In this document: piece after piece, positions 1 through 64,000 of the stretch
Layout of the letters: each line of letters begins with the position of its first letter
How positions within the stretch are numbered: position 1 is the first letter of the stretch
The notes under the pieces: generated by a model
Databases searched by the model: none
What the model saw: the letters and a program-made list of their open reading frames with translations, nothing else
What the model was told of the DNA's origin: nothing
Translations under genes and position numbers: made by a program
Source: Acidobacteriaceae bacterium
Lineage (GTDB): Bacteria > Acidobacteriota > Terriglobia > Terriglobales > Acidobacteriaceae
Assembly (NCBI GenBank): GCA_030041435.1
Contig: JASHNW010000019.1
Coordinates: 62,001-126,000 of the forward strand
Direction: 5' to 3'
Length of the DNA: 64,000 nt

Positions 1-254
1 ATGACCAGCACCTCCCCGGCGCCCACCGTGATCGCACGGCCATCGCCCAGCGTGAACCGCAGCGCCCCCTGCAGGATGTAGGTGATCTGCTCGTTTTCGT
101 GGCTGTGCTCGGGCACCACGGCTCCGCGGCGCAGAGTCAGCCGCGCCAGCATGGCGCGCTCTCCGTAGACAAACTGGCGGTCGATCAGTGGATTCAGGGT
201 CTCGACGGGGATGGTGTGGAAGCTGGTGTATTGCAGTTGATTTTTCTCGGTCAA
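1..254 (-). CDS. Cupin-domain protein (3' part outside window)
   Basis: Only the first 84 codons are present; the gene runs off the left edge. The translation carries cupin motif 1: a glycine, then HSHENE, then a glycine about ten residues on (roughly residues 44-63), which forms a metal-binding beta-barrel half. The start chosen is TTG at 254, because a GGAG ribosome site lies a few bases upstream and no ATG is better placed. Small single-cupin proteins of this type are often dioxygenase-like or sugar-binding, but the substrate cannot be told from this fragment. It is divergent from the SDR gene that follows. Confidence 0.75.
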   Translation of the reverse strand, partial: MTEKNQLQYTSFHTIPVETLNPLIDRQFVYGERAMLARLTLRRGAVVPEHSHENEQITYILQGALRFTLGDGRAITVGAGEVLV

Positions 255-366
255 ACGCGCCTCCCGACTTCGATTTTCACGCTCGCAGCTGGTCGGCTGA
301 GTAGCCGCCGCTCCTGATCCCGGCAAGGAACTGGCTCGCCGGAATATCTGCACTATCATAGGGCGC

Positions 367-1155
367 ATGGAAACAGGACTGAAAGACCGGGTTGCGATTG
401 TGGCGGGATCCAGCCAGGGAATTGGCCGAGCCATTGCGCTGGCGTTTGCCGCCGAGGGAGCGCATGTCGCCCTGTGCGCGCGCCGCCGGGAAGTCCTCGA
501 TGTGGTCGCGGCCGAAGTGCGCAGCCGCTTTGGTGTGGACGCCTTCAGCCAGGCGCTCGACGTGAGCGACGATGCCGCCGTCCGCGCCTTTGTCGATGCC
601 GCACAGACCCACTTCAAACGCATCGACATTTGCGTTCCCAACGCCGGCGGACCGCCCGCCAAGCCCTTCCTCGCCACCACCATGGAGGAATGGGAGCGAG
701 CCTGGCAGCTGAACCTGCGCAGCACCGTCAGCTTTTGCCAGGCGGTTCTGCCGTATATGCAGCAGCGGCACTGGGGCCGCATCGTCACCCTCACTTCCTA
801 CACGGTCAAGCAGCCGGTGCCCGAGTTGGTGCTCTCCAACACCATCCGCGCCGGCGCAATGGGACTGGTGCGCTCGCTGGCCGGGCAGTTTGGGCGAGAC
901 GGCATTACGGTGAACAACGTCGGCCCCGGGTTCACGGCAACGAGCCGCTCCCGCAGCCTGCTGGAGACGCGGGCAAAGAGTCAGGGGGTGACGGTGGAGG
1001 TGGTGCAGGCCAATCTGGAGAAGGAAATCCCCGTCGGGCGCATGGCGACGCCGGAAGAAGTGGCCGCCATGTTCGTGTTTCTTGCATCGGAAGCGGCGGC
1101 CAGCGTGACCGGACAGACGTTCCTGGTGGACGGGGGGAGTTATAAGGGGCTGTGA
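367..1155 (+). CDS. SDR-family oxidoreductase with substituted YxxxK motif
   Basis: This is a 262-residue classical-length short-chain dehydrogenase. The NAD(P)-binding glycine motif GSSQGIG is at residues 14-20 and NAGG at 92-95. The catalytic Ser is at 144. The position 13 residues later, normally Tyr, is Ser157, and the position normally Lys is Arg161, so YxxxK reads SNTIR. The PG element after the active site is intact. The family usually reduces 3-oxoacyl or sugar-like carbonyls, and related divergent FabG-like proteins exist; whether this one catalyses redox chemistry is uncertain. It is transcribed alone, divergent from the cupin gene. Confidence 0.85.
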   Translation: METGLKDRVAIVAGSSQGIGRAIALAFAAEGAHVALCARRREVLDVVAAEVRSRFGVDAFSQALDVSDDAAVRAFVDAAQTHFKRIDICVPNAGGPPAKPFLATTMEEWERAWQLNLRSTVSFCQAVLPYMQQRHWGRIVTLTSYTVKQPVPELVLSNTIRAGAMGLVRSLAGQFGRDGITVNNVGPGFTATSRSRSLLETRAKSQGVTVEVVQANLEKEIPVGRMATPEEVAAMFVFLASEAAASVTGQTFLVDGGSYKGL

Positions 1156-1318
1156 GTCGACCGGTCCTGGCGCTCGTTTGCTTCCTCGCGGTCGAAGGCA
1201 AACCCCGTAGGCAGCGGACGCTGCAATTTGCGCAGCTTCCGAAGTACCCGCATCCTCATCCTGCGGCGAACAAGCTCTGCAAGCTTCCTAATTCCCATCT
1301 CGATTCCCATTTTGCCAC

Positions 1319-3361
1319 TTACTGATCCGCATCCGGCCGCTTATAGGGCGTCTGGATCCAGTGGCGCGCTTCGTTCAGCGCTCCCGCGGTGTTGTCGTTG
1401 GTCTGCAGCGCCTCGCGGTATTCCTGGACGGCGCGGTCGCGCTGGCCGGTCAGGTCGAAGATCTTGCCGATGGCGATGTGGCTCCAGACCTCCGTCCACC
1501 GCGGATCGTCGTCGCCGTTCAGGCAGTCGCGGTAGGCGTTGACCGCAGCCTGGTAATTGCGCATGGAGAACAGCAGCTCCCCAATGCGGTAGCTGGCCAG
1601 CGAGCTCTGCGGATTGGCCTTGAGCGCGTTCTGATATTGCTGCAGCGCACCGCCCGTGTCGCCCTGCGCAGCCAGCTGCTGCCCGCGCAGGATGTCGACG
1701 CGCACCTGCAGGTCGGACGTATTCTTCAGAATCCAGTCGTCGGGATCGATGACCACGCGGCGCGGGCGGCCGAAAGTATCGATGACATATTGCGAGTCGG
1801 TGCCCACTACGTCGATGCGCTGGTCGACCGTCTTGCCTTCGGTCTCAACACGGAGGTCCACCGGCATGTTGAACAGGTCCTGGTCGCTCTGGACCTCGCC
1901 AATGGTGCGGAATCCCTTGTTGTTGCCCAGCCGGTAAACGGCATAATTGTCGATGAAGTTCGGCGCGCCGGTGCCGTCGAGCCACTCGGCAAAGAACGGC
2001 GTCAGCTGCTGCTGCGACTGCTCTTCGGCCACTTTCTCAAATTCGCTCGTAGTAATGCCTTTGTCCTTGTACTCGCTGATCAGCGATTTCAGGATCTTTT
2101 CGAAACTGTCGTCGCCTACCTCCCAGCGCAGCATGTGATACACCAGCGCGCCCTTATCGAGCGTCATGGACTGAAACTGCGGCGAGTAGGCGGCCAGCGT
2201 TCCGGCGCTCGAAAGCGGGATGGTATCGTAAGCGAGCGCACCCGCCGAGACGTCCCCAATGGCCGACTCCAGAGCGCCATGGCCCTGGTCGTCCTCGAGG
2301 TACATCAGCTCGGCATAACGCGCCATGCCGTTGGTAATCCATGTATCGTTCAGCGTGGCCGGACTCACCTCGCTGCCCCACCACTGATGCGCCATGGTAT
2401 TGGCCAGCAGGCGGAAGGCGTTCTTGCCCCCGATGTAGGAGCCGGCGACCGCGGCGATTTCCGGAGCCCAGTAGGCCGGAACCGTGTCATCGGGCAGTTC
2501 GACGACGTTGATCTTAGTCGTGTCCGGAAGACCGAAGCTGCTCTCAAAATAGGTGAACTCGCGCAGCGCGGTTCCGGCGTAATCGGCCGCGACCGCTTTA
2601 TGCGCCGCGGTGGTGTAGATCTTGATGTTCGTGGCGCCCTGCACGGAGACGGGCGGCTCGAATTTGCCGGCAATGATCGTCCCCGGGAAGCCGGGCTTCG
2701 TCCAGCTGAAGTCCCACTCCTCTTCGCCGTTGCCGGCCGGCTTGGGTTCGCCGCTGCCGCCGCTGCCGATCACGCGATAGCCGGAGGGGATCTTCACGTG
2801 AATCTCAGCCGTGAACCGGTCGGTAGTATAGCCCGCCATTGGAAACCAGCGCGCCGCGTAGAGCAAATAGCTGATGGGATCGCCCACGTAGGCCAGCTTC
2901 AGGCCCTCCACCGGTCCGCCCTCCCCGCTTTCCAGCTCGCCGGAGTAGTGGAAGGTCCATGTCAGCGCCTGGCCCTTCGCCAGGGGCGTCTGCGGCGTCA
3001 CCACCAGCGTGGCATCGGGGCCGCGCGTGCCGTTCAGCGCCGCGCCGCTCGCGTCGGTCACTTTATCCACACGCAGCGCGCCGTGCAGGTCGAAAACCGC
3101 CGTCGGAATGTCTTCGAGCGGCGTAAACGTCACCTGGGTCGTGGCGTCCAGGGTGTGGTCCGCGGGATGAAGGTCCACGTCGATGGTGTACGCGGTGATG
3201 TTGAGTGTGGGCCTGGGGGCGACATTCTGCGCAGCCAGCCGCGCACCCGGCGCCAGGGCCAGCGCCAGCAGGGCGGCCAGCACGGCAACAGGCCGCGCAG
3301 CAGGGAGCGGCCGGAGCAGGGCGTTCGTTCTCACAGGCATCTCAATGGTCTTGTAGGTCAT
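1319..3361 (-). CDS. Exported M1-peptidase-like protein with C-terminal TPRs, metal site lost
   Basis: The 680-residue product has a hydrophobic export segment at about residues 22-45, an M1 aminopeptidase-like N-terminal beta domain and catalytic-like domain, and two to three TPR units at about residues 560-670. In active M1 enzymes the zinc site is HExxH followed 19 residues later by Glu. Here the aligned stretch is NTMAH (321-325) and the downstream position is Asn344, so two ligands and the general base are gone. The GxMEN substrate motif is also absent (YWAPE at 297-301). It is probably a periplasmic pseudo-peptidase or binding protein. Its ATG overlaps the lpxB stop by four bases, so the two genes are likely co-translated. 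Confidence 0.8.
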   Translation of the reverse strand: MTYKTIEMPVRTNALLRPLPAARPVAVLAALLALALAPGARLAAQNVAPRPTLNITAYTIDVDLHPADHTLDATTQVTFTPLEDIPTAVFDLHGALRVDKVTDASGAALNGTRGPDATLVVTPQTPLAKGQALTWTFHYSGELESGEGGPVEGLKLAYVGDPISYLLYAARWFPMAGYTTDRFTAEIHVKIPSGYRVIGSGGSGEPKPAGNGEEEWDFSWTKPGFPGTIIAGKFEPPVSVQGATNIKIYTTAAHKAVAADYAGTALREFTYFESSFGLPDTTKINVVELPDDTVPAYWAPEIAAVAGSYIGGKNAFRLLANTMAHQWWGSEVSPATLNDTWITNGMARYAELMYLEDDQGHGALESAIGDVSAGALAYDTIPLSSAGTLAAYSPQFQSMTLDKGALVYHMLRWEVGDDSFEKILKSLISEYKDKGITTSEFEKVAEEQSQQQLTPFFAEWLDGTGAPNFIDNYAVYRLGNNKGFRTIGEVQSDQDLFNMPVDLRVETEGKTVDQRIDVVGTDSQYVIDTFGRPRRVVIDPDDWILKNTSDLQVRVDILRGQQLAAQGDTGGALQQYQNALKANPQSSLASYRIGELLFSMRNYQAAVNAYRDCLNGDDDPRWTEVWSHIAIGKIFDLTGQRDRAVQEYREALQTNDNTAGALNEARHWIQTPYKRPDADQ

Positions 3362-4557
3362 GGAACCGGGCTCTGTCTTTCCTCAAGCGTCGATGAATGT
3401 CGCAGCAACTGCATGGTCACCTGGGCCACACGCCCGATTGCACTGTCGTCGCATCGCAGCATGTCTCCCACCCGCCGCAGGCACGACTGCATCTGCGCCC
3501 TCGCCTGATCGTTTTCCAGCAGCGCTCTGAGGTGTGAGACGACTTCTTCAGCCGTAAAGTCACCCTGAATCAGTTCGGGTACGATGCGTTTTCCGGCGAT
3601 CAGGTTCACCATGGCCACGTGGGGCACGTCCACTACCCGCTTCGCCACGGCGTAGCTGAGCGGGGATATCCGATATACCACGATAAATGGATTGCCGATC
3701 AGAGCGGCCTCCACCGTCGCAGTTCCGCTGGCCACCACGCTGGCCCGTGCATGATGCAGCACCGCGCGGGCGTCCTCCACCAGGGTGATGCGCAGCGGTC
3801 TGGACTGGGCAGCAACCAGCTCCGCGAGCAGCGCGCGAATGTGGTCGCGCTGCGGAGGGGTGAGCGTCGGGGCCAGGGGCAGCAGGAACTCGGCGTCGAA
3901 GTGCAGAAGAGCGGCCGCACGCACCATCTCCGGTAAGTTGAGCCGAATCTCCTTGCCCCGGCTCCCCGGCAGCAGCCCGACCCAGGTCTTGGACGCGTCG
4001 AGACCGGACTGGCGAGCAAATTCCTCGCGCGTGACGGTTGGCGGATCCATTTCCGCCAGGGGATGGCCGACGAACTCGGCGTCGACTCCGCGATCGTGAT
4101 AGAAGCGCTCCTCGAAGGGAAAGATCACCAGCATGCGATCCACGTACCGCTGCACGCTGCGGACGCGGTGCTTCTTCCAGGCCCACAGCTGCGGGCTGAC
4201 GAAGTAGATAACCGGTACGCCCTGGCGGCTGAGATGGCGGGCCAGGGAGAGGTTCACGTCGGGAAAATCGATCAGGATGGCCGCGTCCGGCTTCTCCGCG
4301 GCGATCGCTGCCCGCAGCCGGCGATACTCCCGGTAAATCCGCGGCATGTGCCGGACGACTTCCGTGATGCCCATGACAGCCACGTCTTCGGAGCGCACGA
4401 CAGGGCGGAAGCCGAGCGCCTCCATGCGCCGTCCGCCGAGCCCGAAGAACTCCGCATCCGGCTCCAGCGCGCGCAGGGCTGTAATCAGCAGCGTGCCGTA
4501 GTGTTCGCCGCTGGCTTCACCGGCTGAAAGGAAAATCCTGGGGCTGGAATTCGTCAT
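3358..4557 (-). CDS. lpxB: Lipid-A-disaccharide synthase
   Basis: LpxB condenses UDP-2,3-diacylglucosamine with lipid X at the inner membrane to form lipid A disaccharide. The 399-residue product has the family hallmarks: the N-terminal SAGEASGE stretch, FFGLGG, the IDFPDVN segment and FVSPQLWAWK, followed by VGHPL. Length matches the family (about 380). The start chosen is ATG 4557, since the family always begins a few residues before SAGE; the upstream in-frame codons have no homology. It lies 97 bases downstream of the ABC exporter gene in the same orientation and overlaps the next gene by ATGA. It shows that the host makes lipopolysaccharide. Confidence 0.97.
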   Translation of the reverse strand: MTNSSPRIFLSAGEASGEHYGTLLITALRALEPDAEFFGLGGRRMEALGFRPVVRSEDVAVMGITEVVRHMPRIYREYRRLRAAIAAEKPDAAILIDFPDVNLSLARHLSRQGVPVIYFVSPQLWAWKKHRVRSVQRYVDRMLVIFPFEERFYHDRGVDAEFVGHPLAEMDPPTVTREEFARQSGLDASKTWVGLLPGSRGKEIRLNLPEMVRAAALLHFDAEFLLPLAPTLTPPQRDHIRALLAELVAAQSRPLRITLVEDARAVLHHARASVVASGTATVEAALIGNPFIVVYRISPLSYAVAKRVVDVPHVAMVNLIAGKRIVPELIQGDFTAEEVVSHLRALLENDQARAQMQSCLRRVGDMLRCDDSAIGRVAQVTMQLLRHSSTLEERQSPVP

Positions 4558-4654
4558 GCGCGAAGGCTTCGCATCGAGTTTATCCCGCCCGCTATTGGAC
4601 CAGCCCTGACAAACCGCACACCTTCTCGCCGCGAACAAAATCCGGTCGCGATCC

Positions 4655-6727
4655 TCAGTCCATGGCCAGCGAGGGCGTGAGCCCACTCGATGGTTCTGCC
4701 AGCTCCTGGTCCTTGTACTGGAGCTGATAGAGCTTCCAGTAGATTCCCTTCACCGCCAGCAGCTCCTGGTGCGAGCCGATCTCGCGCAGCTGGCCGCGAT
4801 GCATCACCAGAATCACGTCGGCCCGCTGCACCGTCGAAAGGCGATGCGCGATCACGACGGATGTCCGGCCCTCGACCATGCGCTCCAGAGCGGCGCGCAC
4901 GCGATATTCCGTGTCGGTATCGACGCTGGAGGTTGCCTCGTCGAGAATCAGAATCCCGGGCCGGTGCGCCAGGGCACGGGCAAAGTTGATGAGCTGCTTC
5001 TGCCCCGTCGACAGCCCGGCGCCGCGCTCGCGCAGCGGCTCCGTATAGGTGCCGGGAAGAGTCTGGATAAAGTCGTCGACGTTGACCTGCTCCGCGGCGA
5101 GGCGCATTTCCTGGTCGGTGATGCGTTCGGTGCCGAGCCGGATGTTATCGGCCACGGTGCCGCTGAACAGGAACGGGTCCTGCAGCACGACGCCGAAGCG
5201 CTGGCGCAGGCGGGTCAGGTCCTGCTCGCGGACATCGACGCCGTCGACCAGGATCTGGCCGTGCTGCACATCGTAAAAGCGCATCATCAGGCTGGTGATG
5301 GTGGTCTTGCCCGCCCCGGTGTGCCCCACGATGGCTGCTGTTTGATTAGGCGAGAGGACGAACGAGACGCCGCGCATCACCCACTCGATCTCGGCCATCG
5401 CAGCCAGCTCCGCGGGGGTGGCCACCGCGATGCGCGCAGCCGTTGCGGGGTCGAGCCGCTGGTAGGTGAACCACACATCGCGGAACTCGATGCGCCCCGA
5501 TCCATCCCCCGCCTTTGGGTGGGCGGGAGAGACAATTTCCGGAGCCGTATCCAGCAGCTTGAAAACGCGCTCGCTGGCCGCCATGGCCGCCTGCAGGATG
5601 TTGTATTTCTCGCTCAGGTCCTGAATGGGCCGGAAGAAGCGCTGCGCATACTGCATGAAGCCGACCAGCGTGCCGAGATAGACGGTGTGGCGCAGCACGC
5701 CGCCGCCGCCCATCCAGATGATGATGGCGATGGCCACCGAGCTGAGCAGCTCAACAGCCGGATAGTAGAGCGCGTAGGCGAGGATGTTGTCCTTGAACGC
5801 CTCGAGGTGCGTGCGATTGATGGCGGAAAAATCGCGAAAGGCCCGCTGCTGGCGGTTGAACAGCTGCACCAGCGGCATGCCCGTGACGTACTCCTGCGTA
5901 AACGCATTGATGCGGGCGATGGCCACGCGAATCCGCCGGTACGACTCGCGCACGTACTTCCGGAAAATGCGCGTGACCAGCAGGATCAGCGGCAGCACCG
6001 AAAACGCCATCAGCGCCAGCCACCACTTCATCCGCATCATGACGAAGACGATCGCCGCCAGCACGAAAACGTCTTCAAAGATGGCGAAGACGCCCGAGGT
6101 GAACATCTCGTTCAGCGCGTCCACGTCGGTCGTCAGGCGTGTGACCAGGCGGCCCACCGGATTGCGGTCGTAGAAGCCCACGTGCATCCGCTGCAAGTGG
6201 CGGAAGATCTGGCTGCGCAGGTCGAACATCACCTTCTGGCCGGTCCATTGCATCAGCCAGGTTTGCATGGCCTCGAGGCCGTAGCTCATCAGCAGCGCCG
6301 CCAGCCAGACTCCTGTCAGTTCGGTGATGCCGGTCCAGGCCCCGCCGTTCGCGTACGGGCTCAGCCAATGCGCGATCCACGGATGAGCCTGCACGCCGCG
6401 CGCCGCCTGGATCGCAGCTTCCTGCGGCGTCTTTTGCGTGGCCGGGACCAGGTAGAGATCGACCGCGACCATGGTCAGCCAGGGCCCGAGGACATCGGCT
6501 CCGGCCTTGAGCAGGATCGCGACAATTGAGGCGAAGCAGGCCCATTTGTAGGGGTACAGATAGGTGATGAGCCGCCGCATGAGCCGGCTGTCGTAGGCCT
6601 TGCCGAGGACTTCTTCTTCCTGGGGACCGGAGCCGGGTTTGGCAGCCGGCTTCTTCTCCGCATCGGCGGGCCGCCCCGGCGCCTGCACGCCCGCCCCGGT
6701 CCCGGATTTGCCGTCTGCGCCGGACAT
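4655..6727 (-). CDS. ABC-type multidrug/lipid exporter, fused TMD-NBD half transporter
   Basis: The 690-residue protein has a charged Pro/Lys-rich N-terminus (1-40), a six-helix ABC exporter membrane domain (about 50-370) and a nucleotide-binding domain. Walker A GHTGAGKTT lies near residue 466, the signature is LSTGQ instead of LSGGQ near 570, Walker B ILILDEATSS is near 590, and the H-loop is IAHRLS. It works as a homodimer or heterodimer exporting hydrophobic compounds or lipids. Position upstream of lpxB suggests an MsbA-like lipid A flippase, but the same architecture serves multidrug exporters, so the substrate is inferred only. No partner half-transporter is nearby. Confidence 0.9.
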   Translation of the reverse strand: MSGADGKSGTGAGVQAPGRPADAEKKPAAKPGSGPQEEEVLGKAYDSRLMRRLITYLYPYKWACFASIVAILLKAGADVLGPWLTMVAVDLYLVPATQKTPQEAAIQAARGVQAHPWIAHWLSPYANGGAWTGITELTGVWLAALLMSYGLEAMQTWLMQWTGQKVMFDLRSQIFRHLQRMHVGFYDRNPVGRLVTRLTTDVDALNEMFTSGVFAIFEDVFVLAAIVFVMMRMKWWLALMAFSVLPLILLVTRIFRKYVRESYRRIRVAIARINAFTQEYVTGMPLVQLFNRQQRAFRDFSAINRTHLEAFKDNILAYALYYPAVELLSSVAIAIIIWMGGGGVLRHTVYLGTLVGFMQYAQRFFRPIQDLSEKYNILQAAMAASERVFKLLDTAPEIVSPAHPKAGDGSGRIEFRDVWFTYQRLDPATAARIAVATPAELAAMAEIEWVMRGVSFVLSPNQTAAIVGHTGAGKTTITSLMMRFYDVQHGQILVDGVDVREQDLTRLRQRFGVVLQDPFLFSGTVADNIRLGTERITDQEMRLAAEQVNVDDFIQTLPGTYTEPLRERGAGLSTGQKQLINFARALAHRPGILILDEATSSVDTDTEYRVRAALERMVEGRTSVVIAHRLSTVQRADVILVMHRGQLREIGSHQELLAVKGIYWKLYQLQYKDQELAEPSSGLTPSLAMD

Positions 6728-6829
6728 GAATACCCTTCCTCATCTTACCGGGAAGAAAGAACCGGTCCGAGCATCAGCAATTGCCAGAGCCCCGGTGTTT
6801 GCACAAGGACACGATCTCCCACATTTGGG

Positions 6830-6845
6830 ATATACTGATGTATAT
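6830..6845. promoter_or_regulatory. Palindromic operator upstream of vapBC, with -10-like element
   Basis: A perfect inverted repeat, ATATAC-TGAT-GTATAT, lies 24 bases upstream of the vapB start. TATACT inside it is a good -10 hexamer. VapB/AbrB-type antitoxins bind such palindromes over their own promoter, so this is probably the autorepression site. The -35 element is not clear. Confidence 0.55.
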
Positions 6846-6869
6846 GCAAGATCGGAACAGGTGATAACG

Positions 6870-7112
6870 ATGCAAAGAACGGCCAGGGTGTTTATGAATA
6901 ACCGCAGCCAGGCTATCCGTCTGCCCAAAGATTTCCAGGTCAAAGCCAGGGAAGTCTTCATTCGTAAATCCGGCGACGAGATCGTACTTTCCCCGCGGCC
7001 TGCGGATTGGTCAGCATATCTCGAGAAGGGCCCGGTGGCGTCTCCCACATTTATGGATACCGTGGAGGACTTGCCCGTGCAGGAGCGGGAGTTCCAGGAG
7101 CGCGAGTTTTAG
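6870..7112 (+). CDS. vapB: Type II antitoxin, VapB family
   Basis: An 80-residue protein whose N-terminus (NNRSQAIRLPKDF at about 10-22) is the SpoVT/AbrB-type DNA-binding fold of VapB antitoxins; the C-terminal tail is acidic (repeated QEREF) and would wrap the toxin. ATG 6870 is chosen because family members begin a few residues before the NRSQ motif; the frame is open further upstream only because it runs antisense to the ABC gene. It neutralises the toxin encoded immediately downstream and should repress the operon through the palindrome upstream. Confidence 0.9.
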   Translation: MQRTARVFMNNRSQAIRLPKDFQVKAREVFIRKSGDEIVLSPRPADWSAYLEKGPVASPTFMDTVEDLPVQEREFQEREF

Positions 7113-7526
7113 ATGCCGCGCTACATGCTGGACACGGACACCTGCTCTTTCATCATCCGGCGCTCCCACCCCTCATTGATCAACAAGCTCCAGCACATCC
7201 CCATCGACGACGTATTTATATCGGTCATCAGCAAAGCGGAACTCTTGTATGGAGTCGCGATCTCTCCGCGACGCAAGCAGGATGAGGCAGCGGTTCAATT
7301 CTTTCTGCGCCACGTTGAGGTGCTGGATTTCACCGACGACGTCGCAGCGCACTATGCACAGATTCGAGCGGACCTCAAAGTCCGCGGCGCAATGATCGGC
7401 GCTAACGATCTGCTGCTGGCTGCTCACGCGCGTGCTCTGGGCCTCATCCTGGTGACCAACAACACTCAGGAATTCGGGCGCGTCCGCGGACTTTCTGTCG
7501 AGAACTGGGCTTTGCCCAGGACATAA
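7113..7526 (+). CDS. vapC: VapC-type PIN-domain ribonuclease toxin
   Basis: A 137-residue PIN domain. The metal-binding acids are visible: Asp7 in MLDTDT, Glu43 in SKAELLYG and Asp99 in GANDLLLAAHA, with a TNN segment at 115-117. VapC enzymes cleave specific RNAs, usually tRNA or the 23S sarcin-ricin loop, when released from VapB. The ATG follows the vapB stop TAG with no gap, giving strict co-translation. All key residues are present, so the toxin looks active. Confidence 0.93.
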   Translation: MPRYMLDTDTCSFIIRRSHPSLINKLQHIPIDDVFISVISKAELLYGVAISPRRKQDEAAVQFFLRHVEVLDFTDDVAAHYAQIRADLKVRGAMIGANDLLLAAHARALGLILVTNNTQEFGRVRGLSVENWALPRT

Positions 7527-7673
7527 ACATCCCGCTCGAGCGGGGAAGGCTCTTCGGCCTGCGCAACGGCGATGCCCTTTCCTGTGCTTGACATCTGCGG
7601 TTCGAGCAAGCAAACTTCGCCTACGGGCAAAATGCCCCGGAAACGGCGCGATTTGCGAAGCGAGGATCGGCAT

Positions 7674-8114
7674 TTGACAGGACAGCAGGCAAGCCGCATC
7701 ACCTACACTCTGGATTCCTCGCTGGACAGCGTGAATAAAGTCGAGCAGACCGCGGAACAGATGGCCCGCAAGGCGGGCGTGGACGAGGACGAAATCTTCC
7801 GCATCTCCATGGCGGTGCGCGAAGCAGCGGTGAATGCGGTGCTCCATGGCAATGCTTACGATCCGGACAAGCGCATGACGGCCTCCTTCGAAAACACCGG
7901 CGCGGACCTGGTAATCCGCATTACCGACGAAGGCAAGGGGCTCGATCCGGCGACGCTGCCCGATCCCCTCGCTCCGGAGAATTTGCTGCGCGGCTCCGGC
8001 CGCGGCATCTTCCTCATTCGCTCGTTTATGGATGAGGTACACTTCAGGCAACTGCATCCCGGAACCGAGCTGACGCTGATCAAGCACCTGGGAACCGCTC
8101 CAACCGGCGCCTAA
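7674..8114 (+). CDS. RsbW/SpoIIAB-like anti-sigma factor serine kinase
   Basis: A HATPase_c_2 domain with the N-box [11 protein letters not shown], the DEGKG ATP-lid motif and GRGIFLI near the C-terminus. Such proteins bind a sigma factor or other partner and phosphorylate an STAS-domain antagonist. TTG 7674 is chosen because GAGGA lies eight bases upstream and the 146-residue product matches family length; ATGs at 7572 and 7632 are in frame but have no ribosome site. The STAS antagonist gene follows after 38 bases. No sigma factor or PP2C phosphatase gene is nearby, so the output of the switch is unknown. Confidence 0.85.
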
Positions 8115-8137
8115 AAATATCCGCAGTACAAGCTTCC

Positions 8138-8144
8138 AAGGAGG
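8138..8144 (+). promoter_or_regulatory. Strong ribosome binding site of the STAS gene
   Basis: AAGGAGG, a full Shine-Dalgarno match, sits eight bases before GTG 8153 and decides that start; the ATG at 8159 is then too far for optimal spacing. It suggests the antagonist is made in excess of the upstream kinase. Confidence 0.7.
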
Positions 8145-8152
8145 AATTTCTC

Positions 8153-8503
8153 GTGAGCATGAAAATCAGCACCCGTCAGGTGGACGGGGTTACCATTCTG
8201 GACCTGGGCGGCCGGATTACCCTCGGCGAGGGGAGCGTACAGTTGCGCGACTCGGTCCGCGATCTGCTCGGCAAAGGGCAAAAGAAGATTCTTCTCAATC
8301 TGGGCGAAGTGAACTACATCGACAGCTCGGGCATCGGCGAACTGGTCAGCGCCTACACCACCGTCCGCAACCAGGGCGGAGAACTGAAGCTCCTGAACCT
8401 GACGCGCAAGGTGCACGACCTGCTGCAGATTACCAAGCTCTACACCGTCTTCGACGTGAAAGACGATGAAGCCAGCGCCATCGCTGCGTACTCGCAGGCG
8501 TAG
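8153..8503 (+). CDS. Anti-sigma factor antagonist, STAS domain (RsbV/SpoIIAA-like)
   Basis: A 116-residue single STAS domain. The phosphorylation loop [10 protein letters not shown] is at about 55-64, with Ser58/Ser59 as the target of an RsbW-like kinase. In the unphosphorylated state such proteins pull the anti-sigma kinase off its partner. It lies 38 bases downstream of the matching kinase gene and before a strong hairpin terminator, so the two form a two-gene transcription unit. Confidence 0.93.
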
Positions 8504-8520
8504 AGCACGCTCTCAAACAT

Positions 8521-8551
8521 AAAAAGGCTGCCCTGCGGGGCAGCCTTTTTT
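8521..8551. terminator. Bidirectional intrinsic terminator
   Basis: A hairpin with the arms AAAAAGGCTGCCC and GGGCAGCCTTTTT, followed by T residues on either strand. It sits between the convergent STAS gene and the ThyX-like gene and can stop transcription from both. Confidence 0.9.
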
Positions 8552-8615
8552 GCCTGGGACGCATTTGGCGCCATTCCCGAATGCCGCCTTCCACAGCCGC
8601 TGACCTTTTCCCAGG

Positions 8616-10208
8616 TCAGCGCTGCAGCAAATCCACCGGCGCATCCGCATCCGTCGCGCGGAAGTACGGCGCGAGGGATGGGTGCGTGCGCTCGACGGCG
8701 CGGTACATCTCCCAGGCGACGCGGCGGTAAGAGAAATGTCCCTGCGGCGCGGAGCGCAGCTCGGAGATGTAGAGCGCCTCGGCGAAATCCATCTTGAACA
8801 GCGCGCGATTCTTCGTGCCCAGCGGCAGGACGTACTGCGCGGTTGCCGACGCCTCCGGCGCGGACCCGGCTGCCAGCCTCGAAAACGCCGCGTGCGCCAA
8901 CCGGACCGTTTCTTCGTAGAGCGGCTGCACGCCGGCCTCCGCAAGGCCCTCGGGAATCGCGAACCCATGCGCCGGCGTGAAAGCCTGCAGCACCTGCACG
9001 CAGCGCCGGTGGCGATGCATATCGCGAAATCCGCCAATATCCATCAGGATGTCGAAGCGCAGGGCGTGACCCGAGGAGAATTCGCGCAGCAGCTCGTCGT
9101 GACGCCCGCGATGGCGCATTCCCAGAGCGACGATCTCATCGCGCTGCGCCGCGCTGAGCGCGCCCACGTGGCGGCGAATCTGCCGGTACGGATAGTGGCA
9201 GGCCCCATACAGCAGCGTCGTGGCGATCTCCACTTCCAGCGCCTCCGCGTCGCAAACCAGATCGACCAGCGGCGCTTCGTCGACCGCCTCGCCCTGCAGC
9301 AGCTCCGCGGCCGCCTGGCGCAACTCCTGGTGCGTGCGCATCCAGTACTCATTTTCCGCTGCATATTTCACCAGCGTGGGCGCGGTCTTCACCTCGCGGG
9401 TCAGCAGCGCTGCAGCCCGCTCCCCCAGCGCCGGATCGAGCGCGGCAATGTCTTTCTGCAGCGCCGCGAAATCGGCGCCGTGCACGTTCCACGCGGCTCC
9501 GGAAGCTGCCGCCTGCAGCTTTTCTCCAAGCTGGCGCACTTCGGCTACCGGGCTCGATAGCAGCCGAGAAATCTGCGTCTCCAGCGTGCGCGCGTTCACG
9601 ATCTGCCCCAGCGAGGTGTTGGTGGCCAGCGGCAGCAAATAGCGCGCCACGTCGAAGGCGCGCGCGCGGAGGGTGCGCTCGTACGCCTCCTGCTTCATTT
9701 CGTCGGGCTTGCGCACCTGGTCTTTGAGCGAGGCGAAAACCGTCTCGAAGACCGCGTGATATTGCGTAAACAGATTTTCTATCGTCTCGCGATAGATTGC
9801 CGCCGATTCCGCATCCGCACCGAAGTCCGGCATGTACCAGCTGCTCTTGCGGAAGTTCTGATAGCGCGTGGAGCGTTCCTGGCCGTCCCACCGCTGCTCG
9901 TCGACCAGCACGATGGCCGCCAGCAGCGAGAGCCGCTCGATGGCGAAGGCAACGTGCGCCAGGTCCGCAATGGACCGGTGCCCGTACTGGAAGTAGAACG
10001 TGTTCAGGAACTGCTCCGCCCGCTGGCTGCTGATTTCGCGCAGCGATTCCTTCATCGACAGTGACGAGCGCGAGTACTTCGCCATGGCGTAGGCCAGCAC
10101 CTCGGGGTCGGCGCCGTGCACGGCGAAGACCTCGGTCTGGTTGTTGCGGGTTTCGGGGGTAACTGGCGGATCCAGCCGGGCAACCGGCGTCTCGGTCATC
10201 GAGGACAT
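8616..10208 (-). CDS. Tandem ThyX-like (FAD-dependent thymidylate synthase-related) protein
   Basis: The 530-residue product is twice the usual ThyX length. The first half has YGHRSI at about 75-80 and QERSTRY at 110-116, resembling the end of the ThyX signature RHRxxSxNExSxRY. The second half has MHRHRR near 395-400, resembling its beginning, but lacks the SxRY part. ThyX makes dTMP from dUMP using FAD, NADPH and methylene-tetrahydrofolate. Neither half has a complete signature, so it may be a divergent synthase with a composite site or have another flavin function. ATG 10208 (or 10199) is chosen; the upstream in-frame extension runs into the divergent neighbour. Confidence 0.75.
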   Translation of the reverse strand: MSSMTETPVARLDPPVTPETRNNQTEVFAVHGADPEVLAYAMAKYSRSSLSMKESLREISSQRAEQFLNTFYFQYGHRSIADLAHVAFAIERLSLLAAIVLVDEQRWDGQERSTRYQNFRKSSWYMPDFGADAESAAIYRETIENLFTQYHAVFETVFASLKDQVRKPDEMKQEAYERTLRARAFDVARYLLPLATNTSLGQIVNARTLETQISRLLSSPVAEVRQLGEKLQAAASGAAWNVHGADFAALQKDIAALDPALGERAAALLTREVKTAPTLVKYAAENEYWMRTHQELRQAAAELLQGEAVDEAPLVDLVCDAEALEVEIATTLLYGACHYPYRQIRRHVGALSAAQRDEIVALGMRHRGRHDELLREFSSGHALRFDILMDIGGFRDMHRHRRCVQVLQAFTPAHGFAIPEGLAEAGVQPLYEETVRLAHAAFSRLAAGSAPEASATAQYVLPLGTKNRALFKMDFAEALYISELRSAPQGHFSYRRVAWEMYRAVERTHPSLAPYFRATDADAPVDLLQR

Positions 10209-10346
10209 GCTGGAATCGTAAACCCAAAACCTCAGGATTTCCTGGCCGGCGCCGGTACCCAGGTGTGATATGTCTGAAAAGAAAACACGAGTACTATGGG
10301 GAGTGTTTTGTTCGAGAAGTTTCGCACGGAAGTCCGTCCCTGATCG

Positions 10347-11138
10347 ATGAACAGGATCCTTGCAACGACGGAACACCGCCCGTGGCCCCTGCCCAAGTCG
10401 CCGTGGGTGATGACCCAGCGGTGGAACGACCTGCTGTTTGCGCACTGGCCGGTGCCGGCCAGCGACCTGACCCACCTTCTGCCTGAAGAGCTCGCCGTGG
10501 ACACCTTCGACGGCTCAGCCTGGGTGGGCGTGGTGCCGTTCTGGATGGACCAGATTCGCTTTCGCATCCTGCCGCCCATCCCCGGGGCGCGGCGCTTTGC
10601 CGAGCTCAACCTGCGCACCTATGTGCGCGACCGCCACTCCAACCAGCCGGGCGTCTACTTTTTCTCGCTCGACGCGGCCAATCCGTTTGCGGTCTCTGCC
10701 GCGCGCCTGTTCTTCCACCTGCCCTACTACTGGGCGCACATGAAGATCGACCTGAGCCAGGAGCGGGAGATCCGCTACAGCAGCGAACGGCTGATCAGCC
10801 GGCCGCGCGCCAATTTCCGCGCCCGCTATCGCAGTCTGGGCCAGCCCTGCACCAAAGGCGGCATGGAGAGCTTCCTCACCGAACGCTACGCGCTGTTCAC
10901 GGGGGGCAAGCGCGGCGTCGAACGCGTCAACATCCACCATCTGCCCTGGCCGCTGGAGCTCGCCGAGGCCGAATTCGAGCTGAACGATCTGCCTCAGGCG
11001 CACGGCATCCGCCTGCCGGACACCAAACCCCTGCTGCAGTACAGCCGCGAGCTGGTGGTCTACATCTGGGCCGTAGAGCCGTTGCCCTCGCGCGCTGCGC
11101 GCCGCGCCGCAGAGCCCGTGCCGGCGCCGGGCGCGTAG
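10347..11138 (+). CDS. DUF2071 (YqjF-like) family protein
   Basis: A 263-residue soluble protein that matches the DUF2071/YqjF family pattern: an N-terminal WND...FAHWPV segment, the WVGVVPF strand, an ELNLRTYV stretch and GVYFFSLDA. Family function is unknown; the fold resembles acetoacetate decarboxylase. It is transcribed divergently from the ThyX-like gene across a 138-base gap. The C-terminus is Arg/Ala/Pro-rich and probably disordered. Confidence 0.85.
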   Translation: MNRILATTEHRPWPLPKSPWVMTQRWNDLLFAHWPVPASDLTHLLPEELAVDTFDGSAWVGVVPFWMDQIRFRILPPIPGARRFAELNLRTYVRDRHSNQPGVYFFSLDAANPFAVSAARLFFHLPYYWAHMKIDLSQEREIRYSSERLISRPRANFRARYRSLGQPCTKGGMESFLTERYALFTGGKRGVERVNIHHLPWPLELAEAEFELNDLPQAHGIRLPDTKPLLQYSRELVVYIWAVEPLPSRAARRAAEPVPAPGA

Positions 11139-11170
11139 AACCGGGAACAGGTTGCAGGCAACGGCGTGTG

Positions 11171-11815
11171 TCAGACCGCGGGGGCGTCCGCCCTTTTGCG
11201 CCGTGGCAGCCGCGGAGCCGCCGCGTAATTCAACTGCACGGCAAAGATGAAGGCCACGCTCCACAGCGATCCGAAGACGCACAGCGCCGCGCCAACCGCG
11301 TAGAGGATCTGCGCAATGAAGACGCGGCGGCAGATGGCGGCGCGAATCTCCGGCGGCGTTTCCGCCCGGATCATGTCGTGGCGCGATACATATTTCCAGC
11401 TCGTATAGAGCAGTACGCCCGGCAGAAGGATGTTGAACCAGTACACCAGCACCGCCGCGCGGTAGTGGAAGAACAGCGCCAGCAGCTTCGTGGAAAACGG
11501 CATCAGCGTGATGGTGAACAGAAACGCGAGATGGATCCACGTGAGGTCGCGATCGCTGCGCTCGATGTAGTTCAGCTGCGTCTGCTGGCCGTTCCAGAAG
11601 ATGCCGAGCGTCAGGAAGCCCGTCAGATACATGAGCAGGTTGGGCGCCAGCTTCGCCAGCCCGCGCCACAGATCGTGCTCGGAGTGAACCGCGCCCGCGG
11701 CAGGCAATGCCAGATCGAGCACCAGCACCGTCATTGCAAACGCGAAAACGCCGTCGCTGAGGGCGCTCAGGCGATCGAGATTCTGGTTTGCGATGCGGTT
11801 GTAGAGCGTGGGCAT
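11171..11815 (-). CDS. TMEM175-like (DUF1211) potassium channel protein
   Basis: A 214-residue protein with about six hydrophobic segments. Residues 15-29 contain the family signature RLSALSDGVFAFAMT, i.e. the R-x3-FSD-x3-A-x3-T type helix 1 that lines the pore in bacterial TMEM175 homologues. These form tetrameric, leaky potassium channels. ATG 11815 is chosen because the signature normally lies within the first 20 residues. It is convergent with the DUF2071 gene and has no obvious operon partner. Confidence 0.88.
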   Translation of the reverse strand: MPTLYNRIANQNLDRLSALSDGVFAFAMTVLVLDLALPAAGAVHSEHDLWRGLAKLAPNLLMYLTGFLTLGIFWNGQQTQLNYIERSDRDLTWIHLAFLFTITLMPFSTKLLALFFHYRAAVLVYWFNILLPGVLLYTSWKYVSRHDMIRAETPPEIRAAICRRVFIAQILYAVGAALCVFGSLWSVAFIFAVQLNYAAAPRLPRRKRADAPAV

Positions 11816-11944
11816 GGGCAACAGAGTACAGCGAGCGGGAACGACGCGCATCCGATCCGGCCCAGGCGCGACTCGAAGACACGAGGAATGCCTGCCGGAC
11901 TTTGGCCGGTTGGCGGCATCCGTTTCAAATTCCGAGCATTGTGC

Positions 11945-12241
11945 TCAGACGCGCTCCTGCCAGCGTTGGGGGTCGCGGCTGGCATGGAAACAGGCGATTA
12001 CCAGCAGGGTGCGGTCGTCCTCGATAACGAAAAACAATGAGTATGGAAACTGCCGCAGGAGAGCCCGTCGTATGTTTCTGAGGACAACGGGAAACTGCCG
12101 CGGATTCTCTCTCATGCGCTCGGTAAGAGCGTCAATCGCAGCGCGAAAACGCCGCCCAAGTCCCGTGCCTTCGGCTTCATACCAGTCCTGCGCTTCGATC
12201 AATTCCCGCCGCGCGGCCTGAGTGAAAACAGCAGAGAACAC
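11945..12241 (-). CDS. RelE/ParE-family toxin
   Basis: The 98-residue product has the ParE pattern: an N-terminal strand, the helical RRELIEAQDWYE segment, then RRALLRQFPYSLFFVIEDD and a final VIACFHASRDPQRW. Such proteins block gyrase or cleave mRNA. I start it at GTG 12241, which shares one base with the antitoxin stop TAG; ATG 12283 is an alternative that would overlap the antitoxin by 43 bases. It pairs with the upstream addiction-module gene. Confidence 0.85.
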   Translation of the reverse strand: MFSAVFTQAARRELIEAQDWYEAEGTGLGRRFRAAIDALTERMRENPRQFPVVLRNIRRALLRQFPYSLFFVIEDDRTLLVIACFHASRDPQRWQERV

Positions 12242-12459
12242 TACGGGCAACGCCGTTCCAACTCGGACTTCAATGCAGCCCACGTAATGCCGTCGCGGCG
12301 ATCCAGATCAAGAGAGCCGAGACGGCGCTCAAGCTCGGTCTGCTGCGCGGGGGTCAGCGGGATGTGATCGTGATCGAGGCTATCCCAAAGCTGCTCGATG
12401 AGGGCCAGACGCTCCGGTGGCGTCAAACGGACAATCTCTTCGGGCGTCAGCTTTTCCAT
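12241..12459 (-). CDS. Addiction-module antitoxin component (TIGR02574-like)
   Basis: A 72-residue acidic helical protein with the typical arrangement: LTPEEIVRL, PPERLALIEQLWDSL, then LTPAQQTELERRL and a C-terminal WAALKSELER. These partner ParE/RelE-type toxins, as the downstream overlapping gene confirms. ATG 12459 lies 66 bases from the divergent fabG start, so both promoters share a short intergenic region. Confidence 0.87.
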   Translation of the reverse strand: MEKLTPEEIVRLTPPERLALIEQLWDSLDHDHIPLTPAQQTELERRLGSLDLDRRDGITWAALKSELERRCP

Positions 12460-12525
12460 ACGGTGAGGATACGGAACCACGCCCGGTTGCTGCAAGCAGC
12501 GCCGCCGCTGCGATAGGCTGATGGC

Positions 12526-13272
12526 ATGTCCACACTTCAGGGAAGAACTGCGCTGGTGACCGGAGCCTCGCAGGGCATTGGACGCGCGTGCGCCCTGGCC
12601 CTGGCCCTGGCCGGCGCCCGCGTGGCTTTGGCCGCACGCAATGAAGCCAAACTGAACGAAGCTGCCGCCGAGATCGCCGGCGCCGGCGGCAGCGCAGCCG
12701 TCTTCACCCTCGATATCGCGAGCGAAGACTCGATCAAGGCCTGCGCCAAAGCTGCCATCGCCCACTACGGCAGCATCGAAATCCTGGTGAACAACGCCGG
12801 CATCACCCGCGACACGCTCACCCTGCGCATGAAGCGCGCGGACTGGGACGACGTGCTGCACACCAACCTCACCGGCACATTCCTGATGACCCAGGCGCTG
12901 CTGAGCCCCATGCTCAAGGCGCGCTGGGGACGCATTATCAACATCTCCAGCGTGGTGGGCGAAACCGGTCAGGCCGGCCAGGCAAACTACGCAGCCAGCA
13001 AGGCGGGGCTCATTGGGCTGACAAAGTCGCTGGCGCGCGAACTGGCTTCGCGCAACATCACCGCCAACGCCATCGCGCCCGGCTACATCGAAACCGCGAT
13101 GACCGCGGTGCTCGACGACAAGCAGCGCGAGGCCATGCTGGCGCAGATTCCCCTGGGCCGCGCCGGCACGGACGCAGAGATCGCCGCTGCCGTGCGCTTC
13201 CTCGCCTCCGAAGACGCCGCCTACATCACCGGTCACGTGCTCGACGTGAACGGCGGCATGTATATGGGGTGA
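12526..13272 (+). CDS. fabG: 3-oxoacyl-ACP reductase, FabG type
   Basis: A 248-residue SDR enzyme of the FabG kind, reducing 3-oxoacyl-ACP with NADPH in fatty acid elongation. The cofactor motif GASQGIG is at 13-19, NNAG at 89-92, and the complete catalytic set is Ser142, Tyr155 and Lys159, followed by the PGYIETAMT segment typical of FabG. It is intact in every position that the SDR at 367-1155 has lost. A heptamer repeat array begins a few bases after its stop. Confidence 0.9.
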   Translation: MSTLQGRTALVTGASQGIGRACALALALAGARVALAARNEAKLNEAAAEIAGAGGSAAVFTLDIASEDSIKACAKAAIAHYGSIEILVNNAGITRDTLTLRMKRADWDDVLHTNLTGTFLMTQALLSPMLKARWGRIINISSVVGETGQAGQANYAASKAGLIGLTKSLARELASRNITANAIAPGYIETAMTAVLDDKQREAMLAQIPLGRAGTDAEIAAAVRFLASEDAAYITGHVLDVNGGMYMG

Positions 13273-13276
13273 GGAC

Positions 13277-13318
13277 AGCAGTCAGTGGTTAGCGGATAGC
13301 AGTTAGCGGTTGGCGATC
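13277..13318 (+). repeat. Heptanucleotide repeat array, six units
   Basis: Six contiguous 7-base units: AGCAGTC, AGTGGTT, AGCGGAT, AGCAGTT, AGCGGTT, GGCGATC. It starts five bases after the fabG stop. AGCGGAT is the exact reverse complement of the unit ATCCGCT repeated at 15493-15548, so the two arrays are inverted and enclose nnr and tsaE. Confidence 0.75.
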
Positions 13319-13405
13319 AGAACGGTCGGCCGATGAAGCCGTGTTCCGAAACGCGACGGGCGCCGGGCGCGCTTCCCGCACGCATGAACTACCATCCAAT
13401 TTGTG

Positions 13406-15007
13406 ATGAAAATTCTCACCGCTGCCGAGATGCGCACCGTCGATCGCGTGACGACCGAGCGATTCGGCGTTCCTTCGCTGGACCTGATGCGCAATGCGGG
13501 CCGCGCCGTCGCCGCGTTTGTGCTGCGGGAGTATCCGGAGCAGCAGCACATTTGCGTGCTGTGCGGCAAAGGCAACAATGGAGGCGATGGGTTCGTGGCC
13601 GCGCGCGAACTCGACGCAGCCGGACGTAAGGTGCGTGTCCTGCTGCTCGGTTATCCCGCCGATCTGAAGGGCGACGCGAAGGCTGCCTTTGAGGAGATGA
13701 CCCTGGCGCCGGTGCTCGCGGCGGACGAAGCAGCCCTTGCCTCGCCGGAGATCCAGACGCTTCTCCGCTCCTCCGACCTCCTCCTCGACGCCGTCGTCGG
13801 CACCGGCTTCCAGCCGCCTCTGCGCGGCGTCGCCGCTGCGCTGCGCGACCAGGTGAACGCCCTCACCTCGCCGGTGGTCGCTGTCGATCTGCCCTCCGGC
13901 TGGGATGCGGACTCGCGCGATTTCTCTGTCGAGGGTGCCTTTCGCGCCAACGCGGTCGTCACCTTCACCGCACCGAAGCTCGCCCACGTCAGCGGCAATC
14001 TAACCGGCAGCGCTACGGGGCCAATCGTCGTCGCCCCCATCGGATCACCCGATGAAGCCATCGAATCCGCGACCGGCCTCACCTGGGCGGGTTCTTCCAG
14101 GTTCATCGCGGAGCAGCCACGCACGCCCGACGCCAACAAAGGCCTGTACGGCCACATGCTGGTGGTCGGCGGCAGCCCCGGCAAATCCGGCGCACCGGCC
14201 ATGGCCTCGCTGGCCGCGCTGCGCGCCGGAGCCGGCCTCGTCACCGCGGCTGTGCCGGAATCGATTCTCGCCTCCGTCGCCGCCATCACGCCCGAGCTGA
14301 TGACCCTCCCGGCGCAGGAAGGCGCCAGCGGCGAAGCAGCCGCGTCGAATCTCGATCCGGAGCGGTTGAAAACGCTGACGGCCCGCGCGACGGTGCTCGC
14401 CCTGGGACCGGGGATGGGCACCGAGCCGGAACAATTTGTCCTCGGCCTGATCGAAAAGACGAGCCTGCCGCTGGTCGTCGATGCCGACGCGCTCAACATA
14501 CTCGCTAAACATCCTGACAAGATCGACGGCCGCAAGCGCACCCTGGTCCTGACGCCGCATCCCGGCGAAATGGCGCGCCTCGCCGGCATCGGCACCAAAG
14601 AAGTCCAGGCCAACCGCGAGCCCCTGGCGCGCTCCTTCGCCACAAAACACAATGTGACGCTTGTATTAAAAGGCTGGCGCACTCTCATCGCCCACCCGGA
14701 CGGCCGCATCGCAGTCAATACCACCGGCAATCCCGGTATGGCGAAAGGCGGCAGCGGCGACATCCTCACCGGCATTGTTGCGGCCATGCTGGCGCAGTAT
14801 CCCGATCGTCCCGCCGAGGCCGTCGAGGCCGCTGTCTACCTCCACGGCCTGGCCGCCGACTTCGCGCTGCGCGAGCAGGACGAGCATACCCTGCTGGCCA
14901 CCGACACCGTCGATCGTCTTTTTCGTGCTTTTCTCTTTCGCGCGCGGGACAAAGCGGGATATGTTTGGTTGGAGGGAATTCCATCCTCCGCGGCGAGGTG
15001 CAAATGA
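13406..15007 (+). CDS. nnr: Bifunctional NAD(P)H-hydrate epimerase/dehydratase
   Basis: A metabolite-repair enzyme: the N-terminal YjeF domain epimerises damaged NAD(P)HX and the C-terminal ribokinase-like domain dehydrates the S form using ADP. The epimerase domain shows GKGNNGGDGF near residue 55 and a VDLPSGWD segment. The dehydratase domain starts near 220 and has LTPHPGEMARL and NPGMAKGGSGDILTG. Length (533) matches bacterial fusions. ATG 13406 is preferred to GTG 13403, which is in frame one codon earlier. It overlaps tsaE by ATGA, a pairing common in bacteria. Confidence 0.95.
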   Translation: MKILTAAEMRTVDRVTTERFGVPSLDLMRNAGRAVAAFVLREYPEQQHICVLCGKGNNGGDGFVAARELDAAGRKVRVLLLGYPADLKGDAKAAFEEMTLAPVLAADEAALASPEIQTLLRSSDLLLDAVVGTGFQPPLRGVAAALRDQVNALTSPVVAVDLPSGWDADSRDFSVEGAFRANAVVTFTAPKLAHVSGNLTGSATGPIVVAPIGSPDEAIESATGLTWAGSSRFIAEQPRTPDANKGLYGHMLVVGGSPGKSGAPAMASLAALRAGAGLVTAAVPESILASVAAITPELMTLPAQEGASGEAAASNLDPERLKTLTARATVLALGPGMGTEPEQFVLGLIEKTSLPLVVDADALNILAKHPDKIDGRKRTLVLTPHPGEMARLAGIGTKEVQANREPLARSFATKHNVTLVLKGWRTLIAHPDGRIAVNTTGNPGMAKGGSGDILTGIVAAMLAQYPDRPAEAVEAAVYLHGLAADFALREQDEHTLLATDTVDRLFRAFLFRARDKAGYVWLEGIPSSAARCK

Positions 15008-15480
15008 CGCAGACGGCGGAAGTGAAGATACACCAGTTCGAGAGCCACAGCGCCAAAGAGACCATTGCCGCGGGTCACAGCATCGTGGAGCTGCTGACTC
15101 CCCCGAAATTCCTCATCCTGCGCGGCGATCTGGGCGCAGGCAAGACCACGCTGGTGAAGGGCATCGCCGAAGCGCTCGATGCCGCCGAGCCCGACGAGGT
15201 CACCAGCCCCACCTTCACGCTCATCCACGAGTATGAAGGCACGCGCACGGTCGGCGGGCGCGAGACCCCGGTGATGCTCTATCACCTCGACCTCTACCGC
15301 ATCCAGAACGAGCGCCAGCTCGATTCGCTCGGGCTCGAAGAGCTGTCCGGGCCCGACAGCATCGTTCTCGTGGAGTGGGGCGAGAAATTTCCCAGCGTCC
15401 TCCGCCGCAGCCAGGGTGAGATTGAGATGCGCACCACCGGCGGCGACTCGCGCAGCATCGTCCTCACGCTGAAAGACTGA
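15004..15480 (+). CDS. tsaE: tRNA threonylcarbamoyladenosine biosynthesis ATPase TsaE
   Basis: The ATPase partner of the TsaB-TsaD complex in t6A37 tRNA modification. The 158-residue product has Walker A GDLGAGKT at 41-48, the TSPTFTL segment and LYHLDLYR, then EWGEK near the C-terminus, all TsaE hallmarks. The ATG overlaps the nnr stop (ATGA), so translation is coupled. The other t6A genes are not in the window. Confidence 0.96.
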   Translation: MTQTAEVKIHQFESHSAKETIAAGHSIVELLTPPKFLILRGDLGAGKTTLVKGIAEALDAAEPDEVTSPTFTLIHEYEGTRTVGGRETPVMLYHLDLYRIQNERQLDSLGLEELSGPDSIVLVEWGEKFPSVLRRSQGEIEMRTTGGDSRSIVLTLKD

Positions 15481-15492
15481 GCCGCTCGCCAG

Positions 15493-15548
15493 ATTCGCTA
15501 CCGGCTACTCGGTATCCGCTATCGGCTGTCCGCTATCCGCTATCCGCT
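15493..15548 (+). repeat. Heptanucleotide repeat array, eight units
   Basis: Eight contiguous 7-base units with consensus ATCCGCT: ATTCGCT, ACCGGCT, ACTCGGT, ATCCGCT, ATCGGCT, GTCCGCT, ATCCGCT, ATCCGCT. It starts 12 bases after the tsaE stop and overlaps the TAG stop of the convergent MscS-like gene (15547-15549). It is inverted relative to the array at 13277-13318. Confidence 0.85.
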
Positions 15549-16251
15549 AAAAATGGTGGATGCGTTCGGGCTGCTGCACCTCGACCGGACGCGCAGCTTC
15601 GCGTTCGAGCGACCGGCTCACCAGGTCGCGCGAGCCGAGTCCCACTGCCAGAGCCAGCGCCAGAACGATGCCTCCGAACAGAATCCCAAACCCCAGCTCA
15701 ACGATTTCGCCCCCCAGCGCCAGGTGATCGAGCACCATCGCCCCGGTCAGCACCAGGATCATCCAGCGCACGCCCATGCTGAGCAGGCGCGCATAGCTCA
15801 GGTTAAGATTCACGCCCGTGATCAGCACGCTGCGCGAGGCGAAGCGCGCCAGCACGTTGCCGGCCAGCAGCAGCACCACCGCGCCAATGACGCGCGGAAC
15901 GTAGGCCAGAACCCACCCCGAGACAATGTGTTCCGAAGTGCCCGCCTCGAAGGCCGACGCGCCGACAATGATTCCAGCAATCGCCCAGAACCAGAAGACG
16001 ATGCGCGCCACCAGCAGTGTCGGCGTAATCCGCGGCGTCCACTCCGCAATCGCACTCGCGCCGCGGCTCATTCGCTCGTCGAAGCGCAGAGCATTGAGAA
16101 TCCAGCGCACCAGCATGGCCAGCACCCACCCCACGAGAAGAAAGAACAGGAAGGCGACAATGAACGCGAGGATGCCGGGAAGCAGCGTGGCAATCTTGTT
16201 CATCACGCGCCCCATCGACGAATGCAGCGATTGTTCGACCTGTTGCCACAT
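15547..16251 (-). CDS. Small MscS-related membrane protein (CmpX-like, TM-helix repeats)
   Basis: The 234-residue protein has about five hydrophobic helices: 22-50, 80-100, 115-140, 155-175 and 188-208. The Gly/Ala-patterned helices and the ending LALALAVGLGSRDLVSR resemble the conserved TM-helix repeat of mechanosensitive-channel relatives. The cytoplasmic beta domain of true MscS is missing, so channel activity is inferred only. It is the last gene of the glgE-treS operon (19-base gap upstream), fitting a role in osmotic or turgor control. Its stop codon lies in a heptamer repeat. Confidence 0.75.
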   Translation of the reverse strand: MWQQVEQSLHSSMGRVMNKIATLLPGILAFIVAFLFFLLVGWVLAMLVRWILNALRFDERMSRGASAIAEWTPRITPTLLVARIVFWFWAIAGIIVGASAFEAGTSEHIVSGWVLAYVPRVIGAVVLLLAGNVLARFASRSVLITGVNLNLSYARLLSMGVRWMILVLTGAMVLDHLALGGEIVELGFGILFGGIVLALALAVGLGSRDLVSRSLEREAARPVEVQQPERIHHF

Positions 16252-16270
16252 AATGCTTCTCCTTCTCTTC

Positions 16271-17515
16271 CTAAGGATTGAAGCGGTCCGGCCATCTCCA
16301 GCGAGACAGCAGATACGGCTTCTTTTCTTCCCAGGCGCGGGCGAATTGCTCCAGGCGCTGCTCCGCGGCGGCGCGTGTCAGGCTGGAGACCTCGCGCACG
16401 TACGAGGCCGCCCAGCCCAGATAAAGCGGCGTCAGCGCGCCCAGCAGATGCACGCGGCTGATGGTGCGCAGCCGCCACGCGAGCGCAAAATCGTACACGA
16501 TGCACGCCCAAAGATCGTCGGGAATGCGAAACTGTTCCGGCCCCAGGCGCGTAAGCCGCCGCAGATCGAGCATGGTATTCGGCGGCAGCAGCAGTCGCCA
16601 CACCTCATCGAGGTTCTTCGATCCCAGCAGGAATGAGTCCAGCATGGGCCGCCCGTCGATCGCCTCGCCATCGGCCTCATCGGCCGGTGCGCTGCCCCAC
16701 ATTGGAACCGGCTGCGACCCGCGCACGCGTTGCCAGTGCGCAGCACTCGACTCCATCTCCTGAAACAGTGAGCCCGCCAGTTGTCCCAGCACCGCGCTTA
16801 GTTCCAGGCCCGCCGTGGCCACCTGATGATGCACGTCGATGTGTACCTGCCCGATGGCGGCCTGCGGCGATGCAGTGGCCGCCGCGGCGACCGGCCACAG
16901 CAGCGAGTCGGCGGCGTGGCTGCCCGGCTCGCTCTGCGCCAGGGGCGCGCACATGGCTCCGGACGCGGCGAAGTCAAACGTGATGGGATAGCGAATCCGC
17001 CTCCCGTAGAGCGCCCGGCTGAGCGGCGAAAGGATGCCGCTGTTGAGCAGGCCGTCGTATTTGCCCGCAGGATAAACCGGCATGGCCAGCGCGCACTGCC
17101 TGTCCAGAATGGCGTAGGCGAACAACTGGATGACCGACGCCTGCAGTGCAGCCAGATCGGGCCCAACCACGATGCAGGCCCGCGCGTTCAGCGATGCCGC
17201 CAGCGCCAGCACAGCGCGCTGATTCGCCGATATCCCCGACCAGAATTCGGCCCCGCTGTGCGGCGGCGCAAACGGCAGGAAGGTAACCGCAGCCTCGCCG
17301 CCCGAACCGGCGCCGTCCGCGGACGCCTCCGCCGCCTGTCCGGGCCAGGCAAAGACGATCCGCAGGGAACCCGAGCCCAGTTCCTCCACCACCTTCGCTG
17401 CGCGCGAGCGCAGTTCTTCCGGCGTGACCGTCCCGGCTACACCCACCACGATGTCCGCCGAGCCCGCCCGCTCCGCCAGCTGTTTGGTCTCTTCTGTGAA
17501 CTCGATGCCTGCCAT
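16271..17515 (-). CDS. GT81-like glycosyltransferase relative (glucosyl/mannosylglycerate synthase-like)
   Basis: A 414-residue protein. The segment KYDGLLNSGILSPLSRALYG (about 152-171) and the following RIRYPITFDFAAS match, by memory, the acceptor-side segment of GpgS/mannosylglycerate-synthase-type GT-A enzymes. The N-terminal strand ADIVVGVAG also fits. The usual DxD metal site appears as GPDL near residue 124, so one Asp seems lost. Such enzymes make the compatible solutes glucosyl- or mannosylglycerate. Position between treS and an MscS-like gene supports an osmolyte role, but activity is doubtful given the changed DxD. A function unrelated to solute synthesis is possible. Confidence 0.5.
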   Translation of the reverse strand: MAGIEFTEETKQLAERAGSADIVVGVAGTVTPEELRSRAAKVVEELGSGSLRIVFAWPGQAAEASADGAGSGGEAAVTFLPFAPPHSGAEFWSGISANQRAVLALAASLNARACIVVGPDLAALQASVIQLFAYAILDRQCALAMPVYPAGKYDGLLNSGILSPLSRALYGRRIRYPITFDFAASGAMCAPLAQSEPGSHAADSLLWPVAAAATASPQAAIGQVHIDVHHQVATAGLELSAVLGQLAGSLFQEMESSAAHWQRVRGSQPVPMWGSAPADEADGEAIDGRPMLDSFLLGSKNLDEVWRLLLPPNTMLDLRRLTRLGPEQFRIPDDLWACIVYDFALAWRLRTISRVHLLGALTPLYLGWAASYVREVSSLTRAAAEQRLEQFARAWEEKKPYLLSRWRWPDRFNP

Positions 17516-17536
17516 CCGGTCGCCTTTTTCCTTTCG

Positions 17537-20500
17537 TCACAGTGGCAGCGACAATATGCCATGCAGCGGGATGCGGATCCACGCGGGACGATTGTTCAGC
17601 TCGTAGACCAGTTCGTAGAGCGCCTTGTCGAGCTTATAGATGCCGAGCAGCCGGTCGAAGTCTTCGCGCCCGGCCGGCACAACCGGGGAATCGCCCGCAG
17701 CGGCGCGGTAGGCGCGCAGAAATTCTCCCGAGACAGCAGTCTCCCACAGCCGCGCCCACGACTCCAGCTGAGCATAGTCTTCCGGACGGCGGCTGGTGTA
17801 TTTCGTTAGTGCCACGAAGGCCGCGTAGCTGAACGAGCGCAGCATGCCGGCCACGTCCTTCAGCGGAGAATGCTTCGCCCTGCGCTCCGCCAGCGGCCGC
17901 GCCGGTTCGCCCTCGAAATCCAGAATGACGAAATCGCTCTTCGTGCGCAGCACCTGGCCAAGGTGGTAGTCGCCGTGGATGCGCGTCCATTGCCCGCCGC
18001 TCTGCAGGCGCGTGAGCTCGTGAAACTTCGCCAGAAAAGCGCCGCGGCGGCTCAGCACCAGCGCAGCGGTTTCGACGGTATCGTCGGGCAGCCGCGACAG
18101 ATTGCTCTTGACCGCGTCAAATGCCTCGGCGCCGTGAGCGGTCAGTCGATCGCGCAGCGCTTCCAGGTCGCCCGGTGCGGGGACGAACGGCGCAAAGGCA
18201 GGTTCCGTCCCTGACGCCAGCGCCAGATGCATCTCCGCTGTCCGCCGTCCCAGCGTGGCGGCAGCCTCCAGAGAGATGCCCGCATACTCGCGCGCCAGCT
18301 GCGGCGCACCGTCCCCCTCGGCTGGCCGCACTCTGCCCGCAGGAGCCCGTACCGACGCGGTGCTCTCGTAATAGCGATCCAGTTCTTCGAGCGTCCACTG
18401 CCAGCCATCGCCTTCGTTCTGCACCAGGCCCTGCAACAGTGCGAGCGTCGACGGCTCCGCATCCCCGCGCCGGTACTCGATCGACCCTGCGAAGGGTGGA
18501 ATGTTGTGGAACTGAATTTCCTCCGTGAGGAAACGCCCGATTTCGACATCGGGATTCGGCCCTTCCTGCTGGCGGCGGAACACTTTCATAATGAGCCGGT
18601 CGCCGAAGATGGCCGACGTGTTGCTTTGCTCCGCTCCGCTCACGCGAGCCGGCAGAGGATGCGTTCCGCGCATGCCCGGCAGTCCTGCGCCCGGCAATCC
18701 ACGCACGACGCCGTTGCGCGTCCGCAGCTCCTCGCCGCTCGCCAGCATCTCCACGAGAGCCGCAGGCACGCTCGGGCGCAGCAGCCCTTCGTGCAGCACT
18801 CCCTCCCGCATCGCCGATCCCGCCGCTGCCACAATCTGCTGCGGCGAGGATTCCCGCACCGCGGCCGCGGCCTCGCCGAAGCTCATCGCCAGGCACAGCA
18901 GCCAGGTGTCGGGCTCACCTTCGGTGTAATCCACGCTGACCCAGAGCAGCGCCGAAAGGTTCTCGTCGAACAGCACAGAGTCCGTGACGGCAGCCCGAAC
19001 GATGCTTCTCGACTTGCTGCCGAACCACCTCTGCCGCTGCAGATACCCGGGCAGCAGCGCTTCGAGCTGGCGCACTCCCTCGCCGGAGAGAATCGTTTGC
19101 CAGTCGCGCTCGTTCTCCACATAGAACGACTGCTCTGACGCTGCCTCTGCCGCGTCGTTCGCGCCGCTCATGGCGGACTGCATTTCCAGCCACAAAAAGC
19201 CGTACGGCCCCAGGGTGAGCGAGTAAGGCTGCTTCGCGATCGCCGGAAACTCGACGTAGCCGAGCATCTCCACCGGCGTCATGCCTTCCATGCCCTCCAG
19301 GTCCAGCAGCACCGGCTGAGCAAAGCGCGACAGGTTCGCCACGCAGAGCACCATCTCGCCGTCGTACTGGCGGATATAGGCCAGCACCTTGCGATTGGAC
19401 GCATCGAGAAAGCGCAGCGAGCCGCGCCCGAAGACCTGGAAGAGCTTGCGCAGCGCGATCAAGTTGCGCATCCAGTTCAGCAGCGACGAAGGATCGTTCT
19501 GCTGCGCCTCGACGTTGATGGCCTCGTAGCCCCACACCGGGTCCATGATGACCGGACTGTAGAGCCGCGCGGGATTCGCGCGCGAGAAGCCGGCGTTGCG
19601 GTCGGGCGTCCACTGCATGGGAGTGCGCACCCCATTGCGGTCGCCCAGGTAGATGTTGTCGCCCATCCCGATCTCATCGCCGTAATAGAGAATCGGCGTG
19701 CCCGGAAACGAAAACAGAATGCTGTTCAGCAGTTCGATGCGGCGGCGATTGTTGTCCACCAGCGGCGCCAGCCGGCGGCGAATGCCGATGTTGATGCGCA
19801 TACGCGGATCGGCGCTGTAGGCCAGATACATGTAGTCGCGCTCGTCGTCGCTCACCATCTCCAGCGTCAGCTCGTCGTGATTGCGCAGGAATAACCCCCA
19901 CTGGCAGTTCTCCGGGATCTCCGGCGTCTGCGCCATGATGTCCGTGATGGGCAGCCGGTCCTCCTGGCGCAGCGCCATGTAGATGCGCGGCATGAGCGGG
20001 AAGTGGAACGCCATGTGGCATTCGTCGCCGTCGCCGAAGTAAGGACGCACATCCGTCGGCCACTGATTCGCCTCCGCCAGCACCATGCGCCCGGCATAGC
20101 CCTCGTCGATGGCGCTGCGCACGGCTTTGATGACGGCGTGCGTCTCGGGCAGGTTCTCGCAGTTCGTGCCGTCGCGCTCCACCAGATACGGAATCGCGTC
20201 GATGCGCAGCGCGTCGACCCCCATGTCCAGCCAGTAGCGCATCACCGACAGCACTTCTTCCAGCACCGCGGAATTGTCGTAATTCAAATCCGGCTGGTGC
20301 GAGAAGAAGCGATGCCAGTAGTACGCCTGCGCCACCGGATCCCATGTCCAGTTGGACTTCTCCGTATCGGTGAAGATGATGCGCGCGTCTTTGTACTTCT
20401 GGTCGCTGTCGCTCCAGACGTAGTAATTGCGCTCCTCGGAGCCGGCCGGAGCATGCCGCGCCCGCTGGAACCAGGGATGCTGATCGGAGGTGTGGTTGAT

Positions 20501-20842
20501 GACCAGCTCGATCATCACCTGCAGGCCGCGATCGTGCGCCGCGTGCAGAAAACGCTGAAAATCGTCGACCGTGCCGTAGCTGGGGTGCACGCTCAGGTAG
20601 TCCGAGATGTCGTAGCCGTCGTCGCGCAGCGGCGAAGGAAAAAACGGCAGCAGCCACAGGCAGGTCACGCCCAGATCCTGCAGGTAATCGAGCTTCTGCA
20701 TCAGCCCCGGAAAATCGCCTATGCCGTCGTTGTTGCTGTCGCAAAAGGCCTTGACGTGCACCTCGTAGATGATCGCGTCCTTGTACCAGAGCGGATCGGT
20801 CAGGCTCCCTGCCTTGCGAACGATGGTCTGGGTCTCGGGCAT
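17537..20842 (-). CDS. treS: Trehalose synthase/maltokinase fusion (TreS-Pep2)
   Basis: A 1101-residue fusion. Residues 1-560 are a GH13 trehalose synthase with nucleophile Asp215 in [10 protein letters not shown], acid/base Glu257 in LAEANQW and Asp323 in RNHDEL, interconverting trehalose and maltose. Residues about 600-1101 are a maltokinase with the kinase-like catalytic HGDYHLGQ near 955 and the metal-binding ILDFEGEP near 970, which phosphorylates maltose to maltose 1-phosphate. That product is the donor for GlgE, encoded just upstream (14-base gap). Together they turn trehalose into alpha-glucan. Length and motifs are normal for the fusion. Confidence 0.97.
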
Positions 20843-20856
20843 GCGTCCTCAAATCC

Positions 20857-22851
20857 TCACTGAAAATAATCGAAATCTTTTTCGGAGCGCACGCGGTGCA
20901 GCACGCGGAAGATATGCGCCGGAATCTTGTCCGGCGAAAGTTCGACGAAGCTGCGCGGCCCCTGCCAAAGATACCGCGCGCCGGTGAGCTGATCGTGAAC
21001 CTGAAACGTCTCATCGGGCCGCACCTGCAGCCGTTCCAGATTCAGATCCACCCAGCCCGTCTGCACGTGGAAGGGGTCGAGGTTCACCACCATCAGCACG
21101 GTGTTGGAGCCGTCGCGGCTCAATTTGCTGTATGCGATCAGATACGGGTTATCGGTTGGGTGAAAAAACAGGCCGCGGCTCGCATGCAGCGCCGCGTTTT
21201 CGCGCCGCGCGCGATTAATGTCCGCAATGGCTGCGGCGATGCTGTGCGGCGCATCGAGATCCCAGTCGCGGATCTCATATTTTTCCGAATTCAGATACTC
21301 TTCGCTGCCCGCGCGAATCGGCTTGTTTTCGATCAGCTCGTAGGCCGGTCCGTAGATGCCGTAGTTCGGCCCCAGCGTGGCCGCCAGCACTGCGCGGCTC
21401 AGAAAAGCAGGCCGTCCGCCAATCTGCAGCGGCTCCGGCAAAATATCCGGCGTGTTCGGCCACAGATTGGGGCGCATGAACTGGCAGACGCGGTCGTGCG
21501 TCAGCTCCGTCATGTATTCCGTCAGCTCCTGCTTGGTGTTGCGCCAGCTGAAATAGGTGTACGACTGCGTGAATCCCACCTTCGCCAGCCGCTGCATCAC
21601 GCGCGGCCGCGTGAAGGCTTCGGCCAGAAAAATCGTGTCGGGATACTCGCGCTTGATTTCGGCCAACGCCCACTCCCAGAAGCCGAACGCCTTGGTATGC
21701 GGATTATCCACGCGGAAGATGCGCACGCCCTGCTCCAGCCAGAACAGGAAAACGTCGCGCAGCCCATCCCACAACCCGGCCCAGTCGCTGCTCTCGAAGT
21801 CCAGCGGATAAATGTCCTGATATTTCTTCGGAGGATTCTCCGCGTACTGAATACTGCCGTCCGCGCGCTTCTTAAACCACTCCGGATGCTCGTGCACCCA
21901 GGGATGATCGGGCGAGCACTGGAAGGCAATGTCCATCGCCAGCTCCAGACCCTTCTTCGCGGCGCTTTCCAGCAGATGGTGAAAATCCTCGAGCGTGCCC
22001 AGCCCCGGATGAATCACCGTGTGGCCGCCCTCTTTTCCCCCAATTGCCCATGGGCTGCCCACATCGCTCGCGTCTGCGGTAATGGAATTGTTCTTCCCCT
22101 TGCGAAAGCTGCGCCCGATGGGATGAATGGGCGGCAGGTAGAGAACGTCGAACCCCAGCCGCGCCACGTAGTCCAGCCGCGCCTCCACGTCCCTGAAGGT
22201 CCCGTGGTGCCCCGGGCCCGGGCCCGCCGAGCGCGGAAACATCTCATACCATGCCGAGTAGCGCGCCTTGTCGCGGTCCGCAGTCACGCGCAGCTCGCGC
22301 TCGTAACGCGTCTCCATCGCGGGATCCGGATACTGCGCCATCATCGCGGCCAGCGCGCTATCGAGCGCCGCCGCCTCGGCCGCCTCGCGCTTTTTGCTGT
22401 CGCGCAACTGTGCCGCCCATCGCCGCAGCATGTCCGCATCGTCGCGCCCGGCCCGCTCGGCGGCCTGCTCGACGAGCTGCGCTCCGTTCAGCAGATCGAC
22501 GCGGACATTCTGCCCCGCCGCAATACGCTTTTCCAGATCGCTCCGCCACGTGTCGAAGTGGTCGATCCATCCCACCACCGTGTACAGATACTCTCCGAGG
22601 CGCGCCACGGGAAAGGTCCCGCGCCAGCGGTCGTTGCCCAGCGCCTGCATGGGCGCTGCGGTCCAGCTGGGAACTTCACGATGGCGAAAGAGCAGCCGCG
22701 CGGCCACGTGGTCGTGGCCATCCGCAAAAATGTCGGCTTCCACCTGCACATCGTCGCCAACGATGCGTTTGATGGCGAACCGGCCTGCCTCGATCTCCGG
22801 CTCGACGCTTTCGATTACGACGCGCTTTTTTCCGTCCGCGGGCTTGTGCAT
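20857..22851 (-). CDS. glgE: Alpha-1,4-glucan:maltose-1-phosphate maltosyltransferase
   Basis: GlgE (GH13_3) extends alpha-glucan chains with maltosyl units from maltose 1-phosphate. The 664-residue product has the N-terminal beta domain, the YLPPIHPIG segment, the nucleophile region FRVDNPHTKAF with Asp near residue 380, and the acid/base region FLAEAFTRP near 407. It is the first gene of the operon glgE-treS-GT-like-MscS-like. ATG 22851 is used; 188 bases separate it from the GT2 gene upstream, leaving space for a promoter. Confidence 0.96.
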   Translation of the reverse strand: MHKPADGKKRVVIESVEPEIEAGRFAIKRIVGDDVQVEADIFADGHDHVAARLLFRHREVPSWTAAPMQALGNDRWRGTFPVARLGEYLYTVVGWIDHFDTWRSDLEKRIAAGQNVRVDLLNGAQLVEQAAERAGRDDADMLRRWAAQLRDSKKREAAEAAALDSALAAMMAQYPDPAMETRYERELRVTADRDKARYSAWYEMFPRSAGPGPGHHGTFRDVEARLDYVARLGFDVLYLPPIHPIGRSFRKGKNNSITADASDVGSPWAIGGKEGGHTVIHPGLGTLEDFHHLLESAAKKGLELAMDIAFQCSPDHPWVHEHPEWFKKRADGSIQYAENPPKKYQDIYPLDFESSDWAGLWDGLRDVFLFWLEQGVRIFRVDNPHTKAFGFWEWALAEIKREYPDTIFLAEAFTRPRVMQRLAKVGFTQSYTYFSWRNTKQELTEYMTELTHDRVCQFMRPNLWPNTPDILPEPLQIGGRPAFLSRAVLAATLGPNYGIYGPAYELIENKPIRAGSEEYLNSEKYEIRDWDLDAPHSIAAAIADINRARRENAALHASRGLFFHPTDNPYLIAYSKLSRDGSNTVLMVVNLDPFHVQTGWVDLNLERLQVRPDETFQVHDQLTGARYLWQGPRSFVELSPDKIPAHIFRVLHRVRSEKDFDYFQ

Positions 22852-23039
22852 GGTTGCAATCGGCTTTCCGGCCGGCCGGAAACCGGGAAGAACCGGCCAC
22901 CCAGGCGAAGATGCGCATTCATGCGCGCCTGTTGGTTATGGATTATACGAACACCGCTCCAGAGTATCCGCCTGTGCGGAGGGAACAGGAAAACCCTGAT
23001 TGCTGCGTTTCGCTGTTCGGCCGCGGCCGCTTTGAATGA

Positions 23040-24026
23040 TTAATTCTCCGAGAGCATGCTCGGCTCTTCCGGAGCACGCAGCCGAACCAGCCGGTCGATC
23101 GTGTACGGCGCCCGTTGCGTGCCGGCGTGATAGTGCCGCACCTGCAGCTCGCCCAGCAGCCCAATGGCCAGCAGTTGCGTGCCCGCCAGAATCAGCACCG
23201 CCGCAATGATGAACAGCGGCCCGTGTTGATCCAGCACGTTCTGGTGCGTAAACAGCTTGAGCGCCAGCAGCAATGCCGATACCGTCCCACCGCCGCAGAT
23301 GCTCAGCGCTCCCAGCAGCCCGAAGAAGTGCAGCGGACGCGTCATGTATTTCAGCAGGAAGCGGATCGTCAGCAGGTCGAAAAACACGCGGAACGTGCGC
23401 CCGATCCCGTAATGCGAGCGCCCCTTCTGGCGATGCCCATTGCTGATGGGTATCTCGCAGATGCTGGCGCCGTACCATGCGGCCAGCGCGGGAATGAAGC
23501 GGTGCATTTCGCCGTACAGCGGGATGTTATGAATCACCTCACGGCGGTACGCCTTGAAGGTGGTGCCGAAATCGTGGATGTCCACGCCCGACAGCTTGGC
23601 CATCAGCCAGTTGGCACAGCGGGAGGGGATGCGCCGCAACACAAAATTGTCGATGCGCTCCTTCCGCCAGCCGCTCACCACGTCGTATCCCTCTTCCAGC
23701 TTTTCGAGGAACGCTGGAATCTCGTTGGGATCGTGCTGCAGGTCGCCGTCCATGGCCAGAATGAACTCGCCCTGGGCGTGATCGAATCCCGCCGCCAGCG
23801 CCGAGGTCTGTCCGAAGTTACGGCGCAGCTTCACCACCAGCACCCGGCTGTCCACTGCCGCAATCTCTTCCAGCAGCCGGCAGGTGCGGTCGTTGGAGCC
23901 ATCGTCCACGAACACCAGCTCAAACGGATCGCCCACCAGCTCCATCACACCTTTCAGGCGGTCGTAGAGGACAGTAACGTTTTCTTCCTCGTTGTGAAAC
24001 GGAACGACGATGGAGTACTTCGACAT
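23040..24026 (-). CDS. Family 2 glycosyltransferase, polyprenyl-phosphate type (DPM1/ArnC-like)
   Basis: The 328-residue product has a GT-A domain with the VVPFHNEEENV start, DDGSNDRT, FGQTSALAAGFD and the metal motif MDGDLQHDP near residue 97. Two hydrophobic helices follow at about 235-260 and 270-295. This is the layout of enzymes that load a sugar onto undecaprenyl phosphate at the inner membrane. ATG 24026 is chosen because the family starts a few residues before the first strand. The sugar is unknown. Confidence 0.9.
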   Translation of the reverse strand: MSKYSIVVPFHNEEENVTVLYDRLKGVMELVGDPFELVFVDDGSNDRTCRLLEEIAAVDSRVLVVKLRRNFGQTSALAAGFDHAQGEFILAMDGDLQHDPNEIPAFLEKLEEGYDVVSGWRKERIDNFVLRRIPSRCANWLMAKLSGVDIHDFGTTFKAYRREVIHNIPLYGEMHRFIPALAAWYGASICEIPISNGHRQKGRSHYGIGRTFRVFFDLLTIRFLLKYMTRPLHFFGLLGALSICGGGTVSALLLALKLFTHQNVLDQHGPLFIIAAVLILAGTQLLAIGLLGELQVRHYHAGTQRAPYTIDRLVRLRAPEEPSMLSEN

Positions 24027-24129
24027 ATCCTCAATTATAGACTTCCGCGGCCGGCGATCCGTGACCGGAGGCGCGCCGGAAACCTTCGCGATACCCTGCC
24101 TCCACGCTGCCGCACGCCGCAAACGCGGT

Positions 24130-25224
24130 TCAACGGCCGCTTGCGGAGAGCAGCTCCACGGCAATACGCGCTGCCTCGTCGCAGGCAGCGCGGCTCACAT
24201 CGCGGTGCGTCACGAAGCGCACCTTGTCGCGGCCCACAGTTCCCGCCAGCACGCCCCGCCGCCGCAGCTTCGTCACCAAAGCCGCCGCGTCTCCGCCGTC
24301 GCGCAGACGGAAGATCACGATGTTGGTCTCGACCGCATCCAGATCGATCTCAATCTGTGGCGACTCCGCCAGCTTCTCCGCGATGCTGCGCGCGTTAGCG
24401 TGGTCCTCGTGCAGTCGCTTCGGGCCTTCCTCCAGCGCGATGAGCCCAGCCGCCGCCAGAATGCCCGCCTGGCGCATGCCGCCGCCGAGCCCTTTGCGGA
24501 TCAGCCGCGCGTCGTCCATCCGCTCGCGCGAGCCCACCAGCAGCGAGCCGACCGGCGCGCCGAGCCCTTTCGACAAACAGAACATCACCGTATCGAAGCC
24601 GCGCGTCAGCTCCTGCACGCCCACGCCCAGCGCAACCGACGCATTGAAGATGCGTGCGCCGTCCAGGTGCACCGGCACCTTTCGCTCCCGTGCACCAGCC
24701 CAGATCTCCTCCATCGCCGGCAGCGGCGTCACCGTTCCGCCCGCCATGTTGTGCGAGTTCTCCAGACAGATCAACCCGGTCCGCGCGCGATGATAATGCC
24801 GCGCCGTGATGTGCGGCTCGATGTCCGCCCACGTCAGGATGCCGCGCTCCGCGGCGACCGCGCGCAGCAGGCACCCGGAAAAAGCCGCGGCCATGGCCAT
24901 CTCCCAGTCCAGGATGTGCGCTCGCGCCTCGCAGATCGCCTCCTGCCCGTGCTGCGTGTGCAGACGAATCGCAGTCTGATTGCCCATGGTGCCGCTGGGC
25001 ACAAACAGCGCCGCCTCGCGTCCGAAGATTTCCGCCGCGCGCGCCTCCAGACGATTGACGGTGGGATCTTCGCCGTAGACGTCGTCCCCCACTTCGGCGG
25101 CGGCCATGGCGGCGCGCATCTCCGGCGTGGGTTTCGTTACGGTGTCGCTGCGCAGATCGATGACTTCGACGGGCGTCGACGCCATCGGAGCAGCATCGGC
25201 GAATGCAGCAATAGGAGCAGACAT
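24130..25224 (-). CDS. ltaE: Low-specificity L-threonine aldolase
   Basis: A PLP enzyme of fold type I that cleaves L-threonine and allo-threonine to glycine and acetaldehyde. The 364-residue product shows [11 protein letters not shown] at the N-terminus, the [12 protein letters not shown] segment, the [10 protein letters not shown] stretch and the PLP-lysine region [12 protein letters not shown]. About 20 extra residues precede the first conserved block. It lies 55 bases from hemW in the same orientation. Confidence 0.95.
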
Positions 25225-25279
25225 GGTTTCCCTTTTAGCACAGTTACGCCGCGAGCAAGAACCGTAGCGGCGCCGCCGC

Positions 25280-26467
25280 TCAGGCGGCCGCCGGCTCGGC
25301 CAGGAATCGCTGGAAGACCTCGTTCGAAAGCAGACGCCCGCGCGCCGTCAGCGTAACGCGATCGCCGTCCGCGAAGCGCAGCAGCCCTTCATCCTCCAGC
25401 TGCGCGACCGTCGCAAGGCATGCGCGCACCACCGAAGCTGAAAACTGCCCACGCAGCATGGCCAGGCTCACGCCTTCATTGAGCCGCAGGCCCAGGAACC
25501 ACGCTTCTTCCAGCTCCTGTTCCCGGCTCATACGGCCTGGCTCCGTCCAGCCCGCGCTGCCGAGGTACGCGTCCAGGTCGTCCGTCGTACCGAAGCGCAA
25601 CGCGGCCCCCGAGCGTGCCCGCAGCATCGAGTGGGCATCCAGGCCCACGCCAAGATAGGGCTGGCGGCGCCAGTACTTCAGATTGTGCAGGGATTCGCAA
25701 TCGGGCCGGGCAAAGTTCGAAATCTCATACTGCGCCAGCCCGTGCCCGGCCAGGTAGCCAATCGCCTCGGAGTACATCTCGGCAATCAGATCGTCGCCGG
25801 GGACCTCCTGGGCGTAATAGCGCGCGCCGCTGGCCAGCAACTCGCGCCCCAGCCGCGATTCGTCATCCACTTCCAGCATGTAAATGCTGGCGTGGTCGAC
25901 GCCCGTCTCGGCCAGCACACGGAGCGATTCGTACCAGGACTCGAGCGTTTGACCCGGCAGCCCGGCAATCAGGTCCACGCTCACCTGGCTCACGCCGGCC
26001 TTCTGCACGCGGCGAATATCCTCGAGCGCAACTGCCCGCGTATGCAGCCGGCCTGTGTGCCGCGCTTCGCTGTCCACAAACGACTGCACGCCGAAGCTGA
26101 TGCGGTTCACGCCGCACTCCGCCAGCGTTTCCAGGACAGCGGAATCCATCTGCCCAGGAGCGCATTCCATCGTGATCTCCGCTGTCGGCATCACGGCGAA
26201 CTCGCGCCGCAGCGCGGTGAATAGCCGCCGGATCAGAGCCGGAGCCAGCAGGCTCGGCGTTCCGCCCCCCACATAAATGCTGTCGACCGCGTTGGGCAGC
26301 ACGGCGCCCCACGCCCTGGCGCGTGTCCGGATCGCGCGGAGATCCTCTTCGAGGCGCGCCACGTAGCGCTCATGGTGTGCGGCAGGAAAAACTCCGGAAG
26401 CAAAATTACAGTACGTACATTTGGAGCGGCAAAACGGAATCGACAGATAAAGCCCGAGCTTTTCCAT
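25280..26467 (-). CDS. hemW: Radical SAM haem chaperone HemW-like
   Basis: A 395-residue HemN-like radical SAM protein. The cluster-binding cysteines Cys13, Cys17 and Cys20 are in [11 protein letters not shown], followed by VGGGTPS near 66. The C-terminal HemN domain has [10 protein letters not shown] and [13 protein letters not shown]. It lacks the extra N-terminal residues of true coproporphyrinogen oxidase HemN, so the haem chaperone role of HemW is preferred. It is likely co-transcribed with ltaE. Confidence 0.9.
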
Positions 26468-26691
26468 ATACCTTCATTGTCCCACCGGGCGTCAGGCGCC
26501 ACAAAATGGTCCCGCATATCGGTATTCTGTCCCCAAATACGGGATCCTGATCGAGTGCGATGAATTCGTCCCCAGACTCACGCAAAATCCTCCGCAACAA
26601 TTCTCCCGGGTTCGCGTTCATTCCCGGCAGAGACGACGAGAGGTTCCGAAAGTCGAGAGAAGTTCGAAGCGGAAACCCAGGAGGTCTCAGG

Positions 26692-26985
26692 ATGAAACGC
26701 ATTCTTCGCGCACTTGCATGCACCGGTATTCTGGCCGCGGTCGCGGCAGCGGCCCAGGCTCAGGTTTTTGTCGGCGTCCGCGCGCCCGTTCGCCCCGTCA
26801 TCGTGGCGGCCGTTCCCGCATGCCCCGGCGTCGGCTACGTCTGGACGCCGGGCTACTATGCAGGACCGGTCTGGTACCCGGGCCGCTGGATCTATCGCGG
26901 ATACGACCGCGGCTATGCCGTGCGCGGCTACCGCTACGGCTTCCACCACGACTACCGCTACGCCCCCCGCGCGTATCGCCGCTGA
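26692..26985 (+). CDS. Small exported Tyr/Arg-rich protein
   Basis: A 97-residue protein with a clear signal peptide (MKR, hydrophobic core 6-18, cut near AQA at 21-23). The mature part is rich in Tyr, Gly, Pro and Arg, with YVWTPGYYAG and WYPGRWIYRG resembling YxWxPGxW-type repeats of unknown function. AGGAGG at 26678-26683 fixes ATG 26692. It is the first of three small surface-type genes in the same orientation. The function is not known. Confidence 0.8.
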   Translation: MKRILRALACTGILAAVAAAAQAQVFVGVRAPVRPVIVAAVPACPGVGYVWTPGYYAGPVWYPGRWIYRGYDRGYAVRGYRYGFHHDYRYAPRAYRR

Positions 26986-27136
26986 ATTTGACGTGGAGGG
27001 GCGCGCCTCCCAGGCCGCGCCCCCGAAGCGGTCTCATCCAAACGAAATGCGTGGCGGCGCAGCGCAGGGGTCCCGCCCCCAAAGCAGGATTCAGGCACTC
27101 ACCTGAGCCACAGAGCTGTCGATGAGATCGCTTCTC

Positions 27137-27179
27137 CGCACCCGTTGAAGCCCCCCGCTTCCGGGTGCGTTTCCTTTTT
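27137..27179 (+). terminator. Intrinsic terminator
   Basis: Arms CGCACCC (27137-27143) and GGGTGCG (27163-27169) with an inner GAAG/CTTC pairing, followed by TTTCCTTTTT. It lies in the 313-base gap after the Tyr-rich protein gene; the rest of that gap shows nothing else I can support. Confidence 0.75.
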
Positions 27180-27298
27180 GGCGGCATCAAATCTTCCCCT
27201 TCCGCTCCCCGCAATCGGATGTACCATCGCCGCAGGCGGGCGGGAACCGAGGCGCCCCGCCTTGCGTATCTGTTTCTGAATCATCTCCGGAGGCTTCG

Positions 27299-27529
27299 AT
27301 GGCCGGCCTGATCGGTGTCGGACTCTACTTTCTGCCCTCGCTGGTGGCAGTCGCGCGGCACACCCATAACACCACCGGCATCTTCCTGCTCAACCTGTTG
27401 CTCGGCTGGACCGGCATCGGCTGGTTCATTGCGCTGATTCTGGCGCTTTGCTCCTCGCCCTACCCCCCGTACGGACACTATTACTACTACCCGCCGAACT
27501 ACTGCCCGCCCCCGCGGCACTGGTACTGA
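27299..27529 (+). CDS. Superinfection-immunity-like small membrane protein
   Basis: A 76-residue protein with two hydrophobic helices (about 3-20 and 27-50) around an NTTGIFLLNLLLGWTGIGW segment that matches the Imm_superinfect family pattern (N..LLGWT.IGW). The C-terminal 25 residues are Tyr/Pro-rich and probably outside the membrane. Phage T4 Imm blocks DNA entry by a second phage, but most chromosomal members are untested, so the immunity role is only by name. A GGAGG precedes ATG 27299. Confidence 0.8.
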   Translation: MAGLIGVGLYFLPSLVAVARHTHNTTGIFLLNLLLGWTGIGWFIALILALCSSPYPPYGHYYYYPPNYCPPPRHWY

Positions 27530-27725
27530 AAACGCAGGTGATCCGGGCCGCCCCGCCCTGGGCGTCATCCTCAGGATTTATGCCTTGCAGGACGCGAGTC
27601 GGCGCAACATTTTGGCGCGTCTAATGTTATTAGTGGTAGCGAGCCTGGCGGTCCAGGAAAGGAACCCGCAAAGGCAGCGGTCAGATCGAGCGCGGATGTG
27701 GCCGATCTGGCAGGAGGTTTTCATT

Positions 27726-28352
27726 ATGCGCGGTCTGCGCTACTTCATGATGGCTGCATTGCTGGCGGCGCCTTTCGCGCTCGCCAAACCGGCCCAGGCA
27801 CAGGTGGCCGTCGGCATTGGCATTGGGCCCGCGGTGGATTATCCGGCCCCTTACGACGTGTACGGCCCGCCGGTTTGCGACTGGGGCTATTACTCGTATT
27901 ACCCCTATGCCTGCGCTCCTTACGGCTATTACGGCCCTGACTGGTTCTTCGGCGGCGTCTTCATCGGTGCTGGCCCCTGGTACCGCGGCTGGTACGGCCG
28001 TCCTTGGGGATGGGGCTACGGTCACATCGGATATTACGGCTATCGCGGTGGCTTCGGCTATCGCGGCGGCTACGGCGGCTATCGCGGTGCCTACGGCGGA
28101 TTCCGCGGCGGCTACGCTGGCGGATACCACGCTGGCTATGGCAACGGGCTTCGCGGAGGCTACGGCGTGCGTAGTTACGGCGGCGGCGGATACCACGGCT
28201 ATGCCGGTGGATTCCGCGGCGGCTATTCCGGCGGATACCATGCCGGAGCGGTGGGCGGCTTCCACGGCGGTGGTGGCGGCGGCTTCCACGGTGGTGGGGG
28301 CGGTGGCTTCCACGGCGGTGGTGGTGGTCACGGCGGCGGCGGACACCGGTAA
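27726..28352 (+). CDS. Secreted Gly/Tyr/His-rich repeat protein
   Basis: A 208-residue protein with a signal peptide (residues 1-25, cut near AQA), a Tyr/Pro-rich section, then imperfect YRGGYGGYRG-type repeats (about 100-160) and three copies of a GGGGGGFH block, ending in a His/Gly tail. AGGAGG at 27712-27717 sets the start at ATG 27726. No known enzyme domain is visible. Composition suggests a disordered surface, adhesive or metal-binding protein; this is inference from composition only. A UUCG-loop terminator follows directly. Confidence 0.8.
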   Translation: MRGLRYFMMAALLAAPFALAKPAQAQVAVGIGIGPAVDYPAPYDVYGPPVCDWGYYSYYPYACAPYGYYGPDWFFGGVFIGAGPWYRGWYGRPWGWGYGHIGYYGYRGGFGYRGGYGGYRGAYGGFRGGYAGGYHAGYGNGLRGGYGVRSYGGGGYHGYAGGFRGGYSGGYHAGAVGGFHGGGGGGFHGGGGGGFHGGGGGHGGGGHR

Positions 28353-28373
28353 CCCCCGGGCGTCAGCTAAACG

Positions 28374-28397
28374 AGGCCTGCTCTTCGGAGCAGGCCT
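28374..28397. terminator. Intrinsic terminator with TTCG loop
   Basis: A perfect 10-base stem AGGCCTGCTC/GAGCAGGCCT with a TTCG tetraloop, followed by TTGTGTTTT on the plus strand. It ends the Gly-rich gene and may also stop convergent transcription from murG, whose stop codon is at 28405. Confidence 0.9.
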
Positions 28398-28404
28398 TTG
28401 TGTT

Positions 28405-29505
28405 TTATAACCTCTTTCGGCCCACAATCGACATCGTCATCGCGGCGATCCGTTCCGCCGCATCGGGATGCGCCAGCTTCCGCGCGTTGTCCGCCATGGT
28501 CGCGAGCCTGGCTGGCTGCTCGAGCAAATCCCCCAGCGTTTTCTTGAGTTTCTCCGGCGTCAGTTCCGCTTCCAGCAGCATTGTGGCCGCCCCCGCCTGT
28601 GCCGGCACCTCGGCGTTCCTGCGCTGGTGATCGTCCGCCGCCTGCGGAAACGGAATCAGCACCGCCGGCTTCCCTGCCGCCGCCAGTTCCGCCACCGTCG
28701 ACGCCCCGCTGCGCGCCAGCACCAGGTCCGCTGCTCCGAAGCGCTGTGGCATATCGTCCAGAAACGCCGCCACCTGCCAGCGCGCCGGGTCGGCGCCGCT
28801 CGCCTGGTACGCCGCCAGTGTCGTCTCCGCGTGGCGCGCACCTGCCTGGTGCAGGATCGTCAGCCTCGGTGCCGTTTCCAGCAGCGCAGCCGCAATCTGC
28901 GGCATCGTGGTATTCAGCACCCGCGCGCCCTGGCTCCCGCCAAAAACGAGCAAATGTGGCGCCGCTGCTGCGGGCCGTTGCGCCAGCCCGAAAAATTCCG
29001 CCCGCACCGGAATCCCCGTCACCTGCGCGTTGCCAAAATACCTGGCCGCCGGTTCGAAGTTCACCGCCGCGGCCTTCACCCACCGGCCCACCAGCCGGTT
29101 GGCCATGCCCGGCACGGCATTCGGCTCAAACGCCAGCGTGGGAACGCCGGTCAGAATCGCCGCGCCCATCATCGGACCCGACGCGTAGCCGCCTACGCCG
29201 ACCACCGCCTGCGGGCGAAACCGGCGCAGCAGCCCGACGCACTGCACCAGGCCCAGCGGCAGATCCACCAGCGTCCGCGCCCGTGTCGCCAGGGAAACGT
29301 TGTTCAGTTGTCCGGCACGGATCAGCTCCAGCCGATAGCCCGCCTGCGGCACCAGGCGAGACTCCAACCCTCGCGCCGTCCCCACGAAGAGAATCTCGGC
29401 TCCGTGCCTGGACTTCAGCTCATCGGCAATCGCCAGCGCCGGAATAATGTGCCCGCCCGTGCCGCCGCCGGCAATCAGGATGCGTGGCGCGCCGTCAGAC
29501 GCCAC
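28405..29505 (-). CDS. murG: UDP-GlcNAc:lipid I N-acetylglucosaminyltransferase
   Basis: MurG adds GlcNAc to lipid I to give lipid II on the inner face of the membrane. The 366-residue product has the GGGTGGHIIPALAIA loop near the N-terminus, VGVGGYASGP, EPNAVPGMANR, the LVFGGSQGA hinge and ARSGASTVAEL. GTG 29505 is chosen since it sits nine residues before the glycine loop; this overlaps the upstream methyltransferase by 11 bases. It is the last gene of the dcw cluster here. Confidence 0.96.
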   Translation of the reverse strand: MASDGAPRILIAGGGTGGHIIPALAIADELKSRHGAEILFVGTARGLESRLVPQAGYRLELIRAGQLNNVSLATRARTLVDLPLGLVQCVGLLRRFRPQAVVGVGGYASGPMMGAAILTGVPTLAFEPNAVPGMANRLVGRWVKAAAVNFEPAARYFGNAQVTGIPVRAEFFGLAQRPAAAAPHLLVFGGSQGARVLNTTMPQIAAALLETAPRLTILHQAGARHAETTLAAYQASGADPARWQVAAFLDDMPQRFGAADLVLARSGASTVAELAAAGKPAVLIPFPQAADDHQRRNAEVPAQAGAATMLLEAELTPEKLKKTLGDLLEQPARLATMADNARKLAHPDAAERIAAMTMSIVGRKRL

Positions 29506-30265
29506 GCGGCACCCGCGTGCAGACAATTGCCACTGGAACAGAAAACCAGGTCTTCGCGCCATCGCGCCGCGGCTCGACGTCCATCGCGTCGTCCGACAGC
29601 GCTCGCTCGAACAGCGCGCGAATTCGCGCCTCATCCCCCTCGCGCGGATACGACCGGCTCAGAAACTCGTCCAGATCGAGCGCCAGCCGCGTGCGCTCCA
29701 CCTGCGGCGCCGGCAACCCCGCCGCGACGAAGAGCGCGCCCAGCTCCTCCACCGGCAGCGCCCGCGTGTGCGACGGATCGCGCATCTTCTCCATGGCATT
29801 GAAGGCATCGGCCTTCGCCGCCGCCGGAGCGCTGTCCGCCACAACGATACGTCCGCCCGCGCGGCAGACGCGCCGCATCTCGCGCAGCACGCGCAGCGGC
29901 TCGGGGAAATGATGAAACGCAAAACGGCAGGTCACGATGTCGAACCGGCCGTCTTCGTATGGCATTGCGGTCACGTCGCCCCGATCCCATGACACATTGG
30001 TCAGCCGCGCCGTCTGCTGCGCCGTCTGCGCCTGTTCCAGCATGGCCGGCGTCAGGTCGATGCCGGTAGCATGACGCACGCTCTTCGCCAGCGCGCACAC
30101 CAGCAAACCCGGCCCGCAGGCTACATCGAGCGCGGTGTCCGACGCATCTGGCTGGGCCATGCGCAGAATGCGTTCCAGAATATCCTCGCTGCGTGCCGTC
30201 GGCGAAGCGGCGAACTGCGCCGCCTGCCGCGTGAACTGATCGACAATTTGCTCGCTGTGTCCCAT
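29495..30265 (-). CDS. Class I SAM-dependent methyltransferase (UbiE-like)
   Basis: The 256-residue product has SAM motif I ALDVACGPGLLVCALA, motif II GIDLTPAML and the post-motif segment FDIVTCRFAFHHFPEP typical of UbiE/Methyltransf_11 enzymes. The substrate is unknown. It is inserted between ftsW (53-base gap) and murG (11-base overlap), so it is co-expressed with lipid II synthesis. ATG 30265 is chosen; the upstream in-frame extension is antisense-like sequence over ftsW. Confidence 0.88.
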   Translation of the reverse strand: MGHSEQIVDQFTRQAAQFAASPTARSEDILERILRMAQPDASDTALDVACGPGLLVCALAKSVRHATGIDLTPAMLEQAQTAQQTARLTNVSWDRGDVTAMPYEDGRFDIVTCRFAFHHFPEPLRVLREMRRVCRAGGRIVVADSAPAAAKADAFNAMEKMRDPSHTRALPVEELGALFVAAGLPAPQVERTRLALDLDEFLSRSYPREGDEARIRALFERALSDDAMDVEPRRDGAKTWFSVPVAIVCTRVPRGV

Positions 30266-30318
30266 GTCCTCATTCGATGCGGCGCAGAGTCCGCCGTTGC
30301 AGATCGCGGACCGCTGTC

Positions 30319-31410
30319 TCATTCCACTTCTTTGGTGATATTCAGCAGCACGCCGATCAGCACCAGCATGATGAACAGCGAAGTCCCCCCGTAGGAAATA
30401 AACGGCAGCGTGATGCCCTTGGTGGGCACCAGCGCCAGCACCACGCTGATGTTGAAGAAGGCCTGAATCAGGATCGTCGCCGTGATGCCGAACGCCAGGA
30501 ACCGCGCAAACGGGTCCTTCGACAGGATCGCAGCCCGCATGCCGCGCCACCCGATGAAGACGAACAGCCCCACCACCAGCAGCGCGCCCAGCAGCCCCAG
30601 CTCCTGCGCCACCGTCGCAAAAATATAATCCGTGTGCGGCTCGGGCAGATAGAAGAGCTTCGCCGCCCCGTCCATGTAGCCCACGCCCTTCACGCCGCCC
30701 GACCCCACCGCGATGAGCGACTGCAGTATGTGGTAGCCCTTGCCCAGCGGATCCGATTCCGGATTGATGAAGGCCAGCAGCCGGTCGCGCCGCCACTTCA
30801 CGCGAAACAGCATGAAGTACAGCACCGGCGTCGCCGCCAGCGCCGCGTAGCCCAGATATTTGAAGTTGACCCCGGCCAGCCACAGCATGAGCGCCGTGAC
30901 GCCGGCGCATACCAGCGCCGTCCCCAGGTCCGGCTCTTTCAAAATGAGCGCGATGAAAATCAGGCTGGGCAGCGCCGCCGGCAGCACCGTTTGCCGCACA
31001 TTGTCCATCGCCCCCATCCGATTCTGCAGAAACCATGCCAGAAACAGCACCAGCGCCGGCTTGGCGAACTCAGACGGCTGGAACGACAGCGCCCCGAAGC
31101 GAATCCAGCGATGCGTGTTGTGCGAGTCGCGCATCAGAAACGCGGCCAGCAGCAGCATGATAGTGATGCCCACCAGCGGAAACACCACGCTGGGCCGGTT
31201 GTAGCGGCCGTAATTCACGCCCATCAGCAGCGTCATGCAAATCAGCCCCGCCGCCGCATAGATCGCCTGCCGCGTCACGAAATAGTAGGGCGAACCGAAG
31301 CTGTCCTTGGCCATCACCGCCGACGCGCTGAACACCATCGCCAGCCCGATGACGACCAGCACCAGCGTGGCGAAATACAGCCATTTGTCGACGCCTACGT
31401 GTTTTGCCAT
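30319..31410 (-). CDS. ftsW: Cell division lipid II polymerase/flippase-family protein FtsW
   Basis: A 363-residue SEDS-family peptidoglycan glycosyltransferase with about ten membrane helices. Hallmarks seen are RWIRFGALSFQPSEFAK, the KEPDLGTALV segment, the large periplasmic loop with LGKGYHILQS, and FISYGGTSL near the C-terminus. It polymerises lipid II together with FtsI at the septum. FtsW is preferred to RodA by its place in the dcw cluster. Its start codon is eight bases from the heptamer array at 31418. Confidence 0.95.
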   Translation of the reverse strand: MAKHVGVDKWLYFATLVLVVIGLAMVFSASAVMAKDSFGSPYYFVTRQAIYAAAGLICMTLLMGVNYGRYNRPSVVFPLVGITIMLLLAAFLMRDSHNTHRWIRFGALSFQPSEFAKPALVLFLAWFLQNRMGAMDNVRQTVLPAALPSLIFIALILKEPDLGTALVCAGVTALMLWLAGVNFKYLGYAALAATPVLYFMLFRVKWRRDRLLAFINPESDPLGKGYHILQSLIAVGSGGVKGVGYMDGAAKLFYLPEPHTDYIFATVAQELGLLGALLVVGLFVFIGWRGMRAAILSKDPFARFLAFGITATILIQAFFNISVVLALVPTKGITLPFISYGGTSLFIMLVLIGVLLNITKEVE

Positions 31411-31417
31411 AAAGACA

Positions 31418-31441
31418 GTTATTAGTTGCTAGTTGTTAGTT
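31418..31441 (+). repeat. Heptanucleotide array, left flank of four-helix-bundle gene
   Basis: Three units, GTTATTA, GTTGCTA and GTTGTTA, plus a partial GTTT. They overlap the end of the four-helix-bundle gene, so its last residues and TAG stop are repeat-encoded. On the plus strand the phase reads TTGCTAG, the reverse complement of the CTAGCAA units at 31848-31938. Confidence 0.8.
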
Positions 31442-31818
31442 TCCGGCAATTGGCCGTTTTCGTTGTCCGAAAGCGACTGCAGCAGCCCGTTGAGCATGCG
31501 TCCCACTTCGTTTGCTGCCGATTCCGTATGCAGCAGCCTGTCCTGGGCCGCGAAGCCCAGATTGCCTGCAATCACGAGTTGCGTCTGCACTTCGCAAACG
31601 GAGCCGCGAGCCATTTTCAGGAACTGGCGAAACTCCTTCCTGGTGCCGCGTCCCGATCCTTCCGCAATATTGCTGGCCACCGACACCGCCGCACGCCTCA
31701 ACTGCGAGATGAGCCCGTACATCTCAGCTTTCGGAAACGCTTCGGTCAACCGATATACCTCCGTCGTCATGTCGATCGCACGCTGCCAAACCATTAGATC
31801 GCGGAACGACTTTCCCAT
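31429..31818 (-). CDS. Four-helix-bundle protein, S23/IVS-encoded family
   Basis: A 129-residue all-helical protein. FRDLMVWQRAIDM near the N-terminus, the QLRRAAVSVASNIAEGSGR segment and the EFRQFLKMARGSVCEVQTQL segment are hallmarks of the S23 four-helix-bundle family (23S rRNA intervening-sequence proteins; related to Avd of diversity-generating retroelements). Its function in such settings is unknown; a basic pentameric nucleic-acid-binding role is known for relatives. It interrupts the dcw cluster between murD and ftsW and is bracketed by inverted heptamer arrays. ATG 31818 is chosen because the family starts just before the FRDL motif. Confidence 0.88.
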   Translation of the reverse strand: MGKSFRDLMVWQRAIDMTTEVYRLTEAFPKAEMYGLISQLRRAAVSVASNIAEGSGRGTRKEFRQFLKMARGSVCEVQTQLVIAGNLGFAAQDRLLHTESAANEVGRMLNGLLQSLSDNENGQLPETNN

Positions 31819-31847
31819 GCGACACCAGGCTTTCCACTTGCCAATCA

Positions 31848-31938
31848 CTAGCAACTAGCAACCAGCAACCAGCAACTAGCAACTAACAGCTAGCAACTAG
31901 CAACTAACAACCAACAACTGGCAACTGGCAACCAGCAA
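31848..31938 (-). repeat. Heptanucleotide array, 13 units, right flank of four-helix-bundle gene
   Basis: Thirteen contiguous 7-base units on the plus strand: CTAGCAA, CTAGCAA, CCAGCAA, CCAGCAA, CTAGCAA, CTAACAG, CTAGCAA, CTAGCAA, CTAACAA, CCAACAA, CTGGCAA, CTGGCAA, CCAGCAA. Only positions 2-4 vary, apart from one final base. On the coding (minus) strand the array starts directly at the murD TAG stop and reads TTGCTAG-type units. Confidence 0.93.
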
Positions 31939-33312
31939 CTATCTCCTCGCCACCACTTCCCGCCTTGCCAGAACCGTTTCTTTGAAAACTCTTCCCCGAT
32001 GCTCGTAGTTCTCGAACTGATCGAAACTCGAACAGGCCGGCGCCAGCAGCACAATCTCCCCGGGCTGCGCTGCAGCGGCCGCGCGCGCAATCGCCTCTTC
32101 CAGCGTCCCCGCACTCACAATGGGCGCGGCCCCCTCGATGTGCGTGTGAATCTTCTCCGCTGCCGCTCCGATCGTGTACACGGCCTTCACCCGCTCGGTG
32201 ATCAGCGCCCGCATCTGCCGGTAATCGGAGTTCTTGTCCTTGCCGCCCAGAATCAGATGAATCCCGCCCGGAAACGCAGCAATCGCCTTCATCGAAGCGT
32301 CCACGTTCGTCGCTTTCGAATCGTTGTAATAATCCACGCCGTTCAGCTTCGCCACAAACTCCAGCCGGTGCTCGACCGCCTTAAAGCTCTTCACCGCCGC
32401 GCGGATCGTCTCCGCCTGCACGCCCGCCAGCCGCGCCGCACAGACTGCGGCCAGCACGTTCTCCACGTTGTGCGCGCCCTTCAGCGGAATCTCCTCGACC
32501 TTCAGTACCGGCTCCGGCTGCGCCTGCTCCGAAGCGCGAAACACGATCACGCCCTCGTGGACGAACGCGCCCTGGCGAACCACTTTCGTCCGGCTGAACC
32601 AGCAGATCCGCGACTTCGCCCGCGCCGCCGCGCGCTTCGCCGTCTCGTCGTCGGCATTCAGCACCAGAGCGTCGTCCGCCGTCTGCAGCGCGAAGATGCG
32701 CTCCTTGGCCGCCACGTAATTCTCGAACGTCCCGTGCCGGTCCAGGTGGTCCGGCGTAATGTTCAGAATCACCGCAATCTGCGGGTGAAATGTGTAGGTC
32801 GTCTCCAGCTGAAAACTCGACACCTCCAGTACCGACCAGCCGTCTTCGCGCGACTCGTCCACCAGAGAGATGACCGGCACGCCGATGTTGCCGCCCACCT
32901 GCACCGCCAGCTTGCCCGCCTTCAAAATTTCGCCGCACAGCGTCGTCGTAGTGGTTTTGCCGTTCGATCCGGTAATCGCCAGTACCTTGCCGCGCAAATA
33001 ATGCGCCGCCAGCTCCAGCTCGCCGATGATCGGCTGCCCGAACTTCTGCACCTGCGTCAGCTCCGGCGTATCGATCGGCACGCCCGGGCTCACCACAATC
33101 AGATCCTGCCGCCGGAAGGTCAGCAGCCCGTGTCCGCCGGCCTCAACCGCAATGCCCTCGTCGATCAGCGCCGGAATGTCCTTCGCCAGCGCCTCGGCGC
33201 TGCGCACGTCCGACACCGTCACCTGCGCGCCCTGCCGCCGCAAAAACAGCGCCGCCGCCAGCCCGGACTTGCCCAGACCGACAACCAGAACCTTTTTCCC
33301 CTTGATCTCCAT
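31939..33312 (-). CDS. murD: UDP-N-acetylmuramoyl-L-alanine--D-glutamate ligase
   Basis: MurD adds D-Glu to UDP-MurNAc-L-Ala in the cytoplasm. The 457-residue product has an N-terminal Rossmann domain (VVGLGKSGLAAA), the ATP loop ITGSNGKTTTTTL near residue 110, the NITPDHLDRHGTFENY segment, VDYYNDSKATN and the C-terminal LAPACSSFDQFENYEHRG. All family blocks are present. A heptamer array begins at its stop codon. It follows mraY with a 50-base gap. Confidence 0.97.
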   Translation of the reverse strand: MEIKGKKVLVVGLGKSGLAAALFLRRQGAQVTVSDVRSAEALAKDIPALIDEGIAVEAGGHGLLTFRRQDLIVVSPGVPIDTPELTQVQKFGQPIIGELELAAHYLRGKVLAITGSNGKTTTTTLCGEILKAGKLAVQVGGNIGVPVISLVDESREDGWSVLEVSSFQLETTYTFHPQIAVILNITPDHLDRHGTFENYVAAKERIFALQTADDALVLNADDETAKRAAARAKSRICWFSRTKVVRQGAFVHEGVIVFRASEQAQPEPVLKVEEIPLKGAHNVENVLAAVCAARLAGVQAETIRAAVKSFKAVEHRLEFVAKLNGVDYYNDSKATNVDASMKAIAAFPGGIHLILGGKDKNSDYRQMRALITERVKAVYTIGAAAEKIHTHIEGAAPIVSAGTLEEAIARAAAAAQPGEIVLLAPACSSFDQFENYEHRGRVFKETVLARREVVARR

Positions 33313-33362
33313 GCACTCTCGCGATCGGCGCCTGGGTCATTGTCCCACGCCGCCTCTACCCT

Positions 33363-34499
33363 TTATCGCAGCTTCAGTGTGGTGAGTGCAAAGAGTGCAA
33401 ACACCAGTGCGGCAATCCAGAAGCGCGCGATCACTTTCGACTCCGACCACCCCAGCAGCTCGAAGTGATGGTGCAGCGGCGCCATGCGGAAAATCCGCTT
33501 CCCGCCGCGCAGTTTGTAGCTGCCCACCTGCAGGATCACCGACACCGCCTCCAGGTAAAAGACGCCTCCGATGAACGGCAGCAGCAGCTCCTGCTTGATG
33601 ATTACCGCCACCGTCGCCAGCGCTCCGCCCAGAGCCAGCGAGCCCACATCGCCCATAAAAATCTCAGCAGGATGCGCGTTATACCAGAGGAACCCGATGC
33701 TGGCCCCTGTCATGGACCCGCAAAAGACGGTCACCTCGCTCACCAGCGGCATGCGCTGCAGTTCCAGATAATCGGCAAACGTCACGTGCCCGCTCACGTA
33801 GGTCAGCACGGTGAGCGCCCCGGCCGCGATGATGGTGCAGCCGATGGCCAGCCCGTCCAGCCCGTCCGTCAGGTTCACCGCGTTGCTGGTCAGCACGATC
33901 AGAAGCATCACAAAAATAATGAACGGCAGAAACGCCAGCACGCCCAGGTGTGGAATGTGTGTCAGCCCCGGAATCGCCAGCCGCGGCCGCAGGAACTTCA
34001 CGAACGGCACCACCAGCCGCGTCGAATAGCTGCCGCGCAGGTCCATCAGCACCAGCACCACGGCCACCACCGCCGATGCCGCAAACTGCCACAGCAGCTT
34101 GGCCCGCGCTGTCAGCCCCAGATTCCGCCGGTGCACGACCTTGATATAGTCGTCCGCGAATCCGATGGCTCCAAAGGCCGTCGCCGAAAACATCACCAGC
34201 CAGACAAACGGATTCGACAAATCGGCCCACAAAAACGTCGGCAGCAGGATCGCGATGCAGATGAGCACGCCGCCCATGGTCGGCGTTCCCGCCTTCTTCT
34301 GATGCGCCTTCGGTCCTTCCTCGCGGATATACTGCCCGATCTGGAACTCGCGCAGCTTCTCGATCACGTACGGCCCGATGATCATGGTGATGAGCAGCGC
34401 GGTCAGCGAGGCGAACGCCGTGCGAAAGGTCAGATAGCGAAAGATGCGGAAGGGTCGGAAGTAAGGGAACAGCTTCTGATACAGGAGCCAGTAAAGCAA
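33363..34499 (-). CDS. mraY: Phospho-N-acetylmuramoyl-pentapeptide-transferase
   Basis: MraY transfers phospho-MurNAc-pentapeptide to undecaprenyl phosphate, giving lipid I. The 378-residue integral membrane protein has KKAGTPTMGG near residue 70, the FADDYIKV acid motif, the NLTDGLDGLA catalytic loop near 215 and the MAPLHHHFELLGW motif near 340. All catalytic acids and the HHH cluster are present. It lies between murF (159-base gap) and murD. Confidence 0.98.
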   Translation of the reverse strand: MLYWLLYQKLFPYFRPFRIFRYLTFRTAFASLTALLITMIIGPYVIEKLREFQIGQYIREEGPKAHQKKAGTPTMGGVLICIAILLPTFLWADLSNPFVWLVMFSATAFGAIGFADDYIKVVHRRNLGLTARAKLLWQFAASAVVAVVLVLMDLRGSYSTRLVVPFVKFLRPRLAIPGLTHIPHLGVLAFLPFIIFVMLLIVLTSNAVNLTDGLDGLAIGCTIIAAGALTVLTYVSGHVTFADYLELQRMPLVSEVTVFCGSMTGASIGFLWYNAHPAEIFMGDVGSLALGGALATVAVIIKQELLLPFIGGVFYLEAVSVILQVGSYKLRGGKRIFRMAPLHHHFELLGWSESKVIARFWIAALVFALFALTTLKLR

Positions 34500-34658
34500 T
34501 GGGCCTCCAGGGCCATCATGAGGCGGTTTTCCCTGATTCTACAATCGGGCTTCGCCGCGCATCGCGGATTTCCGGGGTCTTTGGCGTGCCCGTCGCTCAT
34601 CCGTCAATAAGCGCTGGCCGTCGCGCTGCCGGCCGCTTCACCGCTGCCGGCTTTTCTG

Positions 34659-36032
34659 CTACTCCAGTCCTTCCAGCGCCCGCTCCAGCCGCACCCCGCG
34701 CGAAGCCTTCAGCAGCACCGCGTCGCCCGCCCGCAGATTCTCTCTCAGCCACGCCCCCGCCGCCTCCGGCGTCTCCACAAACAGCCCCTCGGCGCCCCAC
34801 TTGTCTGCTGCTTCCACCAGGCTCCGGGCATTGCCGCGCACCCCGATCACCACTTCGATCCCCGCCAGCGCCGCTTCTTTTCCGGACTCCCGGTGCAGCG
34901 CCGCCGCCGCGGGTCCCAGCTCCAGCATCTCGCCGGCGACCAGAATCCGCCGCTGCGCCGGCATCTTCTTCAACATCGTAATCATCGAGTGCAGCGCCTC
35001 AGGATTCGAGTTGTAGCTGTCATTGACGATGGTCGCGCCGCGAATGGTCAGCACCTGCCCGCGCTTGTCCTCCGGCCGCAGTGCCTCGAGCGCCGCGCAG
35101 CACGCCTCCAGCGGAATCCCCGCCTCCACGCCCACCGCAATCGCCGCCAGCGCGTTGGCCGCGTTGTGCTCGCCGGGCAGGCGCAGGTGCAGCTCGCAGC
35201 GCCGCTCCCCGGCACGCACGTGCATCCTGATCCCCTCAGCGCCCAGTGCTTCCACGCCTTCCGCCCGCGGATCGGCACAGGGACCGCGCCCAAAATAGAC
35301 GGCCTTCCCCGCGAAGTCGCGCCCAAACTGCGAGACATAGATATCGTCGCAGTTGAGAAATGCCACACCATTGTGCGGCAGCGCCTCCACCAGCTCATAT
35401 TTCGCGCGCGCAATCCCGGCAATCCCGTCCGGAAAGAATTCCGCATGCGCGTGTCCCACGTTCGTCACCACGCCCCAGTCCGGCGCAGCGATGCGGCACA
35501 GCGCAGCAATCTCTCCTGCGGCAGACATGCCCATCTCGATCGCCGCAACATCGTGCTCCGCGTCCAGTTTCAGCAGTTGCAGCGGCAGCCCGAAGTGATT
35601 ATTCAAATTGCCCTGCGACTTCAGCACGGAGAACCGGGTCCCCAATACCGCCGCCACGGCATCCTTGGTCGTGGTCTTCCCCGCCGAACCCGTGATGCCC
35701 ACCACGCGCTTCCCCCACTGCCGCCGCACGCCTGCCGAAAGCCTCTGCAGTGCCCCAGCCGGCTCATCGACCACCAGCAGCGGCTCGTTTCTCGCCGCGT
35801 CCGGCAGGCTGCGTGCTCGGCCGCGCGCCACCACCGCCGCGCAGGCGCCTCGCTCGAAGGCCGCGGCCACAAAATCGTGACCGTCGAAGCGCTCTCCGTG
35901 AATGGCAAAAAACAGGTCGCCCGGCTGCAGTGTCCGCGAGTCGATCGAATACCCCATCGCCGTCGTCGCATCGCCGCCCGCGACCGGCTCGATCCGCAAT
36001 AACCGCGCAATCTGCGCCAGCGTGAGCCTCAT
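34659..36032 (-). CDS. murF: UDP-N-acetylmuramoyl-tripeptide--D-alanyl-D-alanine ligase
   Basis: MurF adds D-Ala-D-Ala to the UDP-MurNAc tripeptide. The 457-residue product has YSIDSRTLQPGDLFFAI near the N-terminus, ATP loop GITGSAGKTTTKD near 110, the EMGMSAAGEI segment and the NDSYNSNPEA motif near 320. ATG 36032 overlaps the murE stop by ATGA, which fixes the start and implies coupled translation. Confidence 0.97.
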   Translation of the reverse strand: MRLTLAQIARLLRIEPVAGGDATTAMGYSIDSRTLQPGDLFFAIHGERFDGHDFVAAAFERGACAAVVARGRARSLPDAARNEPLLVVDEPAGALQRLSAGVRRQWGKRVVGITGSAGKTTTKDAVAAVLGTRFSVLKSQGNLNNHFGLPLQLLKLDAEHDVAAIEMGMSAAGEIAALCRIAAPDWGVVTNVGHAHAEFFPDGIAGIARAKYELVEALPHNGVAFLNCDDIYVSQFGRDFAGKAVYFGRGPCADPRAEGVEALGAEGIRMHVRAGERRCELHLRLPGEHNAANALAAIAVGVEAGIPLEACCAALEALRPEDKRGQVLTIRGATIVNDSYNSNPEALHSMITMLKKMPAQRRILVAGEMLELGPAAAALHRESGKEAALAGIEVVIGVRGNARSLVEAADKWGAEGLFVETPEAAGAWLRENLRAGDAVLLKASRGVRLERALEGLE

Positions 36033-37549
36033 GCGCGCACTCCCTCGAGGCCCCGCAGCGCGTCCGCCGCTACCGCACCATCGTCGAAGGGCACCGTCCT
36101 GTCGCGCAGGATCTGCTCCTTCTCGTGCCCCTTGCCCGCAATCAGCACAATGTCCCCCGGCCTCGCTGCCTCCACGGCCAGCCGAATCGCCCGCGCCCGA
36201 TCCACTTCCGTCACAAACTCCGTCCCCGTCGCCAGCAGCCCTGGCAGCGCGTCCGCCATGATCGCCTCCGGGTCCTCGCTGCGCGGATTGTCCGACGTCA
36301 GCACCACCAGGTCGCTGCCCTCGCCCGCCGCGCGCCCCATCTTCGGCCGCTTCGCCCGGTCGCGATCGCCGCCGCAGCCGAACAGCGTAATCACGCGCCC
36401 GCTCTGTCCGACAAACTCCCGCGCCAGCGCCGTCAGGTTGCGCAGCGCGTCGTCCGTGTGCGCGTAATCCACCACCACCGTAAACGGCTGCCCCGCATCG
36501 ACCGTCTGAAAGCGCCCCGGCACGCACTCCAGCGCCGCCGCGCCCTCGGCAATCTGCCCCAGCGTCAGACCCCGCGCCAGCGCCGCGCCCGACGCCGCCA
36601 GCAAATTGTAGAGATTCACACGGCCTGTCAGACGCGTGCGCATCTCCGTCTCGCCCTCAGGAGCAACCAGCCGGAAGCTCATTCCCGAGGCGGCCATCCG
36701 TGCATCCTCCGCGCGCAACTCCGCCGCCGCCAGGCCGTACGACACAATCTGCGCCCCCGCCGATCGCGCACTCGCTGCCAGCTCCGCCCCGTACGCGTCA
36801 TCTATATTGATAACCGCGACCCGCGGCGGCGCGCCCATCTCGCCATCGAACAGCGCACGCTTGGCCGCGAAGTAGTTCTCCATGGTCCCGTGAAAATCCA
36901 GGTGGTCCTGCGTCAGATTGGTGAAGATCGCCACATCGTACGGCAATCCGTAGACGCGTCCCTGCGCCAGCGCATGCGAGGAGACCTCCATCACCCCCTC
37001 CGTCGCGCCCGCATCGACCCCTTCACGGAACAACGCAATCAGGTCGCGCGACTCGGGCGTGGTGTGCGGCGCCGGCCGCACTGCCCCGGCCACGTGGTTC
37101 TCAATCGTCCCCACCAGGACCGTCTTGCGCCCCACGGAGTTGAGCATCGCGTCCAGCAGAAACGCCGTCGTGGTCTTGCCGTTTGTGCCGGTCACGCCGC
37201 TCAGCTTCATCTGCGCTTCCGGATGCGCAAAGAAATTCGCCGCCAGCACGGCCATGGCGCGCCGCCCGCCGCCTGCCGGAACCTCTGCGACCGCAATCTC
37301 CGGATGCCGCCGCGCCGTCTCCGCAAACGCCGCAGCGGAATCGGTCACCACCCCCGCCGCACCCTGGCCCAGCGCCTTCCCGATGTAGCGGTTGCCGTCT
37401 GTCGTGCCGCCCTGCATCGCCAGAAACAGCGACCCCGCCCCCGCGCGCCGCGAGTCGTACTCGACACTGCCGATCTCCGCGTTGGGACCGGCGCGCCGCA
37501 CTACCTCGCACCCGCGCAGTAACTCCTCAAAGCGCCTCACTGGCTGCAT
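36029..37549 (-). CDS. murE: UDP-N-acetylmuramoyl-L-alanyl-D-glutamate--2,6-diaminopimelate ligase
   Basis: MurE adds the third residue of the peptidoglycan stem peptide. The 506-residue product has GVTGTNGKTTTAFL near residue 118, the MEVSSHALAQGR and FTNLTQDHLDFHGT blocks and VVDYAHTDDALRN. The specificity motif DNPR is present (TSDNPRSEDP), which predicts meso-diaminopimelate rather than lysine, as usual for Gram-negative walls. It lies 45 bases downstream of ftsI and overlaps murF by four bases. Confidence 0.97.
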   Translation of the reverse strand: MQPVRRFEELLRGCEVVRRAGPNAEIGSVEYDSRRAGAGSLFLAMQGGTTDGNRYIGKALGQGAAGVVTDSAAAFAETARRHPEIAVAEVPAGGGRRAMAVLAANFFAHPEAQMKLSGVTGTNGKTTTAFLLDAMLNSVGRKTVLVGTIENHVAGAVRPAPHTTPESRDLIALFREGVDAGATEGVMEVSSHALAQGRVYGLPYDVAIFTNLTQDHLDFHGTMENYFAAKRALFDGEMGAPPRVAVINIDDAYGAELAASARSAGAQIVSYGLAAAELRAEDARMAASGMSFRLVAPEGETEMRTRLTGRVNLYNLLAASGAALARGLTLGQIAEGAAALECVPGRFQTVDAGQPFTVVVDYAHTDDALRNLTALAREFVGQSGRVITLFGCGGDRDRAKRPKMGRAAGEGSDLVVLTSDNPRSEDPEAIMADALPGLLATGTEFVTEVDRARAIRLAVEAARPGDIVLIAGKGHEKEQILRDRTVPFDDGAVAADALRGLEGVRA

Positions 37550-37594
37550 GACAAGCTGATTGTAAGCGTAGTTTGCCGGCGATGATGGGACGGC

Positions 37595-40024
37595 CTACGG
37601 CGTGAACCGCACCACAATCTGCGTCCCGGCCGGCACCATCGTCCCCGCCGCCGGAGCCTGCTCGCGCGCGAGGCCTGAGCCCACCACCTGGACGCCCAGT
37701 CCTGCGGCGCTCGCTTGCACCACCACGTCGCGCAGCGACTTGCCCGTGAAGGCAGGCACAGCCACCTGGCTGTTCGCGACCCGCACCAATCCGTTCGCCG
37801 GCCGCACGCTCGCGTCCGCACTGCGCACGATCGCGTCTCCCTTAGCTCCGCTGGCCGTCTGCTGAGCGGCCGTCGCTGCCGCTTGCCCGCCGCTCTCAGC
37901 GCTCAGATCGCCGCCCGCCGGCGGTTGCGCGCCGGTCTCGGCAACCTGATCGCTGCCGGCTGGCGGCTGAGCGCTGGCCGGCTGCGTGCCGTTGGCCGCC
38001 TTCTGCGCCGCTTCCACGCTCAGCGGATCGTCCGCCGGCAGATGATTCACCTCGGCAAACAGCGACGCCAGATCCTCATCCGGCTCCTGCGGCACGTCGT
38101 CCACCATATCCTGCTTCTCATTCTTCGCCGTCAGCATCTGCGGCTTCAGATCCTGATCGTGGGGCACGCCCAGATACTCCAGAATCTGCTGCGCCAGCTC
38201 ATGAAACAGCGGAGCGCTGGCCTCCGCTCCGTAGTGCGAGCCCTTTGTCGGCGAATCCATCACCACCACAATCGTCACTGCCGGATTGTTGACCGGCGCA
38301 AAACCGGCAAACGACGCCACATACTTCGTCTTCGAATACGTATGCGTTACTGGGTCGATTTTCTGCGCCGTCCCGGTTTTCCCCGCGGCGCTGTACCCAT
38401 CCAGCTGCGCGCTGCGGCCGGTGCCGAACAGCACCACGCCCTCCATCATCTGGCGCATCTCGGCTGCAGTCATCTCGCTGATCACCCGGTGCGCCCCGGC
38501 CGGCAGCGGATTCGGCAGTTCGTCTTCCGGGTGGAACACCGCCGGCATCAGTCCCGCTGTCCCTGTCGCGCCGGCCGCCGGAGCGCTGGTGCGCAGCACA
38601 ATGTGCGGCGGCAGATACATTCCGCCGTTGGCGATCGTCGAAACCATCGTCACCAGCTGGATTGGCGTCACCGCGACTTCCTGCCCCATGGGAATCGATC
38701 CGATCGTCGTCGGCTGCCAGCGCTGCGGCGGCTTCAGCAAACCGCGCGTCTCGCCCGGCAGTTCGATCCCTGTCCTCTGCCCGAATCCGAAGGCATGAAT
38801 GTATTGGTAGAAGGTGTCCTTCCCCATGCGCAGCGCCATCTGGATGGCGCCCACGTCGCTGGACTCCTCGAGCGCTTTGGTCACCGTGATCTTGCCGAAG
38901 TGCTCGCCCGGTGCATCGTGTACCGTTCGCCCCGCCACCACAATCGATCCGCCCAGGCAGTCCACGATCCCGTCCGGCGTCGCCACGCCATCGTCGAGAG
39001 CCGCGGAATAGGTCACCAGCTTGAAGGTCGAGCCCGGCTCGTAGACGTCGCTCACTGCGTGATCGCGCAACAGCAACGGATTCGTATGCCGAAAATCGTT
39101 GGGGTTGAACGTCGGCCGGATCGCCAGCGCCAGAATCTGCCCGGTGTGCGGATCCTGCACCACCACCGTGCCGCTCGCCGCCCCCGTGCGCTCCATGTTG
39201 TGCTCCAGCGCCTGTTCCGCCATGAACTGGATGTTCGCGTCGACGGTCAGCACCAGGTTCTCGCCCGGCAGCGGATCGCGCTCCAGACTGTCCAGCACAT
39301 GCCGCCGCGCGTCGACGGCCGTTAACATGTGGCCCGGCGAGCCGTGCAGGTCGTGCTCGAAATTCTCCTCCACACCGGCCAGCCCGTCGTCGTCCATGCC
39401 CACGTAGCCCAGCACCTGCGCCGCCAGCGTCTGGTCCGGATAAAACCGCTTGAACTCCTTCTGGAAATAGATCCCCTTCAGGTGCAGCGCCTGCACTGCG
39501 GCAATCGTCGCTGGCGGCTGTTTGCGCGCCACCCAGGCAAAATTCCGCGAGTCGCGCAGCCGCGCCAGAATCTGCTGCTCCGCAGTAAACCGGTCTTCGG
39601 GATCGGTGTGCACCACCCGCGCCAGCGCTTCCGCGGTCTGCCGCTTATAAATGTCCGCGCCAATCTCCGACGGCACCGCGTACACCGAGTCCGCGGTCAC
39701 GGTCATCGCCAGCTCGTGCAGATTGCGGTCGTAGAGGATTCCGCGCCGCGGCGCCACCAGAAACGTTCGCTCCTGCTGCCGCTCCGCGCGCTCCGCCCAC
39801 TCCGTATGACGGATCACCTGCAGCCACACCAGGCGTCCCGTGATGAGCGTGGCCCAAACCATGAAAATGCCCAGCACGAAAACAATGCGCAGCCGCCGCA
39901 TGGGGGTTACCAGACGGGCTGCGCCTTTTGTTTTGGGGGAGGGGGGAGGGCTGGACCAATATCCGTTGCGCCCGCCTTTCATGTCGCGGGGCAACGCGTC
40001 GGAGGAGATTGCAGGACGGCTCAC
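37595..40024 (-). CDS. ftsI: Septal transpeptidase FtsI/PBP3 with C-terminal PASTA domain
   Basis: A class B penicillin-binding protein cross-linking septal peptidoglycan. The 809-residue product has one N-terminal membrane helix (about 30-50), a PBP dimerisation domain and a transpeptidase domain with SxxK as STFK (in EPGSTFKLV), SxN as SSD (in EESSDVG) and KTG in AGKTGTAQ. After about residue 640 there is an Ala/Gln/Gly-rich linker with a repeated AQPPAG unit, then a PASTA domain in the last 65 residues. GTG 40024 is chosen since GGAGGAGAGG precedes it by about seven bases; ATG 39982 lacks a ribosome site. Confidence 0.95.
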   Translation of the reverse strand: MSRPAISSDALPRDMKGGRNGYWSSPPPSPKTKGAARLVTPMRRLRIVFVLGIFMVWATLITGRLVWLQVIRHTEWAERAERQQERTFLVAPRRGILYDRNLHELAMTVTADSVYAVPSEIGADIYKRQTAEALARVVHTDPEDRFTAEQQILARLRDSRNFAWVARKQPPATIAAVQALHLKGIYFQKEFKRFYPDQTLAAQVLGYVGMDDDGLAGVEENFEHDLHGSPGHMLTAVDARRHVLDSLERDPLPGENLVLTVDANIQFMAEQALEHNMERTGAASGTVVVQDPHTGQILALAIRPTFNPNDFRHTNPLLLRDHAVSDVYEPGSTFKLVTYSAALDDGVATPDGIVDCLGGSIVVAGRTVHDAPGEHFGKITVTKALEESSDVGAIQMALRMGKDTFYQYIHAFGFGQRTGIELPGETRGLLKPPQRWQPTTIGSIPMGQEVAVTPIQLVTMVSTIANGGMYLPPHIVLRTSAPAAGATGTAGLMPAVFHPEDELPNPLPAGAHRVISEMTAAEMRQMMEGVVLFGTGRSAQLDGYSAAGKTGTAQKIDPVTHTYSKTKYVASFAGFAPVNNPAVTIVVVMDSPTKGSHYGAEASAPLFHELAQQILEYLGVPHDQDLKPQMLTAKNEKQDMVDDVPQEPDEDLASLFAEVNHLPADDPLSVEAAQKAANGTQPASAQPPAGSDQVAETGAQPPAGGDLSAESGGQAAATAAQQTASGAKGDAIVRSADASVRPANGLVRVANSQVAVPAFTGKSLRDVVVQASAAGLGVQVVGSGLAREQAPAAGTMVPAGTQIVVRFTP

Positions 40025-40049
40025 CCGAGAACCTCTCCTCCCAGCAGGA

Positions 40050-40565
40050 TTAGTGAATCGCCGGCATCGGTGCGGGGGTCGCTTCCGCCATCGTTGCCGA
40101 ATTCCCATCGACAGCCGGGTTCGGATGCACCACCTGCCCCGGATGCGGAGCCGTCAATCCATACGCGCGCGCCAGCGTGTCGATGCGCGCCGGATCGGCC
40201 AGCTGCGCCTGCGCCAGCCGCAGTTCCCGGTTCTGCTCTTCCAGCTGCTGCAACTGCTGCTTCTGCGATTCCAGGCGATAGCCGTACTCGATCGCGCTGA
40301 AGTGCTGCCATCCGTACACCAGAAACAGCGACAACAGAAACGCCATGGCACAGGCGAATGTCCGCATCTCGCGCGCTCGCGCCGGATCGGCGGCCTTCAC
40401 CAGCCGCGAATTGTCGATGCGCTTCGTGAACAGCGCTTCCGGCGTGGGACCGCGCCGCGCGTGCCGCTGCGCCGCCATCAGCAGCGCGTTGTGCTCGGCG
40501 ACCCACTCCGTGCCGCGCCTCATGCCCGTCATCATTGTCTGCGCCGCTATCGCCTGTGTCGCCAT
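40050..40565 (-). CDS. ftsL: Cell division protein FtsL-like
   Basis: A 171-residue bitopic protein: about 68 cytoplasmic residues, one membrane helix at about 69-87, then a short periplasmic coiled coil (SQKQQLQQLEEQNRELR, about 99-115) and a DPARIDTLARAYGL block typical of FtsL/LysM-less divisome proteins. FtsL links FtsB and FtsQ to FtsW-FtsI. Sequence conservation is low in this family; the assignment rests on topology and on position between rsmH and ftsI. The N-terminal cytoplasmic part and Pro/Ala-rich tail are longer than in enterobacteria. Confidence 0.85.
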   Translation of the reverse strand: MATQAIAAQTMMTGMRRGTEWVAEHNALLMAAQRHARRGPTPEALFTKRIDNSRLVKAADPARAREMRTFACAMAFLLSLFLVYGWQHFSAIEYGYRLESQKQQLQQLEEQNRELRLAQAQLADPARIDTLARAYGLTAPHPGQVVHPNPAVDGNSATMAEATPAPMPAIH

Positions 40566-40570
40566 AATGT

Positions 40571-40695
40571 AACTCCAGTTACCACTTCCTGGTTGTTAGT
40601 TTCTGGTTGCCGACTGCCTGAAAATTTGATTGCTGCCGTAAACTTCAATTCACCCTGCCAACGACTAACAACTAACAACTGGCAACTAACCACTG
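40571..40695. repeat. Inverted heptamer arrays around a 39-base core
   Basis: Left arm 40571-40615 has units such as GTTACCA, CTTCCTG, GTTGTTA, GTTTCTG, GTTGCCG. Right arm 40655-40695 has CTAACAA, CTAACAA, CTGGCAA, CTAACCA. The arms are reverse-complementary in pattern and differ in detail, and enclose an AT-richer core (40616-40654). It lies in the rsmH-ftsL gap, so it would be in the operon mRNA as a long imperfect hairpin. Confidence 0.75.
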
Positions 40696-40819
40696 CTTTT
40701 CCCCCTCCTTGCGACCGGGCCAGAGCCGCTGATTCTGGAAGGGAGTTGTATTGCGGGTCGTCCTGAACTACTTTCGCCGTTTGTTGCGGTGGGACGGCCC
40801 CGGCCCGATCCTGTTGTGA

Positions 40820-40919
40820 GCTATCAGCTGTTACCTCTTAGCCACTGGCTTTTAGCCGGGACCGTTCGGGCCACCACGATCCGAGCTAACGGCTGGCAGC
40901 TGGTAGCTAACAGCTTCTT
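40820..40919. repeat. Second inverted heptamer array pair, abutting the rsmH stop
   Basis: Left arm 40820-40854: GCTATCA, GCTGTTA, CCTCTTA, GCCACTG, GCTTTTA. Right arm 40885-40919: GCTAACG, GCTGGCA, GCTGGTA, GCTAACA, GCTTCTT. The right arm touches the rsmH stop codon (40919-40921). With the arrays at 40571-40695 it fills most of the 353-base rsmH-ftsL gap, in which I see no gene. Confidence 0.75.
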
Positions 40920-41815
40920 CATTTCCTCTCCGCTGCCCGCAGCTTCGCGCTGCGTGCCCGCGGATTGCGATCCGTTTCCTCCGCATCCGCCATCAACGGC
41001 TTCCGCGTCAGCACTTCCCAAATCCCCTGCTGCGCTCCCGCGCGCAGTGCATCCTTCACCCGCCGGTCTTCCATCGAGTGGAAGCTGATGGTCACCAGCC
41101 TTCCCCCCGGCCGCAGCAGCTCCGGCGCCGCTGCCAGCAGAGCGTCAATCTCGCTCAGCTCGGAGTTCACATAAATTCGAAGAGCCTGAAAGGTCCTGGT
41201 CGCCGGGTGAATCCGCTCGTGTTTCATTGACCCGGCCGCGCCTGCAACGATTCGGGCTAACTGCGCCGTCGTCGTTACCGGCCGCGACCGGACAATGGCT
41301 CTGGCGATTCTCCGCGACCTCCTTTCCTCTCCGAATTCGTAAATCAGATCGGCGAGCTCTTTTTCGCCGGCCTGGTTTACCACTTGTTCGGCGGTCACGC
41401 CCTCGCGCGGATTCATCCGCATATCGAGGTTGCCTTCCGCCTGAAAACTGAATCCCCGCTGCGCCTCGTCGAACTGCATCGAGCTGACGCCGAAATCCGC
41501 CAGCAGCCCGTCGACCTTCGCGCCCGCCAGCACCTCGCCGGCCCGGGAAAACTCCACATCGTGCAGGACCACCCTGGGCATCTCCGGCCCCAGCTCTGCG
41601 CGGAGCGCGTCCAGCCGCTCCCTGGCGAGCGCCATTGCTTCCGGATCCCGGTCGAAGCCGATCAGCGTTCCTTCCGGCCCCAGCCTCCGCGCAATCTCGC
41701 TTGCGTGCCCTGCATTGCCGAGGGTCGCGTCGACCACCACGCCCCCGCGCCGCACATTCAGCATTCGGATCGCAGTTTGTAAAAGAACCGGCACATGTCG
41801 AACTCGTTCCGTCAT
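40919..41815 (-). CDS. rsmH: 16S rRNA (cytosine(1402)-N(4))-methyltransferase
   Basis: RsmH (MraW) methylates C1402 in the decoding centre. The 298-residue product has HVPVLLQTAI at the N-terminus, SAM motif VDATLGNAGHA near residue 30, IGFDRDPEA, ADFGVSSMQFDEAQRGFSF and the C-terminal ISFHSMEDRRVK. It lies 27 bases downstream of mraZ. The N-terminal loop reads LGNAGHA where many homologues have TxGxGGHS, a mild divergence. Confidence 0.97.
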   Translation of the reverse strand: MTERVRHVPVLLQTAIRMLNVRRGGVVVDATLGNAGHASEIARRLGPEGTLIGFDRDPEAMALARERLDALRAELGPEMPRVVLHDVEFSRAGEVLAGAKVDGLLADFGVSSMQFDEAQRGFSFQAEGNLDMRMNPREGVTAEQVVNQAGEKELADLIYEFGEERRSRRIARAIVRSRPVTTTAQLARIVAGAAGSMKHERIHPATRTFQALRIYVNSELSEIDALLAAAPELLRPGGRLVTISFHSMEDRRVKDALRAGAQQGIWEVLTRKPLMADAEETDRNPRARSAKLRAAERK

Positions 41816-41842
41816 GTGCTCCCCCTGGGGGGCCTTCTTCGC

Positions 41843-42283
41843 TTACAACCCAAACTTCGAAAGTTCCTCGTCGTCGTTCTGCGTCATCGGAACTTCCGCC
41901 ATCTCCCGCTCGTATTCCTCGCGGTTCGAAACTTCCAGGTGCCACTCGCTGCCGTGCACCACCACTTCCGCCAGCAGGTTCGCCTTCTCTCGCAAAACCT
42001 GGGGCAGCAGCACCCTGCCCTGCCCGTCCATTTCCGCCGTCTGCCCGAAGAAGTTCAGCCGTTTCAGCAGCTTCTTCTTTGCCGGATTGAAGCTGGGAAT
42101 CGCCGCCAGCTTTTCCTCGAATTTTTCCCACTCCCGCATCGGATGGATCTCGGCTACCTTCCCGTCCCGGCTGGTGATGTAGAACTGGCCTCCGTACTCC
42201 TCGTCGATCTGCCGCTTGAACTCGGCGGGGAGCTTGAGCCGGCCTTTCTCATCGACCCGGGTTATGTGGCTGCCACGAAACAT
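41843..42283 (-). CDS. mraZ: Transcriptional regulator MraZ
   Basis: MraZ is the DNA-binding repressor of the dcw operon, with two SpoVT/AbrB-like domains forming a ring. The 146-residue product begins MFRGSH, has DEKGRLKLPAEF in domain 1 and DGQGRVLLPQVLRE in domain 2, both matching the family's DxxGRxxxP motif. I use ATG 42283 because family members start MFxG; ATG 42292 and TTG 42316 are in frame. Three MraZ-box-like repeats lie about 120 bases upstream. The C-terminal tail is acidic. Confidence 0.95.
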   Translation of the reverse strand: MFRGSHITRVDEKGRLKLPAEFKRQIDEEYGGQFYITSRDGKVAEIHPMREWEKFEEKLAAIPSFNPAKKKLLKRLNFFGQTAEMDGQGRVLLPQVLREKANLLAEVVVHGSEWHLEVSNREEYEREMAEVPMTQNDDEELSKFGL

Positions 42284-42404
42284 CGTTTCCATCCCATGAC
42301 CAAAGCGGAACCCCAAAAAATTGCTCCTCAGCAGCCAGCCCTTGCGGTGCTATCGTTGGCGCTGAAGGACTTAGGGAAGCTAGAGAATGCATCGAAGCTT
42401 TGCT

Positions 42405-42431
42405 CCACTTTCGACCACTTTCGACCACCTC
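42405..42431 (-). promoter_or_regulatory. MraZ-box-like direct repeats (operator of the dcw operon)
   Basis: On the coding strand three boxes, GAGGTGG, AAAGTGG, AAAGTGG, are spaced by three bases (TCG, TCG), giving an exact 10-base period; a fourth, weaker AAAGCTT follows. MraZ is known to bind direct repeats in front of its own gene: TGGGN with 5-base spacing in E. coli and AAAGTG[T/G] with 3-base spacing in mycoplasmas. The boxes lie over the expected transcription start, as expected for autorepression. Confidence 0.7.
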
Positions 42432-42459
42432 ATCGTAACCGAGTAGATGCTCGCTGCAA
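42432..42459 (-). promoter_or_regulatory. Putative sigma-70-type promoter of the dcw operon
   Basis: On the minus strand TTGCAG (42454-42459) and TACGAT (42432-42437) are separated by 16 bases, a fair -35/-10 pair. The -10 touches the first MraZ-like box. The remaining sequence up to hslR (to 42735) has no gene I can support. Confidence 0.5.
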
Positions 42460-42735
42460 AGTGGAAAATCTGTGTCTCTAAAAGGATTTCCGTGCCGGGA
42501 TGTGACTCCATCCGGCGATCCAGACGAAAACCTCACGGCTTGGGCTTGCCGAAGCGGACCACCACAATATCTTGTAGTTGCTCCTTTGGATTCCTGCCCT
42601 CTACAACTTCTGGTGCAAGCCCTTGCCACAGGACGGGACTCGGAGTAGATGGAGAGTGCGCTAACCGGCAGGATCTTCGTCGGGCGATTGAGCAGAGCGC
42701 TCCTCGCTGGCCGGTCTTCCGCTCACCGCATCGTC

Positions 42736-42818
42736 GCTAACCGGCTTTTAGCTGACCGGCTCTTAGCTGACCGGCTCTTCCCCGCCGCTTTTCTGAACGC
42801 TGATCGCTGTACGCTGTT
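42736..42818 (+). repeat. Mixed 7/8-base repeats upstream of hslR
   Basis: Two near-identical 15-base units built on GCTGACC-GGCTCTTA, preceded by a related GCTAACC-GGCTTTTA, then after a spacer three heptamers CGCTGAT, CGCTGTA, CGCTGTT that end four bases before the hslR GTG. It is a looser relative of the pure heptamer arrays elsewhere in the window. Confidence 0.6.
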
Positions 42819-42821
42819 TTT

Positions 42822-43202
42822 GTGACCGGCACGCGCATCGACAAATGGCTCTGGGCTGCGCGCTTCTTCAAAACGCGCACCCTCGCCGCCAAAGCCTGCG
42901 AGCTGGGCCGCATTCAATCCGGCCATCAACCCGCTCGCTCGTCACGCGAAGTCCGCGTTGGCGACCTGTTATCGATCCAAACGGAAGGCGGCGATTTTGA
43001 GGTTGAAGTCCTGGCGCTGAGCGAGGTCCGCGGCCCGGCCTCTGTCGCCCAAACTCTCTACAAAGAAACCGAGCAGAGCCGTGCAGCCCGCGCCCGCTTT
43101 GCCGAAGAGCGAAAAGCGGGCATGCACCGCACGCCCGCTCCCGCCGGCCGCCCCTCCAAGCGCGACCGGCGCCGCATCATTCGCTTTCGCAGCGATACCT
43201 GA
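42822..43202 (+). CDS. hslR: S4-domain RNA-binding protein, Hsp15 family
   Basis: A 126-residue protein with an N-terminal S4 domain (RIDKWLWAARFFKTRTLA at about 5-22, then RVGDLLSI) and a basic C-terminal tail (SKRDRRRIIRF). Hsp15 binds stalled 50S subunits carrying a nascent chain and helps recycle them. The GTG at 42822 is the only start that keeps the S4 domain complete. It is transcribed divergently from the dcw operon. Confidence 0.9.
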   Translation: MTGTRIDKWLWAARFFKTRTLAAKACELGRIQSGHQPARSSREVRVGDLLSIQTEGGDFEVEVLALSEVRGPASVAQTLYKETEQSRAARARFAEERKAGMHRTPAPAGRPSKRDRRRIIRFRSDT

Positions 43203-43217
43203 ACCGCGGTCTGCCGC

Positions 43218-44573
43218 TCAGGGAATCGTTACGTTATACGTGTTCGACGGAGCGCTCTGGTTTCCCTCGGCATCCACGCTCTCCACGTAGTAGGTGTAGG
43301 CCGTGCTGTCCGCCACGGTCGAGTCCGTGTAATCGGTAGACGCCGTCGCCGAGGTATTCAGCAATTGATACGAGGTGCTGCCGCTCACGGCCCGGTAGAC
43401 GTTGTAGCCGACCACCGGATCCGACGGGTTGCTCGGCGCATCCCAGCTCAGCTGCACTTCGTACGAAGCCGCCTGTCCCGTCCCGCTGAGCGCCACAGTC
43501 GCCGTGCCGCCGGAAGCGTTGCTGGTCAGGGTTACCGCTCCCGTCACCGCCCCCGACGCCGTCGGATCGAACTCCACCTCGAGCGTCGCCGCCTGGCCCG
43601 GATTCAGCGTCAGCGGAGCGCTCACTCCTGACATGCTGAACCCTGTGCCCGTAATCGATGCGCCGCTGATGGTCAGCGCAGCCGTGCCCGACGAAGTCAG
43701 CGTGACGGACTGCGTTGCGGGTGTATTCAGGTTCACGTCGCCAAACGACACGCTGGTCGCGCCGAGCGTCAGCCCCGGCACCGCCGCATTCAGCTGCAGA
43801 GCAAACGTCTTCGTCACCCCGCCTGCTGTCGCCGTCAGCGTCGCCGTCTGCGCCGTCGTCACTGCCGACACCGTCGCCGTAAACGCGGCGCTTGTTGCCC
43901 CTGCCGCCACCTTTACTGACGCCGGCACCGTCACCGCCGCATTGCTGCTGGTCAGGTTGACGGTTAGTCCTGCTGTGCCTGCGGCAGCCGTCAGCGTGAC
44001 AGTGCAGGCATCCGTCGCCGCTCCCGTAATCGATCCCGTCCCGCAACTCACCCCCGCCAGCGAACCCGCCGACGCTGCCGTCCCGGTCAGCAGAATCACT
44101 GCTTTTCCCGCTGGGCCATTCGTGGTCAGGATCAGGTTCGCCCCCTTCGCTCCCACCGTTGCCGCATCGAAGCTAATCGTCAGCGTCGCTGTCTCGCTTG
44201 GGTTCAGCGTCAGCGGCAGGCTGATCCCTGACATCTTGAAGGCCCCTGCACCCGCTATCGATGCGGCACTTATGGTGACCGGCGCCGTCCCCGACGAGGT
44301 CAGCGTCACCGTCTGGGGGGGCGCCTCCGTATCCACCGCCACATCCCCGAATGCCACGCTGTATGTGCTCAGCGTCAGTGCCGGTCCGTTTGCTTCGGCG
44401 TGTGCCACCCCGCGCATCGCGAACGGCAGACACAGCAATACGGTTGCCAAAAGGCCGATCCGCCGCAGTTTCGACCTGCGCCTTCCGGCATCCGGGGCGC
44501 TGCAGGTCTTTGACAGGTCGTCGCAGGCCGGTAACTCGCGGCCCATGAAGGAGATATCGAAAATGGCGTCCAT
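43218..44573 (-). CDS. Secreted choice-of-anchor-D / fibronectin III protein
   Basis: A 451-residue exported protein. A basic stretch and hydrophobic helix at about 33-60 form a late signal peptide. Two choice-of-anchor-D (Hydin/ASPM-type) beta domains, each with a [SV]xxFGDVxxxT...VTLTSSGTAxxTIS pattern (about 70-165 and 265-360), surround an invasin-like Ig domain. A fibronectin III domain is at the C-terminus (VQLSWDAPSNPSDPVVGYNVYR onward in part). GAGGAG six bases upstream selects ATG 44573. Such proteins are cell-surface or extracellular binding proteins in acidobacteria; the ligand is unknown. Confidence 0.85.
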   Translation of the reverse strand: MDAIFDISFMGRELPACDDLSKTCSAPDAGRRRSKLRRIGLLATVLLCLPFAMRGVAHAEANGPALTLSTYSVAFGDVAVDTEAPPQTVTLTSSGTAPVTISAASIAGAGAFKMSGISLPLTLNPSETATLTISFDAATVGAKGANLILTTNGPAGKAVILLTGTAASAGSLAGVSCGTGSITGAATDACTVTLTAAAGTAGLTVNLTSSNAAVTVPASVKVAAGATSAAFTATVSAVTTAQTATLTATAGGVTKTFALQLNAAVPGLTLGATSVSFGDVNLNTPATQSVTLTSSGTAALTISGASITGTGFSMSGVSAPLTLNPGQAATLEVEFDPTASGAVTGAVTLTSNASGGTATVALSGTGQAASYEVQLSWDAPSNPSDPVVGYNVYRAVSGSTSYQLLNTSATASTDYTDSTVADSTAYTYYVESVDAEGNQSAPSNTYNVTIP

Positions 44574-44712
44574 GCTGCTCCTCAAAAGCGCCTGGACACA
44601 CTTCCACTGTGCGTGCCCGCAACGATGTGCGGCTCGCCTAGCTCGCTAAGAGACTGGTGGAAGAACTACGTCTGGCGCTGGCGTTATGATCGGTTGGCTG
44701 CTCAATTCCACG

Positions 44713-44750
44713 AGTGACTCAGATCACAAAAGTTCCAAATCTGAGTTACT
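44713..44750. repeat. Inverted repeat, 12-bp stem
   Basis: Arms AGTGACTCAGAT (44713-44724) and ATCTGAGTTACT (44739-44750) pair with one G-U, around a 14-base loop. No T-run follows on either strand, so an operator or RNA structure is more likely than a terminator. Confidence 0.6.
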
Positions 44751-44861
44751 ATGGTGACCACTTTGCCAGATTGGGTCTCAGCCATCAGCGTTCATACTGG
44801 ACATCGCACATCCTCCCGTTTTCGATCGATTACCAAGGCAACACAATGAGTTGAATGACCC

Positions 44862-44926
44862 AATGCCCGGAACGAGGAGAGGTGGGCATTTTATGTCAAT
44901 GCCCGGAGCGAAGGAGTAGTGGGCAT
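44862..44926 (+). repeat. Tandem pair of similar hairpins with GGA-rich loops
   Basis: Two copies of a stem AATGCCC...GGGCATT (44862-44890; 44898-44926 with a shorter right arm GGGCAT) separated by TTATGTC. Each loop starts CCGGA and holds a second GGA. The plus-strand loops are GGAACGAGGAGAGGT and GGAGCGAAGGAGTAGT. Confidence 0.7.
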
Positions 44927-45130
44927 GTTGCATGGCCGGCTTGCTGGTTACTACGAAGAAATTAGGTTACCATAGAGCAGAAATAGTGCCACAGAAAAAT
45001 GGTTACCACCGGGCTATTTTCCGGACCCCGCTTCCGGAAACCCACCTGCCTTCCGTTGAGCCATTCACGTAAGCTGGCGCCCTGACCCCGATTTCATGCA
45101 CTCCGGCCGGCGCCGCTGTACCCTGTCGTT

Positions 45131-45886
45131 ATGCAAAATCGCATTACTGGCACCACCATGCCTGTGCTCGAGTTCCTCCTCGAGCCCAACGACGCCATCA
45201 TTTCGGAAGCAGGCGAACTCAGCTGGATGTCACCCAACATCCAGATGACCACCCACACGCAATTTGCCGGAGGCGGCGGCATCTTCGGCGCCATCAAGCG
45301 CATGGCCGGCGGCGGCAGCCTGTTCATGACCGAGTACCGCGCCATGGGCGGCGCCGGCGAGCTGGCCTTCGCCACGCGCGTTCCCGGCCACATCCTCCCT
45401 CTCGAGGTCGCGCCGGGCCACGAATTCATGATCCATCGTCACGGATTCCTCTGCGCCACCTCCGCCATTACCATCGGCGTCGGCTTCCAGCAGTCCCTCG
45501 GCGCGGGCATCTTCGGGGGCGATGGCTTCCTCCTGCAGAAGGTCGGCGGCCAGGGCACCGCATGGCTCGAGCTTTCCGGCGAAGTGGTCATCCGGGACCT
45601 GCAGGCCGGCGAAACGCTGCTCGTCCATCCCGGGCACGTCGGCGCCTTCCAGGGCAGTGTCTCGTTTCAGATCACCATGGTCCGCGGCATTCGCAACCTC
45701 ATCTTCGGCGGCGATGGCCTGTTCCTCGCGCAGCTCACCGGACCCGGCCGCATCTGGCTCCAGACGCTTCCCATCGCGCGCCTCGCGCACCAGATCATGG
45801 AGTACATGCCCGCCCAGCCGCGGCAGACCGCCGAAGCCGGCATCCTCGGCGGCATCGTCGGCTCGGTGCTCGACAACATGAAGTAG
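45131..45886 (+). CDS. AIM24 / TIGR00266 family protein
   Basis: A 251-residue beta-rich protein. The start MQNRITGTTMPVLEFLLEPND and the blocks ISEAGELSWMS, GHILPLEV, GDGFLLQKV and FGGDGLFLAQLTGPG match the TIGR00266/AIM24 family, whose bacterial function is not known (a TNF-like trimeric fold is reported for relatives). The ending GILGGIVGSVLDNM is hydrophobic and Gly-rich. ATG 45131 is preferred to ATG 45158 because homologues contain the GTTMPVLE stretch. Confidence 0.88.
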   Translation: MQNRITGTTMPVLEFLLEPNDAIISEAGELSWMSPNIQMTTHTQFAGGGGIFGAIKRMAGGGSLFMTEYRAMGGAGELAFATRVPGHILPLEVAPGHEFMIHRHGFLCATSAITIGVGFQQSLGAGIFGGDGFLLQKVGGQGTAWLELSGEVVIRDLQAGETLLVHPGHVGAFQGSVSFQITMVRGIRNLIFGGDGLFLAQLTGPGRIWLQTLPIARLAHQIMEYMPAQPRQTAEAGILGGIVGSVLDNMK

Positions 45887-46090
45887 CCCCTCGGCTTGCG
45901 GCCGCCCCGCGCATTCCCGCGCGGCGGCCGCAGTGCCGCCGCTCCCCATGCTGTCAGGGGAGCATCAGCGAGTTCGCTCGTTTCTGTGACCGATCTCCGT
46001 TACCTAAGTCAATCAATCTCACTCCCGGCATCTATCCTCGTCCGCGCTCCCGCCCTATCCTCGATCCAAAGAATCTTCTGACGTGCAGCG

Positions 46091-47125
46091 ATGCAGGACC
46101 GCCACAACTTCACGGATCGCTCTCTGGTTACGGCCGTCATCCCCACGCGCGGCCGGCCCGACCTGCTCTTCTGCGCCGTGCGCAGCGCGCTCCGCCAGAC
46201 CTGGCGCCATCTCGAAGTCCTTGTTGTCGTCGACGGCCGCGATGCGGAAACCGAAGCCCGGCTCGCCATCTTCCCCGACCCTCGCCTCCGCATCCTCATC
46301 CTGCCGGAACCCGCCGGCGGCAGCGCCGCCCGCAACGTCGGCGTCCACGCTGCCCGCGGCGAGTGGATCGCCTTTCTCGATGACGACGACGAATGGCTGC
46401 CCGAGAAAATCGAACGCCAGATGAGCGCCGTGCGCGACTCTTCGGCCTGGTTCCCCGTCATCTCCTGCCGCCTCATCGCGCAGTCGCCCACCGCCAGCCG
46501 CGTGCTGCCGCTGCGCGCTTACGATTCCTCGCAGCCCATCGCCGACTATCTCTTCTGCCGCCGGGGCCTCACCGACCCCGGCGGTCTCCTCCAGACCTCC
46601 ACGCTGCTCGCTCCGCGCGACCTGCTCCTTGCCATCCCCTTCCAGGACGGCCTGCCCATGCATCAGGACTGGGACTGGATGATTCGTGTCGCCGGCCAGG
46701 TGGGCGTCTCCATCGTCATGCTGCCAAAGCCGCTTTCCATCTGGCGCGTCGACGACGCCCGCGCCACCGTGGGCCGTGGCTCCGACTGGCAATTCTCGCT
46801 TGCCTGGATTCGCTGTGTCCGCACCCTGATCTCACGCCGCGCCTTCTCTTCCTTTGTCGCCATTCAGTGCGTCTGGCGCGCCCGGAAAAGCCGCGCGAGC
46901 CTGCGCGACCGATTCGTCATCCTTTGCGCCTTTCTCTTCGAGGGCCGGCCGGAGTGGCGCTCGCTGTTTCACTTCGTGGTCTTCGGCCTCATGCCGGTCC
47001 GTCTGCGCGCTGCGCTCCGCGATCGCTTTAGGCACAGCCCGAAGCATGTGGACGCCATGCCCGGGCTGAGCCTCGCCTGGACCCACAAACCGGGCCACGC
47101 GGCTCTGCGCAAGTCCTCGCTCTGA
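46091..47125 (+). CDS. Family 2 glycosyltransferase
   Basis: A 344-residue GT-A enzyme: VTAVIPTRGRPDLL at about 13-26, VVVDGRD, GGSAARNVGVHAARGEW and the metal site FLDDDDEW near 95, then HQDWDWMIR near 195. It is probably a cytoplasmic enzyme adding one sugar to the surface glycan. It is the first gene of the heptose group, 13 bases before gmhA, so donor synthesis and transfer are co-expressed. Confidence 0.9.
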   Translation: MQDRHNFTDRSLVTAVIPTRGRPDLLFCAVRSALRQTWRHLEVLVVVDGRDAETEARLAIFPDPRLRILILPEPAGGSAARNVGVHAARGEWIAFLDDDDEWLPEKIERQMSAVRDSSAWFPVISCRLIAQSPTASRVLPLRAYDSSQPIADYLFCRRGLTDPGGLLQTSTLLAPRDLLLAIPFQDGLPMHQDWDWMIRVAGQVGVSIVMLPKPLSIWRVDDARATVGRGSDWQFSLAWIRCVRTLISRRAFSSFVAIQCVWRARKSRASLRDRFVILCAFLFEGRPEWRSLFHFVVFGLMPVRLRAALRDRFRHSPKHVDAMPGLSLAWTHKPGHAALRKSSL

Positions 47126-47138
47126 TCGGGAGATCGCC

Positions 47139-47744
47139 ATGTCTGTCACTGACTACACTCGCGGATATCTGGCTGAGGTTCGCAGCATTGCGTCCATGCT
47201 CGACCGGGAAACCATCGATCGCATGGTCGCGCTGCTCGTAGCGACCCGCGCGCAGGGCGGCCGCGTCTTCTTTCTCGGCGTGGGCGGCGGCGCCGGCAAC
47301 GCGGGCCATGCCGTCAACGATTTCCGCAAGATCGCCGGCATCGAATGCTATGCCCCCACCGACAACGTCTCCGAGCTGACCGCACGCATTAACGACGACG
47401 GCTGGGACTCCTGCTTCGCCAACTGGCTGCGCGGCAGCCGCCTCAGCGCGCGCGATGCCGTCTTCGTCTTCTCCGTCGGCGGCGGCAGCGCCGAGCATGG
47501 CGTCAGCATGAATCTCGTCGCCAGCCTCGACCTCGCCCGCTCCGCCGGTGCCCGCATCCTCGGCGTGGTCGGTCGCGACGGCGGCTATACGGCCCGCGTC
47601 GCCGATGCCTGTCTGGTCATCCCCACCGTCAGCCCCGCATCCGTCACCCCGCACACCGAGGAATTCCAGGCTGTTATCTGGCACCTCATCGTCTCGCATC
47701 CGTTGCTGCGCGCCAACCGGATGAAGTGGGAAGCGGCGTTATGA
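47139..47744 (+). CDS. gmhA: Sedoheptulose-7-phosphate isomerase (GmhA-like, SIS domain)
   Basis: A 201-residue SIS-domain protein that should convert sedoheptulose 7-phosphate to D-glycero-D-manno-heptose 7-phosphate. Seen are the GVGGGAGNAGHAVNDF loop near 47-62, DNVSELTA, the SVGGGS phosphate-binding segment near 110 and TEEFQAVIWHLIVSH near 175-190, where GmhA carries catalytic Glu and His. It overlaps the following phosphatase gene by ATGA. Together with gmhB, hddC and hddA it completes the GDP-heptose pathway. Confidence 0.85.
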   Translation: MSVTDYTRGYLAEVRSIASMLDRETIDRMVALLVATRAQGGRVFFLGVGGGAGNAGHAVNDFRKIAGIECYAPTDNVSELTARINDDGWDSCFANWLRGSRLSARDAVFVFSVGGGSAEHGVSMNLVASLDLARSAGARILGVVGRDGGYTARVADACLVIPTVSPASVTPHTEEFQAVIWHLIVSHPLLRANRMKWEAAL

Positions 47745-48331
47745 CCGGGCCGAAGCCCGCCGTCTTTCTCGATCGCGACGGCGTCCTCAATTCCCTGGTT
47801 CTCAATCCCGCTTCCGGCCGCATGGAGTCGCCGCTCACTCCCAACGATCTGTATCTGCTCGAGGGCGTCATCCCCGCGCTCCGCCGCCTGCAGCAGGCCG
47901 GCTATCCTCTCCTGCTGGTCTCCAATCAGCCCAATTACGCGCTGGGCAAATCGACGCTCGACACCCTCGGCGAAATCCACAGCAAGTTAACCACTGAGCT
48001 TCTCTTTGGCGGCATCCACTTCACGCGCTTTTACTATTGTCTGCACCACCCCAAAGGCGTCGTCGCCGGCTATTCCGGCCTCTGCGTCTGCCGCAAGCCG
48101 TCGCCGTGGTTTCTGCTCCGCGCCCGCGACGACTTCGGCTACTCTCTGCCTGACAGCTGGATGATCGGCGACCAGCCCACCGACGCGCAGTCAGGCAGGG
48201 CCGCCGGCGTGCGCACCATTCGCGTCGGCTCAGGCCCCCTGGCCGTCTATCCTGACGCCCGCGCCCGCGCCGACTACTCCGTGGGGAACCTGGGCGAAGC
48301 CGCCGAGATCATCCTCACCCATCGCGCCTGA
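47741..48331 (+). CDS. gmhB: D,D-heptose 1,7-bisphosphate phosphatase (GmhB-like HAD)
   Basis: A 196-residue HAD phosphatase. The catalytic motif FLDRDGVLN is at about 9-17, VSNQPN near 65 and GDQPTDAQSGRAAGV near 145. The zinc-binding loop typical of GmhB is present: CLHHP...CVCRKP. It removes the C7 phosphate from heptose 1,7-bisphosphate. ATG 47741 overlaps the gmhA stop by four bases. Its last 102 bases overlap the convergent transaldolase-like gene. Confidence 0.9.
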   Translation: MTGPKPAVFLDRDGVLNSLVLNPASGRMESPLTPNDLYLLEGVIPALRRLQQAGYPLLLVSNQPNYALGKSTLDTLGEIHSKLTTELLFGGIHFTRFYYCLHHPKGVVAGYSGLCVCRKPSPWFLLRARDDFGYSLPDSWMIGDQPTDAQSGRAAGVRTIRVGSGPLAVYPDARARADYSVGNLGEAAEIILTHRA

Positions 48332-49093
48332 ACTCATCCCTCCGGTTGCGTTCCGCGCTGCGATCGTTGCTCCGGTCCCGATCCGATAGGCCGCCGCCTG
48401 CGCGTCGCGGTGAAACATCTCCACCGTTTCCCGCGAATACGCCGCCAGATCCTTCCCTACCAGCTCCATCTTGCGCAGAATCTCCGGCGGCACGGTAATG
48501 ATGTCGCATCCCGCTTCGTCGGCCTGGAACACATTCAGCACTTCCCGCGGGCTCGCCCACAACAGCTGCGCCAGCGGCCGCGTGCTCAGCAGCCGCTTCG
48601 CCCTGGCCATTACCGGCACGGGGTCGATGCCCGTATCCGCAATTCGCCCGGCAAACACCGACACGATGGCTCTGACACCCGGCGCCAGCGCCTGCGCAAC
48701 ATGAACCACCTGCTCCAGCGTCAGAATGGCCGTCACGTTCACGCTCACGCCCGCCTCGCCCAGCCTGCGGATCAGCGGCCCCGTAAACACGCCGGCGCGA
48801 TTCGTCACCGGAATCTTGACGTTGACGTTCGCTCCCCAGGTCGCAATCGCCAGCGCCTGCATCTCCATCTCCGCTTCGTCGTCGGCAAACACCTCGAACG
48901 AAATCGGCCGGTCCGGCACCGCCCGCAGCAGCGCCCGCGCAAACGCCTCGTAGTCGCGCACCCCGGCCTTCCGCATCAGTGTCGGGTTGGTCGTGAAGCC
49001 GCGGATCCACGGCTTCGCATACATCTCCAGGATGCTCGCCAGGTCCGCGCCATCGCTGAACAGGCTCACCCGCAATTCTTCGATTCGGCTCAT
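48230..49093 (-). CDS. Transaldolase-family protein
   Basis: A 287-residue TIM-barrel protein of the transaldolase / fructose-6-phosphate aldolase family. GFTTNPTLMRKAG at about 32-44, the Schiff-base Lys in NVKIPVTN near 92, and SVFAGRIADTG near 143 are family blocks. In a heptose locus it may supply sedoheptulose 7-phosphate to GmhA (inference). About the last 45 residues are Gly/Ala-rich and extend past the barrel; they are encoded opposite the end of gmhB. It starts three bases after the WecG-type gene in the same operon. Confidence 0.85.
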   Translation of the reverse strand: MSRIEELRVSLFSDGADLASILEMYAKPWIRGFTTNPTLMRKAGVRDYEAFARALLRAVPDRPISFEVFADDEAEMEMQALAIATWGANVNVKIPVTNRAGVFTGPLIRRLGEAGVSVNVTAILTLEQVVHVAQALAPGVRAIVSVFAGRIADTGIDPVPVMARAKRLLSTRPLAQLLWASPREVLNVFQADEAGCDIITVPPEILRKMELVGKDLAAYSRETVEMFHRDAQAAAYRIGTGATIAARNATGGMSSGAMGEDDLGGFAQVPHGVVGAGAGVRIDGQGA

Positions 49094-49096
49094 AGC

Positions 49097-49987
49097 TCAC
49101 TCCCCGCTCTCCGGCGTAATCGCCCCGTCCGCATCGCGTGCGGCCTTCCGTGCATCGCTCAGCCGTTCCCGCGCCCACTGCCGCAGCACCAGCAGGATGA
49201 ATTCCGCATTGCCCGGCAGATACCTGCGCCACAGCCGCCGCGGCTCCATGGCCAGCCGGAAGAACCACTCCATCCCCAGCCTCTGGATCCACTTCGGCGC
49301 GCGCCGCCGCAGCCCCGCCTGGGTATCGAACGCCGCCCCCACGGGCAGAATCGCCCCCACCCGCAGCTGGCCGCGATTCTCCTGCATCCAGATTTCCTGC
49401 TTCGGCGCGCCGAAGGCCACGCACAGCAGGTCGGCCCGCGCCGCGTTCACCAGACTGCGAATCCGCGCCAGCTCCGTCGGATTGCTCTCGAACCCAGGCG
49501 GCGGGCAGTACGTCCCGCAGACGTTCAGCCCCTGATACCGCGCGCGCAGGTTGTGCGCCGCCATCGGCGCCGCCCCCGGCAGTCCTCCCAGGAAAAACAC
49601 GCGGAACCCGAAGTGCGACGCCTCCGCGCACAGCCGCTCCATCAGATCGCCGCCGGTCACGCGTTCCGGAATCGGCGCGCGCAGCAGCCGCGACGCCATC
49701 ACCACGGAAATCCCGTCGGGCACCGCCAGGTCCGCCGCCTGCATCGCTTCCGCAAACCGATCGTCTTTCTCCGCCAGCGTCACCAGGTGCGCGTTCGGGC
49801 CTACGATCGTCAGCGGCGGCAATTCTCCCCGATGCAGCAGCGCTTCCGTTACCAGCACCGTCGCGTACTCCATCGAAATCCTGTCAGCCACCGCTCGGCC
49901 CAGCACCAATCGCGGCGGGCGCGGCATCAGCGGGCGCGGTTCCGCCGGTGCTGCCTTCTCGCTCTCCGCTACTTCGCTTTCCATCAT
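49097..49987 (-). CDS. WecG/TagA/CpsF-family glycosyltransferase
   Basis: A 296-residue GT26 enzyme that transfers ManNAc-type sugars to polyprenyl-linked acceptors. Blocks seen: GPNAHLVTLA, AVPDGISVV with ERVTGGDLM, FFLGGLPGAA, the FGAPKQEIWM motif and GAAFD. The first 35 residues are Pro/Glu-rich and unlike the family. ATG 49987 overlaps the upstream GT2 stop (ATGA). Confidence 0.93.
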   Translation of the reverse strand: MMESEVAESEKAAPAEPRPLMPRPPRLVLGRAVADRISMEYATVLVTEALLHRGELPPLTIVGPNAHLVTLAEKDDRFAEAMQAADLAVPDGISVVMASRLLRAPIPERVTGGDLMERLCAEASHFGFRVFFLGGLPGAAPMAAHNLRARYQGLNVCGTYCPPPGFESNPTELARIRSLVNAARADLLCVAFGAPKQEIWMQENRGQLRVGAILPVGAAFDTQAGLRRRAPKWIQRLGMEWFFRLAMEPRRLWRRYLPGNAEFILLVLRQWARERLSDARKAARDADGAITPESGE

Positions 49988-51000
49988 GACCACAGCGCTT
50001 CCTTCCTCTCCATATACAGCCGCGGCGCCACTCCGTTCGCAATCGCCCCATGGCGAAATTCGTCGCGCGCCCGCTCCAGCACATACCGTGGCGACTGACC
50101 CATCGCCAGCGTCAGCGCTCCCAGGCTTTGCCAGGTTCGCCGCTCCGCGCGGTGCATGTTGAAGCGCCGCAGCGACTCCTTCGCCGCAAGATACGACGGC
50201 CGCAGAAACTCCTTCAGCGTGCGCGCTACCTCGGCCAGCGGTCGCGGCCGCATCCCCCACAGCTCCGACAGCAGCAGATACTGCACGTACAAACCGGCCA
50301 GTTGCTGCTTCTCCGCGTGGCGCGCACTCACGCTCGCAGCATTCTGCCGGAACCCCACCAGCACCTCTTCGATCAGCCTGATCTCGAAGTTGCGCGCCAT
50401 CCGCCACCACAAATCGGCATCCTCGGCGTGGATATCCATGCGATATCCTCCCGCCGCGCGCGCTCTCTCCACGTTCAGCGCCACCGTCGAGTGACAAATC
50501 GACAGCAGATAGCCGCTCTCCACCACCGACCGCAGTTCGTCCGGCGTTCCCCGCGAACAGCGAAACCGCCCCGCGCATCGCTCCCGCGGATGATAGTCCG
50601 CCAGCGAGTAAATCACTCCCGCCTCGGGATATCTTCGAATCGCCTCCAGTACCTTCTCGATGCGTCGCGGGTACGAGACATCGTCCGCATCCTGCCGCAC
50701 CATCCACGGCGTGCGCGTCTCCTCGAGCAGCCGGTTGAGCGTCGCGGTCACGCCCGCATTCGGCTGCTCGATCACGCGCAGCCGCTCGTCGCGCAGGCCG
50801 CGCAGATACGCAGCGCTTCCATCCGTTCCCCCATCCACGATGACCAGAATCTCGAAGTCTGTTGAGGCCTGCCGCTGCAGGCTTTCCATCGCTTCCCGCA
50901 GCCACGGCATTCCGTTGCAAACCGGCATGCCAACAGTAACCATCGCTGTTACGCTTCGCGCCGTCCAGGAAACGCCGCTTGTTTCATCGGTAACCGTCAT
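49984..51000 (-). CDS. Family 2 glycosyltransferase
   Basis: A 338-residue GT-A enzyme with VTVGMPVCNGMPWLREA near 20-36, VDGGTDGS and the RQDADDVSYPRRIEK metal site near 97-111, then HAEDADLWWRM near 180. ATG 51000 is chosen because it lies about 20 residues before the first strand; longer in-frame starts cover the divergent promoter region. It leads the operon GT2-wecG-type-transaldolase and overlaps the second gene by four bases. Confidence 0.9.
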   Translation of the reverse strand: MTVTDETSGVSWTARSVTAMVTVGMPVCNGMPWLREAMESLQRQASTDFEILVIVDGGTDGSAAYLRGLRDERLRVIEQPNAGVTATLNRLLEETRTPWMVRQDADDVSYPRRIEKVLEAIRRYPEAGVIYSLADYHPRERCAGRFRCSRGTPDELRSVVESGYLLSICHSTVALNVERARAAGGYRMDIHAEDADLWWRMARNFEIRLIEEVLVGFRQNAASVSARHAEKQQLAGLYVQYLLLSELWGMRPRPLAEVARTLKEFLRPSYLAAKESLRRFNMHRAERRTWQSLGALTLAMGQSPRYVLERARDEFRHGAIANGVAPRLYMERKEALWS

Positions 51001-51253
51001 GCGTTCTGCGTCCACTCCCCGCTGACTTATGCATGACTTATATCTGCGTGTTTCGAGCGCCCTCCTCACACACTCGTAACCAATCATCACGCAGGTAACT
51101 GGACTGACTTCCGTAACTCGGCCACTGAATCTATCTGTTGCATCAGGACGCAGCCGACCGGACCATGAGCTGTTGGTTCCCAAAATGGACCGGATTTCCT
51201 GATCGGCTCTTTCCCGGCCCGCAATTCAAATTCCGCTCCTGCGGAGGAAGCTC
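51001..51253. promoter_or_regulatory. Divergent intergenic region of the polysaccharide locus
   Basis: The 253 bases between the reverse-strand glycosyltransferase operon and the forward epimerase operon must hold both promoters; no confident -35/-10 pair stands out. GCGGAGGAAG lies just before the epimerase ATG. TGGTTCCCAAAATGGA at 51173-51188 recurs inside the epimerase gene. Confidence 0.45.
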
Positions 51254-52231
51254 ATGCTGCTGTCTGAATGCAGTTATTTTCTGGTGGGAGGCGCAGGCTT
51301 CATCGGCAGTCACTTCGCCGATGTGCTGCTGGCGTCGCCTCTCACCCGCCGTGTCACTATCTTCGATAACTTCTCTTCCGGCCGCGAATGGCATCTCGAG
51401 CGGCATCGCAGCGACCCCCGCCTCCTTGTCGTCCGCGCCGACGCCAGCGACGCAAATGCCCTCGCCGTCACCATGGAGGGTCACGACTGGGTCATCCACC
51501 TCGCGTCGAATCCAGACATCTCCCTCGCCGTCGAGAAACCAGAGATCGACTTCTACCGCGGCACCCTGCTCACCAACAACGTCGTGGAAGCGATGCGCCG
51601 TGCCGGTCTCCGCCGGCTCCTCTACCCCTCCGGCAGCGGCGTCTATGGCGATGCCGGCGACACCGTCGTCGCCGAGGACTACTCCCCTCTGCGTCCTGTC
51701 TCCACCTATGGCGCCAGCAAGCTGGCCGGCGAATCGCTCATCGCCAGCTACTGCTCCATGTTCGGCTTCCGCGCCTGCGTCTTTCGCTTCGGCAACGTGG
51801 TCGGCGCCCGCCAGACCCACGGCGTCGGCTATGATTTCCTCCGCCGCCTCGCTGCGCAGCCCAAACGCCTGCGCATCCTCGGCGACGGCCGGCAGAGCAA
51901 GCCCTACATCCACGTCTCTGACGTCGTCGCCGCCGCTCTGTGCGCGGCGCAAAAGGCCGCCGCTCCGTTTTCCGTCTTCAACGTCGCCACCGACGACGCC
52001 GTCACCGTCACTGAAATCGCCGAGCTGGCCGTCGCGGCCCTCGCCCTGCCCGGCAAACCCGCCTTCGACTACACCGGCGGACGCTGCGGCTGGCGCGGCG
52101 ACGTCCCCATCGTCCGTCTCGACTCCAGCCGCATCCGCTCGCTCGGCTGGTTCCCAAAATGGAACAGCCGCGAGGCCGTCCGCCAATCCCTCCAGGAGCT
52201 CGCCGCCGATGATCGCGCCTTTTGCAATTGA
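51254..52231 (+). CDS. NAD-dependent sugar epimerase/dehydratase
   Basis: A 325-residue extended SDR. The nucleotide loop VGGAGFIGSH is at about 11-20, HLASNPD near 84, the catalytic Tyr/Lys in YGASK near 156-160 with Ser in YPSGSGVYGD, and PYIHVSDVV near 218. It acts on NDP-sugars, commonly as a C4-epimerase or 4,6-dehydratase; in this setting GDP-heptose or a UDP-hexose is a plausible substrate. It overlaps the following nucleotidyltransferase by 23 bases. Confidence 0.88.
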   Translation: MLLSECSYFLVGGAGFIGSHFADVLLASPLTRRVTIFDNFSSGREWHLERHRSDPRLLVVRADASDANALAVTMEGHDWVIHLASNPDISLAVEKPEIDFYRGTLLTNNVVEAMRRAGLRRLLYPSGSGVYGDAGDTVVAEDYSPLRPVSTYGASKLAGESLIASYCSMFGFRACVFRFGNVVGARQTHGVGYDFLRRLAAQPKRLRILGDGRQSKPYIHVSDVVAAALCAAQKAAAPFSVFNVATDDAVTVTEIAELAVAALALPGKPAFDYTGGRCGWRGDVPIVRLDSSRIRSLGWFPKWNSREAVRQSLQELAADDRAFCN

Positions 52232-53006
52232 ATCGTCATGGCCTCCGCGCCTGGCCCTGCTCGCCGGCGGCCTCGCCACCCGCCTGTATCCCCTCACCGT
52301 CGACACGCCCAAATCCCTTGTGCGCGTGGCCGGTGAGCCCTTTCTGGCTCATCAGCTCCGCCATTTTCAGGCCCAGGGTCTGCGTGAGATCGTCATTTGC
52401 TGCGGTCACCTCGGCGATCGGATCGAAGCCTTCGCCGGCGATGGCAGCCGTTTCGGTCTCTCCATCCTCTACAGCCGCGATGGTGAAAAGCCCCTCGGCA
52501 CCGGCGGCGCTCTGCGCGCTGCCCTGCCCCTGCTGGGGCCCCGCTTTCTCGTTATGTATGGCGACAGCTGGCTCACCCAGTCCGCCGAGTCTGTCTGGAA
52601 CGCCTTTGTCAGCTCGGAACGGCCCGCCCTCATGACCGTCTGTCGCAACGATAACCAGTGGGGCCCCAGCAATGTCGACTACCGCCGCGGCTTCATCCTC
52701 CGCTACGACAAACACCGGCCCTCCCCCGCCATGCACCACATCGACTACGGTCTGGAAGCCCTCACCGCCGGCGTTTTCACCCGCCGCCTGCCTGCCGCGT
52801 TCGATCTCTCCGAGATCTGGTCCCCGCTCGCCACCGACGGACTCCTTGCCGGCTACGAAGTCCCCGGCCGCTTCTACGAGATCGGCTCTCCCGCCGGCCT
52901 GCGCGCCACCGAAGCTGTCATTGCCGCCGGCCCCCAGCCCATGCCGCAGGATCTTGCGCCCCATAGCGACCCTCCCCCTCTGCGACCGATGGGGGTGCGT
53001 TTGTGA
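52209..53006 (+). CDS. hddC: Heptose-1-phosphate guanylyltransferase-like nucleotidyltransferase
   Basis: A 265-residue sugar-1-phosphate nucleotidyltransferase. LALLAGGLATRLYPLT and TPKSLVRVAGEP form the NTP-binding N-terminus; GTGGALRAALPLLG, the metal-binding YGDSW and IDYGLEAL follow. With HddA, GmhA and GmhB alongside, GDP-D-glycero-alpha-D-manno-heptose is the expected product; similarity to other family members (RmlA, GalU-like) means the nucleotide is inferred. ATG 52209 has AGGAG upstream. It overlaps hddA by GTGA. Confidence 0.83.
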   Translation: MIAPFAIESSWPPRLALLAGGLATRLYPLTVDTPKSLVRVAGEPFLAHQLRHFQAQGLREIVICCGHLGDRIEAFAGDGSRFGLSILYSRDGEKPLGTGGALRAALPLLGPRFLVMYGDSWLTQSAESVWNAFVSSERPALMTVCRNDNQWGPSNVDYRRGFILRYDKHRPSPAMHHIDYGLEALTAGVFTRRLPAAFDLSEIWSPLATDGLLAGYEVPGRFYEIGSPAGLRATEAVIAAGPQPMPQDLAPHSDPPPLRPMGVRL

Positions 53007-53992
53007 TCATGACGCGCACCCCGCTCCGCATCTCCATCGGCGGTGGCGGCACCGATCTTCCCTCCTGGTATCGGGATCACGGCGGCGGCTTCGTCATCTC
53101 CGCGGCCATCAATAAATACGTCTACATCACCGTCAATCGCAGCTTCCTGCCCGGTTATTTCCTCAAATACTCCGAAACCGAGCACGCCCGCACCTGCGAC
53201 GAGATCCGCCACCCCCTCCTACGCGAAGTCCTGCGCATGCATCGTGTCGCTGCGCCTCTCGAAGTCGTCAGCGTGGCCGACGTACCGGCCGGCACCGGCC
53301 TCGGATCGTCGGGAACCTTCCTGGTCGGCCTGCTGCACGCCATCTATGCCATGCGCCGCGAGCCGGTCACCGCCGAAGTCCTCGCCCGCGAAGCCGTCGA
53401 GATCGAGATGAATCGCCTCGGCGAGCCGGTCGGCAAGCAGGACCAGTACATCGCCGCGTTCGGCGGCCTGCTCTGCCAGGAATATTGTTCCGACGGCGAG
53501 GTCCGCGTAGCCCCGCTCCACATGAGCGAAGAATCCCTGCGCGAGCTGCGCGACTCCCTCATGCTCTTCTTCATCGGCCAGACGCGCAGCGCCTCGTCCC
53601 TGCTCGGCGAGCAGAAGCGCCTCTCCGAAGCCCACGACCCCGCCATGATCGACAGCCTGCACTTCGCTCGCGGCCTCGGTTATGCAATCCAGGCTGCGCT
53701 CGAAGCCGGCCGCATCCAGGATTTCGGCCCTCTGCTCCACCAGCACTGGGTGCGCAAGCGAGCGCGCTGCCGCTCCATGTCCTCGAACCATATCGACGAT
53801 CTCTACAGCCTCGCCCGCGAACGCGGCGGCGCCACCGGCGGCAAGCTCGTCGGCGCCGGCGGCAGCGGATTCCTCCTCCTCCACACCAGCGACCGCCGCC
53901 GCCTGCGCGACACCATGCTCGGCGCCGGCCTCAGCGAGATGGACTTTAGCTTCGACTTCGACGGCTCCGTGGTTCTCCTCCGCAATGCATGA
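53003..53992 (+). CDS. hddA: D-glycero-alpha-D-manno-heptose 7-phosphate kinase
   Basis: A 329-residue GHMP kinase. RTPLRISIGGGGTDLPSWY near the N-terminus, the ATP loop PAGTGLGSSGTF near 95-106, GKQDQYIAAFGG near 145 and GKLVGAGGSGFLL near 285 match HddA and related heptose/fucose kinases. It makes heptose 1,7-bisphosphate, the GmhB substrate. GTG 53003 overlaps the hddC stop; ATG 53009 is an alternative. Confidence 0.92.
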   Translation: MIMTRTPLRISIGGGGTDLPSWYRDHGGGFVISAAINKYVYITVNRSFLPGYFLKYSETEHARTCDEIRHPLLREVLRMHRVAAPLEVVSVADVPAGTGLGSSGTFLVGLLHAIYAMRREPVTAEVLAREAVEIEMNRLGEPVGKQDQYIAAFGGLLCQEYCSDGEVRVAPLHMSEESLRELRDSLMLFFIGQTRSASSLLGEQKRLSEAHDPAMIDSLHFARGLGYAIQAALEAGRIQDFGPLLHQHWVRKRARCRSMSSNHIDDLYSLARERGGATGGKLVGAGGSGFLLLHTSDRRRLRDTMLGAGLSEMDFSFDFDGSVVLLRNA

Positions 53993-54002
53993 GTCGACAG
54001 GT

Positions 54003-54088
54003 GTCATCTCCGGCGAAGCCGCGCAACAGCGCAGCCGAGGGACGATTGTCATCCCGAGCGAAGCCGCGCACCGGCGCAGCCGAGGAAC
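54003..54088 (+). repeat. Two tandem copies of a 40-base GTCATCCCGAGCGAAGC-type repeat
   Basis: Copies at 54003-54043 and 54048-54088 share GTCATC-(T/C)-CC-(G)-(A/G)GCGAAGCCGCGCA and GCGCAGCCGAGG. They fill the hddA-wzc-like gap. Dispersed intergenic repeats starting GTCATCC(T/C)GAGCGAAGC are familiar from many GC-rich genomes including acidobacteria; their role is unknown. Confidence 0.75.
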
Positions 54089-54127
54089 TCGCTTTTTCGT
54101 TCCCGCGCTCGCACCGGAGGTCCGTCC

Positions 54128-56446
54128 ATGACCTCGCGCAGTCTTGCTTCCGCTTCCTCTGACCCACCCGCCGAATGGACCGTCGCCGATCTGCTCGCCA
54201 TCCTCGCGCGCCGCCGCGCCTGGATCCTCGGCTCCCTCGCCGCCTGCTGCGCCCTCGCCGGTCTTTATTGGCTCTGCGCCACGCCTCGCTACCGCGCCAC
54301 CGCGATCATCGAAGTGCAGAAGCAATCCCGCGGCGCGTTCGGCCTCGACAACGCCACCGCCGACAGTCCCACCACCGACGTCAGCGACTCCTTTGACGAC
54401 AACCTCACCCTCCAGACTGAAATCGGCATCCTCCAGTCCGACTCGGTCGCCCTCGACGTCATCCGCCGCACCGGCCTCGAAGCGACGCCCGACTACTTCG
54501 CGCCTCGCCGCACCGCGTTCTCCTGGGCTCCCGCGCTGCTGCACACCATCCTTTTCTGGCGCAAACCCGTCGAGCCGCTCACTGTCCCCCTCGACAGCGC
54601 GCCCAATCGCCGCTACGCCGCCCTCAAAATCTTTGCGTCGCACTCCAAAATCGCTCCCGCGGCCGGGACCCGCCTCATTTCGATCGGCTACTCCGATCGC
54701 GACCCCGCGCGCGCCGCCGCCGTCGTCAACGCCCTGGTCCAGTCGCTTGCCGACGCGAGCTATCAGTCGCGCTCCGCCGATGCCGCGCAGTCCGCCGCCT
54801 GGCTGGAGACCCAGCTCGCCGGGCTGAAGCAGCAAACCGACGCCCTCGACGCGCGCGCCGCCGCCCTCGATCGCGAGGCCGGAGCCTTCGGTGACGACGA
54901 CGCCCACAACACCGTCCTCGCCCGCCTCGACGAGCTGAACGCCGCGCTCTCTGCCGCGCAGTCCAGCCGCATCGTCCGCGAAGCCATCTGGCGCGCCGTC
55001 CAGAACGGCAACCCCGAAGTTCTCTCCGGGCTCGGCGGCAACTCCTCCGCAGGCGTCAGCACGCAGAATTCCTTCGCCCTGCTGCAGTCTCTGCGCGCTC
55101 AGGAAGCCGTCGCCCAGTCCCAGATCGCCGAATCCGCCGGCCGCTATGGAGAAAACTGGCCCGCGCTCGCCGAGCAGCGCGCCGGATTGCAGACCATCCA
55201 GAAATCCATTCAGGATGAGATTCGCCGCCTCGGCGACCGCGCCCACTCTGACTACGCAGTCGCGCTCCAGGCCGAGAACTCCGCCCGCGACGCCTTCAAT
55301 CAGCAGAAGGACCTCGCCTCGCGCCTCACCGGGAACGCCGTCGCCCTGCGCCTGGCGCGCCAGCAAGCCGCGGAGAGCCGCAACCTCTACACCACGCTCC
55401 AGGGCCGCCTGCAGCAGGCCGGCGTGCTGGAAGGCCTGCACTCCGGCAACTTCGCCGTCGTCTCGCCGGCGCTCGTCCCTCCGCCCAACCACCCCACCAG
55501 CCCCAATGTTCCTCTGCTCGCCGCCGCCGCTCTCGCGGCAGGATTGTTCATCGGTTGCGCCGCCGCCATCGCCCGCGAGCTGACCGACATTTCCATCCAC
55601 TCCGCCACCCAGCTCGAAGCCCTGCTCGAAGCGCCCGTCTTCGCCGCGCTCCCCGCTCCGGATCCGCAGCCGTCGCCCATCCGACTCTGGTTCCAGCGAT
55701 TTCTCCCCCTCCCGGCTCAGCACGGCCTCGCTCTCGAAGCCGCTGCCGCCTCTGACTTCGCCATCCCCGCCCCGCAATCTCCCTACGTCGAAGCCCTGCA
55801 TCGCCTGCGCGCCAATCTCCTGCTCTCCCACAGCGGCAGCGCCCCCCAGGTCATCGTCATCACCGCCTGCGCGCCCAGAGAGGCGCATTCGTCCGCGGCG
55901 AACCGCCGCCCCTCAATTCCGCCCGAATACTCTGAAGACCCATCCCCCTCGCTCGCCCTCAACCTCGCCGCCGTCCTCGCCCGGCATGGCGCGCCCGTCC
56001 TCTGCGTCGATGCCGACCTGCGCTCCGCTCCCGCTGCCGGCGCCGGCCCCGTCGCACCCGGCCTCAGCGACGTTCTCTCGAGCGACGATGCGCCCACCTG
56101 CCATCACCCCGTCACCACGCCGCCGCTGCTCTCCGTCATTTCCTCCGGCCCGCGTCCGCCCTGTCCCTCCGAGCTCATCGCGTCCGTCCGTATGGCCGAT
56201 CTGCTCGTCCGCTGGCGCCAGGAATTCCGCTTCATCGTCCTCGACGGCCCGCCCGCCGTCTACGCCGACGCCCTCGTCCTCGCGCAGCTCTCCGACGCTG
56301 TGCTCCTCGCCGCTGGCGCCGAAGCAACCACGCGCGACGAAATCCTCTCCGCCTTCCAGGCCCTCAGCCGCCAGGTCGCCGGCCACGCCGTCCTGGGCCT
56401 GGTGCTTGAAGACACTCCGCAGGAAGGTCCCTATGCGCAGGCTTAA
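54128..56446 (+). CDS. Wzc-like polysaccharide co-polymerase with disrupted kinase P-loop
   Basis: A 772-residue protein: Wzz domain with membrane helices at about 34-54 and 463-485, a long periplasmic coiled-coil part, and a C-terminal BY-kinase-like domain. The Walker A stretch near 574-605 reads ITACAPREAHSS followed by about 19 extra residues before SLALNLA, so the GxGKST lysine is missing. Walker A' VLCVDADLRSA (near 626) and Walker B FIVLDGPP (near 701) remain. There is no C-terminal tyrosine cluster. Wzc proteins control glycan chain length and open the outer-membrane pore; this one probably works without autophosphorylation. Confidence 0.87.
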   Translation: MTSRSLASASSDPPAEWTVADLLAILARRRAWILGSLAACCALAGLYWLCATPRYRATAIIEVQKQSRGAFGLDNATADSPTTDVSDSFDDNLTLQTEIGILQSDSVALDVIRRTGLEATPDYFAPRRTAFSWAPALLHTILFWRKPVEPLTVPLDSAPNRRYAALKIFASHSKIAPAAGTRLISIGYSDRDPARAAAVVNALVQSLADASYQSRSADAAQSAAWLETQLAGLKQQTDALDARAAALDREAGAFGDDDAHNTVLARLDELNAALSAAQSSRIVREAIWRAVQNGNPEVLSGLGGNSSAGVSTQNSFALLQSLRAQEAVAQSQIAESAGRYGENWPALAEQRAGLQTIQKSIQDEIRRLGDRAHSDYAVALQAENSARDAFNQQKDLASRLTGNAVALRLARQQAAESRNLYTTLQGRLQQAGVLEGLHSGNFAVVSPALVPPPNHPTSPNVPLLAAAALAAGLFIGCAAAIARELTDISIHSATQLEALLEAPVFAALPAPDPQPSPIRLWFQRFLPLPAQHGLALEAAAASDFAIPAPQSPYVEALHRLRANLLLSHSGSAPQVIVITACAPREAHSSAANRRPSIPPEYSEDPSPSLALNLAAVLARHGAPVLCVDADLRSAPAAGAGPVAPGLSDVLSSDDAPTCHHPVTTPPLLSVISSGPRPPCPSELIASVRMADLLVRWRQEFRFIVLDGPPAVYADALVLAQLSDAVLLAAGAEATTRDEILSAFQALSRQVAGHAVLGLVLEDTPQEGPYAQA

Positions 56447-57434
56447 GATCGCTGCCTGGTTCTTCCTCATCCTCTGCCTCATTGCGGTCGTCGCTGCGCA
56501 GCAGCCGCCCGCAGCTCCCGCCTCCGCAACTCCGGCTTCCGCAAGCGGCTCATCCGCTCCGCCACCCGGCGCTGGCTCCGCCGCCGCAACGCCCGCAGCC
56601 GCCGCCCCCGAAAGCCTCCTCATCGGCCCCGGCGATCTGCTGCGCATCACCTTCGTCCGCGAGCCCGAACTCGAACAGCGTATCCGCGTCCTCGACTCCG
56701 GCCAGATCGTTCTCGCCCTCGCTGGCGCGGTTTCCGTTCAGGGCCTCACCCCCGCCCAGGCCGCCGCCCGCATCGCCGCTCAATACCGCGACGGAAAATT
56801 CCTCCTCCATCCCGAGGTCTCCGTTTTCGTTGAAGAATACGCAACTGAGACGGTGACAATTCTCGGCCAGGTCGCCCACCCCGGCAATTTCCGCCTCGAT
56901 GCCCCGCGCAGCCTCATCGATGTGCTCTCTCTCGCCGGCGGTCTCAACGAATTCGCCGACCGCCACATCGTCGTCGAGCGCGCCGCCAAAAACGGCGAGC
57001 CTGCCGAGCGCATCCGCGCTTTCCTGCCCAACAGCGCCGACGCCGCCCTCAACGATAACGTCCTCGTCCGCCCCGGCGACACCGTCATCGTCCCCAAAGC
57101 CGGCATCGTCTACGTTCTTGGCGACGTGGCCCACCCCGGCGGCTACGTCATGCAGAACGACTCGCAGCTCACCGTGCTCCAGGCCATCGCCCTCGCCGCC
57201 GGCGCCTCCAAAACCGCCAGCGAAAAGCGCGTTCGCCTCGTCCGCAACGTCGACGGCCTCACCCAGTCCATCGATCTCCCTCTGCGCGATATGGAGCGCG
57301 GCCGCCAGCCCGACGTCCCGCTCCAGGCCAACGACATCCTCTACGTGCCCTTCAGCCTCGCGAAGAACCTCTCCATGGGCATTGCCAACATCACCGCCGC
57401 CGCCAGCTCGGCGCTTATCTACGCGACCCACTGA
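56433..57434 (+). CDS. Polysaccharide export outer-membrane protein (Wza-like, SLBB domains)
   Basis: A 333-residue exported protein: signal peptide 1-22 (no lipobox cysteine seen), an Ala/Pro/Ser-rich stretch, a Poly_export domain starting LLIGPGDLLRITF near 65, and two SLBB domains (TVTILGQVAHPGNF and GIVYVLGDVAHPGGYV). It should form the outer-membrane exit pore with the Wzc-like protein. It overlaps that gene by 14 bases, with AGGAAGG as ribosome site. The missing lipidation cysteine differs from E. coli Wza. Confidence 0.92.
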   Translation: MRRLKIAAWFFLILCLIAVVAAQQPPAAPASATPASASGSSAPPPGAGSAAATPAAAAPESLLIGPGDLLRITFVREPELEQRIRVLDSGQIVLALAGAVSVQGLTPAQAAARIAAQYRDGKFLLHPEVSVFVEEYATETVTILGQVAHPGNFRLDAPRSLIDVLSLAGGLNEFADRHIVVERAAKNGEPAERIRAFLPNSADAALNDNVLVRPGDTVIVPKAGIVYVLGDVAHPGGYVMQNDSQLTVLQAIALAAGASKTASEKRVRLVRNVDGLTQSIDLPLRDMERGRQPDVPLQANDILYVPFSLAKNLSMGIANITAAASSALIYATH

Positions 57435-58753
57435 TGACGCCGCGCCGGAGTCTCGTATTCCCCAGGCCGCGCATCCTCGCGCTGCCCCTCGAAGATCTGG
57501 CCTGCGCCGCGCTCTTCGTCTTCTGGGCCATGCAGGGCGCCATCCCCGGCATCGCCCCGCCCCAGTCCCACGAAATGACCGGCGCGACCTACACCACGCT
57601 CAGCACCTTCGGCGGCATCCTCTCCCAGGCCGTCGCCGATGCTCTCCTCGTCTTTCTGGTCCTTCGCCACCCGCGCCTGCTGCTGCGCCGCATCGCCGCT
57701 CTGCCCTGGGCCGGCCTCTTCGCCCTGCTCGCCGTCGCCTCCACGGCCTGGTCGCTCGATCCCCTGCTCACCCTGCGCCGCTCCATCCCCTTCGCGCTGG
57801 CCGGGCTCTTCGGACTCTGGTTCGCCGCGCGCTTCCCCGCCGCGCGCCAGTTCGCCATCCTCCGCCTCGCCGTGGTGGCTGTTGCTCTGGCCACCAACGT
57901 CATCATCCTCGCCGCTCCTTCCATTGGGCTCGACCACTCCCCCGGTCACGCCGCCGACTGGCAGGGCGTTTTCACCCAGAAAAACGCCTGCGGACGCATC
58001 ATGGTCCTCGCCACCGCGATCATCCTCTTCGCGGATCGCATCACCGCGAAGCGCCTCGCCGCCCTCGCCCTCTTCCTCTTCGTCCTCATCATGAGCGGCT
58101 CCCGCGGCGCGTGGATCGTCGAATTCGCCGTCCTGCTTCTCTGGCTCCTGCTGCTGGCTGCGCGCCGCGCCGGTTCGCGCTTCCGCCTCGTCCTCGGCCT
58201 CGCCGCACCCGTCGTCGTCGCCCTGTGCGCTGCCGCCGCCGTTTGCCTCTTCCCCTGGCTCTCCCGCCTGCTCGGCCGCGATGCCACGCTCTCCGGACGC
58301 ACCCCCATCTGGGCCCAGGTCGCCCACTTCATCGCCCAGCGTCCTCTCTTCGGCTACGGATACGACGCCTTCTGGCGCGGCATGGTCGGCCCTTCGTTCC
58401 AAATCGATGCCGCCGTCCACTTCATCGTCGAGCACGCCCACAACGGCTTCCTCGAAATCTGTCTTGAGCTCGGCGCCGCCGGTCTCGCGCTCTTCCTCCT
58501 CAGCTATGCGAGCGCCTGGCGCAGCCTCTGGCGCCACTGGCGCACCGGCAACCTCGCTCCCATCGCCTTCCCCCTCGCCATCCTCGTGCTCATCGCACTC
58601 TACGACCTCGACGAAAACACGCTGCTCATCTACAACGGCATCTTCTGGCCGCTCTACGTCGCCGCGCTCGCCACCATCGCCAATCTCGACCCCAGGCGAG
58701 TTCGCGTGCGCACCGCAAGCGAGCAACAGCCGGCCCTTCAGGAAGTTTCATGA
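57434..58753 (+). CDS. O-antigen polymerase/ligase-family membrane protein (Wzy/WaaL)
   Basis: A 439-residue protein with about ten to twelve hydrophobic helices and the Wzy_C pattern: SGSRGAWIVEF near 215 and, in the large periplasmic loop, GYGYDAFWRG and FIVEHAHNGFLEICLELGA near 330-350. Such enzymes join repeat units (Wzy) or attach the chain to an acceptor (WaaL). The first base of its ATG is the last base of the previous TGA stop. Placement among Wza, Wzc and flippase genes favours the polymerase role. Confidence 0.9.
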   Translation: MTPRRSLVFPRPRILALPLEDLACAALFVFWAMQGAIPGIAPPQSHEMTGATYTTLSTFGGILSQAVADALLVFLVLRHPRLLLRRIAALPWAGLFALLAVASTAWSLDPLLTLRRSIPFALAGLFGLWFAARFPAARQFAILRLAVVAVALATNVIILAAPSIGLDHSPGHAADWQGVFTQKNACGRIMVLATAIILFADRITAKRLAALALFLFVLIMSGSRGAWIVEFAVLLLWLLLLAARRAGSRFRLVLGLAAPVVVALCAAAAVCLFPWLSRLLGRDATLSGRTPIWAQVAHFIAQRPLFGYGYDAFWRGMVGPSFQIDAAVHFIVEHAHNGFLEICLELGAAGLALFLLSYASAWRSLWRHWRTGNLAPIAFPLAILVLIALYDLDENTLLIYNGIFWPLYVAALATIANLDPRRVRVRTASEQQPALQEVS

Positions 58754-59898
58754 CCCCGACCGTCCTCATCTTTCGCACCGATCTGCTGCCCCCCTCAGAG
58801 ACCTTCATCGCCTCCCAGGCCCACGCCCTGCGCCGCCACGCCCCGGTTTTCGCCGGATTGCGCCGCGTCCGCACGGGCCTCGACCTCGACCCCTGCGAAT
58901 ACGTCACTCTCACCGCTACAAATTCCCTCCCCGACCGCCTCCGCCGCCGCATTTTCCTCGAAACCGGCCTCGAAATCGGCTTCGCCCCGCGCTTCTTCCG
59001 CTCGCTCGCCCTCCGCCGCCCCGCGCTCCTCCACGCCCACTTCGCCGTCGACGCCGCCGCTGCCCTTCCCATCCAAAAGCACCTCGGCGTCCCCCTCCTC
59101 GTCACCCTCCACGGCTACGACGTCACCGCCTCCGACGCATCGCTGCACCGCACAGCCGCCGGCCGCGTCTTCCTCCGCCGCCGCGACGCCCTCTTCGCCC
59201 GCGCCAGCCTGTTTCTCTGCGTCTCCGAGCACATCCGCGCTCAGGCCATCGCTCGCGGATTCCCCGCCGCCAAACTCCGCACCCTCCCCATCGGCGTTGA
59301 CCTCGATCTCTTCGCGCCCAACCCGCTCCGCTCCCCTTCGCGCGACCCCATCGTCCTGTTCATCGGCCGCCTCGTCGAAAAGAAAGGCTGCACGCACCTG
59401 CTCGGCGCCATGGCTCTCGTCGAGCACCGCCACCCCACCGCCAAACTCCTCATCGTTGGCGACGGCCCCTTGCTCGAGTCGCTCCGCGCCCAGGCCCGCG
59501 CCACCCTGCGCCGCTGCACCTTTCTCGGACCCCAGCCGCCGTGCATCGTCCGCGATCTCATGCATCGCGCCTCGGTCCTCGCCGCACCCAGCATCGTCGC
59601 CGCCGATGGCGACACCGAGGGCCTGCCCATCGTCCTCTGCGAAGCTCTGGCCCTGGGCCTGCCCATCGCCGCTTTCCGCGGCCCCGGCGTCTCAGAAGCT
59701 GTCGTCGACAATGAAACCGCCCTCCTCGCCCCCTCCAAAGACGAAGCCGCCCTCGCCGGCTGCATCTCCACCCTCCTCGACGACCCCGCTCGCGCCGCAT
59801 CGCTCGCCGCTGCCGGACGCCGCCGCGCCGAGCAGCACTTCTCCCTCGCCGCGCAAACCGCGCTCCTCGAATCCGTCTACGACGGGCTTCTGCAATGA
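58750..59898 (+). CDS. Family 4 glycosyltransferase
   Basis: A 382-residue GT-B retaining glycosyltransferase. The N-terminal part has LLPPSETFIASQA and LHAHFAVDAA; the C-terminal part has LFIGRLVEKKGCTHLL near 200, IVGDGPL and EGLPIVLCEALALGLPIA near 295, the usual E-x7-E site. It is a cytoplasmic enzyme adding an alpha-linked sugar to the repeat unit. Its ATG overlaps the previous stop (ATGA) and its own stop overlaps the flippase start. Confidence 0.93.
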   Translation: MTPTVLIFRTDLLPPSETFIASQAHALRRHAPVFAGLRRVRTGLDLDPCEYVTLTATNSLPDRLRRRIFLETGLEIGFAPRFFRSLALRRPALLHAHFAVDAAAALPIQKHLGVPLLVTLHGYDVTASDASLHRTAAGRVFLRRRDALFARASLFLCVSEHIRAQAIARGFPAAKLRTLPIGVDLDLFAPNPLRSPSRDPIVLFIGRLVEKKGCTHLLGAMALVEHRHPTAKLLIVGDGPLLESLRAQARATLRRCTFLGPQPPCIVRDLMHRASVLAAPSIVAADGDTEGLPIVLCEALALGLPIAAFRGPGVSEAVVDNETALLAPSKDEAALAGCISTLLDDPARAASLAAAGRRRAEQHFSLAAQTALLESVYDGLLQ

Positions 59899-61175
59899 AA
59901 GAAGAATCGCTGCGTCAGGGCTCGCTCTGGATGATCTCCGGCCAGGGCGTCTCCGTCGCCGCGCAGGCGCTCTACTTCGTCCTCATCGGCCGCGCCCTCG
60001 GCAGCCGCGAATACGGCGCCTTCGTCGGCGTCGTCGCCCTCGTCACCGCGCTCAGCCAGTTCTCTTCGCTCGGCATGGAAATGATCCTCGTCCGCAACGT
60101 CAGCCGCGATCGCGCTTCCTTCGCACCCACCTGGGGCCAGGCTCTCGTCATCCCCGCCGGCGGATTCTTCCTGCTCCTCGCTGCCGCCATGGTCTTCGCG
60201 CACTTTGCCCTGCGTCCTGACCTCCGCGTCCTCGTCCCCTGGATCGCCCTCTCCGACGGCCTCTTCGGCAAATTCGTTCAGCTCGCTAGCCGCGCCTTTC
60301 AGGGAGCAGCCCGTCTCGCCTGGACCGCGCGCCTCAGCGCCCTCACCAATCTCTGCCGCACCGCCACGGCCGCTGCCGTCTGGGCCTGGGCGCACGCCCA
60401 CGGCGCCCATCCCACCGCGTACTTCTGGGCGAAAATCTACTGGCTCTCCACGCTCACCGTCGCCCTCGCCGCCGCCGTGGTCGTCACCGCGCATCTCGGC
60501 CGCCCGCGCTTCCGCCGCATCCGCGCCCGCGACCTCTCGGAAGGCCTCAGCTTCTCCGTCTCCAGCTCCTCCATCTCCATCTACAACGACATCGACAAGA
60601 CCTTCCTCGTCAGCCTCGGCCAAACCACCGCCGCCGGCATCTACTCCGCCGCCTACCGCGTCGTCGATGCCGCCACCATGCCCATTTACAGCGTCTACGC
60701 CGCCGCCGCGCCGCGCTTTTTTCGCCAGGGAGCGGAAGGCGTCCACCACGCCGCCGCCTTCGCCCGCAGAACCCTCCGGCGCACGCTGCCTTACTCCGCG
60801 CTCGCCGCCGTGGCCATGTTCCTCGCGGCGCCCCTGCTCCCGCTCGCCTTCGGACCGTCGTTTCGCGAGTCGGTGGCCGCGCTGCGCTGGCTCTGCCTGC
60901 TCCCCGTCTTCCGCGCCCTCCACTACGCCTGGGGATCGGCCATCACCGGCTCCGCCTCGCAGTGGAACCGCACCCCCACGCAGTTCGCCGCTGCCGCCCT
61001 CAATCTCGGCCTCGATTTTCTCCTGATTCCCCGCTGGTCCTGGCGCGGAGCCGCCGCCGCCAGCCTCCTGACGGATGGATTTCTCGCCGCGGCCAGCTAC
61101 CTCGTCCTCGCACTACTCAGCCGACGGGATGCGCAACCGACCCAACCTGCTCCCGTCTCGACCGCCCGCCTTTGA
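59895..61175 (+). CDS. Polysaccharide flippase, Wzx/MOP superfamily
   Basis: A 426-residue protein with about 12 hydrophobic helices, starting GSLWMISGQGVSVAAQAL, with the family block GRALGSREYGAFVGVVALV near 30-48 and a central SFSVSSSSISIYNDIDKTFL. It should flip lipid-linked repeat units across the inner membrane for the Wzy-like polymerase. ATG overlaps the GT4 stop by four bases. It ends the export operon. Confidence 0.92.
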   Translation: MKEESLRQGSLWMISGQGVSVAAQALYFVLIGRALGSREYGAFVGVVALVTALSQFSSLGMEMILVRNVSRDRASFAPTWGQALVIPAGGFFLLLAAAMVFAHFALRPDLRVLVPWIALSDGLFGKFVQLASRAFQGAARLAWTARLSALTNLCRTATAAAVWAWAHAHGAHPTAYFWAKIYWLSTLTVALAAAVVVTAHLGRPRFRRIRARDLSEGLSFSVSSSSISIYNDIDKTFLVSLGQTTAAGIYSAAYRVVDAATMPIYSVYAAAAPRFFRQGAEGVHHAAAFARRTLRRTLPYSALAAVAMFLAAPLLPLAFGPSFRESVAALRWLCLLPVFRALHYAWGSAITGSASQWNRTPTQFAAAALNLGLDFLLIPRWSWRGAAAASLLTDGFLAAASYLVLALLSRRDAQPTQPAPVSTARL

Positions 61176-61299
61176 TGGCGCGAGAGGTCGCCCAAGATCT
61201 CGCCGCCCTTGTCGGAAGCCGAGGTGGCTACTGCCACGCAGTCACCGATGCGAATAGAATTGTCAGCTGCTGAGGCGGTTACACCAAGGGGGCCAGATC

Positions 61300-61512
61300 A
61301 TGTACTACAAGTGCCTACGCTGCGGTAAGAAGAAGGAGCTTCGACGGGGGTCAAAGACCGGAAACAACGCCGCCAGTTACCTGGCGGACGAGAAGCGGCT
61401 CGAGCAGTCAAAGATCGTTCACCTGCACAAGCACACCGGCCAGCGGAACCTTTGCCCGGGATGTTTATCCGAACTCGTTCGTTGGCAGGAGCCTCGCGCC
61501 GGCATGGCGTGA
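61300..61512 (+). CDS. Small zinc-ribbon-like protein
   Basis: A 70-residue basic protein with CLRCGKKKE at about residues 5-13 and CPGC at about 53-56, two CxxC pairs able to bind one zinc. AAGGGGG lies before ATG 61300. I do not recognise a family. It ends five bases from the convergent neighbour's stop. It may be a small nucleic-acid-binding protein, which is only a guess from the fold. Confidence 0.65.
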   Translation: MYYKCLRCGKKKELRRGSKTGNNAASYLADEKRLEQSKIVHLHKHTGQRNLCPGCLSELVRWQEPRAGMA

Positions 61513-61516
61513 ACGG

Positions 61517-62296
61517 CTACAATTCGCGGTACAGACCCCTTTTCAAGGTGTACGAGTCGCGCCACTCAGGGTGCTGGGCGCAGGCACGGACGATGGCACG
61601 CATACGCGCTTTCATCTCATCGAGCGTACCATTTTCGGCAGCGTCCGCAAATACACGCGCGAGGGGCTCCGTGTCACCCTCATTTGGTTGGAACGACAGA
61701 ACTTTTCTCGCCCATCGGCCGGCAATGAGGTCTCCCCAGGCCGCGTACGTCTCCGCCATGCCAGCCCACGCCATCGGATTCTCCGGGAACACGCGCATCG
61801 AATATAAATAACTGCCTGCGGCTCCGGAGAGATCTCCCCGCTCCAGCCGGTAAAGTCCGTAGGTGGAAAGCAGCAAGGCCAGCTCTGTCGCCGAGATCTG
61901 TCCATCACGCCCACTGAATGGCGGGATTGTCGCTTTGACTCGCTTATAGAGCTTGGGATTAGCCTTCAGGAACTCCATTAGCGACGCCACCTCACTCGGG
62001 GCCATCATGCTCAGCGCAGCCGCAGTGTGAGCCTCTTCATCCTGCCTGCCTTTGATCTGCAATGAAGCAAAACCTGCCATGATCACGAGAGCCGAGTAAT
62101 GGGCCCACGGAACCGCGATCAGGTCAAACCTGGTATTGCGGAGAAAGGCAATCCAGAGCGGTCCGACTACGAGCAGAATGGCGAGAGCAGTCTTCCAAGA
62201 GTGGTAGAGGAATCCAAATGGGCCTAACAGGACAACCAAAACGAAGGCCAGCCATGGATTTTTCTTCCGGCGATAGAACTCACCGATTCTGCCCAC
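61517..62296 (-). CDS. Membrane protein with C-terminal TPR-like repeats
   Basis: A 259-residue protein not recognised as a named family. Three hydrophobic helices lie at about 14-30, 36-50 and 64-77 after a basic N-terminus, followed by a soluble part with TPR-like helices (YGLYRLERGDLSGAAGSYLYS and NPMAWAGMAETYAAWGD in neighbouring repeats, about 145-200). It could be a membrane-anchored scaffold. Its codon use is less GC-rich than in the polysaccharide genes, which hints at a different history. Confidence 0.7.
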   Translation of the reverse strand: MGRIGEFYRRKKNPWLAFVLVVLLGPFGFLYHSWKTALAILLVVGPLWIAFLRNTRFDLIAVPWAHYSALVIMAGFASLQIKGRQDEEAHTAAALSMMAPSEVASLMEFLKANPKLYKRVKATIPPFSGRDGQISATELALLLSTYGLYRLERGDLSGAAGSYLYSMRVFPENPMAWAGMAETYAAWGDLIAGRWARKVLSFQPNEGDTEPLARVFADAAENGTLDEMKARMRAIVRACAQHPEWRDSYTLKRGLYREL

Positions 62297-62358
62297 GGTA
62301 GTGAACCTTACAGGAAACTGCCAGGAATTCTAGCATGGGGTCGCGCAACCGGCGGCAA

Positions 62359-64000
62359 TCACCCAGCCACGTTGAGCTCCCGCAGCAAAAACGCGTAGTC
62401 CAGCGCGATCTCCTTCAGATAGTCGTACCGGCCCGACGCCCCGCCATGCCCCGCCGTCAGATTGGTGTGCAGCAACAGCACGCGCCCGTCCGTCTTCAGC
62501 GTCCGCAGCTTCGCCACGTATTTTGCCGGCTCCCAATACATCACCTGGCTGTCGTAGAGCGACGTCTTCACCAGCATCGCCGGATAGTCCTTCGCCTCGA
62601 GGTTGTCGTACGGCGAATAGCTCAGCATGTATTCGAACGCGGGCTTCTCGTTCGGATCGCCCCACTCCTCGTACTCCGGCACCGTCAGCGGCAGCGTCGG
62701 ATCGAGCATCGTGTTCATCACGTCGACAAACGGAACCACCGTCACGAGCGCACGGTAGAGATCCGGCCGCATATTCGCGATCGCGCCCATCAGCAGCCCG
62801 CCCGCGCTGCGTCCCTCCGCCGCCACCCGATCCGGCGCGCAATACCCGCGTGCCACCAGATACTCCGTCACCGCATTAAAATCCGTGAACGTGTTCCGCT
62901 TGTGCATCAGCCGCCCGGCATCGTGCCACGGCTTGCCCAGGTCCCCGCCCCCGCGCACGTGCGCAAACGCCAGCACCATCCCGCGATCCAGCAGGCTCAG
63001 CCGCGTGCTGCTGAACCCAATCGGCAGCGAGTACCCGTACGACCCGTATCCATACACCCAGATCGGATTCCGCCCCGGTTCGCGCTTGTCTTTCCGCCAC
63101 ACCAGCGACACCGGAATCTCCACCCCATCCGGCGCCGGCGCGTAAATCCTCTCCGACTCGTACAAGGTCCGGTCGAACCCGCCCGGCACCTCCTGCTGCT
63201 TCAGCAGTTTCTGCTCCCCGGTCGCCACGTCGTATTCGAACACCGAGCCCGGCGTCACCAGCGACTGGTATGCATACCGATATTTCCCCGTCTCGAACAC
63301 CCGGTTCGCGTGCGCATGCGCGCTGTACACCGGCTCCGGAAATTCAATTTCCCGCCCCTCCCCCATCTCCGGGGTCCCCGGCGTGGCGCGATCGATCTCC
63401 GGACCCGGCCCGCTCAACGGCCGCACCACCGCGTGCTCCAGCGCTATCCTCCGCTCCCACACCACCGCGTGCCCGGCGAAGAGATCCACCTCCTCCAGCA
63501 TCGTGTCCGCACGGTGCGGAATCAGTTCCCTCCAGTGCTCGCTGCCCGGCGTCTCCACCGGCGCCGTCACCAGCCGGAAATTCCGCCCCGTGTCGTTCAC
63601 CCGGATGTACAGCTGTCCGTAGCGATGATCGACGTAGTATTCGATCTCGTCGCGCCGCGGCGACACCAGCCTCCACGCCCCGCGCGGCTCGTTCGCCGGC
63701 AAAAGCCGATTCTCCGTCGTGGTGTGGCTGGCGCACTCCAAAACAATGTACGCATCGTCGCGCGTCCGCCCGGCGCCGATGTTGAAGCGCTCGTCCGCCT
63801 CCTCGTACACCAGCTCGTCGTCGGCGTGCGGCGCGCCCAGCACATGCCGGTATAGCTGGAACTGCCGCTTCTGCTCCTCGTCCTCCACCGTGTAGAACAG
63901 CGTCCGGTTGTCAGTCGCCCACACCACCGACCCCACACGCTCCACGCGCTCCGCCAGCAGCTCGCCGGTCCGCAGATCCTTCACCTGCAGCGTGTACTGC
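62359..64000 (-). CDS. ptrB: Oligopeptidase B / prolyl oligopeptidase (5' end outside window)
   Basis: The last 547 or so residues of an S9A serine peptidase; the N-terminus lies beyond the right edge. A beta-propeller-like part is followed by the alpha/beta hydrolase domain with the nucleophile in EGRSAGGLLMG, the acid in TSLYDSQVMYWEP and the His in TAGHGGASGRYD. The DSQV...WEP spacing is as in oligopeptidase B, which cuts short peptides after Arg or Lys. The catalytic triad is complete. Confidence 0.93.
   Translation of the reverse strand, partial: QYTLQVKDLRTGELLAERVERVGSVVWATDNRTLFYTVEDEEQKRQFQLYRHVLGAPHADDELVYEEADERFNIGAGRTRDDAYIVLECASHTTTENRLLPANEPRGAWRLVSPRRDEIEYYVDHRYGQLYIRVNDTGRNFRLVTAPVETPGSEHWRELIPHRADTMLEEVDLFAGHAVVWERRIALEHAVVRPLSGPGPEIDRATPGTPEMGEGREIEFPEPVYSAHAHANRVFETGKYRYAYQSLVTPGSVFEYDVATGEQKLLKQQEVPGGFDRTLYESERIYAPAPDGVEIPVSLVWRKDKREPGRNPIWVYGYGSYGYSLPIGFSSTRLSLLDRGMVLAFAHVRGGGDLGKPWHDAGRLMHKRNTFTDFNAVTEYLVARGYCAPDRVAAEGRSAGGLLMGAIANMRPDLYRALVTVVPFVDVMNTMLDPTLPLTVPEYEEWGDPNEKPAFEYMLSYSPYDNLEAKDYPAMLVKTSLYDSQVMYWEPAKYVAKLRTLKTDGRVLLLHTNLTAGHGGASGRYDYLKEIALDYAFLLRELNVAG

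Follow-up and report, generated by a model that had tools for sequence, protein, structure and literature searches.

The window analyzed here, a 64,000-nucleotide stretch of Acidobacteriaceae DNA on contig C82 of the 5.77-Mb draft genome G000, carries between murD and ftsW what is probably a compact mobile element of about 0.5–0.6 kb, consisting of inverted, locus-specific heptamer arrays and one gene of the S23/IVP family. The observations behind this reading are the linkage of S23 genes to such arrays, the mirroring of the two arms, the co-inheritance of arms and gene, the absence and decay of units among relatives, the occupation of one site by differing units, the occurrence of both orientations, and selection on the protein. 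From these we infer that the unit has spread to new intergenic sites and that S23 has a part in its movement. The features concerned are the following.

30319..31410, minus strand: ftsW, the operon neighbor downstream of S23
31419..31439: 3′ arm, three inverted heptamers that overlap the C-terminal codons and the stop of S23
31429..31854, minus strand: S23/IVP (PF05635) four-helix-bundle gene, an open frame of 141 aa
31847..31939: 5′ arm, 13 tandem heptamers, TAGTTGC-type in gene sense, abutting the murD stop codon
31939..33312, minus strand: murD, the operon neighbor upstream of S23
40577..40687: inverted pair of this heptamer family elsewhere in the gene cluster, enclosing no gene, with arms at 40577–40600 and 40664–40687

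Set between murD and ftsW and running the same way as the operon, the S23 gene has a probable ATG at 31818 (judged by eye), and in profile searches its product matched PF05635 (23S_rRNA_IVP; E 1.2e-37) and TIGR02436, four helix bundle protein (E 2e-36). An earlier note on this DNA had described the gene as bracketed by three heptamers on one side and thirteen, inverted, on the other, and a unit scan bore this out: 13 CTAGCAA-type units, each with at most two mismatches, occupy 31848–31938, and three of opposite orientation 31419–31439. For the right array, Tandem Repeats Finder reported 13.6 copies of 7 at 31847–31941 (score 120). The junctions are also as described there. The right array starts at the murD stop codon, the TAG of which (31939–31941) forms the opening three bases of one TAGTTGC unit, and the left (3′) array encodes the final residues and the stop of the S23 protein. 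The exact word TTGCTAG occurs six times in the window against 2.68 expected, a number reached in 6 of 100 shuffles; exact counting was set aside as non-significant alone, and tests of period and mirroring were used instead. It is the tandem, mirrored arrangement that is remarkable, rather than the exact TTGCTAG count. When positions 31411–31960 were folded as RNA, the predicted structure, in which the two arms pair, was more stable than those of all 100 shuffles (z −4.2).

The window unit is not peculiar to the dcw cluster, being one of six S23 loci in G000 and a member of a class found in many phyla. Each of the six is bordered by a period-7 array on one or both sides, the heptamers differing among them, and the four other copies that were aligned to the window’s are just 51–61% identical to it, which gives no hint of a recent burst. 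The gene-less inverted pair at 40577–40687 lies 9 kb from the unit. Two more gene-less heptamer arrays, of TAGCNNN type, occur in the window at 13273–13315 and 15496–15549, behind apparent stop codons; a weaker inverted heptamer-like pair of TAACAGC type at 40835–40913, near 40577–40687, is unconvincing (score 10).

Linkage between S23 genes and heptamer arrays was measured in S23 genes taken partly from the family and partly from a broad set of genomes, 103 of 108 being used because 200 bp was required on both sides. A period-7 array lay within 200 bp of 62 of these 103 genes (on the 5′ side of 45, the 3′ side of 49, and both sides of 32), compared with 68 of 4266 background 200-bp pieces. 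Other periods were scarce, periods 5, 6, and 9–13 each accounting for 0 to 2 genes and period 8 for nine. This enrichment of period 8 (9/103) has a counterpart at L263, some S23 units apparently having octamer arms. The 5′ flank matched the 3′ flank in inverted orientation with a score of at least 15 at 81 of 103 genes vs. 31 of 1533 cross-locus pairs, the median score being 18.5 against the reverse complement of the gene’s own 3′ flank and 8.0 against that of another locus; in direct orientation only 11 of 103 reached 15. Of 1515 random flank pairs placed elsewhere in the same loci, four reached an inverted score of 15, and these cross-locus and random-placement controls rule out chance or local composition as the origin of the mirrored arms.

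A set of 212 S23 genes, from which repeated locus copies had been removed, was examined with 220-bp flanks and an array threshold of 10 (11 in the 103-gene test). A period-7 array stood beside 141 of them, with both arms in 101, and in 71 none was detected within the 220-bp flanks. Location in rRNA was rejected as an explanation of array-less S23 genes, none of 16 loci checked having an rRNA match. For the 101 two-armed genes, the heptamers of the two arms, compared in inverted orientation, were identical in 54 and within one mismatch in 88, compared with 10 of 101 within one mismatch in direct orientation and 3.1% of 10100 inverted pairs of arms from different loci. The 255 arrays comprise 151 distinct heptamers up to rotation. 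A consensus fitted in gene sense reads YAGKKRN, and after fitting its third-place G is present in 65 of 65 5′ arms. The earlier note had proposed a search for the same gene with the same array type at other loci; the gene with mirrored heptamers does recur, but the heptamer word mostly differs. Among 81 S23 genes from named records, inverted arms scored at least 15 in 62 and an array was present on a side in 48. Going by record titles, S23 genes with an array or arms occur in Acidobacteriota, Bacteroidota, Planctomycetota, Pseudomonadota, Bacillota, Fibrobacterota, Verrucomicrobiota, Chloroflexota, and others, and with inverted arms only in Patescibacteria; in the only Methanophagales archaeon whose flanks were long enough, one side carries an array and no inverted score reaches 15. 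The few unit sites that were read closely lie between a stop codon and the start signals of the next gene.

Sequence comparison indicates that S23 is under purifying selection, with dN/dS of 0.06–0.10 in the five computable pairs (dS up to 2.9; three more were saturated). In 199 S23 proteins longer than 95 residues, E65 and E88 are invariant and Q51, R54, S58, N62, and S85 near-invariant (Q51, S58, and N62 vary in about 1%), although conservation at residues 58–66 is inflated because 80 loci were found via a peptide pattern covering 58–66. The AlphaFold2 model of the window S23 is confident (pLDDT 92) and matches 2gsc and 2rld, both solved structures of S23 proteins (five chains in each). Matches to Avd (4dwl, 8ub7, and relatives) were weaker, with Foldseek TM of 0.64–0.69 and E-values of 0.015 and up. 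The window protein matched the PHROG Avd profile with an E of 3.9e-10 and stayed below the cut-offs of the Avd family models (NCBIfam NF033474, 26.8 bits vs. 80; bAvd, 28.5 vs. 40). As modeled, it shares the fold of Avd, and the kinship to S23 and Avd proteins suggested in the earlier note is backed at this level. Domain and family searches gave S23 no match to nuclease, transposase, or defense families, and found no transposase domain in the unit, in agreement with what had been noted at the outset. A reading of S23 as part of a defense system was dropped, three S23 proteins having no PADLOC match.

At the murD-ftsW junction, the unit is present in only part of the genus. The junction is plain in seven of the 12 genus genomes: six of these have 24–33 nt between the end of the murD match and the ftsW start, and in the seventh, G102, the contig ends, leaving no ftsW match, and the start codon was identified by eye. 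The complete S23 unit is present in G000, a gene-less inverted array of 119 nt in G108, and, enclosed by heptamer ends, the start of an S23 gene with foreign repeats after it in G106 (L048); G107 and G097 have other inserts. The repeats at L048 form hairpins of GGCCTGAAGGCC type and seem to belong to a different repeat family that has inserted into the unit. The G107 insert (L045) is an inverted-repeat insert without heptamers, with 212 nt between matches, which suggests that the spot tolerates several kinds of insert. In the murD and ftsW trees, G000, G106, and G108 share a clade with the empty G033 and G105 (support 97/97 for ftsW and, for the whole clade, 86/88 for murD; G102 is absent from the ftsW tree). 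On these trees, the pattern would fit either a single insertion that was afterwards lost in places or several separate insertions. The earlier note had taken repeat-gene-repeat to be an insertion unit and had pointed to near relatives as the place to look for empty sites, against the chance that all of them have the gene at this same place; the seven plain junctions speak for the unit. Variation in presence among relatives, by which insertion sequences and MITEs are judged, is thus observed for the S23 unit.

Sites shared between genomes allow arms and gene to be compared. Pairs of array-bearing S23 genes with both flanks homologous number 53 and span species and genera, so that movement is slow in comparison with insertion sequences. 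Pairs from one site are not independent, the set keeps some near-identical loci (e.g., L264, L267, L268) that were dropped from the 212-gene set, and L168 and L231, the same DNA in two collections, were counted once in locus comparisons. At one site, heptamers were within one base of each other in 17 of 20 (non-independent) pairs when the S23 proteins were at least 65% identical, in 11 of 28 at 55–65% identity, and in two of five below 55%; of 10211 pairs from unrelated sites, 4.7% agreed as closely. The heptamer thus goes with the gene, and arms and gene are inherited together. Some sites hold differing units. At L262/L271 (G136/G148 vs. G172), a site bounded by a stop codon and the ribosome-binding site that follows it, the flanks are 97–98% identical between G136 and G172, and the S23 proteins are 56% identical, have no DNA alignment, and are accompanied by different heptamers. 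At L023/L073, in two species of one genus (G025 and G091), the flanks are 85–88% identical, the S23 identity is 58%, the heptamers are two bases apart, and the orientation is opposite. These comparisons bear on an alternative that we regard as unlikely, namely that S23 genes insert into the loops of heptamer hairpins already borne by the site, like IVSs in rRNA helices. Such hairpins would be consistent with the abundance of gene-less arrays where S23 occurs and with the position of the Coxiella burnetii IVS, which the available text of one paper places in helix 45 of 23S rRNA (PMC4990558). However, heptamer identity at a site tracks S23 identity (17/20 vs. 11/28), the arms change together with the gene at both L262/L271 and L023/L073, and murD-ftsW junctions that lack the gene lack arrays as well in 7 of 12 genomes.

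Other candidates for copies of one unit were more ambiguous. A deltaproteobacterial contig carries two S23 units 4.8 kb apart, with proteins 85% identical and matching arms and with no blastn match beyond the arms; a response-regulator-like gene follows each unit (by eye), so that both may stem from an old duplication of a longer stretch. An apparently identical pair at L187 proved to be one locus overlapping itself, and plasmid copies were rejected as new insertions, since whole regions are common to the plasmids. On cyanobacterial plasmids (L196–L199), heptamer-armed S23 genes lie in shared regions, one of them near a TrbI/VirB10 family gene.

Orientation and decay can be followed at another site, L001, where the gene lies against its neighbors in G000 and along them in G101 and G107. 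The units in the latter are 82–84% identical to that of G000 and the flanks 77–83%; the unit being about as similar as its flanks, it was either flipped between its arms or set in reversed. G103 retains an S23 remnant at this site, and G100 (with an N run) and G108 array-like leftovers; G102, G104, G105, and G106 are clearly without the unit, and G033 and G097 have longer spacers. An invertible regulatory cassette, in which the arms flip the gene and so switch expression of S23 or of a neighbor, would account for the opposite orientations of L001 and of L399 and L400, with the unit about as similar as the flanks, and for the five of 53 same-site pairs, from four sites, that are flipped. We nevertheless consider it very improbable: the other 48 pairs are unflipped, flips are seen between species only, and homologous recombination between inverted repeats would yield them as a side effect. 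Where sites are comparable (murD-ftsW, L001, L263), the flanks have diverged or the whole spacer differs, and no target-site duplication was discerned; the L273 flanks gave no corresponding site in two close relatives.

Gene-less arrays go with S23 at the level of whole genomes. Arrays away from S23 were sampled in about 5 to 60 kb per genome. Ten S23-rich genomes, picked from those with 3 to 11 copies, yielded 22 arrays in 400 kb, all from five genomes, with no array in the 40 kb sampled in each of the other five; 22 S23-negative genomes yielded three in 592 kb, divided into none in 328 kb (nine genomes) and three in 264 kb (thirteen genomes), on one G026 contig. In G136, dozens of other places match the arms of one S23 unit. 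Among 21 gene-less array loci inspected in G136, G148, and G172 (some overlapping), five have an inverted pair within 150 bp and the remainder arrays in a single orientation. The earlier note had considered that heptamers might occur everywhere without linkage to such genes; gene-less arrays do exist, yet linkage is strong at both locus and genome level.

This link at genome level is one of the points that make a non-mobile resident gene improbable as an explanation of the unit. Under that alternative, S23 would be inherited vertically, its arms would process or insulate the transcript, and slippage together with correction between arms would mimic mobility. It would agree with the 53 array-bearing pairs sharing both flanks across species and genera, with the strong purifying selection on S23, and with the folding of the unit (z −4.2, better than shuffles). 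It is harder to reconcile with the empty murD-ftsW junctions, with the differing units between near-identical flanks at L262/L271, with the presence of one unit type twice in the deltaproteobacterial contig (where an old, longer duplication is possible), and with the ties between gene-less arrays and S23 genomes.

If the unit does move, the enzyme could in principle be one other than S23. A RAYT/Y1 transposase or a reverse transcriptase moving the arrays, with S23 as a passenger, would fit the correlation between Y1 transposase and S23 counts (Spearman 0.62, 100 genomes) and the fold that S23 shares with Avd, a reverse transcriptase partner. Both counts may merely mark permissive genomes. PF01797 (RAYT-like Y1 transposase) was matched in 89 of 100 genomes, and L378–L397 are the loci that were looked at: heptamer arrays were found within 300–350 bp of none of these 20 RAYT-like genes, whereas their own flanks match each other in inverted orientation with a score of at least 24 in 19 of 20 cases and lie above the 99th percentile of cross-locus pairs in 13 of 20. 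RAYT was rejected as the mover of the arrays on these 20 loci, in spite of the correlated counts. A general need for a reverse transcriptase was likewise rejected, PF00078 having no match in 38 of 73 S23-positive genomes, including 15 of the 34 with at least four S23 genes (some of these genomes are incomplete drafts). There is none on the window contig C82, the four RVT_1 matches of G000 being on C52, C50, C27, and C94. A passenger role for S23 therefore seems quite unlikely, and the simplest remaining candidate for the mover would be S23 itself acting with host enzymes.

How such a probably mobile unit might work can be sketched as follows. The mirrored arms would fold into a stem or hairpin, in RNA or in single-stranded DNA, and a pentamer of S23 might bind the folded arms, by analogy with Avd. 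Host replication and repair could then copy or paste the unit into an intergenic gap. Gene-less arrays would be non-autonomous copies or remnants left after loss of the gene, perhaps still moved in trans. Repeat slippage would alter array length, pairing or correction between arms would keep them alike, and recombination between arms could flip the gene. A wider and more tentative proposal, which we put forward as a possibility and on balance doubt, is that these units form a new class of transposable element in bacteria and perhaps archaea, with S23 as a mobility protein acting on heptamer hairpins by a novel route, the scattered heptamer repeats as its gene-less offspring, and rRNA IVSs as copies that landed in rRNA.

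Several known systems resemble the unit in part. Avd, of diversity-generating retroelements, is a pentamer that binds nucleic acid. The window S23 shares its fold but falls below the Avd model cut-offs and has no reverse transcriptase match on its contig. REP/RAYT systems, which go by the name of REPtrons, likewise have a small gene between inverted repeats and gene-less copies elsewhere, although for S23 only 5 of the 21 inspected gene-less loci are inverted pairs of this type; they differ in that S23 is not a Y1/HUH protein and in that RAYT-like genes lack heptamer arrays (0/20). MITEs and Foldback-type elements such as Galileo have inverted, internally repetitive ends and gene-less derivatives. 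Both traits recur in S23 units, in which the enclosed gene is S23 and not a transposase. In anatomy, the unit is built like the IVSs of 23S rRNA, described in the available text of PMC4990558 as an S23 ORF between stem-forming terminal inverted repeats and as a suspected mobile element or the remnant of one. They have in common with the window unit the protein family, the single ORF, and terminal inverted repeats able to pair, but the window unit lies between the protein genes murD and ftsW and not inside 23S rRNA, and whereas the C. burnetii IVS is described there with a 28-bp stem (PMC4990558), arms of the window type are tandem heptamers that differ by locus.

Heptamer arrays have been reported in their own right. 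In the accessible parts of the two papers concerned, intergenic tandem heptamers, also as inverted pairs, with 70 cases in Xcc, are described for Xanthomonas and Nostoc (PMC4692102), and TAACTGA arrays for Beggiatoaceae, Cyanobacteria, and Bacteroidetes, with no evident mechanism of transfer for the Beggiatoaceae repeats according to the authors (PMC4679880). The window unit, too, has intergenic tandem heptamers, and TAACTGA itself was found in one S23 flank, L092. The terms “S23” and “four helix” are absent from the main texts of both (PMC4692102; PMC4679880), and searches of an incomplete collection of open-licence PMC papers turned up no report tying S23 genes to heptamer arrays. What is already known, then, is an IVS-like anatomy and, separately, heptamer arrays; what appears to be new is the tie between S23 and the arrays. 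The S23 element is a likely source of bacterial heptamer repeats that had been reported without explanation.

Two old puzzles meet in this tie: the function of S23/IVP, decades after the discovery of rRNA IVSs, and the source of scattered heptamer repeats. If arrays and S23 form one element, both become open to direct test, since S23 gains a substrate and the heptamers a gene to go with them. Such an element would also be uncommon among mobile units: its ends are locus-specific yet stay mirrored, it is seen here within an essential operon, and what appears to serve it is a small protein of helical-bundle type instead of a known transposase.
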